A DNA stretch of 31,497 bases from a virus: positions 1 to 31,497 of the IMG/VR virus record IMGVR_UViG_3300030419_000225. The stretch is one strand, 5' to 3'. The stretch's first letter is position 1. Every line of letters begins with the position of its first letter. A program made the translations under genes and the position numbers. The notes beneath the pieces are model-generated. The model was not told the origin of the DNA, made no database searches, and saw only the letters and a list, made by a program, of their open reading frames with translations. This document shows positions 1 through 31,497 of the stretch, piece after piece.

Positions 1-54
1 TGTGTTAGGCGTTTTAATGCTTGCCCAATAAGCCGTTCCTTCTGCTATAGCCAT
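1..54 (-). CDS. Probable phage ssDNA-binding protein, N-terminus only
   Basis: The window cuts this minus-strand gene after 18 codons, reading M-A-I-A-E-G-T-A-Y-W-A-S-I-K-T-P-N-T. The AYWAS...TPNT opening resembles the start of phage ssDNA-binding proteins of the Enc34/DUF2815 type, which coat single-stranded DNA during replication. The start is supported by a GAGG ribosome site at 64-67, nine bases upstream. It is the first gene after a near-consensus promoter at 244-273 and a long structured leader. Only 18 residues are visible, so the family call is tentative; that a gene starts here is much safer. Confidence 0.6.
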   Translation of the reverse strand, partial: MAIAEGTAYWASIKTPNT

Positions 55-115
55 AGTTTTTTACCTCGCTGTTTAGCATGTTATAGTTAAATCAATCCAT
101 CAATCTTGTCGGATC

Positions 116-221
116 GAGCCACAAACTCTGCACCCATTTGTGCGGTTCATCTTAGTAAGCAACCAAGATTAAGACGCATCTAGAGGGAACAGAGACAGGG
201 CATTGTGCGTCTTAGTGGCTC
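116..221 (-). promoter_or_regulatory. Structured 5' leader, four-helix junction
   Basis: The leader between the promoter and the SSB-like gene can form four helices by perfect complementarity. P1 pairs 116-122 with 215-221 (7 bp), P2 pairs 170-178 with 206-214 (9 bp), P3 pairs 149-153 with 165-169 (5 bp), and P4 pairs 130-133 with 140-143 (4 bp). P1 abuts P2 and P2 abuts P3 with no unpaired base, as in a compact multi-branch RNA. I do not recognise a known riboswitch class. It could be an autoregulatory site, a riboswitch or an unrelated small RNA; the helices are seen, the function is inferred. Confidence 0.5.
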
Positions 222-243
222 TCACCTGAACAAGATAAGTGCC

Positions 244-273
244 ATTATAACACAAGTGCCTACTGTTTGTCAA
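244..273 (-). promoter_or_regulatory. Consensus sigma70 promoter for the SSB-like gene
   Basis: On the minus strand TTGACA (268-273) and TATAAT (244-249) are both perfect, 18 bases apart, with a TGN extension just before the -10. Transcription should start near 237, giving an RNA leader of about 180 bases before the SSB-like start codon at 54. The -35 lies inside the last codons of the 145-aa reading frame upstream, so the promoter overlaps a coding end. Confidence 0.8.
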
Positions 274-661
274 GGAAATCATCATCTAATTTAGATATAA
301 CTTCCTGATATTCTTTTTGTAAACCGAGATTATACATATCGTTTCGGTTCTTCCTCAACTGCGCTAAAGATTGGAACTGCATATCCCATGCTTTTCCATC
401 TTCACTACAGACAACACGACCAATCGCCTCAACGATGTCAATATTGATCATGTTTTCAATTACTCCTGCTATAGACTTAGCAAAAGTCTTGATGTCTTGA
501 GTATCACCCTCAACATCTTTAACTGTTAAAGTAAATTCTTTCATGGTTGTGTCCAAGTCGTTAAGTCTACAAAGATTATACCACAAATCTTCTTTCAATG
601 CAAGTTCATTGTCATCTAAAAAGATATCGTGTTCGATTATGTGATCAGATAGCTTACTCAT
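260..661 (-). CDS. Hypothetical early protein, about 133 aa
   Basis: Last gene of the four-gene DUF932 operon. I do not recognise the family. The product is acidic and mostly helical in appearance, with many Asp/Glu/Asn and no signal peptide, membrane segment or cysteine cluster. The chosen ATG at 661 overlaps the stop of the upstream gene by 8 bases (ATGAGTAA), a common coupling arrangement. In-frame ATGs at 667 and 697 would add 2 or 12 residues but overlap the neighbour more; none has a clear ribosome site. Its 3' end contains the -35 of the next promoter. It is probably a small early or DNA-metabolism accessory protein, by context only. Confidence 0.7.
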   Translation of the reverse strand: MSKLSDHIIEHDIFLDDNELALKEDLWYNLCRLNDLDTTMKEFTLTVKDVEGDTQDIKTFAKSIAGVIENMINIDIVEAIGRVVCSEDGKAWDMQFQSLAQLRKNRNDMYNLGLQKEYQEVISKLDDDFLDKQ

Positions 662-941
662 AGTCATGGTATCGTGGGTAATCACCCAACAGTTCATCTG
701 TTCGTTGCGATATATAATCTATACGACTCTCATAAGAATCAAAGTCCATTGTCTTTGCTTCCTCAATGGCTTTCTTTGCACATTCAGAATAAAACATGCT
801 CTGGTTTTTAATTAGCTCAACCAGATTATCTGTAACAGTCAGATCCATTTGGGACTGACGATGATACTTTGTTCTATCTCTATGTGTCTTTGGTTTATGG
901 AAACTATCCATCAATCTTTTTACCGGGTTTCTATTCTTCAT
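654..941 (-). CDS. Hypothetical basic-N-terminus early protein, 95 aa
   Basis: Third gene of the DUF932 operon. The start at 941 is chosen because AAGGTGAG lies 7 bases upstream; the longer frame from 962 would overlap the GP88-like gene for no gain. The first 35 or so residues are rich in Lys, Arg and His (M-K-N-R-N-P-V-K-R), suggesting nucleic-acid contact, followed by an acidic helical part ending in DYPRYHDYE. No family recognised. It lies 10 bases after the GP88-like stop and overlaps the next gene by 8 bases, so it is almost certainly translated from the same message. Confidence 0.7.
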   Translation of the reverse strand: MKNRNPVKRLMDSFHKPKTHRDRTKYHRQSQMDLTVTDNLVELIKNQSMFYSECAKKAIEEAKTMDFDSYESRIDYISQRTDELLGDYPRYHDYE

Positions 942-951
942 TGTTCTCACC

Positions 952-1641
952 TTAATTATCAATTACAAAGCCAGACTCATCTGTCTTGGCTTCCGCTTTA
1001 GCAATCAATCCAACAATGGAATTAGATTCATCTAAGAATCTCATGTCAGACTTATCACCATCAATTACTTTAACACCTTTGAATGTTTTAGGCAAGTCTT
1101 TTCTAAAAACAACTGCCGTATTATAAGGTATGCTATCAAAATACTTGGCATACTTTTCGTTTGCCTCTGAGTATGACCAAGTAAGATGATAGTTTGAGAT
1201 ACCCTCAACTTTTCTGTTAGGTATCTTAGTGTAGTCATAGAACTGCACCTCAGGAAACTTATCAAAGACATGAGTGCCATCAACCTTAATAGTTTCCCAT
1301 TGAATATCAGATGTACCATTCAATCTAATGGCAGGCTTCTTACCTTTACGATCACAAGCTCTGATAAACTTTTCAATATCTGAGTAAAGCTGTTGCATAA
1401 ATGTTTCACGATCATCAAGAAACAACCTAGTCTTTCTATCCCTTGCTTTATGTATAGTAGGGAATACTCTTGCCCGACCTGAGTTATCTAAGCACACAGC
1501 TTTACATTTGGCAATGTTTTGAAAGGGGCAAATCTTAGTATTGATAGGTCTTAGGTGCATGATACATGACCAAAACTTATCACTAAGATTATTGCCCTTC
1601 TCAATTTTAGTGTTGCCATTAACTGTTAGCAACTTATACAT
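952..1641 (-). CDS. GP88-like protein with Cys cluster
   Basis: A 229-aa protein resembling the phage Gene product 88 family. The N-terminal part carries C38-x7-C46-x3-C50 in the context ICPF...CKAVCLDNSGRARVFP, followed by KARDRKTRLFLDDRE, the hallmark block of that family. The clustered cysteines could bind a metal or iron-sulfur centre; this is inference, and the biochemical role is unknown. The start codon overlaps the DUF932 stop by one base (TAATG), indicating translational coupling, with AAGG and GGTGG upstream as weak ribosome sites. Pairing of GP88-like and DUF932-like genes next to replication genes suggests an early function. Confidence 0.75.
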   Translation of the reverse strand: MYKLLTVNGNTKIEKGNNLSDKFWSCIMHLRPINTKICPFQNIAKCKAVCLDNSGRARVFPTIHKARDRKTRLFLDDRETFMQQLYSDIEKFIRACDRKGKKPAIRLNGTSDIQWETIKVDGTHVFDKFPEVQFYDYTKIPNRKVEGISNYHLTWSYSEANEKYAKYFDSIPYNTAVVFRKDLPKTFKGVKVIDGDKSDMRFLDESNSIVGLIAKAEAKTDESGFVIDN

Positions 1642-2600
1642 TACGCCACCAACCTTAATGCAGGAAGCATCTTGTTATTTAAAGTCTTTCTAACTTTATC
1701 AAGACGATCCATCTTAATAGAAGCCACATTCTTAATGGCGTTACTTTTAACTGGTGTCTGATGCGTTGCCCATTCAGTCATAGCATTATACAATGCCCAC
1801 GCTGTCGAATCTAAAGACTTAGAATTATTCAACCATCTAGTCCATAAGCTAGAAAGCGTTTTGTTTCTAATTACATCAGGCTCATGTAATATATCGCTAA
1901 GATAGAATGGTCGATTGTCTGGTTTTAAATGACTATCAACTGTCTTAGCGTCAGCTAAGTATGCAAGTATTGACATAGCTGTATCATGTTGAACTTTAGT
2001 ATCAACCATCTCTTGCCACAACTCAGTCTCTTGGTCATAGAACTTAACAGCTTCGGATAGTTTGTCAGCTACACGCTGTAAGTTAAGACCGCTAGTATGC
2101 TTAGACTTATGTATCGCAAAGTTATTAGCGAACACTTGCATATTAAGACAGATGAATCTATATCCGCCTACCTCAACAGTAAACGACCACGATCCATCAA
2201 AGCTATTGCGTGCTGATATAGTAAGAGCTACATCATCATTCTTCCTACCCAGATTAACTTTATGTTCTGGTAGTGTGTAGATACTGTAAGCTCTAGCGCC
2301 ATCATGGGAACACTCAGTCTTTCTAGTGATTCCTTTGATGTCTAAGTCAGAGAGTTTAATAACTTCTTCTGCTGTCTTAAATGCGTCTCTATGATTGATA
2401 GGTTTATATCCTTTACCTACCACGCTCAACAATTGGTTAGTATCTTCACGCAATAATCCAACATGACTATCAACCAATTCTTGATACGAAAAATCACCCT
2501 TTAATCTTGTTGGTGTATAGTTTAAAGGAACTTTGCGAACTGTAAAATCCGCACCATTATAATCGCCTAGATTAGCTAGGACTTCTGCTCTGCTTTCCAT
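1641..2600 (-). CDS. DUF932 / phage-plasmid-like protein
   Basis: A 319-aa protein that reads like the DUF932 (TIGR03299) family of phages and plasmids: an N-terminal Y-x-P-T...L-V-G-K-G-Y-K-P-I block, a middle strand-rich part (LTISARNSFDGSWSF, GGYRFICLNMQVF) and a C-terminal helical part. Its molecular function is not established. The start at 2600 has a strong AGGGGG ribosome site; the longer frame to 2654 lacks one. It is the first gene of the operon running to 260 and sits about 110 bases downstream of a TTGACA promoter (2715-2743). Confidence 0.8.
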   Translation of the reverse strand: MESRAEVLANLGDYNGADFTVRKVPLNYTPTRLKGDFSYQELVDSHVGLLREDTNQLLSVVGKGYKPINHRDAFKTAEEVIKLSDLDIKGITRKTECSHDGARAYSIYTLPEHKVNLGRKNDDVALTISARNSFDGSWSFTVEVGGYRFICLNMQVFANNFAIHKSKHTSGLNLQRVADKLSEAVKFYDQETELWQEMVDTKVQHDTAMSILAYLADAKTVDSHLKPDNRPFYLSDILHEPDVIRNKTLSSLWTRWLNNSKSLDSTAWALYNAMTEWATHQTPVKSNAIKNVASIKMDRLDKVRKTLNNKMLPALRLVA

Positions 2601-2714
2601 AATACCCCCTATGGATTTAGTTAAAATGAGTGCTAGTTTGATTTGTTTACCCACAGCTTAAAATACTAGCAAAGTCTGTGCGCAAATTATGGCTTTGTTA
2701 TGATGTGGTTTCTA

Positions 2715-2743
2715 ATAACATTAAACATCTTTAAGTCTGTCAA
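2715..2743 (-). promoter_or_regulatory. Promoter for the DUF932 operon
   Basis: TTGACA at 2738-2743 and TGTTAT at 2715-2720 on the minus strand, 17 bases apart; the -10 matches 4 of 6. A perfect 5-bp inverted repeat (2748-2752 with 2756-2760) lies four bases upstream of the -35, echoing the palindromes upstream of the other early promoters. Confidence 0.55.
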
Positions 2744-2938
2744 ACCTCCTCGCAACGAGGGAAAATCAGACTGTCGATAAAGCGTTGTTCATATGATTGT
2801 CGAAGCAATCATGCAGGATTTATACTTTAAATGCTATCCTCTTTTCCGCATACTTTATCGTTGTTTAAATAGATACCTATGCTCACATTACTTGATGGTA
2901 GACTTAACTACTCGCACTCTGAAGTCCTCTATTTAAAC
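2734..2938. other. Structured gene-free segment with nested inverted repeats
   Basis: The 342-base gap between 2601 and 2942 has no convincing gene. It holds a promoter and three sets of perfect inverted repeats. One pairs 2734-2739 with 2767-2772 around a 5-bp hairpin at 2748-2760. The second pairs 2775-2782 with 2853-2860 around hairpins 2793-2799/2806-2812 and 2815-2819/2836-2840. The third pairs 2863-2873 with 2928-2938 (11 bp) around 2874-2877/2897-2900 and 2901-2905/2922-2926, a three-way junction with one unpaired base at the junction. It follows the stop of the 148-aa gene by four bases, so it may be a 3' end, a leader RNA, or a DNA-level site. Confidence 0.5.
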
Positions 2939-2942
2939 TGGA

Positions 2943-3389
2943 TTAAACATTCAAGAACTCATCTACAATAGTAGACATAATTGCTTGTATGTTATCCATT
3001 GAATCGCTCGGTAGTAAAGCAATAGTGAGACGATTGAATACTTCTTCTCTTGCAGTAGAATAAGAAGACAGATCAGTTTCAATTTTCAACTCATCTGACT
3101 TAATATTATTGTAAGAGTAAGGTATAGTTGCTTTGAAGGCTTCATTTTTAATAACATTCAAATTAAAATGAGCCAACTCCTCACTACGTATACGACACAA
3201 GCTATCAATCTTATCAGTAAGAGCTTTCTTTTCCTTCTGAAGAAGATTGATTTCATTATTGCGTTTAGTTAGCGCAACATACTCATCAGTTTTCTTTAGT
3301 TTCTCAATGATACTAGATGAATTAACGAGTATTTGAGTACAGATACCATCAACAATAGCATCGACTTCATACTTTCTAATTTGTGGCAT
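2943..3389 (-). CDS. Hypothetical coiled-coil early protein, 148 aa
   Basis: Second gene of a two-gene unit, starting one base after the stop of the 116-aa gene. Residues about 28-70 form a long charged helix with heptad-like spacing (EKLKKTDEYVALTKRNNEINLLQKE split over several turns), so a coiled coil is likely. The rest is helical with no membrane segment. No family recognised. There is no strong ribosome site of its own, consistent with coupled translation. The structured segment follows directly after the stop. Confidence 0.7.
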   Translation of the reverse strand: MPQIRKYEVDAIVDGICTQILVNSSSIIEKLKKTDEYVALTKRNNEINLLQKEKKALTDKIDSLCRIRSEELAHFNLNVIKNEAFKATIPYSYNNIKSDELKIETDLSSYSTAREEVFNRLTIALLPSDSMDNIQAIMSTIVDEFLNV

Positions 3390-3390
3390 A

Positions 3391-3741
3391 TTACACCAAC
3401 CTTGCAGGTATACGGATCATCTGCATAGTAGTATTAGTCTGACTAATTGGTGTCATTTGGTACTTGCCATCAATTAGAGTACGCTTAAACCACAATGGAT
3501 TTCTAGGTCTGATCGTTGATCTGTAAGCAACCCATTTGCCAAAGTTAAAAGCGGTGAAAGTATCTTTAGATTCGATACTAAACCCTCTGCTTTTCTTAGC
3601 ATTGCGTTTGATTATATTGAACCCCAATACATTACCAATATTCCAAAGAACCCTAAAGAATAAAGGCGCATCAGTAATGGGAAGTGTTGCGTCTATCGTA
3701 TCAGATAGATTGCCCTTCTTAGTAAAAGTTATGCGTGACAT
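3391..3741 (-). CDS. Hypothetical early protein, 116 aa
   Basis: First gene of the two-gene unit behind promoter A and the TATAAT box at 3771. A strong GAGGAG ribosome site lies 8 bases upstream of the ATG. The product is basic, with aromatic-rich strands (FFRVLWNIGNVLGFN, FGKWVAYRSTIRPRNP) and no membrane segment or cysteine motif. I do not recognise it. A small nucleic-acid-binding role would fit the charge and the neighbours but is only inference. Confidence 0.7.
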   Translation of the reverse strand: MSRITFTKKGNLSDTIDATLPITDAPLFFRVLWNIGNVLGFNIIKRNAKKSRGFSIESKDTFTAFNFGKWVAYRSTIRPRNPLWFKRTLIDGKYQMTPISQTNTTMQMIRIPARLV

Positions 3742-3770
3742 AATTTCACTCCTCTATTAAAGTGAGCAGT

Positions 3771-3776
3771 ATTATA
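3771..3776 (-). promoter_or_regulatory. Possible second promoter -10 box
   Basis: A perfect TATAAT on the minus strand would start an RNA near 3764, 23 bases before the 116-aa gene. No TTGACA-like hexamer sits 16-18 bases upstream, so this is a weak or activator-dependent promoter, or chance. The stretch 3777-3954 upstream of it holds no convincing gene. Confidence 0.3.
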
Positions 3777-3954
3777 AAGGCAACTGCTCTTTAGCCTGTT
3801 GAAATTAAAGCGAGGGAACAATGTGCATAATAGGTGCGACCTATTTAGACTACTTGATTACACACGCTAGTCATTATGAATTTTGGTGCAACCCTCTATT
3901 AGTACTAACTATACTAGGAGTATATAAGTTCGCTCCTCCGAGCCAACGCCAAAT

Positions 3955-3983
3955 ATTGTACCACAGCGAAGCTTCCGCGTCAA
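3955..3983 (-). promoter_or_regulatory. Repeated early promoter, copy A
   Basis: Minus-strand TTGACG (3978-3983), 17-base spacer, TACAAT (3955-3960) with a TGG extension before the -10. Upstream lies ACCG-N4-CGGT (3990-4001) and downstream CTCGGAG followed by AACTTA, both shared with copy B. It would transcribe the 116/148-aa gene pair through a leader of about 200 bases. Confidence 0.65.
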
Positions 3984-4006
3984 GACCACACCGCCTGCGG
4001 TATAGG

Positions 4007-4032
4007 GGCATATTAGAAAGACCTAATATGCC
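4007..4032. repeat. Perfect 10-bp hairpin at a gene end
   Basis: GGCATATTAG (4007-4016) pairs with its exact complement at 4023-4032 over a 6-base loop. It spans the stop codon of the 96-aa gene and lies just upstream of promoter A. There is no T-tract on either side, so it is not a classical terminator; mRNA 3'-end stabilisation is possible. Confidence 0.55.
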
Positions 4033-4303
4033 ATGATGTTCCTAATATGCTGTCATATTTAGGTGTCACTATCTTAGACTGTTTACCTTTACGGAACAGA
4101 TACCATTTATCCTCTCTTATATTAGACTGCTCTTTTTTCTTAAAGCCTTGATTCATAAGAGATTCTTGAGCTTCTAAGAAAGACTCAAATACTTGAGTAC
4201 CTCTATCTATTTCCCCTTTAGATATAAAGTAATGATCTCTTGAATGTCTACCTTTAAAGCTCTTATTATAAGCTCTGATTGTTTGAATAGTTTTGTCAGA
4301 CAT
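4013..4303 (-). CDS. Hypothetical early protein, 96 aa
   Basis: Second gene of the module behind promoter B. The start overlaps the stop of the zinc-ribbon gene by 8 bases and has AGGGGA as ribosome site. The protein is strongly basic and aromatic, with repeated Lys/Arg and segments such as KGRHSRDHYFISKG and REDKWYLFRKGKQSK. No family recognised. Charge and coupling to a zinc-ribbon gene make a nucleic-acid-associated role plausible but unproven. Confidence 0.7.
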   Translation of the reverse strand: MSDKTIQTIRAYNKSFKGRHSRDHYFISKGEIDRGTQVFESFLEAQESLMNQGFKKKEQSNIREDKWYLFRKGKQSKIVTPKYDSILGTSWHIRSF

Positions 4304-4490
4304 GGCAGTCCCCTTTAATTTCCCAAGTTAATTTGCATGGTATACAATAAAGCTCTTTGCTATACCCATTATCGTCTTCAGTTAAATCTGAATCACATGA
4401 AGGACAAGATGTTAATGGTTGTTCTCCAAAATCTATTGATTCGTTAATTAAAGTCGACTCAATAGTATCGACTAACTCGTTGATATCCAT
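4296..4490 (-). CDS. Zinc-ribbon microprotein, 64 aa
   Basis: Small protein with an acidic N-terminal helix and a zinc ribbon: C29-P-S-C32, then C49-I-P-C52 16 residues later. Four such cysteines normally coordinate one zinc, and the fold often binds nucleic acid or RNA polymerase. AGGAGA eight bases upstream supports the start. First gene behind promoter B; it overlaps the 96-aa gene by 8 bases. The target is unknown. Confidence 0.75.
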   Translation of the reverse strand: MDINELVDTIESTLINESIDFGEQPLTSCPSCDSDLTEDDNGYSKELYCIPCKLTWEIKGDCHV

Positions 4491-4543
4491 AAGGAAATCT
4501 CCTGTATAGTTAATTTAAGTTTGTGCTCCGAGAAAGCCTGCCT

Positions 4544-4572
4544 AGTATGGCAGAAATCCTCGGAGGAGTCAA
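4544..4572 (-). promoter_or_regulatory. Repeated early promoter, copy B
   Basis: Minus-strand TTGACT (4567-4572), 17-base spacer, CATACT (4544-4549) with a TGC extension. The -10 lies in the loop of the inverted repeat CTGCC/GGCAG and inside a wider CTCCGAG/CTCGGAG pair, which looks like an operator. Upstream ACCG-N4-CGGT (4579-4590) matches copy A. Confidence 0.65.
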
Positions 4573-4598
4573 GACCAAACCGCGCTCGGTATAGGGCA

Positions 4599-4766
4599 CT
4601 AATGTAATTTGCTCCGTTCTCTAATCCATAGCACAAAAAACAATATAATTAAAGCAGGTTCAATGATAACAAAGATAATAATATTTGCTAATTCATATCC
4701 CCAACCTGTATGATAGCCTATAACTTCTAGGACATACACACACCAATCAAAAAATTCACTAATCAT
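4599..4766 (-). CDS. Conserved marine-phage membrane microprotein, 55 aa
   Basis: Reads M-I-S-E-F-F-D-W-C-V-Y-V-L-E-V-I-G, then GWGYELANIIIF, a hydrophobic helix at about residues 28-47 and a charged end RERSKLH. This combination of FDWCVYVLE, TGWGYELAN and one membrane helix is familiar to me as a recurrent small protein of marine podoviruses; its function is unknown. AAGGGGA seven bases upstream supports the ATG. It follows the 25-aa gene by 10 bases and ends just before promoter B. A short inner-membrane role, for instance host takeover or exclusion, is inference. Confidence 0.75.
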   Translation of the reverse strand: MISEFFDWCVYVLEVIGYHTGWGYELANIIIFVIIEPALIILFFVLWIRERSKLH

Positions 4767-4776
4767 ATAGTTCCCC

Positions 4777-4854
4777 TTAGTGTTTTGTTGCGTTTATACC
4801 ACAAATAGCTACCAAAATAGCTACTGCGATCCCAATTATTAAGAAAGTTTCCAT
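4777..4854 (-). CDS. 25-aa hydrophobic microprotein
   Basis: Short reading frame M-E-T-F-L-I-I-G-I-A-V-A-I-L-V-A-I-C-G-I-N-A-T-K-H. Residues 4-20 form a single membrane helix with a charged end. An AGAGGT ribosome site eight bases upstream, a promoter (copy C) directly before it and tight spacing to the 55-aa gene support translation. The family is unknown; a holin-like or membrane-signalling peptide is possible but not shown. Confidence 0.6.
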   Translation of the reverse strand: METFLIIGIAVAILVAICGINATKH

Positions 4855-4901
4855 AATAATTACCTCTTAATTAAGTTGCTCGGAGATTTCCGAGTCCATA
4901 T

Positions 4902-4930
4902 AGTATCGCAAATTCCGCAGAAGATGTCAA
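4902..4930 (-). promoter_or_regulatory. Repeated early promoter, copy C
   Basis: Minus-strand TTGACA (4925-4930), 17-base spacer, GATACT (4902-4907) with a TGC extension. A 6-bp hairpin CTCGGA-N4-TCCGAG follows at the transcript start and ends in the CTCCGAGCAACTTAA element shared with copies A and B. It drives the two membrane microproteins. Confidence 0.65.
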
Positions 4931-4969
4931 GAGGACACCACGCGAGATATAACTCGAAGTTATAAGTGT

Positions 4970-5058
4970 GTAATCTGTGGATAAGTTGTAGATTAGTTGT
5001 AGATATTTACCCTCAACTTGTTAATAACTATAGATATATAGCTAATTATGCCCTCAAC
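4970..5058. other. AT-rich segment with DnaA-box-like 9-mer
   Basis: A perfect TGTGGATAA (4976-4984; TTATCCACA on the other strand) is followed by two related TTGTAGAT words and a very AT-rich run (5019-5050). This is the look of a small origin or DnaA-type site, but phages of this kind may not use DnaA, and one box can occur by chance. No gene is convincing between 4931 and 5369. Confidence 0.3.
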
Positions 5059-5224
5059 AAGTCGGACCTCTACTTCTTCGCGCGCTTGAACTCTAGCAGT
5101 TACTACAAATTCAATCTGAAACTGCGCGCGCTAGAAGTTAGGGGCACCCATAAGGCATCCTGACTATCCAGTATAAAAGGCAGGAGCGTAGCGACTACAA
5201 CTTTGAACCGTAGCGTAGACTTTG

Positions 5225-5328
5225 CCAAATCTATCTGCCTGTCACGAATGGAGTGAGTGCCAGGCTGATTTGGTCGTTCTGTAAGGATGAACAAGCCCCA
5301 AGGGGGCCTGTGATTCCTGAAAGAACGA
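5225..5328. other. Two abutting long hairpins, possible structured RNA
   Basis: CCAAATC (5225-5231) pairs with 5267-5273, enclosing GCCTG (5237-5241) with 5261-5265. Immediately next, TCGTTCT (5274-5280) pairs with 5322-5328, enclosing AGGA/TCCT and GCCCC (5295-5299) with 5302-5306 over a two-base loop. The segment is noticeably more GC-rich than its surroundings and is the part absent from the opposite arm of the inverted duplication. Strand of transcription is unclear; a terminator for minus-strand RNA lies beside it. Confidence 0.45.
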
Positions 5329-5369
5329 TAGACTTTGAAGTGAATGGGAATGGAAGTGTAGACGGAGAT

Positions 5370-5403
5370 AAAAAAAACTTGGGAACCCCGAAGGATTCCC
5401 AAG
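5370..5403 (-). terminator. Rho-independent terminator of the 89-aa gene
   Basis: On the minus strand an 11-bp stem (5393-5403 with 5378-5388, one G-T pair) closed by a TTCG tetraloop is followed by eight T (5370-5377). It starts 22 bases after the stop of the 89-aa gene. This is the clearest intrinsic terminator in the window. Confidence 0.9.
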
Positions 5404-5424
5404 ACATCTACTCTAAATTACCTT

Positions 5425-5694
5425 CTACCCCTGTGCGATATAGGCTTTAATAGCTTGAGATGTTTTTGTTGGCAGTCTTTTTTTCTGTAGAAGATTATTC
5501 ACATCTTTAACAGTAAGGTTGCCTTCCTTAGATTGATTATAATAATGAGACTTGATCCGGGTGAACGAAACCCAATTTCTCTTGCCTTTTGTCTCTGTGA
5601 AATGATAAGCCAAACGCATACAAGCGTTGTAAGAAGCAGGTGCTTCAAGCTGTTCTGGCGAAAGTGACTTAATGTCGAACTTAGATTGCGTCAT
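5425..5694 (-). CDS. Hypothetical 89-aa protein in its own transcription unit
   Basis: A basic small protein (M-T-Q-S-K-F-D-I-K-S-L-S...) with a middle part FTETKGKRNWVSFTRIKSHYY and a helical end with KKRLPTKTSQAIKAYIAQG. It looks like a small helical nucleic-acid-binding protein, but no family is recognised. Evidence for a real gene is strong: AAGGAG ribosome site eight bases upstream, promoter at 5732-5760 and terminator at 5370-5403. It is the intact member of an inverted duplication; the other copy (about 5876-6142, plus strand) is destroyed. As a self-contained expression cassette it may be a mobile moron-like unit. Confidence 0.8.
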   Translation of the reverse strand: MTQSKFDIKSLSPEQLEAPASYNACMRLAYHFTETKGKRNWVSFTRIKSHYYNQSKEGNLTVKDVNNLLQKKRLPTKTSQAIKAYIAQG

Positions 5695-5731
5695 AATATA
5701 CTCCTTATATTGTTAAATTATTGACAAATAT

Positions 5732-5760
5732 AGTATAATCCCAATAGACTGTAAAGTCAA
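5732..5760 (-). promoter_or_regulatory. Promoter of the 89-aa gene
   Basis: Minus-strand TTGACT (5755-5760), 17-base spacer, TATACT (5732-5737). The spacer lies inside the 18-bp arm of the central inverted repeat, so the same core sequence faces the other way at 5816-5833, where the -35 is degraded and the spacing to TATACT is 21 bases. Confidence 0.7.
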
Positions 5761-5833
5761 GTCGCCTATTATAAATATAATTATCTACATGTTAATAGGC
5801 GCTTTAGCTTACTTTACTTTACAGTCTATTGGG
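5740..5833. repeat. Nested perfect inverted repeats, centre of duplication
   Basis: An 18-bp sequence at 5740-5757 recurs perfectly inverted at 5816-5833. Inside it, CGCCTATTA (5763-5771) is perfectly inverted at 5793-5801. The 21-base core is AT-rich. This is the centre of symmetry of the larger decayed inverted duplication; the perfect centre suggests either recent repair or selection on a palindromic regulatory site. Confidence 0.85.
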
Positions 5834-5875
5834 GCACCTTATACTTTTGGCAATAATTTAACCATTAGAAGGGGA

Positions 5876-6142
5876 TATATTATAGCAATCTAAGTACACA
5901 TTAATCCTGAGGCAGGACAGATTGAACACCGATTCGCACACGCTTGTACAGAGCAGGTGTTCATAAGCAGATACAAAAGGCTTAGAGAAATAGGTTGAGA
6001 CGCACGGATAAGCGAATATATTATAACAATCTAAGGAAGGCACCCTGCCCCTACCCCTATTGAATAATCTTCGGAAGAAAAAAAGGCAACCTTCGGTTAT
6101 AATCTCAAGCTATTAAAACCTATGAGCTACTTACAAATTCAG
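5876..6142 (+). pseudogene. Ruined inverted copy of the 89-aa gene
   Basis: Reading rightward from the central palindrome, this stretch follows the 89-aa gene and its leader in order: CAATAATTTAACC, a GAAGGGG ribosome-site remnant, ATTATAGCAATCTAAG at the start, ACGCTTGTA, ACAAAAGGC, a second CAATCTAAGGAAGGCA, GAATAATCTTC, AAAAAAAGG and CTCAAGCTATTAAA. The start codon is lost (ATA for ATG) and many small gaps break the frame. A terminator relic with a spoiled T-run follows near 6152-6200. The near-identical 20-mers at 5875-5894 and 6016-6035 derive from an internal similarity already present in the intact gene. Confidence 0.7.
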
Positions 6143-6385
6143 GTCTACCTCTTGTAGATGTTGAAGGGAATCCAAGTGTTCCCAAGTCTAAAAGATCGGA
6201 GTTGGAACTGAAATGGGAATGAACTTCAAAGTCTACAAAGTCAAGCGAAGGTGAAGGGGGTAGGCAGGATGCCGGGTGCCCCCCACCATATATAGATGTA
6301 GTGATCAAACATTTTAAGAAGATTTGAGTTGTAAACCAGATCCGCCGCCTATTAGACCTAATAGAGGGATGGTAAAAAGGGGAGT

Positions 6386-6420
6386 GCTGAGGGGGTATTC
6401 AGCCTTGGGGGGTACAAGGC
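6386..6420. repeat. Two overlapping hairpins with the same GGGGGTA loop
   Basis: GCTGA/TCAGC (6386-6390, 6399-6403) and GCCTTG/CAAGGC (6402-6407, 6415-6420) share two bases and both present GGGGGTA in the loop. They lie beside the divergent promoters. No T-run follows on the plus strand. The rest of 6283-6423 holds no gene, only a 7-bp inverted repeat at 6349-6364. Confidence 0.5.
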
Positions 6421-6423
6421 TCC

Positions 6424-6452
6424 ATTGTATAGTTGTAATCGCCATTTGTCAA
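6424..6452 (-). promoter_or_regulatory. Leftward promoter of the switch region
   Basis: Minus-strand TTGACA (6447-6452), 17-base spacer, TACAAT (6424-6429). Its transcript would start near 6417 and run toward the ruined gene copy with no intact gene ahead until 5694, so it may make a non-coding RNA or feed the 89-aa gene. Confidence 0.6.
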
Positions 6453-6475
6453 GTAATATTTATTTCAATTAGGTA

Positions 6476-6504
6476 TTGACAAGACTGCTATACGACTGTA
6501 AACT
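6476..6504 (+). promoter_or_regulatory. Rightward promoter of the packaging/structural block
   Basis: TTGACA (6476-6481), 17-base spacer, TAAACT (6499-6504). The predicted start lies at about 6511, one base before the TerS ATG, which has no ribosome site, so the first gene may be read from a nearly leaderless RNA. It is back to back with the leftward promoter, 23 bases between the -35 boxes. Confidence 0.55.
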
Positions 6505-6511
6505 AGATGGC

Positions 6512-6940
6512 ATGAATGGATTATTGGACACTTACAATAAAAAGAAAGAGCTTACACCTAAGCAAGAATCTTTCTTAGGACATTTGGTTGAAACAAAGGG
6601 TGATGCCAAGCGTGCGGCAGAACTAGCAGGCTACTCAGGCAATCACTATCAAGTCTTAAAAGCTTTAAAGAATGAAGTATTGGAAGTAACCACAAATGTT
6701 TTAGCGCAGTCTGCACCGCAAGCCGCCTTTAAGATAATTGAAATGATATCTTCAGACGAAACAATTCCACAGGCTAATGTTAAATTACAAGCGGCACAGA
6801 CCTTATTAGATCGTGTAGGAGTCTCCAAGTCTGAAAAGTTAGACGTGAATCATAAAGTATCTGGTGGTATTTTTATTATGCCTGAGAAAGAAACTATTGT
6901 GATAGATGCGCAAGATGCTGAGTTTAAGGATGCCGACTAA
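6512..6940 (+). CDS. terS: Terminase small subunit
   Basis: A 142-aa protein of the terminase small subunit type: N-terminal L-T-P-K-Q-E-S-F-L, then K-G-D-A-K-R-A-A-E-L-A-G-Y-S, the helix-turn-helix DNA-binding part typical of the Terminase_2 family, followed by a helical oligomerisation region (A-A-Q-T-L-L-D-R-V-G-V) and a short acidic tail. It recognises phage DNA and feeds it to the large subunit. The ATG at 6512 is chosen; the upstream in-frame TTG at 6476 is part of the promoter. No ribosome site is visible. The 3' end overlaps the next gene. Confidence 0.85.
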   Translation: MNGLLDTYNKKKELTPKQESFLGHLVETKGDAKRAAELAGYSGNHYQVLKALKNEVLEVTTNVLAQSAPQAAFKIIEMISSDETIPQANVKLQAAQTLLDRVGVSKSEKLDVNHKVSGGIFIMPEKETIVIDAQDAEFKDAD

Positions 6941-7136
6941 GTTTAAACAGAGTGAAAAGAATTATGATAGACGCACAGGAGTCACTTCCCTCAACCATTA
7001 CTTTATGAAAGGCACACCCAAGAAAGATTTATTTGACTATATTAACTCAAGCAATGCAAAGCCTAAGAAGGTTCATAAAGTCTTAAAAGAACTTACTCGT
7101 AGAGGAATAAAGGTAGTATGGAAAGAGATAAGATAG
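6930..7136 (+). CDS. Hypothetical basic protein, 68 aa
   Basis: Starts M-P-T-K-F-K-Q-S-E-K inside the end of TerS, overlapping by 11 bases. The product is basic throughout, with NHYFMKGTPKKDLFDYI and a C-terminal helix VHKVLKELTRRGIKVVWKEIR. No family recognised. A packaging accessory or DNA-binding role is suggested only by position and charge. It overlaps the next small gene by 19 bases. Confidence 0.65.
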   Translation: MPTKFKQSEKNYDRRTGVTSLNHYFMKGTPKKDLFDYINSSNAKPKKVHKVLKELTRRGIKVVWKEIR

Positions 7137-7267
7137 AAGAAGAAATTAAATTAATAGGTAGGCGTACCGAAGAAACTTTACATATTATTGTAGATCATTT
7201 TAAAGAAGTAGACGAACGCTTAGAAGAACTTGAAGATAGGCTTGAGAAATTAGAAGATGCCAATTGA
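7118..7267 (+). CDS. Coiled-coil microprotein, 49 aa
   Basis: M-E-R-D-K-I-E-E-E-I-K-L-I-G-R-R-T-E-E-T, then a very regular charged helix with heptad spacing (VDERLEELEDRLEKLEDAN). It would form a short coiled coil. AAAGG lies five bases before the ATG. It overlaps the previous gene by 19 bases and the next by 11, so it belongs to a translationally linked chain. Function unknown; a small assembly or oligomerisation factor is possible. Confidence 0.65.
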   Translation: MERDKIEEEIKLIGRRTEETLHIIVDHFKEVDERLEELEDRLEKLEDAN

Positions 7268-8156
7268 AACTTTAGCACTTAACGATGTACTGAATAATAA
7301 GACTGCTCATTTCTTTAAGTCTGGTAGTGTTTTAAGGAATGAAGAGAACGAAAGATTAAATGAAGTACACAAGCTGTTGCCCCCCAAGGGCAACGCCGGA
7401 ACGAATCTTGAGTACGATATTTGGTATGATTTTCCCAAAGATCCTAAGATACATGGATATGTGTATACAGATGCTATGTCTAAGTTTATTTATATGAAGC
7501 CTGCTTCGTTTAAATATGCTAGTAAAGTAATGATTGAATCCATGAAAGAAGTTGTTACTGAAGAAGGCGATATGCTTTTTAAAGAATTGGCAATTAAAAG
7601 TTTAGATAAATATAAACTAAGAAGAACAAAGTTTAAACCAAAGCATGTTATCTTTTTGCCGGGAACAAACATACTATATGATATAGTAGATATGAAAAAA
7701 GTAGAACAAGAAGTAGATAAAGGTGCGTATCTGAAATGTCATCCTCTTACTTCTGCTTATGCTTTTGCGGATTTAAAAAGAAAATTTAAAGATCGTATAA
7801 TAGACAAGAAGCTGTCTGGACATGCTATATTAAAACAAGCAGAGATTGTAGGGTGTTGTAGTAATTCTGAAATGGGATTAATAGGTTTAGCACAAGGAAG
7901 TAAAGTAAACTTATTTGATAAAGAAGGATGCAACCCTAGAACATATACTGCTATATATACTGCTTTATGGAAAGGAAAATTAGACAATGAGCCAAGTCCT
8001 TTAGATTTAAAGCGCATATTGTCTTCAGAATACTCAGGTCTTGTTTCTTATTTAGTACACAATCCGAAAGAACGAATAGATAACTTTTTTAATTATTTTA
8101 AAGATATAGAGCATGTCAAGCCTAAAAAACCGAAAGATCTTAATACTGGAGGTTAA
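7257..8156 (+). CDS. Capsule-polysaccharide-synthesis-like protein (GT-B-like)
   Basis: A 299-aa protein whose middle and C-terminal part resembles GT-B sugar transferases of the capsule-synthesis kind: a strand HVIFLPG, then L-K-C-H-P-L-T-S-A-Y, a spaced D-R-I-I-D-K-K-L-S, and the block EIVGCCSNSEMGLIGLAQGSKVNL split by the usual turn, comparable to the nucleotide-sugar-binding end of those enzymes. Substrate unknown. It sits between TerS and TerL together with a second glycan-type gene, an unusual place. It could modify a virion protein or a host surface sugar; it could also be a non-enzymatic homologue. Confidence 0.5.
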   Translation: MPIETLALNDVLNNKTAHFFKSGSVLRNEENERLNEVHKLLPPKGNAGTNLEYDIWYDFPKDPKIHGYVYTDAMSKFIYMKPASFKYASKVMIESMKEVVTEEGDMLFKELAIKSLDKYKLRRTKFKPKHVIFLPGTNILYDIVDMKKVEQEVDKGAYLKCHPLTSAYAFADLKRKFKDRIIDKKLSGHAILKQAEIVGCCSNSEMGLIGLAQGSKVNLFDKEGCNPRTYTAIYTALWKGKLDNEPSPLDLKRILSSEYSGLVSYLVHNPKERIDNFFNYFKDIEHVKPKKPKDLNTGG

Positions 8157-8841
8157 TAACTTAACAGCTTTAACGATCAACTCTATTGAAATGAACATGC
8201 CACAGTTTCAATATAAAGTTGTTCCATGTGGAAAAAGTAAACTAGCTACAGCATTACATAATATAGATGACATTACTTTAGTAGTTAAAAGCGGATTAGT
8301 ATTAAATATAAAAGATAGTGACTTACCTAGTAGAGAGAAATTAATGCGCTATGATATGTGCGTAAGCAGACAAGGAGTTTATGTAGATCATCCATCAATA
8401 GCAAAACATTATAATCTAGTAGATACACCAATGAATAAAGGAATAATAGATCTTTCGTTATTTATAATCAATCCTTTAAAATGGTATAGGATTCCTGCTA
8501 AAGACCAAGGCATATTACCAAATATAAAAAAATTATTTATGCCTAGATATATGAACCATAGAGATGATCCTATATTTAAAGAACAGACTATTAATTGTTC
8601 AGATGCTCTTACTTATGGTGTACTCGGAGAAAGTGCTTGCATTTATAATTATATAGATATATTAAATAAAAAAGATATATCAGTCTTGGAAACATATGCA
8701 TATTGTTTAGATAAATTATTACCTTATACAGAAGGTCTTCCTAAAAAAGAAAAAGAAATTGTAGAGCATTTAGGAAGCCTAACAAAAAAAAGAATTTCTA
8801 GAATGAGACGAAAATTACATAATGTTAAATATATAACTTAG
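8113..8841 (+). CDS. Hypothetical protein, possible glycosyltransferase-like partner
   Basis: A 242-aa protein starting with an alpha/beta-looking segment (KILILEVNNLTALTINSIE), then DDITLVVKSGLVL, CVSRQGVYVDHPSI, MPRYMNHRDDPIF and a basic C-terminus. The layout recalls small phage glycosyltransferase-like proteins, but I see no clear DxD motif, so the call is weak. The start overlaps the GT-B-like gene by 44 bases; a GGAGG at about 8148 lies inside the frame without a suitable ATG nearby. The overlap suggests the two proteins act together. Confidence 0.45.
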   Translation: MSSLKNRKILILEVNNLTALTINSIEMNMPQFQYKVVPCGKSKLATALHNIDDITLVVKSGLVLNIKDSDLPSREKLMRYDMCVSRQGVYVDHPSIAKHYNLVDTPMNKGIIDLSLFIINPLKWYRIPAKDQGILPNIKKLFMPRYMNHRDDPIFKEQTINCSDALTYGVLGESACIYNYIDILNKKDISVLETYAYCLDKLLPYTEGLPKKEKEIVEHLGSLTKKRISRMRRKLHNVKYIT

Positions 8842-8850
8842 GAGAAGCCA

Positions 8851-9108
8851 ATGGCTATTAGCGAAACTTTTGAACAGCAATTTAATGATGAAAACAAAAT
8901 GCCTGACATTTTTTATGAATGGTTAAAGGTCTGTCCTGTGCTCTGGATTAGAGGTACAGTACATAGTGACTACATGGAATATAAGTTTGATTCATCAGGA
9001 AGAATTTTAGATTTAGATCAGCTTCAAGGTGAGCCTGATAATGTTGTTGAGTTTGCGGAAGATAAAGTAAAACCAATATCTAAAAAGAAGAAACCTAAAA
9101 AACACTAA
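8851..9108 (+). CDS. Hypothetical protein, 85 aa
   Basis: Good ribosome site AGGAGA seven bases before ATG. Starts M-A-I-S-E-T-F-E-Q-Q-F and contains CPVLWIRGTVHSDYMEYKF, then an acidic part and a Lys-rich end KPISKKKKPKKH. The end resembles a nucleic-acid-binding tail. No family recognised. Its stop overlaps the next start (TAATG). Confidence 0.65.
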   Translation: MAISETFEQQFNDENKMPDIFYEWLKVCPVLWIRGTVHSDYMEYKFDSSGRILDLDQLQGEPDNVVEFAEDKVKPISKKKKPKKH

Positions 9109-9401
9109 TGATTGAAGCACCTGAAAATTATATCAGAAAAAAAAGTTCAACGATTCCGTTTGGCTATGAGATAGACGAAGACCATAAAGGTTTTCTAAAG
9201 CCTGTCCCAGACCAACTGGAATCGTTAGAACATGTATCTCATTTGGTTTATAACAAAGCAATAAGCCTTGCTGAGGGTGTTCAAATACTAGAAAACAAAA
9301 CAAATAGAAGCCTGTCTCGTATGGGATTAAAGAAACTTGTGGATAAAAAATATGAAGAAGGACTGGGAAATAAATCCAAATCTTTACTTGACAGATTCTA
9401 A
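9108..9401 (+). CDS. Hypothetical HTH-like protein upstream of TerL, 97 aa
   Basis: Starts one base inside the preceding stop. The second half, S-L-A-E-G-V-Q-I-L-E-N-K-T-N-R-S-L-S-R-M-G followed by LKKLVDKKY, looks like a helix-turn-helix of the kind that reads DNA. A gene of this size just before TerL could be a packaging-site-binding accessory protein; this is inferred from position. It overlaps TerL by 50 bases. Confidence 0.65.
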   Translation: MIEAPENYIRKKSSTIPFGYEIDEDHKGFLKPVPDQLESLEHVSHLVYNKAISLAEGVQILENKTNRSLSRMGLKKLVDKKYEEGLGNKSKSLLDRF

Positions 9402-11049
9402 AGGAAGCTTTATACTTAAGAAAGACGGAACACCTGCTAAAAAAAGAGGAAGACCTAAAGGAAGTACATCCAATTATCATTTTCATTCTAAAACAAAAGC
9501 TAAGTTTGCGGCAAGAAAGTCTTTAAAGAATAAACAAAAGACAATAAAGAAACTTGAAAGTCAACTAAGTAATAAAAAGCAACACTTAAAAAAGCAAACA
9601 GAAACACTAAAAAAAGTTGCAGGTTTAGAAGATAATGCTATTGTTACTACAGATGAAGTAAAAAAACTTCCTTCTTCTGTTCAAAGCCATTTAGATAAGA
9701 CTGGTGATAATGTTTCCTTCATGCCTAATGAAGGACCACAAACAAAGTTCTTAGCGGCTGATGAAAAAGATGTATTGTATGGAGGAGCCGCAGGAGGCGG
9801 AAAAAGCTATGCAATGCTTATAGATCCACTAAGGTATTGCCATGTTAAAGAACATAGAGCTTTAATACTTAGACGGACAATGCCAGAACTAAGAGAGCTT
9901 ATAGATAAATCTCGTGAGATATATCCTTTAGCTTTTAAAGGTGCTAGGTTTAAAGAAGTAGAAAAGGTATGGTATTTTCCTAGCGGTGCAAAAGTAGAAT
10001 TTGGATTTTTAGAAAAAGATGCTGATGTTTATCGTTATCAAGGACAAGCATATAGTTGGATAGGCTTTGATGAGATTACACACTTACCTACAGAATTTGG
10101 TTGGAATTATTTAGCATCACGATTAAGAACAACTAATCCAGATATTAAAACATATTTAAGATGTACAGCAAACCCCGGCGGTGTGGGTGCGCATTGGGTA
10201 AAGAAAAGATATATTGAACCAAAAGAACCTAATAATAGTTTTAGAGGGGATGATGGTTTAACAAGAAAATTTATACCTGCAAGATTAATGGACAATCCTT
10301 ATCTTGCAGAAGACGGCGAATACGAAAGAATGCTAATGTCTTTGCCTCCCATACAAAGAAGGCAGTTGCTTGAAGGTAATTGGGAAGTAAATGAAGGCGC
10401 GGCATTTGTAGAGTTTAATAACGAACACCATGTTATTCCTCCTTTTGAAATCCCTATACATTGGGAAAGAGTTAAAGGAGTTGACTACGGTTATGCGGCT
10501 GAAAGTTGTTGCCTGTGGGGTGCTGTTGATCCCGAAGACAAGACCATCATTATTTATAGAGAACTATACCGAAAGGGTCTTACAGGGGAAGCACTCGCAG
10601 ACTTAATAACTGAAATGGAGCGAGCCGAAGTCAAATCTATAATGGGTGTTCTAGATACTGCGGCATGGGCAAGAACAGGTTATACTGGTCCAACGATAGG
10701 AGAAACTCTTATCAAAGCAGGACATAAATTGCGCAGAGCAGATAAAAATAGAGTTGCAGGTAAAGTGCAAATACATGAGCACTTGAAACGCAGAATGTTA
10801 AAGACTGGTAGTTTAGGTAGACCTAGACTACAGTTTTTTAACACCTGCGTTAATACGATTAAAGAGATACAAGGTATTCCTCTTTCTAAAAAGAATCCGG
10901 AAGATGTAGATACTAATGCTCCTGATCATGCATACGATGCTCTTAGATATTTAATAATGAGTAGACCTAGATTAGACGATCCGTTTGATACTATGCTACG
11001 TATAAAAGAACGAGCGTACACTCCTTCGGATTCAGAGTTTGGATATTAA
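9352..11049 (+). CDS. terL: Terminase large subunit with N-terminal AT-hook
   Basis: A 565-aa packaging motor. ATPase: Walker A G144-G-A-A-G-G-G-K151-S, Walker B W-I-G-F-D240-E241, coupling motif T272-A-N-P-G-G. Nuclease: acidic residues D378 (KGVDYG), D435 (VLDTAAW) and D525/D529 (DHAYDALRY). It cuts concatemers and pumps DNA into the procapsid through the portal. Unusual: the first 120 residues are an extension with K30-K-R-G-R-P-K-G-S, a classic AT-hook, followed by a Lys-rich coiled coil (residues about 45-90). ATG at 9352 is preferred to the upstream TTG at 9337; no strong ribosome site is seen. Confidence 0.95.
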   Translation: MKKDWEINPNLYLTDSKGSFILKKDGTPAKKRGRPKGSTSNYHFHSKTKAKFAARKSLKNKQKTIKKLESQLSNKKQHLKKQTETLKKVAGLEDNAIVTTDEVKKLPSSVQSHLDKTGDNVSFMPNEGPQTKFLAADEKDVLYGGAAGGGKSYAMLIDPLRYCHVKEHRALILRRTMPELRELIDKSREIYPLAFKGARFKEVEKVWYFPSGAKVEFGFLEKDADVYRYQGQAYSWIGFDEITHLPTEFGWNYLASRLRTTNPDIKTYLRCTANPGGVGAHWVKKRYIEPKEPNNSFRGDDGLTRKFIPARLMDNPYLAEDGEYERMLMSLPPIQRRQLLEGNWEVNEGAAFVEFNNEHHVIPPFEIPIHWERVKGVDYGYAAESCCLWGAVDPEDKTIIIYRELYRKGLTGEALADLITEMERAEVKSIMGVLDTAAWARTGYTGPTIGETLIKAGHKLRRADKNRVAGKVQIHEHLKRRMLKTGSLGRPRLQFFNTCVNTIKEIQGIPLSKKNPEDVDTNAPDHAYDALRYLIMSRPRLDDPFDTMLRIKERAYTPSDSEFGY

Positions 11050-11054
11050 TATAT

Positions 11055-13280
11055 ATGGAAAAAGAACAAAATAAAAATTCCTTTTTAAATGCTAATAGCA
11101 TTTTTGAAGAAGTTGAAGATGAGCACGGCAAGACATTAAATCTTGCTGAAGAGCAATCTAAAAATCTAGTAGGCATTATTAAGTCTAGGTTTGCTTCTGC
11201 GGAAAACGCAAGAAGAATAGATGAATCTCGTTGGTTAGAATCCTATCAAAACTTTAGAGGACAATACGGAAAACGAGTAAGATTTAGAGAAAGTGAAAAG
11301 TCTAGAGTATTTATAAAAGTTACAAAAACAAAAACAATTGCCGCTTATGGGCAACTTGTAGATGTTTTATTTGGCTCCGGGCAGTTTCCTATTACAATTA
11401 AAGATACCAAAATGCCCGAAGGTGTCGCAGGAAACGCTCGACAAAAAACAGATACTTCTCCTGTCAATATCGAAAGTCCACAGGTTGCAGAAGAAGCCGA
11501 GACAGAATCCGTTGCTACAGATCAAAGTAATCCTTTCGATGTCGGTTACGAAGGTGATGGAAAAGTTCTGAAGCCCGGAGCTACTTTTTTAAATGGCGAA
11601 AGCTTTTTAGGAGACTTAGAAGATAACTACACAGACCAAGAAGGTAATGTTGTCTTAGAGCCGGGACTGTCTCCAATACCAGAAGTTCCTGAAATTAGTC
11701 CTGCGGAAAAAGCCGCAAGGAATATGCAGAAGCTTATTTATGATCAATTAGATGAATCAAATGGTGTAGCAGAATTACGAAATGCATTATTTGAATCTTC
11801 TATGTTAGGAACTGGAATTATTAAAGGACCTTTTAGTTTTAATAAAACTTTACACAAATGGGATAAAAATGAAAAAGGCGAAAGAGAATATAAGCCTGTA
11901 CAAGTAAGAGTACCACGAATAGAGTTTGTAAGTTGTTGGGACTTTTATCCAGATCCTAATGCAACATCAATAGATGAATGTGACTTTATTATACACAGAC
12001 ATAAGTTTAATAGAAGCCAAGTAAGAAACCTTCGTAATCTTCCATACTTTGATAAAGATGCAATTAGGAATGTATTACAAGAAGGTCCTAACTATGAAGA
12101 AAAATACTTTGAAAGCTCATTAAACGAAGAAAGTAATCAAGAAGATTCTGCTACAGACAGATTTGAGATACTAGAATATTGGGGTATAATGGATGCTGAC
12201 TACGCAAGACAAGTAGGCATTGATTTACCAGAAAGTGTTGACGACCTCGATGAAGTACAAATAAATGCATGGACATGTGGTAACATGCTACTTCGCGCGG
12301 TAGTTAATCCGTTTACCCCTCCTAGTATACCATATCACGCATTCCCTTACGAAAGAAACCCATATAGTTTCTTTGGTATTGGAGTACCTGAGAATATGGC
12401 AGACTCACAACAAATTATGAACGGTCATGCACGCATGGCAGTTGATAACTTAGCATTAGCAGGCTCATTAGTTTTTGATGTAGATGACTCTGCTTTAGTA
12501 GGCGGACAGAGCATGGAAATTTATCCGGGTAAAATATTCAGGCGACAAGCCGGAATGCCCGGACAAGCAATACATGGACTCAAGTTCCCTAATACTGCCA
12601 CAGAGAATATGATGATGTTCGACAAGTTTAGACAACTTGCAGATGAACAAACAGGTATTCCTAGCTTTAGTCACGGACAAACAGGTGTTCAAAGTATGAC
12701 ACGAACAGCATCTGGTATGTCAATGTTACTTGGCGCGGCAAGCTTAAATATAAAAACTGTTGTTAAAAACATAGACGACTTTTTATTAAAGCCATTAGGA
12801 GAATCTTTTTTCCATTGGAACATGCAATTCATTGAAGAAGACTTGGATATTGTAGGAGACTTAGAAGTCAACGCAATGGGAACAAGTTCTTTGATGCAGA
12901 AAGAAGTAAGATCACAAAGATTAACTATGTTCTTACAGACTGCACAGAATCCTACTATTGCACCATTTATTAAAATATCTAAACTAATAAGCGAGTTGGC
13001 TTACAGCTTGGATCTTGAACCAGATGAAATTCTGAATGATCCTGAAGAAGCCGCACTTGCCGCACAAATTATAGGAATGCAAAATGCTCAACAAGAAACT
13101 GGCGCGGAAGCTCAAGCCGATAACCAACAACAGGCTCCTATGGGAGGCGCTACTGGAACACCTGAACAACCTCAAGAACTCGGAACTACAGGTACTGGTG
13201 GCGGCAACATCGGAACAGGAGATGTACCGATGCCAGGGGAAGATGAATTTGCTGGCACGCTTAGAGCAATTGAAGGCTGA
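11055..13280 (+). CDS. Portal protein
   Basis: A 741-aa protein five bases after TerL, of the long podovirus portal type. It has a helical start (IIKSRFASAENARRIDESRW), an acidic low-complexity stretch at about 115-205, a conserved core (VSCWDFYPDPNATSIDECDF, GIGVPENMADSQQIMNGHAR, PSFSHGQTG) and a Gln- and Gly-rich tail after about 675. Twelve copies would form the dodecameric ring at the capsid vertex, joining terminase and tail. Size and order match portals of P22/N4-like podoviruses. Its last 38 bases overlap a 25-codon reading frame. Confidence 0.9.
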   Translation: MEKEQNKNSFLNANSIFEEVEDEHGKTLNLAEEQSKNLVGIIKSRFASAENARRIDESRWLESYQNFRGQYGKRVRFRESEKSRVFIKVTKTKTIAAYGQLVDVLFGSGQFPITIKDTKMPEGVAGNARQKTDTSPVNIESPQVAEEAETESVATDQSNPFDVGYEGDGKVLKPGATFLNGESFLGDLEDNYTDQEGNVVLEPGLSPIPEVPEISPAEKAARNMQKLIYDQLDESNGVAELRNALFESSMLGTGIIKGPFSFNKTLHKWDKNEKGEREYKPVQVRVPRIEFVSCWDFYPDPNATSIDECDFIIHRHKFNRSQVRNLRNLPYFDKDAIRNVLQEGPNYEEKYFESSLNEESNQEDSATDRFEILEYWGIMDADYARQVGIDLPESVDDLDEVQINAWTCGNMLLRAVVNPFTPPSIPYHAFPYERNPYSFFGIGVPENMADSQQIMNGHARMAVDNLALAGSLVFDVDDSALVGGQSMEIYPGKIFRRQAGMPGQAIHGLKFPNTATENMMMFDKFRQLADEQTGIPSFSHGQTGVQSMTRTASGMSMLLGAASLNIKTVVKNIDDFLLKPLGESFFHWNMQFIEEDLDIVGDLEVNAMGTSSLMQKEVRSQRLTMFLQTAQNPTIAPFIKISKLISELAYSLDLEPDEILNDPEEAALAAQIIGMQNAQQETGAEAQADNQQQAPMGGATGTPEQPQELGTTGTGGGNIGTGDVPMPGEDEFAGTLRAIEG

Positions 13281-13320
13281 CGTAGACATAAGCATTAAAG
13301 AAGGAGAAGATAATGCCTAA
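13243..13320 (+). CDS. Possible 25-aa overlapping microprotein
   Basis: In a second frame across the portal end: M-N-L-L-A-R-L-E-Q-L-K-A-D-V-D-I-S-I-K-E-G-E-D, then NA and stop. AGGGGAAG lies just before the ATG, and the stop overlaps the next start. The sequence is an amphipathic helix. It bridges the 32-base gap between portal and the next gene. Could be a translational-coupling leader rather than a functional protein. Confidence 0.4.
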   Translation: MNLLARLEQLKADVDISIKEGEDNA

Positions 13321-13969
13321 ACTTGGAGACAAGGAATACCCTTACACCGAAGAGGGAAAAGAACAATTTAAAAAAGATAAAGCTTCTATGGGTGAACAGA
13401 TGGAAGGCATAGGTATTACTATTGAGCCTGTTAAAATGAAAGCTGAAGCTCAAGCCGAAGATATGGCACAAGAAGAAGCACAAGTTCCAGACGAACAAAT
13501 GGAAAGTGAATTTGTAGATTATGTAATCTCAGAATCGCTTGGTCCAGAAGATATGAATTATTTAGAAGAAGCGTTATCTGCTGATGATCGTTTAAGTATG
13601 ATATTTGATCAAGTAATAGAAACAGCTTCAGAGTTTTCAGGAACTGGTCCTATTGAAGGACCGGGTTCAGGAAAATCCGATTCGATACCTGCAAGGCTAT
13701 CGGACGGAGAATACGTAATGTCTGCAAAAGCGGCACAACAGATTGGTCCAGACACTCTAGATGAGGTAATGGCTCAAGCGGAAAGTGACGCAGATGCAAT
13801 TGGCAGACGTATGGTAGCCGAAGGCGGCGAACAACGAGTAGTACAGGAAACACAAAAGGAAGAAGCTAAGCTTGTGGCTCCTATTCAACAATCAACTGTT
13901 GAAAGAGAGCACTATAAGAATATGTTACTTTCTAATCCTAGACTACAGAAAGGCGCTGTTTACGGCTAA
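13313..13969 (+). CDS. Virion protein with GxGxSDSIPARLSDGE motif
   Basis: A 218-aa protein after a strong AAGGAGA ribosome site. Residues 117-145 carry G-P-G-S-G-K-S-D-S-I-P-A-R-L-S-D-G-E-Y-V followed by MSAKAAQQIG, a motif repeatedly seen in phage tail and internal virion proteins. The N-terminus (KEYPYTEEGKEQF) and an acidic Gln-rich centre are typical of the marine podovirus version that lies between portal and scaffold. It is likely a minor head or ejection protein; its precise role is unknown. Confidence 0.7.
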   Translation: MPKLGDKEYPYTEEGKEQFKKDKASMGEQMEGIGITIEPVKMKAEAQAEDMAQEEAQVPDEQMESEFVDYVISESLGPEDMNYLEEALSADDRLSMIFDQVIETASEFSGTGPIEGPGSGKSDSIPARLSDGEYVMSAKAAQQIGPDTLDEVMAQAESDADAIGRRMVAEGGEQRVVQETQKEEAKLVAPIQQSTVEREHYKNMLLSNPRLQKGAVYG

Positions 13970-13979
13970 TAAACGATAA

Positions 13980-14095
13980 AGCTACTTGCTTCGGCAACCC
14001 TTTATCACAATTATAATCCTTAGCTACTTTGCAAAGACAAACCCTTAACCGAGAAGACGTTCTTGGAATAAGCTACTTTGAAGATAGCAAACCCT
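13980..14095 (+). repeat. Three copies of a small hairpin motif in the scaffold leader
   Basis: The 142-base gap before the scaffold gene has three tandem copies at 13980-14002, 14022-14046 and 14071-14095 with the pattern AGCTACTT(T)G, a short loop, CAA(A)CCCT. In each, TTG or TTTG pairs with CAA or CAAA, so the sequence between changes while the stem is kept. A ribosome site (CGGAGG) follows the third copy. This looks like a repeated RNA-protein binding or translational control site. Confidence 0.6.
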
Positions 14096-14111
14096 AACGG
14101 AGGAACGCAAA

Positions 14112-14993
14112 ATGGCAGACGTTGATAATATACAGGAAACTGTATCGCCAGAACCCAATCCGTATAATGCGAAGAAATCGTGGCATACGGAAGAAGTTAT
14201 GCCTAAAGAAGGAATTTCTGCTGATAGTTTATTTGTTGCGCCAAAACCTGAAACACAAGAAGTTTCGGAAGGAGAAAGCGTACAACAAGAATCTCAGCCT
14301 AAAAAAGAAAATAAACCTTACTCACAGCCTAACTATAAAAAAAGATATGATGATCTTAAAAAACATTATGATTCAAAACTTAATGAGTTTAGATCTAGAG
14401 AACAAGAGTTAGCAAACAAAGTGCAACAAGCACAACCTGTTTATGAAGCTCCTAAGACTATAGAAGAACTTGAAAAGTTTAAACAAGAATATCCTGATGT
14501 TTATGAGGTCGTTGAAAGTGTAGCTCATTTACAGAGTGATAGTAAATTTAAGCAATTAGCTGATAAACTAAACTCTATTGAAGCTCGTGAAAGAGACGTT
14601 ATGAGACGTGAAGCTGAAAAAGACTTGGTTGAAAAACACCCTGACTATTCAGAGTTACGTAACAGCGATGCTTTTCATTCGTGGGCAGAGAAACAGCCTG
14701 AAGAGATACAAGATTGGATTTATAATAATCCTAATAATGCATCTCTAGCAAGCAAAGCTATTGATCTTTTTAAGATGGAATCTGGTATTACAGAACCTTC
14801 AAACCAACAGAACGCTAAGTCTAAACAAAAGGTAGATGCGTCACAGATGATATCAACTAAGACAACAACTGTTGACACTAACGAACCTAAAGTTTGGACA
14901 CAAGAGGAGATCGCGGCGCTACCTATGGATGAGTTTGATCGTCTCGAATCAGAGATAGATAAAGCTCTAGACGAAGGTAGAGTTCGTGGTTAA
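14112..14993 (+). CDS. Capsid assembly scaffolding protein
   Basis: A 293-aa hydrophilic protein directly before the major capsid gene. A disordered Pro/Glu/Gln-rich start is followed by a coiled coil at about 78-110 (KKRYDDLKKHYDSKLNEF), a helical middle (IEARERDVMRREAEKDL) and an acidic end MDEFDRLESEIDKALDEG finishing in RVRG. This composition and position are typical of scaffolds that guide procapsid assembly and then leave. Strong GGAGG ribosome site nine bases upstream. Confidence 0.85.
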   Translation: MADVDNIQETVSPEPNPYNAKKSWHTEEVMPKEGISADSLFVAPKPETQEVSEGESVQQESQPKKENKPYSQPNYKKRYDDLKKHYDSKLNEFRSREQELANKVQQAQPVYEAPKTIEELEKFKQEYPDVYEVVESVAHLQSDSKFKQLADKLNSIEARERDVMRREAEKDLVEKHPDYSELRNSDAFHSWAEKQPEEIQDWIYNNPNNASLASKAIDLFKMESGITEPSNQQNAKSKQKVDASQMISTKTTTVDTNEPKVWTQEEIAALPMDEFDRLESEIDKALDEGRVRG

Positions 14994-15025
14994 ATATTAA
15001 CCTTTAACATTTAATGGTGACTTAA

Positions 15026-16024
15026 ATGGCTTATAATCAATCAGATGCTTTATTTGAGCAGTCGACTGATGAGAACGGCAACTTTGCGAACTCCATAACT
15101 GGACAAACTAATGCATTCTTCATGCCTAAGGTTTATTCCAAGAAGGTACTTAACTTTTTTAGAAAAGCCTCAGTAGCTGAAGCAATCACTAACACCGATT
15201 ATTCTGGTGAGATTTCTAGTTTTGGAGACACGGTAAGAATCGTCAAAGAACCTACAATTACTGTTTATCAGTATGAAAGAGGTGCTGACGTGACTCAGAC
15301 TAAGTTGACCGACATGGAAGAAACCCTTACTGTTGATGTAGCAAACGCTTTCAAATTCAAAGTAGACGACATTGAGAAATCTATGTCTCACGTAAACTGG
15401 AAAGAGGTAGCATCCTCTTCTGCGGCTTACGCTCTTAAAGATGCTTTTGATGAAGGCGTTATTGCTCAATTGTTTAGTGGAGTCTCTAGCTCTTCACCTG
15501 ATCACATACTAGGTGCAGATGCGGCGGCGGCTACTCAAACAATGGGGCAACATCAAGGCGGCACTAATTCTATCGACCTTACTGGTTCTGATGGTACTGG
15601 TGCTGACCCTCTTGATGTAATGGCATTTATGGCTAGACTATTGGACGAGCAAAATGTTCCTGAAGAAGGAAGATGGTTTGTTGCTCCTCCTTCATGGTAC
15701 GAGCAACTAGCTCAGTCTAGTTCAAAACTAATGTCAGTTGACTACAACGCAGGTCAAGGTTCTCTTAGAAATGGCTTAGTATCAAGCGGAAAGCTTCGTG
15801 GTTTTGATATGTACAAATCTAATAACATTGCCGCCGCTTCTACAGCAAGCGGAAAATGTATAGCAGGACATATCTCTGCCGCCGCTACAGCACAAGCAAT
15901 CACTAACACCGAGGTCATTCGTGATCCCGATAGTTTTGGTGACATCGTTAGAGGTCTTCACGTCTATGGCGCTGATGTACTTCGTAGCGAAGCACTTGTG
16001 TCTGCTTTCTATACTATCGACTAA
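15026..16024 (+). CDS. Major capsid protein
   Basis: A 332-aa protein starting M-A-Y-N-Q-S-D-A-L-F, of the HK97-fold capsid type of T7-like and marine podoviruses. Marks are F-F-M-P-K-V-Y-S-K-K-V-L, a strand-rich SFGDTVRIVKEPTITVYQY, the long spine helix around KFKVDDIEKSM...WKEVASSSAAYALKDAFD, and the P-domain region EEGRWFVAPPSWYEQL. Ribosome site GGTGA. It follows the scaffold and is followed by a strong hairpin, as expected for the most highly expressed gene. Confidence 0.9.
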   Translation: MAYNQSDALFEQSTDENGNFANSITGQTNAFFMPKVYSKKVLNFFRKASVAEAITNTDYSGEISSFGDTVRIVKEPTITVYQYERGADVTQTKLTDMEETLTVDVANAFKFKVDDIEKSMSHVNWKEVASSSAAYALKDAFDEGVIAQLFSGVSSSSPDHILGADAAAATQTMGQHQGGTNSIDLTGSDGTGADPLDVMAFMARLLDEQNVPEEGRWFVAPPSWYEQLAQSSSKLMSVDYNAGQGSLRNGLVSSGKLRGFDMYKSNNIAAASTASGKCIAGHISAAATAQAITNTEVIRDPDSFGDIVRGLHVYGADVLRSEALVSAFYTID

Positions 16025-16046
16025 TCTTAGTTAAAGCAACCAAACG

Positions 16047-16087
16047 GTATATGGGAGGATATTCTATCGGAGTATTCCTCCCTATAC
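16047..16087 (+). terminator. Strong hairpin after the capsid gene
   Basis: GTATA (16047-16051), a bulged T, GGGAGGA (16053-16059) pair with TCCTCCC and TATAC ending at 16087. It is followed by TTAAAATTTAAAG, not a clean T-run, so it may be a partial terminator or an mRNA-stabilising/processing structure that sets the capsid message apart from the downstream genes. Confidence 0.55.
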
Positions 16088-16109
16088 TTAAAATTTAAAG
16101 GTAAAGTAA

Positions 16110-16289
16110 ATGCCACAAATATCCACAGATGCAAGACCAGTCATCTTAAAAAATAAAAAGAAGGGCAATAGAACATTAGGTTTATCCGGAAAGCACCTAA
16201 GTAAAAAAGACAAAGAATTATATAGCAAAGGTTGGGATAGAATCTTTGGTAATAAACCACAAAAAAATTATAATAGACAAAAGGGGTAA
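16110..16289 (+). CDS. Small basic protein, 59 aa
   Basis: M-P-Q-I-S-T-D-A-R-P-V-I-L-K-N-K-K-K-G, then SGKHLSKKDKELYSKGWDRIFG and a basic end. Very rich in Lys, Arg and Asn, with no membrane segment. It ends four bases before the next small gene. Small Lys-rich proteins in this place are common in marine podoviruses and may bind packaged DNA or the capsid interior; the function is unproven. AAAGGTAAAG upstream is an acceptable ribosome site. Confidence 0.7.
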   Translation: MPQISTDARPVILKNKKKGNRTLGLSGKHLSKKDKELYSKGWDRIFGNKPQKNYNRQKG

Positions 16290-16292
16290 GAC

Positions 16293-16460
16293 ATGCCAAG
16301 TCCATATATTAAAGGAGATGGAAGACCATCACCAAAACCAAAAAGAAAAATGAAAAAGCGTAAGCCTAAACTAGTACAAAAATTCGATAAGAAAAATACT
16401 AAAAAGCGTAAGATGTACGGTCATGGCGGAGAAGTAATGAAAAAAGCTAAACCCTGCTAG
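16293..16460 (+). CDS. Lys/Arg-rich small protein with GHGGEV...KPC end
   Basis: A 55-aa protein: M-P-S-P-Y-I-K-G-D-G-R-P-S-P-K-P-K-R-K-M, two RK-rich blocks, then MYGHGGEVMKKAKPC. The end resembles short marine-phage proteins with GG-E-V and a terminal A-K/R-P-C. Likely a nucleic-acid-binding or virion-associated peptide. AAGGGG nine bases before the ATG. It stops eight bases before the next start, whose AGGAG site overlaps this stop. Confidence 0.7.
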   Translation: MPSPYIKGDGRPSPKPKRKMKKRKPKLVQKFDKKNTKKRKMYGHGGEVMKKAKPC

Positions 16461-16468
16461 GAGCAATA

Positions 16469-17230
16469 GTGGCAACTACATATTTACAATTAACTAACGA
16501 ATTGCTTAGAGAAACAAATGAAGTTGTCTTAACTTCAGGAAACTTTTCAGGGGCAATAGGTATTCAACAGTTTGCAAAAGACTGTGTGAACAGAGCGTAC
16601 AATGATATTGTAAGTGCTGAACCTAGATGGTCTTTTTTAGCTACAGGCGAAAGCGGAGCAACAGATCCGTTTTATGGTAATGTATATGTTGAAACTGTAG
16701 CAGGACAACGATGGTATGAATTAAAAGCTTCTAGTTCTAGCATAACTACAGACTATGGCGCAGTAGATTGGAACGATTTTTACTTAACTACAATAGGAGT
16801 AAGCGGAGCATCTTCTCCTTATACAAGTAAAAATTTATCTTTTATGACTTTAGAAGAATGGAAAGACCATTTTAGAAGTTCTGAAAACCAAGATGATGCA
16901 GATACTCAAAACTATGGAGAGCCTAGATATGTAATTAGGAGTCCAGATGCTAGAAAATTTGGAGTAAGTCCTATACCAGATAAAGTATATAGAGTATGGT
17001 TTTATGCTTGGGACCTGCCTACAGCATTAAGTTCGCATGGAGATACAATTGTATTTCCTGATATGTATGCTCCTGTATTAATGGCAAGAGCAAGATATTA
17101 TATGTATCAATTTAAAGATAATGCACAAGCCTCTCAATTTGCTTTGGATGATTATAAAAAAGGACTTAGGTTAATGAGATCTAATTTAGCAGATCCTACA
17201 CCTAAATACATGTCTACGGATATGATCTAA
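16469..17230 (+). CDS. Tail tubular protein A-like / head-tail adaptor
   Basis: A 253-aa protein with a GTG start and an AGGAG site seven bases upstream. It begins M-A-T-T-Y-L-Q-L-T-N-E-L-L-R-E-T, then FAKDCVNRAYNDIVSAEPRW and WYELKAS, and ends with a helical PDMYAPVLMARARYYMYQFKD part. This is the pattern of T7 gp11-like tail tubular A proteins that form the ring below the portal. Position after the capsid block and before a B-like protein agrees. The next gene starts on the last base of its stop. Confidence 0.7.
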   Translation: MATTYLQLTNELLRETNEVVLTSGNFSGAIGIQQFAKDCVNRAYNDIVSAEPRWSFLATGESGATDPFYGNVYVETVAGQRWYELKASSSSITTDYGAVDWNDFYLTTIGVSGASSPYTSKNLSFMTLEEWKDHFRSSENQDDADTQNYGEPRYVIRSPDARKFGVSPIPDKVYRVWFYAWDLPTALSSHGDTIVFPDMYAPVLMARARYYMYQFKDNAQASQFALDDYKKGLRLMRSNLADPTPKYMSTDMI

Positions 17231-18867
17231 TGGCTTCTCAACCTTTTGCATTAGCGTGTGAAGGAGGACTTGATAAAAGCTCAAGCGCCTTTGAGATGTT
17301 ACGAAGACCGGGTGCGGCAACTACTTTAGAAAATTTTGAAGTAGATATTGCAGGCGGTTATCGTAGAATAAACGGATATTCATTATTTGGTGGAGACGAT
17401 GCTACTAATCCAAATGTAGATAATGATATATTTGGATTACATATTTATGCAGATGGTGTAATAGCCGCATCAGGAACTAATATATATTTTAGTAATGATG
17501 GTGTAACATGGTTATTAATTAATAGAGCAAGTGTTTCTGGTAGCGGAGATAACTATAGTACTTTTACAGGTCGTAGTACTTCAGCAAGAACTTCACAAAG
17601 TCTAGCACATATGTCAACATATGAAGGTGCTACAGAATATGGTGAAGTAGTAGTTACTGATGAAGGATCGGGAGCAAAACCTTTCTATTTTAAAATGACA
17701 GGTACTGGTTCATTAAGTAATAGAACTTATTATGCTAAAGAAATTACAGTAGACGGAACACATTATCCTAAATTTTGCACAATACATAATAGACACTTAG
17801 TAGTAGCAGGAGCCGCAACAGCACCAAATACTATTTATTATAGTGGAACAGATGATATAGATGATTTTACAAGTAGTGGTTCAGGAAGCATTACATTAGA
17901 CGATCAAGTTGTAGGACTAAAAAGCTTTCGTGATGATCTAATTATATTTTGTAAAAACAGTATATATAAATTAGTTAATATAAATAATAGTAGCACTATT
18001 GGAATAGAACCTATTACACAAAACATAGGTTGTTTAGATGGAAGAAGTATTCAAGAGATTGCAGGTGACCTTGTATTCTTAGCGCCTGATGGTATTCGTA
18101 CACTTGCAGGTACAGTAAGAATTGGTGACGTAGAACTCGGAACAGTTAGTCGATCTATACAACCTGTTATAAAAAATATAGCAGACAATATTGGAACATA
18201 TAATGTTGCAAGTATTGTAATACGAGACAAAGCACAATATCGTCTATACTATGGAGACTCTTCAACAGGAGGAGCTTCTAGAGGAATTATAGGAACTCTA
18301 AAAACAAACGACCAAGGCGTAACATCTATGCAATGGTCTGAAACAGTAGGAATAGACGCAAGTTCTGCCGCCGCTTCGGGATTTGATTCAAACGGAGTAG
18401 AAAAATATTATCATGGTGATTATGCAGGTAAAGTATATAATCACGATACTGGTGATAATCTGTTAGATGCGGCAGGGAATAAACTTAATATTTTATCTAA
18501 GTATCAAACACCAGATTTAGATTATGGTGATTTAGGAACTATAAAAACTTTAAAGTATGTTAAAGTTTCTGTAACACCAGAAGGAACAGTAGATACTAAA
18601 ATTAGAATAAGATTTGATTTTGATGATCTGGATAGTCCACAACCACCAGATTATACATTAGCAATTGCAAGTCCTTCATTGTTTGGAACAGCAACTTTTG
18701 GAACAGCAGGGGGATATACTTTTGGAGGTCAAACAGATCCGATGGTACGTCAGACAGTTGAAGGTAGTGGAAAAAGTAATTATTTTAGAATTTTTAGTAA
18801 CAATCAAAACTCCCCTTATACCATTAATGGGATTTATGTAGATTACGAACCGTCAGGGAGAGAGTAA
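17230..18867 (+). CDS. Tail tubular protein B-like / nozzle protein
   Basis: A 545-aa beta-rich protein. The start ALACEGGLDKSSSAFEML...PGAATTLENFEVDIAGGYRR is typical of podovirus tail tube B and stabilisation proteins, which start with a G-G-L segment and the L-x-N-F or N-F-E-V turn. It contains HNRHLVVAG and a propeller-like series of strands, and is smaller than T7 gp12. It would form the tail nozzle below the A-like ring. Coupled to the previous gene by TAATG and followed after two bases by the fibre gene. Confidence 0.65.
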   Translation: MASQPFALACEGGLDKSSSAFEMLRRPGAATTLENFEVDIAGGYRRINGYSLFGGDDATNPNVDNDIFGLHIYADGVIAASGTNIYFSNDGVTWLLINRASVSGSGDNYSTFTGRSTSARTSQSLAHMSTYEGATEYGEVVVTDEGSGAKPFYFKMTGTGSLSNRTYYAKEITVDGTHYPKFCTIHNRHLVVAGAATAPNTIYYSGTDDIDDFTSSGSGSITLDDQVVGLKSFRDDLIIFCKNSIYKLVNINNSSTIGIEPITQNIGCLDGRSIQEIAGDLVFLAPDGIRTLAGTVRIGDVELGTVSRSIQPVIKNIADNIGTYNVASIVIRDKAQYRLYYGDSSTGGASRGIIGTLKTNDQGVTSMQWSETVGIDASSAAASGFDSNGVEKYYHGDYAGKVYNHDTGDNLLDAAGNKLNILSKYQTPDLDYGDLGTIKTLKYVKVSVTPEGTVDTKIRIRFDFDDLDSPQPPDYTLAIASPSLFGTATFGTAGGYTFGGQTDPMVRQTVEGSGKSNYFRIFSNNQNSPYTINGIYVDYEPSGRE

Positions 18868-18869
18868 CA

Positions 18870-21671
18870 ATGGCACAAAACTATACTAGACAAAGCTCAT
18901 TTAGTGATGGCGATACCATTACTGCCGCATTGTTTAATAATGAATATGATCAATTAGTAAACGCATTTACTTATAGCTCAAGTAGTGCGTCAACTACAGG
19001 GCATAGACACGATGGAACAGCAGGACAAGGCGGTAACATTCCGCAAATAGGGGATTTAGATTTCCTTAATAAAATCGTAGTAGATGATTCTAATAATAGA
19101 TGGGGATTCTTTGTTCAAGTATCTAGCTCAGCAGTCGAACAAATTAGAATACAAGACGGAGCTATTGTTCCTGTTACAGACAATGATATTGATTTAGGTA
19201 CAAGTTCTTTAGAATTTAAAGACGCTTACTTTGATGGTACAGTAACTTCTGATGCTTTTGCCGGACCTTTAACAGGAGATGTTACAGGTAATGTTTCAGG
19301 TACTGCCGCTACAGTAACCGGAGCCGCACAAACAAATATTACTTCACTTGGAACATTAACAGCCTTAACCGTAGACAACATAGCCATTGATGGAACTACC
19401 ATAGGACATACAGGAGATACAGATCTTCTTACTTTAACAAGCGGAGTACTTACAGTAGCAGGAGAAGTAGATGCTACAAGTTTAGATATTTCGGGTGATG
19501 CAGATATTGACGGTACATTAGAAGCTGACGCATACACAGTAGACGGAACAGCTTTAAATGAATATATAGCTGATACAGTAGGAGCTATGTTCACAGGTAA
19601 TACTGAAACAAATATTACTGCAACATACCAAGATGGTGACAATACGATTGATCTAGTAGCTACTGGAACTATTTCTGCACTAAACAATCCTACAGAAAAC
19701 GAACTTGTTACAGTAGGTTCAACTACATCAGAGTTAGATGCAGAAGCAAATTTAACATTTGACGGAACTACTTTAACTACTACTGCTATTTCTGTAGATG
19801 ATCTTAGGCTTGATGGAGCTACTATAGGACATTCAAGTGATACAGATCTTATTACACTTGCAGATGGAGTAGTTACAGTAGCAGGTGAATTAGACGCTAC
19901 GACATTAGATATTTCAGGAAATGCAGATATAGATGGAACTTTAGAAGCCGATGCTTATACAGTAGACGGAACTGCATTAAACGAATATATTGCAGATACT
20001 GTAGGAGCTATGGTATCTTCTAATACAGAGACAAATATAACAGTTACCTACGAAGACGGAGACAATACGTTAGACTTTGTAATTGGAACACTTAACCAAG
20101 ACACTACAGGAACAGCAGATAATATTACAGTCTCTGCAAATAATAGCACAGACGAAACGGTATATCCTATATTTGTAGATGGAGCCACAGGATCACAAGG
20201 AGCAGAGTCTGATACAGGACTTACTTATAATCCTAGCACAGGAGTATTAACATCTACTTCATTTACAGGTAATGTAACAGGTAATGTAACAGGTAATGCG
20301 TCTGGAACTGCGGCGACTGTCACAGGTGCGGCACAAACAAACATTACAAGTCTTGGAACTCTTACAGCACTTACTGTTGATAATGTTGCAATTGATGGTG
20401 CAGTAATTGGACATACTAGTGATACAGATTTAATAACGCTGTCAAGCGGTGTAGTAACTGTTGCAGGGGAAGTAGACGCAACCAGTTTAGATATTTCAGG
20501 AGATGCCGATATTGATGGTACTCTTGAAGCAGATGCAATTACAGTTAATGGTTCAAGTTTAGCAAGTGTGATTGCAGGAACTACAGTAGCAAATGCAACA
20601 TTAGCCGCTACAGCTACAGTATCAGACAGCACAGCAAACACTAATTTTCCTATAGTTTTTCACGATGAGTCTAATGGACTACTAGATGATACAGGTGCTT
20701 TAAGATACAACCCAAGCACAGGAGAACTATTAGTTCCTAAGCTGACTGTAGCAGGCACAACTACTACGGCAGACACGGTAACGATGGAAGCGAGTAATGC
20801 AATTATTTTTGAAGGAGCAACTGCGGATTCAAATGAAACTACTCTTTCTATAGTAGATCCTACATCAGACCACACACAATACTTAGTAAACCAAGGCGGA
20901 TATATTCCAGTCTTGGCGGCGGCTACTACAACTCAAATTAGTTCAACACCAGAAGAATTAAATATTCTTGATGGTGCTACTGTTGTTGTCGGCGAAATAA
21001 ATGCTCTTGATTTAGGCTCTACTGCAATTGGTACAGCGATTGCTTCTAAAGCAGTTGTACTAGACGCTAACAAAGATTATACAGGTGTTAGAAACTTTAC
21101 AATAACTGGTGAACTAGACGGAGCTAGTTTAGATATTTCAGGCGATGCAGACATAGATGGTACAACTAATTTAGATGCTGTTGATATTGATGGAGCAGTA
21201 CAAATAGATAATACTGTTACTGTAGGTGTTGACGATACAGGATATGATGTTAAATTCTTTGGTGCTACTGCTAGTGCATATATGCTATGGGATGAATCAG
21301 AAGACGATTTAATTCTTAGTGGTGCGGCTAGAGCAGTTATTCCAGATGGACAACTAGTATTAGGAAGCACAGCAGTTTCAAGTACTGCGGCAGAATTAAA
21401 TTTATTAGATGGTGTTTCTGGACTAGTCCAAGCAGACTTTACAAAATTAGCGGCGGTAGATGCTACTGCGGCAGAGTTAAATATAATGGACGGAGGGACT
21501 GCCGCTAGTTCTACAACACTTGCAGACGCAGACAGATTAGTAGTCAACGATAATGGAACAATGAAACAAGTAGCAATGACTGACTTTGATTCAGACAGAT
21601 TTACTATTACAACTTCTGCACCAACATCAGGAAGCGGTAAAAGAACTGGTCATGTATGGTACGTTGTATAA
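18870..21671 (+). CDS. Repeat-built tail fibre protein
   Basis: A 933-aa protein after AGGGAGAG. The N-terminal 90 residues (SFSDGDTITAALFNNEYDQL, TGHRHDGTAG) are the conserved virion-attached part seen in marine podovirus fibres. The shaft has three long repeats with LTALTVDNIAIDG, IGHTGDTDLLTL, LDISGDADIDGTLEADA and NEYIADTVGAM-like blocks at about residues 158-240, 309-385 and 493-560, and shorter ones later; a beta-helical trimer is likely. The C-terminus ends SGSGKRTGHVWYVV. It probably binds the host or supports the next protein. Confidence 0.8.
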   Translation: MAQNYTRQSSFSDGDTITAALFNNEYDQLVNAFTYSSSSASTTGHRHDGTAGQGGNIPQIGDLDFLNKIVVDDSNNRWGFFVQVSSSAVEQIRIQDGAIVPVTDNDIDLGTSSLEFKDAYFDGTVTSDAFAGPLTGDVTGNVSGTAATVTGAAQTNITSLGTLTALTVDNIAIDGTTIGHTGDTDLLTLTSGVLTVAGEVDATSLDISGDADIDGTLEADAYTVDGTALNEYIADTVGAMFTGNTETNITATYQDGDNTIDLVATGTISALNNPTENELVTVGSTTSELDAEANLTFDGTTLTTTAISVDDLRLDGATIGHSSDTDLITLADGVVTVAGELDATTLDISGNADIDGTLEADAYTVDGTALNEYIADTVGAMVSSNTETNITVTYEDGDNTLDFVIGTLNQDTTGTADNITVSANNSTDETVYPIFVDGATGSQGAESDTGLTYNPSTGVLTSTSFTGNVTGNVTGNASGTAATVTGAAQTNITSLGTLTALTVDNVAIDGAVIGHTSDTDLITLSSGVVTVAGEVDATSLDISGDADIDGTLEADAITVNGSSLASVIAGTTVANATLAATATVSDSTANTNFPIVFHDESNGLLDDTGALRYNPSTGELLVPKLTVAGTTTTADTVTMEASNAIIFEGATADSNETTLSIVDPTSDHTQYLVNQGGYIPVLAAATTTQISSTPEELNILDGATVVVGEINALDLGSTAIGTAIASKAVVLDANKDYTGVRNFTITGELDGASLDISGDADIDGTTNLDAVDIDGAVQIDNTVTVGVDDTGYDVKFFGATASAYMLWDESEDDLILSGAARAVIPDGQLVLGSTAVSSTAAELNLLDGVSGLVQADFTKLAAVDATAAELNIMDGGTAASSTTLADADRLVVNDNGTMKQVAMTDFDSDRFTITTSAPTSGSGKRTGHVWYVV
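19345..20575 (+). repeat. Internal repeats of the fibre gene
   Basis: Three diverged copies of a unit of about 230 bases start near 19345, 19800 and 20350. The protein repeat is conserved while synonymous positions differ, so the copies are old and selected at protein level. A fourth fragment lies near 21113-21170. Confidence 0.7.
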
Positions 21672-21688
21672 TAGGAGAGGACTAGAAA

Positions 21689-24133
21689 ATGGCTCTCAAG
21701 ATTTGGGATGGAGATTCGATAGAAACACCTAAACAGTTACATATTAAAGTAACTGATGGGACTGTCAAATTTGTAAACTATGCTGTCGTAAAAGAGACAG
21801 ATGGTAGTTTGTCTACATTCTTTAATGCTATTTATAATACAGACAGAGCTACAGCAACGAGCAGAAGTACAACAACTGCTTTTGATACAACTACAACGTA
21901 TGATACAACTACTACGTTTGATACAACTACAACGTATGATACAGACACTACAATAGCTACAAGCGGAAGTACTACTACAACTTTTGATACTAATACTTCA
22001 GCAACTACAGATACTACTAGTTCTACTGCAACTACTAAAACTACAGATACAGCAATAGCTACTACTACTGCGTATGATACAACAACAGCTTTTGCAACTG
22101 CTACACAAACTGCATACGCTACAAATACGACAACTGTATACGATACTACTACAACGTATGAGACTGCAACAGCTTTTGATACAACGACTGCTTATGCTAC
22201 AGCAACTACTAGAACGACAGACACTAGTAAAACAACTGCTACGAATACTTCGTATGCAACAGATACAACTACTGTTTACGATACAACAACTGCATACGAA
22301 ACTGATAAGGCTACAGCAACTGCTACAAGTAAAAGCACAGCAACTGAAACAGCGTATGGAACTGCAACTACAACTACGTTTGATACTGATACAACCATAG
22401 CAACTGCAACTAGTAAGGCTACAGGAACAAGTAAGTCTACTGCAACTGAAACAGCGTATGGTACTGCGACTACAACTTCGTTTGATACTACAACGACTTT
22501 TGCTACAGCAACATCAGGCGATACAAATACGACAACTACGTATAATACAAGTAAGTCTACAGCAACTAGTGGAGCTACTAATACTACAACTACGTATGGT
22601 ACTACTACAACGTATGCAACAGCGACTAGTGGATCTACTAATACAACAACTACGTTTAATACTACGACTACGTATAATACAAGTAGATCGACAACATTTA
22701 ATACAAGTAGAACGACTACATTTAATACCAGTAGAACAACTACATACAATACTAGTAGAACAACTACGTTTAATACGTCAGGAAGCAGATCTACAAGTTA
22801 CAGTTTTAATACAAGTTATAGTTTTAATACAAGTACTTCGTATAGTTTTAATACAAGTTATTCGTTTAACACAACAGGAACTACTACAAGGTCTACAACT
22901 ACATCTTGGACAACTGTTTGGGGTAAAGCAAATAACTCAAGAACTACCTCACAAAGTACAGTAGAAGGAAACACAACATATAGTTTCTCTACTTCTGGGA
23001 ATAAATGGACTTCTGGAAGTAGAAACACAAATACATCAGGATCTAAGAGTACCTCTGGATCTAGGAATACTAGTTATACTTTTAATACAAGCAGAACTAC
23101 AACATTTAATACAAGTAAATCTACAACATATAATACGAGCAGATCTACTACATTTAATACAAGCAGGACGACTACATTTAATACATCGAAATCAACTGCT
23201 ACAAGTAAGAGTACTGGAACAAGCTACAGTTTTAATACTAATACTAGCAAATCAACCGCTACAAGTAAAAGTACTGGAACAACTTATAGTTTTAATACTA
23301 CAACTACTTACAATACAAGCAAAGCAACTGGAACAACTTATAGCTTTAATACTGCAACAAGTAAAACAACAGGAACAAGTAGATCAACAGATGAAGATAC
23401 AACAATAGCTACTAATACTACTACTGCATATGACACTACTACAACTTTTGATACTGCAACTGCATATGCTACAGCTACAAGTAAATCAACAGATGAAGAT
23501 ACTACTATAGCAACGAATACTACAACGACTTTTGATACAGATACTACAACAACTTATGATACTTCAAAAGCAACAGCGACTAGTAAGGCAACAGCTACTG
23601 ATACTACAATAGCTACAAATACTACAACGACTTATGGTACGACTACAACTTTTGATACTGATACAGCGATTGCAACAGGAACTAGTAGAAATACAGATAC
23701 TTCAAAAGCAACAGCAACTAGTAAGAGTACTGCGACTGATACAACAATAGCAACTAATACAGATACTACTAGTGCTACAGGAACAAGCAAATCAACTGAT
23801 ACTGCTTTCCAAACAAACACAGCAGGAACTACGACAACTGCTTTTGGAACAGCAACTAGTGGAGCTACTGCAACAAGTAAGAGTACTACTACAGCTTTTG
23901 AAACTGCCTATGCAACTGCTACAAGCAAAGCAACTGCAACTAGTAGAGCAAGTGCAACAAGTAAAGCTACTGGTACAAGTAAGAGTACTACTAGTACGTT
24001 TAATACAGATACTTCAATATTTGAAAGAAGTACTGCTACAGGAAACACAGGATCTATTATTGAAACAGAAGTAGCTTCAGGTTCTGCGCACAATGCTAGA
24101 TATTGGGACGGAGATTCATGGGAGGAAGATTAG
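21689..24133 (+). CDS. Giant Thr/Ser-repeat adhesin-like tail protein
   Basis: An 814-aa protein after GGAGAGGACTAGAAA. The N-terminus M-A-L-K-I-W-D-G-D-S and about 45 ordinary residues are followed by about 730 residues dominated by Thr and Ser in short units: 6-residue T-T-T-[FY]-D-T, 8-residue T-T-T-F-N-T-S-R, and T-A-T-S-K-S. A less regular island with Trp (TSWTTVWGKANNSR) lies near 390-440. The C-terminus R-Y-W-D-G-D-S-W-E-E-D mirrors the N-terminal WDGDS. It is likely a fibre-tip or surface protein, perhaps a beta-solenoid and a possible O-glycosylation target. No known family covers the repeat. Confidence 0.75.
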   Translation: MALKIWDGDSIETPKQLHIKVTDGTVKFVNYAVVKETDGSLSTFFNAIYNTDRATATSRSTTTAFDTTTTYDTTTTFDTTTTYDTDTTIATSGSTTTTFDTNTSATTDTTSSTATTKTTDTAIATTTAYDTTTAFATATQTAYATNTTTVYDTTTTYETATAFDTTTAYATATTRTTDTSKTTATNTSYATDTTTVYDTTTAYETDKATATATSKSTATETAYGTATTTTFDTDTTIATATSKATGTSKSTATETAYGTATTTSFDTTTTFATATSGDTNTTTTYNTSKSTATSGATNTTTTYGTTTTYATATSGSTNTTTTFNTTTTYNTSRSTTFNTSRTTTFNTSRTTTYNTSRTTTFNTSGSRSTSYSFNTSYSFNTSTSYSFNTSYSFNTTGTTTRSTTTSWTTVWGKANNSRTTSQSTVEGNTTYSFSTSGNKWTSGSRNTNTSGSKSTSGSRNTSYTFNTSRTTTFNTSKSTTYNTSRSTTFNTSRTTTFNTSKSTATSKSTGTSYSFNTNTSKSTATSKSTGTTYSFNTTTTYNTSKATGTTYSFNTATSKTTGTSRSTDEDTTIATNTTTAYDTTTTFDTATAYATATSKSTDEDTTIATNTTTTFDTDTTTTYDTSKATATSKATATDTTIATNTTTTYGTTTTFDTDTAIATGTSRNTDTSKATATSKSTATDTTIATNTDTTSATGTSKSTDTAFQTNTAGTTTTAFGTATSGATATSKSTTTAFETAYATATSKATATSRASATSKATGTSKSTTSTFNTDTSIFERSTATGNTGSIIETEVASGSAHNARYWDGDSWEED

Positions 24134-24134
24134 A

Positions 24135-24674
24135 ATGACTATGACCGTAACAACAATTAATTATAGTGATATAGATTTAGCTATACTTAGAGAATGTTTT
24201 GAAAAGTCTAAGCCTTATATGGAAGCCGAAAAACCTAATATAATTTGGGAAGAGTTTGGTTTAACCAGAGAAAGTACTGATGATGAAAAGTTTGAAAAGC
24301 TTAGAGAATATTTTGAAAATGCTTCTTTAATTTTTAAATTAGACATAGATGGTCGAATTGTAAACTATGGTATGGGATTTAGAGAAGTAGAAGGAACAGG
24401 AATGTTTTCACATAGTCTTGATTTAATACGTGAAGATGCAAGCGGCAGTCAAGGTTGGACTTATGTTACCGAATATAATCAAAAAATAGATGCTTGGTAT
24501 AAGAGTGTTTCAGATAATAATCCTGAATCTTCTTTATGGATTGTAGAAGGTTCTAGTATGGAAAAAGCATATGATGATTGTGTTACCGCCGGATGGCTAA
24601 CATTTACAAATCCTGAAACAATAACACATCATGGATATACGTATAAAAAACTAGTAGTGACATTTACTGTATGA
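24135..24674 (+). CDS. Hypothetical tail-region protein, 179 aa
   Basis: Start at 24135 (M-T-M-T-V-T-T-I-N-Y) is chosen because GGAGGAAG lies nine bases upstream; the frame is open further left within the Thr-rich gene. Alpha/beta-looking, with EVEGTGMFSHSLDLIREDASG and GWTYVTEYNQKIDAWY. No family recognised. It follows the Thr-rich protein after one base and overlaps the next gene by four bases (ATGA), so a fibre-related role such as a chaperone or modifier is conceivable but unproven. Confidence 0.7.
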   Translation: MTMTVTTINYSDIDLAILRECFEKSKPYMEAEKPNIIWEEFGLTRESTDDEKFEKLREYFENASLIFKLDIDGRIVNYGMGFREVEGTGMFSHSLDLIREDASGSQGWTYVTEYNQKIDAWYKSVSDNNPESSLWIVEGSSMEKAYDDCVTAGWLTFTNPETITHHGYTYKKLVVTFTV

Positions 24675-25201
24675 TAAATATTGCTGAGATTATAGCTTGG
24701 ATGGAAGATTTTGTCGAAGTTAAAAATAAAGACTTTGGAGGATTGCCTCCTTGTCCTTATGCTAAAGAAGCAAGACTAAATAATAAAATTGATTTTGTTG
24801 AGTTTCCAAACGATAGACCAGATTCTGAAATTGAACAGTATATTCATAATATGGATTTTGATAAACATGATGTAACTGTTATTATTTTTGAAAAAGATAG
24901 ATGGACTGCTAAAGAAGCTTTTAAAATAGCTAGAGAATTAGAAGACATAGCAGAAGAGAAAGGAATATTGTTAGGTGAAGATCATCCTGATATGGCAGAA
25001 ACAGTAGGTAATAGTTTATTAAATAATGGTGATTATATTATTTTCTTTTTACAAAAGAAAGAACAAGTAGAGGCTTACGGAGAAAAACTTAGAAAGACTG
25101 CTTATTATGATGTATGGAGAAAAGATAATCCATATGATATAGATAATCCTGATAATTATAATGCAAGACACGAACAATATAAATTAAAATTTGGCGAATG
25201 A
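24671..25201 (+). CDS. Hypothetical protein with LPPCPYA motif, 176 aa
   Basis: Four-base overlap (ATGA) with the previous gene. Contains F-G-G-L-P-P-C-P-Y-A-K-E-A near residue 23, then a strand-rich segment KHDVTVIIFEKDRWTAKEAF and a final charged part. The L-P-P-C-P-Y-A block resembles conserved small proteins of marine phages and bacteria, whose role is not known to me. Pairing with the preceding gene suggests joint function. Confidence 0.65.
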   Translation: MINIAEIIAWMEDFVEVKNKDFGGLPPCPYAKEARLNNKIDFVEFPNDRPDSEIEQYIHNMDFDKHDVTVIIFEKDRWTAKEAFKIARELEDIAEEKGILLGEDHPDMAETVGNSLLNNGDYIIFFLQKKEQVEAYGEKLRKTAYYDVWRKDNPYDIDNPDNYNARHEQYKLKFGE

Positions 25202-25449
25202 ACATGGAACTACAAACAATAGAAATTTGGATAATGTTTTTAACTTTAATACTAGCTCCTGTAATATATAGTATTCGTGAAAACTCGCATGAAAATAAAA
25301 GAATTGATGTGCTACTTAATAAAACTAGAGAAGAAGTAGCAAGAGATTACGTAACTAAAGAAGAATTAGAAACAAGCATGGATAGAGTAGTCCGTATGTT
25401 AAATAAATTAGAATCTAAACTTGATAAATTATTTGAGGTAAAACAATAG
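25198..25449 (+). CDS. Single-membrane-helix coiled-coil protein, 83 aa
   Basis: Starts with ATGA overlapping the previous stop. One N-terminal membrane helix (about residues 5-24, IEIWIMFLTLILAPVIYSI) is followed by a charged coiled coil, with YVTKEELETSMDRVVRML. This shape occurs in small phage membrane proteins near tail genes and in some holins or spanins. A lysis role is possible but no lysozyme gene is near. Confidence 0.65.
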   Translation: MNMELQTIEIWIMFLTLILAPVIYSIRENSHENKRIDVLLNKTREEVARDYVTKEELETSMDRVVRMLNKLESKLDKLFEVKQ

Positions 25450-25458
25450 GAAAACAAA

Positions 25459-27564
25459 ATGGCTCGTAAAAGAAATTTAAAAGAAAGAAAAAACTTCACA
25501 AAAGGAGGACGCGTTCGTTTTGACTCTGGTGGTGATTATGACGGATATTATGCAGAAAATGGTAATAGTGGGTATAATTACTCTAGCGGCGGCGGCGGTA
25601 GAGGCAAAGGTCCCGGCGGAGGTCAAGGCGGCGGCGGCGGAGGATATAACTACGGCGGCGGCTATACTACAACCACAGGAACAGAATATACCCCTGAAGG
25701 CGGTTCTTATTACGGAATAGGTGTTGCTCCCCCACCAAAAAGTTTTACTCAAAAAGGCGGAAGAACTGAAGAGCAAGCTAAAGAAGCTAGAGAATTAGTA
25801 ACAAAAGGAGCAGAAGGAAAACTTCCCGGTTTAGCTTATCAAGATCCGACTAAAATAAAAAAAGTTACACAAAACATGGACTTTACAGGCGAGTCGGCTG
25901 ATGAAACTGCTGATGCAAAAGCAGGAGTAGCTCGTGGTCAAGATAGAACTAAAGTACAAAGAGGACAGACTGATCTTGCTGAAACGCCAGAAGAATTTGG
26001 TCCATCAAAAATTAGAGATGTAAAAACAGTAAGAGGACAAACTGCTCCTGTAGATAGAGTAGATGCCGAATGGGATCCTGACATGATTCAAAACATGGTA
26101 GATGCTACTCTTACTCAAGCAGGAACTGGAGAAAAATTTACAGACGAGCAATTGACTAGAGGAATTGAACAGCAAATACAATTCCCTGAAGATCCTAGAA
26201 TGTATGCAGAGATTGTTAAGACTGCCGGAATAGATACTAAAAGAACTTTAAGAGCTAATAGACAACTAAGAAGAGCAGGAATTACAGAACAAGAACTGGA
26301 CATATTAGGTACAGATCCTGAAGTTCTAGAAGCAGAACTTGCTAATTATTCTGAAGAACAAAGAGGAATGATTGGAAACTTACCTGACGAAGCGTTGGCT
26401 AGTGTTCAAATGAATAAACTTCTTGATGGAATTGAAGAAGGAGAAGTACCTGTTTGGGCAAGACCTGCGGTTGCGGCTGTTAATAATATTATGTCTGATA
26501 GAGGACTAAATATTTCTACAGTAGGTAGAGATGCTTTATTTAATGCTATAATACAATCTGCACAGCCTCTTGCTATGGCTAATGCACAAAGCATTAAAGA
26601 TGCGGCAATGCAACAAGTAGATATTGAAGCACAAGCTTTCCGTCTTGATGCACAAAATGCACAACAAACAGCACTAACAAACGCACAAACTGTTTTCCAA
26701 ATGCAAGGCGCTCAGTTTAGTGCGGATGTACAACGCTCTGCTAGTAATTCTAAATTTTTACAAACTACTAGTTTAACTGAAGTTAATAATGCTCAGCAAA
26801 TGGCAATGCAAGAGGCACTTAGCTTAGCTAATTTAGATATGGCTAATTTAGATGCACGAACTAAATTAAAAGTAACTAATGCTCAAAGTTTTTTACAAAG
26901 AGATGTAGCTCAGTTAAATGCAGATCAACAATCTACAGTTATGGATGCTCAAATGAGACAACAATCTTTATTGAGTGATCAGTCTGCAATCAATGCGGCA
27001 AAACAATTTAATGCTACAACAGAACAACAAACTAATCAGTTTATGGAGACTTTAAAATCTCAAACAGATCAGTTTAATTCTTCTCAGTTTAATGCAATGC
27101 AACAGTTTAATGCAACACAAGCTAATCAAGCAGAAGCAATTAGAGTAAACAATCTAGCAGAAGCTAGTCGTTTAAATGCTCAACTTGTTTCTGATATAAA
27201 TAAATTTAATCAACAGTCAGAATTTGCACAAGAACAGTTTAATGTACAACAAGCAAATGCTATTCTACAAAGTAACTACCAATGGCGTAGACAAGCAAAT
27301 ACAATTAATACTGCGGCACATAATGCAGTTAATCAACAGAATGCTCAGAATGCTTTAAACTTAAGTACTCAATCAATGGCATTTCTGTGGCAAGAGCTAA
27401 GAGATCAAATGGATTATGCTTTTAGGTCTTGGGATAATGACCAACAACGAAGAGCTTCTCTTATGGTTGCGGCATTAGGAAACGAAGGTGCTTCCTACGA
27501 AGGAAAGAACTGGAATACTAACCTTACTGGTATGACAACTATAATGAATAACTTTTTAAATTAG
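25459..27564 (+). CDS. Large internal virion protein, Gly- and Gln/Asn-rich
   Basis: A 701-aa protein with a basic start (MARKRNLKERKNF) and a glycine-rich block at about residues 35-68. The N-terminal half is charged and alpha-helical. Residues about 390-640 form a long helical, Gln/Asn/Ala-rich region with repeating A-Q and Q-F-N motifs (QQFNATQANQ, DQFNSSQFNAMQ), likely an extended rod. This pattern matches the large internal or ejection proteins of marine podoviruses. AGGAAAACAAA before ATG. Confidence 0.75.
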   Translation: MARKRNLKERKNFTKGGRVRFDSGGDYDGYYAENGNSGYNYSSGGGGRGKGPGGGQGGGGGGYNYGGGYTTTTGTEYTPEGGSYYGIGVAPPPKSFTQKGGRTEEQAKEARELVTKGAEGKLPGLAYQDPTKIKKVTQNMDFTGESADETADAKAGVARGQDRTKVQRGQTDLAETPEEFGPSKIRDVKTVRGQTAPVDRVDAEWDPDMIQNMVDATLTQAGTGEKFTDEQLTRGIEQQIQFPEDPRMYAEIVKTAGIDTKRTLRANRQLRRAGITEQELDILGTDPEVLEAELANYSEEQRGMIGNLPDEALASVQMNKLLDGIEEGEVPVWARPAVAAVNNIMSDRGLNISTVGRDALFNAIIQSAQPLAMANAQSIKDAAMQQVDIEAQAFRLDAQNAQQTALTNAQTVFQMQGAQFSADVQRSASNSKFLQTTSLTEVNNAQQMAMQEALSLANLDMANLDARTKLKVTNAQSFLQRDVAQLNADQQSTVMDAQMRQQSLLSDQSAINAAKQFNATTEQQTNQFMETLKSQTDQFNSSQFNAMQQFNATQANQAEAIRVNNLAEASRLNAQLVSDINKFNQQSEFAQEQFNVQQANAILQSNYQWRRQANTINTAAHNAVNQQNAQNALNLSTQSMAFLWQELRDQMDYAFRSWDNDQQRRASLMVAALGNEGASYEGKNWNTNLTGMTTIMNNFLN

Positions 27565-27572
27565 GAGAGATC

Positions 27573-28835
27573 ATGGGATTTTTAAGTAAAATATTTAAAG
27601 GCTTTAAAAAGCTAGTTAAGAAAGTAGCGAAAGGAATTAAGAAAGTAGCTAAGTTTATATTCAAGCCAATTAAAGCTGTACTTAAACCTTTAGCAAAAGT
27701 ATTTGGAAAACTAGGACCGCTAGGGACCATTGCATTAGGCATAATGCTTCCGGGGATTGGGAGTATTATGGGATCATGGTTTAATGCGGCAGGAGGAGCT
27801 TTCCAAGGATTGTTTGCGCCGGGATCTTTTATGCATAATGCTATAGGTGCTATTGGTAGAGGCATCAATGCGGCAGGACGCGCTGTTAATTGGGTACATG
27901 AGAATACTATTGGTAGAGTATTTGGAAAAGTTACTGATGTTATTAAAGGCGGAGTAAATAATTTAACTGGTGGAAAAACTGGAAGGTTTGGACAATGGGT
28001 AAAAGATTTTACAGGTAGAATTAAAGAAGGATGGAATAACTTTACTAAAAAATTATCATATAAAGGAGATGTATCTCTTCAAGATGGTGAATGGTTTGGA
28101 GGCGATGTAACTAAAATAGATGACATTGCTAAAACTAGTACAGTTGAAATATCTACACCTAAAGTAACAAGCGATAGAGCAGATATAAAAGCAAGTGCAG
28201 ACTTTACAACTCAAAGACAAGAAGTATGGTCAGCAGACGAACTTAAGTTTGATGCTCCTGAAGTAAAACTAGATCCAGATTCTTTAAAACTTGATCCGGA
28301 AATTCTCAGACCTGAAATAAATATACCTCCGCCAAGTTTAGAAGTATCTGGTGTAGGACATAAGTTTGGAGATCAATCAGATCCCGGCTTGTTTAGCGAC
28401 TGGAGTAGTGATGAATCTCTTGTTAATAATCTTTCAAACGTAGCCGGACGTGCAACTGATAAACTTTCAAATATAAACTTAGGCGTAGGAACTACTGGTG
28501 ACATTTATGATGCTTATGGTAAGTATCAAAAAGGCGAACAATTGTACTATGCTTTATCTGGCGGACCAGATCCTATTAAACCGCGTATGCCGGGACAGGC
28601 TTCTTCTGGAATTTCAGGAGCTTTATTAAGCGGAGTAGATCAAGATACAATGGCTGATCCTTTGTACCAAATAGATACAACTCAATTTAGTCAAAATGAT
28701 TCAGCAAGATTTATTCAGAATAATGTATTAAAACAATTTGGAATGCCTACTTCATCAGGATTGCCACAATTAGGATTACCGATGTTAGGTTGGGGATGGA
28801 ACCTTGATCAACATGTAGCAGAAACGTGGGGTTAA
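27573..28835 (+). CDS. Cationic amphipathic ejection-type protein
   Basis: A 420-aa protein after AGGAGAG. Residues 1-50 are a Lys-rich amphipathic helix series (M-G-F-L-S-K-I-F-K-G-F-K-K-L-V-K-K-V-A-K, then KFIFKPIKAVLKPLAKVF), followed by a hydrophobic GTIALGIMLPGIGSIMGSW and a helical Gly/Ala part. The rest is soluble and acidic to neutral. It looks built to enter or span a membrane, as expected for an internal protein that helps eject DNA across the inner membrane. No catalytic motif is seen. Confidence 0.7.
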   Translation: MGFLSKIFKGFKKLVKKVAKGIKKVAKFIFKPIKAVLKPLAKVFGKLGPLGTIALGIMLPGIGSIMGSWFNAAGGAFQGLFAPGSFMHNAIGAIGRGINAAGRAVNWVHENTIGRVFGKVTDVIKGGVNNLTGGKTGRFGQWVKDFTGRIKEGWNNFTKKLSYKGDVSLQDGEWFGGDVTKIDDIAKTSTVEISTPKVTSDRADIKASADFTTQRQEVWSADELKFDAPEVKLDPDSLKLDPEILRPEINIPPPSLEVSGVGHKFGDQSDPGLFSDWSSDESLVNNLSNVAGRATDKLSNINLGVGTTGDIYDAYGKYQKGEQLYYALSGGPDPIKPRMPGQASSGISGALLSGVDQDTMADPLYQIDTTQFSQNDSARFIQNNVLKQFGMPTSSGLPQLGLPMLGWGWNLDQHVAETWG

Positions 28836-28839
28836 TAAT

Positions 28840-29484
28840 ATGGAATTAAATAAAGATCAAATGATTGACCAAGAAGCTTTAAAAATGCGACCGCCTTTTG
28901 ACGGTCCTGTGCCCGGACAATCTTTAACCAGAAATCCAGAAGGTGCGGCTCCTTACGAGCAGTCACCAGAAATGGTAGACTTAAGAGAAGCATCTCAAGC
29001 TATATTCTTAAGTTTATTAGAGCCTGTAATGTTTAGACAAGTAACTAAATTAATGATTGAAGGTACAAGCATTGAAGACATTACTAAGATGTTATTGATT
29101 GGAGGATTAGCTAAAGGAAAATTTAATCCTGATTTAATGGTCTTATTAATAGAACCAGTAATGTTAATGCTTATGGCAATTGCTGAAAAAGTAGGCATTA
29201 AGAATTTTAAAATGTATCGTGGAGAAGAAGAAGACGAAGCAGAAGAACCTTTGGATCCTGCGGCAGAAGAATGGGTTAAACGTCAAGTAGAAAAAGCACA
29301 AAGAGATGAGCTTAATAATTTAAACCCTAAAAAATTCTCAGACGTTAATGTAAGAAGAATAAGCGGAAGTCCTGTTGATCAAGAAATTATGGATAAGCTT
29401 GAGGCAATAGATGTAACAGAAATAAGAGAGAGTTTATTGGCTAGACCTGAACGCTCTAATAGTAGTCTTATGGAGAGAACGTAA
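28840..29484 (+). CDS. Conserved marine-phage PGQSLT-type protein, 214 aa
   Basis: The N-terminal motif R-P-P-F-D-G-P-V-P-G-Q-S-L-T-R-N-P and the AAPYEQSPEMVDLREA block, followed by hydrophobic helices LLEPVMFRQVTKLMIEG and NPDLMVLLIEPVMLMLMAI, match a family I recall from marine podoviruses and cyanomyoviruses. Function unknown, probably a virion or neck protein. The C-terminus is charged. It starts four bases after the previous stop and ends on the base where the next gene starts (TAATG). Confidence 0.7.
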   Translation: MELNKDQMIDQEALKMRPPFDGPVPGQSLTRNPEGAAPYEQSPEMVDLREASQAIFLSLLEPVMFRQVTKLMIEGTSIEDITKMLLIGGLAKGKFNPDLMVLLIEPVMLMLMAIAEKVGIKNFKMYRGEEEDEAEEPLDPAAEEWVKRQVEKAQRDELNNLNPKKFSDVNVRRISGSPVDQEIMDKLEAIDVTEIRESLLARPERSNSSLMERT

Positions 29485-31421
29485 TGGCAGAACAAACAGA
29501 TATGGGTAACTTAATGGCTAATTGGGACACTATGTCTATGGAAGAGTTAGGCTCTTCTTTATTAGCTCGTAAAGGTGAAATGGCGGCACGTGCGGCGAAG
29601 CAAAGAAAAAAAGATGACCGCATAGCTATGGCTATGGGTGTTCTTATGGCAGGACAAACTATTTTTAAAAATGCTGTTGATAATCGTATTGAAGAAAACA
29701 ATGCTATTGGTGCATTAAGACAAGGACAAGCAGACGTTAGGCAAAATCAAATACAACAAGTTGCTCCTTTGTATAATCATATGCAAAATTTTAAAGGTGA
29801 TACAAAGTATACTAACGCTGACGAATTTATAGAGGCGTTTGCAAGTAGTACTGATTTTGATGCTTTTGTTAATGAATTAGGACCACAGATGGATGCGATG
29901 TTTAAAGGTCATATAGAACTTGATCCGGCTACAGGAACAGGAAGTGCTCTGACTGCTCGAAGACAACTTTCAAAAGGCATAGCAAAAAACATGTATGAAG
30001 GATGGGGTGATTTTGATAGTCAAATGCGAGGACTATTTACTATAGGCGCTGAGGAAGATTTATATTCAAGACTTACTGGTCTTAGTGCAGGAGATTTAGA
30101 AATTGTTTTAGCTAAAAGACTTGCAGATCAAAACAGACAACTTAGAAAAAGCGGAAGAATTACTAATGTTGTTGATAATGTAAAAAACGTATTAGATTCT
30201 TTTGGATTGGCATATGATTATGATGAAGATAAACAAGAGCGTTTAGATGCATTACAAGCTCGTCTTGATGCAGGCGAACTAACAGAAGAAGATTATGCTT
30301 TAGCTCTTGAAAAAGAAAAAAAGAGAATAAATATCTTTAGAGAAATAAGCTATGAAAAAGAAGCTTGGGAAGTAACTATGGATAGAGTTAGTCCTTACGC
30401 AACTATGAAAGAACTAGGTGATCAAATGAAATCTAATCCTGCTTATGGTGATTGGACTGAAAAAGGAATGGCAATAGACGATTGGAGCGGCGAAGGCGCA
30501 CTAATTGATATGTACCTTAGTAACTTAGATAATTTATATAATAATAATTATCAGATGGGTTTAGAGAAAACTACTGGGTTAGCTTGGACAAATGCAAATG
30601 TATTTGATGAAGTTGATCAGTTACAGAAAGAACTTAAAGGACCCATAGGTAAACAATACTATGCCGGATATAAAAGAAGAATTGCAGGATTAATGGCAAG
30701 ACTACAAGAAGATCAAGAGTTTAATAAAGCTATGTTTAATACAAATACACCAATTAGAGATATTAATGAAATAGCTAGAAGAGCTACAGCATATGTTATT
30801 GGAGTATCTGCAAAACATAAAAGCGAAATTGTTTTGGCAGATATACCCGGCGGTAAGCAAGGAATGAATTTTGAGCATTCTTTTGATACTGTAGATCGTA
30901 CTATCTATGGTATGTTTAGAGTAGAAGATGGTCAGTTTATTGCTGAACAAGCTTTTTGGAATATGGATTTTGATCATTCTAGATTGGGAGCACTTGAAGA
31001 AGAGATAAAACATATAATGGGTAATCTTACAAACATAAGTGAACAAGATAGATTAACTCTTCAAAATAAATTAATAGAAGCAATAAATCCTGTTGAAAAT
31101 TTTGAAGGACTTGCAACTGCTGAATTTAAAGCAACTATGAAAGATGCTTATGATATTGATTGGAACATGACTAATGCTGAAATTGTAGACAGCATTAATG
31201 CAATGGGAGATAATATAAGTTGGGAAGAAGCATATGAATTTTTCATGCAAAGACAACCAGACACTATAAGAAATATTCAGAAAAAGATTGAGGATGATAG
31301 ACCTAGAACACAGGATAGAGGTCAGCTTCCTACTCTTGAAGAACTTCAACCTGAGGAAGAAGACTTGGGGTACGGTATTTACGATCCTAGACGAATGCAA
31401 GACGAGCTTTACGGATTATAA
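29484..31421 (+). CDS. Internal virion protein, 645 aa
   Basis: Coupled to the previous gene by TAATG with a GGAGAG site. Starts M-A-E-Q-T-D-M-G-N-L-M, then a basic Ala-rich helix (ARAAKQRKKDDRIAMAMGVLMAGQ split by a turn), then a long helical body with coiled-coil stretches (YDYDEDKQERLDALQARLDAG). No enzyme motif is seen. Position among the internal proteins of this phage type suggests a DNA-ejection or core component. The next gene starts four bases after its stop. Confidence 0.7.
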   Translation: MAEQTDMGNLMANWDTMSMEELGSSLLARKGEMAARAAKQRKKDDRIAMAMGVLMAGQTIFKNAVDNRIEENNAIGALRQGQADVRQNQIQQVAPLYNHMQNFKGDTKYTNADEFIEAFASSTDFDAFVNELGPQMDAMFKGHIELDPATGTGSALTARRQLSKGIAKNMYEGWGDFDSQMRGLFTIGAEEDLYSRLTGLSAGDLEIVLAKRLADQNRQLRKSGRITNVVDNVKNVLDSFGLAYDYDEDKQERLDALQARLDAGELTEEDYALALEKEKKRINIFREISYEKEAWEVTMDRVSPYATMKELGDQMKSNPAYGDWTEKGMAIDDWSGEGALIDMYLSNLDNLYNNNYQMGLEKTTGLAWTNANVFDEVDQLQKELKGPIGKQYYAGYKRRIAGLMARLQEDQEFNKAMFNTNTPIRDINEIARRATAYVIGVSAKHKSEIVLADIPGGKQGMNFEHSFDTVDRTIYGMFRVEDGQFIAEQAFWNMDFDHSRLGALEEEIKHIMGNLTNISEQDRLTLQNKLIEAINPVENFEGLATAEFKATMKDAYDIDWNMTNAEIVDSINAMGDNISWEEAYEFFMQRQPDTIRNIQKKIEDDRPRTQDRGQLPTLEELQPEEEDLGYGIYDPRRMQDELYGL

Positions 31422-31424
31422 AAT

Positions 31425-31497
31425 ATGACATCTAGTACAAAACAAGCATTTGACGCTTATATAGATCTTACTAGAAAACAAAGAGAAGGAGCACTCA
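31425..31497 (+). CDS. Start of the next late gene, truncated by the window
   Basis: ATG four bases after the previous stop opens a frame of 24 codons (M-T-S-S-T-K-Q-A-F-D-A-Y-I-D-L-T-R-K-Q-R) up to the window end. No clear ribosome site. By synteny the next gene should be another large internal virion protein; too short to identify. Confidence 0.6.
   Translation, partial: MTSSTKQAFDAYIDLTRKQREGAL

What the first reader, a model, noticed from the sequence alone, without database searches (positions are those of the whole stretch)
21689..24133. Thr/Ser-repeat giant capped by matching WDGDS ends
About 730 residues are built from 6- and 8-residue Thr-rich units with Phe or Tyr at regular places, unlike ordinary phage fibres. 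The same WDGDS element occurs at both termini, as if a single small domain had been split by repeat expansion. A regular aromatic/Thr ladder could fold as a beta-solenoid with a flat Thr face, as in antifreeze or ice-binding proteins, or be a mucin-like stalk.
Basis: partly seen in the sequence, partly recalled or inferred. Interest (0 to 1): 0.7.

Follow-up and report, generated by a model that had tools for sequence, protein, structure and literature searches.

The report
Phage fibre folded as zipped hairpin
This gene encodes a virus fibre protein whose first half and second half match each other residue by residue in mirror image, so that the chain most likely runs out to a receptor-binding tip, turns and zips back along itself; the same design recurs in dozens of marine viruses and in well-known lab phages such as KVP40.

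Summary
ORF 21689-24133 encodes 814 aa, 39% Thr, with a strict two-residue alternation over about 730 residues and WDGDS near both ends. The interpretation offered (split domain, beta-solenoid or antifreeze, mucin) is largely wrong. In IMG/VR relatives the protein is: N-cap, Thr/Ser arm, non-repeat tip, Thr/Ser arm, C-cap. The tip lies in the middle whether the core has 153 or 1455 residues. The two arms are mirror-complementary: aromatic residues in one face Lys/Arg/His in the other (Arg-Phe, His-Tyr, Lys-Tyr/Phe). In 58 of 60 complete proteins the best mirror axis of all falls on exactly the same cap register. Related pairs show matched insertions at mirrored positions. One phage splits the arms over two adjacent genes, still antiparallel-complementary along 1000 residues. 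KVP40.0254 and a Stenotrophomonas phage baseplate protein carry the same pattern. I infer a giant antiparallel beta-hairpin fibre, which works like the T4 gp37 needle but is not a member of that family, with a variable receptor-binding tip. A GT-B glycosyltransferase-like gene (phrog_26179; window 7257-8156) accompanies it in 66 of 71 testable loci, so O-glycosylation is plausible. Pairing is shown by sequence; structure, trimer, receptor and glycan are inferred.

The parts
21689..24133 (+). mirror-complementary hairpin fibre protein, 814 aa
   Evidence: ORF; mirror axis z 14.6, second best 6.6
21689..21832 (+). N-cap, residues 1-48 (three WxG/TDG-type hairpin repeats; virion attachment inferred)
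   Evidence: conserved in relatives, alignment A1; mean identity 0.94 in close pairs
21833..22912 (+). N arm, residues 49-408
   Evidence: residue 53 pairs with 777, axis at residue 415
22913..22948 (+). tip/turn, residues 409-420, around WGKANN
   Evidence: low T/S segment at the exact middle of the core, arms 361/361; replaced by a 60-100 aa variable domain in many relatives
22949..24019 (+). C arm, residues 421-777
   Evidence: 41 of the 45 K/R of the two arms face an aromatic or Ile in the other arm
24020..24130 (+). C-cap, residues 778-814 (FER...ARYWDGDSWEED)
   Evidence: alignment A2; mean identity 0.99 in close pairs
18870..21671 (+). upstream fibre gene ending GHVWYVV, the gene before the hairpin gene in relatives too
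   Evidence: tail fiber PHROGs for the L217 counterpart
7257..8156 (+). phrog_26179 protein, 299 aa, GT-B fold, glycosyltransferase-like; companion gene of hairpin fibres
8113..8841 (+). second companion protein, about 240 aa, function unknown
   Evidence: 69 distinct homologues in the fetched loci, next to phrog_26179

Best explanation
The protein is a phage fibre built as one giant antiparallel beta-hairpin. The chain leaves the N-cap, runs outward as a long beta-strand (about 360 residues here, roughly 120 nm if fully extended), turns at the non-repeat tip and returns in exact register to the C-cap beside the N-cap. The register is fixed by a residue-pairing code on one face (Arg/Lys opposite Phe/Tyr/Trp, His opposite Tyr, Thr opposite Thr). 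The other face carries small residues (Ser, Ala, Asn, Asp, Thr), which would pack in the core if three hairpins associate into a six-stranded needle like the end of T4 gp37. The tip, often a hypervariable 60-100 residue domain, binds the receptor. The Thr-rich outer face is probably glycosylated by the companion GT-B enzyme. Shown by sequence: equal arms, antiparallel complementarity, mirrored indels, split two-gene version, companion gene. Inferred: beta structure, trimer, receptor binding, glycosylation. My estimates: antiparallel pairing 0.93; adsorption fibre with receptor-binding tip 0.75; trimeric six-stranded needle 0.55; glycosylated by phrog_26179 0.55.
For: Arms: window 361/361, L096 700/700, L088 442/442, L027 446/444, L024 66/63. 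Mirror axis found without anchors (aromatic x K/R/H) lies exactly on the same cap register in 58 of 60 complete proteins, z up to 27 against 9-11 for the second-best axis. Window: 40 aromatic-basic pairs against a mean of 8.2 and a maximum of 17 in 180 even shifts. Antiparallel beats parallel, 14.6 against 6.8. Pair table over 21 loci: R-F 160/181, H-Y 48/49, F-R/K 206/260. Mirrored indels: +12 at 59/59, -8 at 96/97, -4 at 75/79, -14 at about 40-52/46. Out of sample: split genes A x B antiparallel z 31 against 17, H-Y 22/23; KVP40.0254 z 7.4 against 3.7, Vibrio phages D479 and K575 8.4 and 8.3; DLP6 baseplate wedge protein z 11.4 against 5.3. Close pairs: tip identity 0.57, arms 0.82, caps 0.94-0.99. 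AF2 of L012, though poor overall, places a hairpin around the GK tip. GT-like gene in 66 of 71 loci; fold nearest the Kdo transferases KpsC, WbbB, KrkA.
Against: No confident structure: the AF2 monomer of L012 has mean pLDDT 34, and trimers could not be predicted. Two of 60 proteins miss the register (L068, L024), and L018 has its GK loop off-centre although its complementarity axis is in register. In the short proteins taken alone the register is not always the best offset. 27 of the window's 67 arm aromatics face G, I, T or S rather than a basic residue. The Caulobacter phage proteins give weak axes. No virion proteomics. In the SAR92 provirus the gene lies between the capsid and tail-tube genes, so a head fibre is not excluded. 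A shared GT-B fold does not show the acceptor.
Confidence: 0.8

Rival explanations
1. Beta-solenoid or left-handed beta-helix with a flat Thr face (ice-binding or antifreeze-like).
For: Six-residue units with aromatics, Thr-rich, two-residue alternation.
Against: Unit lengths mix 6, 8, 10, 14 and more; complementarity is with the mirror position up to 1400 residues away, not with the next coil; equal arms and mirrored indels have no meaning in a solenoid.
Confidence: 0.04
2. Disordered, heavily O-glycosylated mucin-like stalk; the pattern reflects glycosyltransferase site preference.
For: 52% T+S in the window protein; glycosyltransferase-like neighbour.
Against: Site preference does not explain why position i of one arm predicts position s-i of the other, nor a split two-gene version that keeps it. 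One proline in 814 residues.
Confidence: 0.05
3. Hairpin pairs are real, but the two arms pair between neighbouring chains rather than within one chain (an intertwined antiparallel oligomer).
For: The split A/B version shows that pairing between chains is possible. In a six-stranded trimer each arm would border an arm of another chain too.
Against: A turn of a few residues (GK) in the exact middle is the simplest route for an intrachain hairpin, and AF2 of L012 puts strands on both sides of it, at low confidence.
Confidence: 0.2
4. It is a capsid (head) fibre, not a tail fibre.
For: SAR92 provirus gene order: capsid, collagen-like, hairpin..., tail tube.
Against: In the window and relatives the gene follows tail-fibre genes; in Stenotrophomonas phage DLP6 the ladder is the C-terminus of a baseplate wedge protein; tips are hypervariable.
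Confidence: 0.15
5. The mirror pattern is a by-product of an inverted DNA duplication.
For: Mirror symmetry of sequence.
Against: No inverted repeat in the gene; the reverse complement of a Thr codon is not a Thr codon; the arms are complementary in class (aromatic against basic), not identical.
Confidence: 0.01

Closest known systems
T4 long tail fibre gp37, C-terminal needle and head (receptor tip)
   Same: Six-stranded antiparallel beta-needle with three chains and a receptor-binding head (PMC9659904). In T4 gp37, HxH motifs 915/980 and 929/966 are mirrored about one axis (near 948) that lies inside the putative receptor-specificity stretch 932-965.
   Different: Arms of about 75-700 residues make up almost the whole protein; cross-arm code is aromatic-basic instead of mirrored HxH; own N-cap and C-cap; T+S about 52% in the window protein against 29% in gp37 861-1026; no sequence match in the PDB.
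KVP40.0254 / phi-pp2 pp2_249 ('cell wall mannoprotein'), phrog_30374
   Same: Same mirror-complementary ladder with a central KG tip; phrog_26179 homologue next door.
   Different: Different N-cap, no C-cap, arms of about 57 residues; annotated as hypothetical or as a yeast-like mannoprotein.
KpsC / WbbB / KrkA retaining Kdo glycosyltransferases (for the companion phrog_26179)
   Same: GT-B fold over about 200-230 of 299 residues, Z about 9; invariant K-x-HP motif in the phage family.
   Different: 11-13% identity; donor and acceptor unknown; encoded by phages beside a Thr-rich fibre.
T4 gp5 triple-stranded beta-helix (octapeptide repeat)
   Same: Short-period beta fibre of a phage.
   Different: gp5 has an octapeptide with Gly, Asn/Asp and Val at fixed places and three intertwined chains (PMC3004832); here the period varies and the arms are antiparallel.

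Membership tests
T4 gp37 needle family | detectable sequence similarity to gp37 or any solved structure | tested here: not met
   profile A3 and the KVP40-type protein: no PDB sequence at E 1
T4 gp37 needle family | HxH motifs along the needle | tested here: not met
   only 2 His in 814 residues, one in each cap; gp37 has 7 HxH in 801-1026
T4 gp37 needle family | chain runs out, turns at a central tip and returns antiparallel | tested here: met
   by sequence complementarity and equal arms only
T4 gp37 needle family | three chains forming a six-stranded needle | not testable with these tools
   no multimer prediction available
beta-solenoid / ice-binding proteins | constant coil length with the same residue stacking coil after coil | tested here: not met
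   aromatic spacings 2-52, no constant coil; partner is the mirror position
mucin-like stalk | Ser/Thr-rich tract without regular secondary structure, usually Pro-rich | tested here: not met
   T/S-rich yes, but 1 Pro and a strict two-residue phase
mucin-like stalk | O-glycosylated | not testable with these tools
   companion GT-like gene only
GT-B glycosyltransferase (phrog_26179) | GT-B fold | tested here: met
   AF2 pLDDT 90; Foldseek best 2.6e-4 to KpsC, VIA Z 9.2 over 217 residues
GT-B glycosyltransferase (phrog_26179) | HP motif of CMP-sugar transferases | tested here: inconclusive
   K160, H162, P163 invariant in 37 sequences; that this is the KpsC-type HP motif is inferred, not superposed
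GT-B glycosyltransferase (phrog_26179) | transfers a sugar to the fibre | not testable with these tools
   needs an assay

The most novel reading that the evidence does not exclude
These phages use a protein self-recognition code: two polypeptide arms, on one chain or on two separate genes, recognise each other over hundreds of residues by near-digital cross-strand pairs (Arg-Phe, His-Tyr, Lys-aromatic, Thr-Thr), rather as strands of nucleic acid do. The arms evolve by paired insertions at mirrored positions, and fibre length can be set freely between about 75 and 700 residues per arm while base and tip stay in register.
Probability: 0.6. Interest if true: 0.92.

Novelty: new variant of a known kind. 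Interest (0 to 1): 0.82.

Why it matters
If right, it reveals a widespread, largely overlooked class of phage adsorption fibre in marine and other phages. Members that I looked up in named phages are annotated as hypothetical or mannoprotein proteins, or are not annotated at all (Vibrio phages D479, K575). It supplies a sequence-only test (mirror axis) that finds such fibres, predicts their length and locates the likely receptor-binding tip, so host-range determinants of uncultivated phages become identifiable. It is also a natural set of mutually complementary beta-strand pairs, which makes the rules of cross-strand pairing and register control directly testable, and it offers protein rods of adjustable length.

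Tried and rejected
Pfam and PHROGs found no family for the ladder proteins of the IMG/VR family. tblastn against GenBank phages with the whole protein, the caps, L026, L150 and the split genes found nothing, partly because low-complexity filtering masks the arms; the named phages were reached instead through the companion phrog_26179 and then through the KVP40-type N-cap. AF2 of the short relative L012 with 8 sequences failed to give a usable model, so it was not used for a fold search. DNA palindrome as cause: no inverted repeats. Parallel (translational) complementarity: weaker in all proteins tested. Companion proteins against PDB sequences: nothing relevant. KVP40-type N-caps in DLP6_75, X1, Rb1 and BUCTxx99 carry non-ladder sequence. 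Literature searches for threonine-rich phage fibres, giant hairpins or cross-strand cation-pi fibres found nothing relevant in the open-access library; subscription papers and preprints were not searchable.

Full report
WHAT IS THERE. The window is a 31.5 kb uncultivated virus record with terminase (9337), portal/connector (11055), major head protein (15026), SU10-type adaptor (16469), a virion structural protein (17230) and a large fibre gene (18870-21671). The next gene, 21689-24133, is the finding: 814 aa, 39% Thr, 13% Ser, 11% Ala. Over 729 residues every even lag above 4 is enriched and odd lags are depleted. All Phe, Tyr, Lys and Arg of the arms lie on one parity together with Thr; Ala, Asn, Asp, most Ser and the rest of the Thr lie on the other. 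It is under purifying selection (pN/pS 0.09 against L002).

RELATIVES. Scans of IMG/VR with the protein and with alignments of its two ends gave a family of complete proteins of 230 to 1534 aa, and longer incomplete ones. They have an N-cap of about 48 aa, a T/S arm, a non-repeat tip, a second T/S arm and a C-cap of about 37 aa. In the window's own clade the tip is a short GK loop; elsewhere it is often a 60-100 aa domain.

EQUAL ARMS. The tip sits in the middle of the core. GK positions, as fractions of the core: window 0.499 (core 729), L005 0.499 (1269), L007 0.502 (236), L009, L011, L012, L015 and L021 0.500 (177, 185, 153, 185, 209), L022 0.502 (318). Arm lengths for other and larger tips: L096 700/700, L088 442/442, L027 446/444, L073 125/124, L024 66/63. 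L018 is an exception by this measure (78 of 173).

MIRROR COMPLEMENTARITY. Reading the C arm backwards against the N arm, aromatic residues of one arm fall on Lys/Arg of the other at one fixed register (offset -4 between my two anchors) whatever the length; correlations are 0.59-0.85 at that offset and lower at all others in the six proteins shown. Among 121 offsets, -4 is the best in 30 of 41 proteins; the rest are mostly short. A second test needs no anchors: of all possible mirror axes of each protein, the one with the strongest aromatic-basic excess falls on exactly the cap-defined register in 58 of 60 complete proteins, with z up to 27 in complete proteins while the second-best axis reaches 9-11 in the long ones. 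For the window z is 14.6 against 6.6; 40 aromatic-basic pairs are seen against 8.2 +/- 3.2 (maximum 17) in 180 even cyclic shifts. Parallel register gives only 6.8. The pair table over 21 loci is close to a code: R(N)-F(C) 160 of 181, H-Y 48 of 49, F-R/K 206 of 260, Y-K/H/R 148 of 187, N-S 136 of 197, with T avoiding aromatic and basic partners. Members share ancestry, so the counts are not independent events; the single-protein z-scores and the tests below do not depend on them.

PAIRED INDELS. Between close relatives, independent alignments of the two arms show indels of equal size at mirrored distances from the base: +12 at 59 and 59 (second genes of L019 and L021), -8 at 96 and 97 (L143/L146), -4 at 75 and 79 (L145/L146), -14 and -4 in both arms (L065/L071), -2 at 120 and 118 (L070/L087). 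How such double events arise genetically is not explained; the gene has no inverted DNA repeats.

OUT-OF-SAMPLE TESTS. (a) In a 78.5 kb contig (L210/L229) two adjacent genes, A (1211 aa) and B (1042 aa), lie behind a collagen-like gene and are separated by stop codons and an intergenic stretch. Neither has a clear internal axis, but A against B, antiparallel, gives z 31 (next 17; parallel 7.9), along all 1000 residues, with H-Y 22 of 23 and R opposite W/F/Y 47 of 49. (b) The companion gene phrog_26179 led to named phages. KVP40.0254 has axis z 7.4 against 3.7; unannotated ORFs of Vibrio phages D479 and K575 have 8.4 and 8.3; phi-pp2's homologue is annotated 'cell wall mannoprotein'. (c) In Stenotrophomonas phage DLP6 a baseplate wedge protein (AMQ65900.1) ends in several hundred residues of ladder with axis z 11.4 against 5.3. 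(d) Caulobacter phage Lullwater gp41 and its relatives are similar but weak.

COMPANION GENES. Of 71 distinct C-capped hairpin proteins with enough flank, 66 have a phrog_26179 homologue near by. Four of the five exceptions (L001, L002, L003, L005) belong to the window's clade, where the window shows the gene elsewhere (7257-8156). A second protein of about 240 aa usually follows. AF2 of phrog_26179 with 37 relatives is confident (pLDDT 90). Its best structural neighbours are the Kdo transferases KpsC, WbbB and KrkA and a polysialyltransferase (Foldseek 2.6e-4; Z about 9, most over 200-230 residues), and it has an invariant K-x-HP motif. I infer a GT-B glycosyltransferase using a nucleotide-activated sugar, with the Thr-rich fibre as the likeliest acceptor; this is association, not proof.

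FUNCTION. The gene follows tail-fibre genes ending in GHVWYVV in the window and relatives, is fused to a baseplate protein in DLP6, and its tip diverges fastest: in 28 close pairs mean identity is 0.57 at the tip, 0.82 in the arms, 0.94 and 0.99 in the caps. That is the pattern of a receptor-binding tip on a conserved stalk. The best-supported mechanism is a hairpin fibre whose base carries both caps and whose far end carries the receptor-binding turn. A single two-stranded ribbon would be exposed on both faces, so I expect association, most simply three hairpins in a six-stranded needle as described for T4 gp37 (PMC9659904), small residues inside and the aromatic-basic ladder outside. In T4 gp37 itself two pairs of HxH motifs are mirrored about residue 948, within the putative receptor-specificity stretch 932-965, which suggests that the same logic exists in a solved fibre. 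At about 0.33 nm per residue (general knowledge) the window's arms would span about 120 nm and the longest complete ones about 230 nm.

LIMITS. No usable model of the fibre (pLDDT 34; it does predict a hairpin around the GK tip, strands 113-121 and 131-139), no multimer prediction, no proteomics. In a SAR92-clade provirus the gene sits between the capsid and tail-tube genes, so a head location remains possible in some phages. The literature library holds open-access papers only; an existing description elsewhere cannot be excluded.

Noticed in passing
L229:2420-6055 and 6095-9223 (78.5 kb contig): Split version of the fibre: two adjacent genes whose proteins are antiparallel-complementary over about 1000 residues; the first ends in what looks like a Hint/intein-like domain (CIVEGSLVHIS...ILTHN; recognised by eye, no Pfam hit).
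   Followed up: partly
window 8113-8841: About 240 aa protein of unknown function that follows phrog_26179 beside hairpin genes (7-member alignment A5); no PHROGs or relevant PDB match, and no Pfam match for its homologues.
   Followed up: partly
L235:3001-3513 and L236:3001-3534 (Vibrio phages D479, K575): Ladder ORFs not annotated in the public records; the K575 tip reads GCGKGVCG, as if clipped by a disulfide.
   Followed up: yes
L233:11408-15274 (Stenotrophomonas phage DLP6, AMQ65900.1): A T4-like baseplate wedge protein with a C-terminal mirror-complementary ladder of several hundred residues.
   Followed up: yes
L019:5194-8718, L021:2602-6210, L007: Some genomes carry two different hairpin-fibre genes a short distance apart, with the glycosyltransferase-like pair between them in L019 and L021.
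   Followed up: partly
L150:38-10361 (SAR92 clade scaffold): Provirus in which collagen-like and hairpin genes lie between the capsid and tail-tube genes; the only genome-collection hit.
   Followed up: partly
L001:6001-8446: Near-identical copy of the window gene is broken into 526 and 218 aa ORFs; could be assembly error or decay, not resolved.
   Followed up: no
window 18870-21671: 933 aa fibre gene with repeated T.AELN.LDG-like units; Pfam reports a Bactofilin match (E 1.9e-9), probably a generic beta-repeat resemblance.
   Followed up: no
L018:375-1148: Hairpin protein whose GK loop is off-centre (78 of 173 core residues) although its complementarity axis is in register.
   Followed up: no
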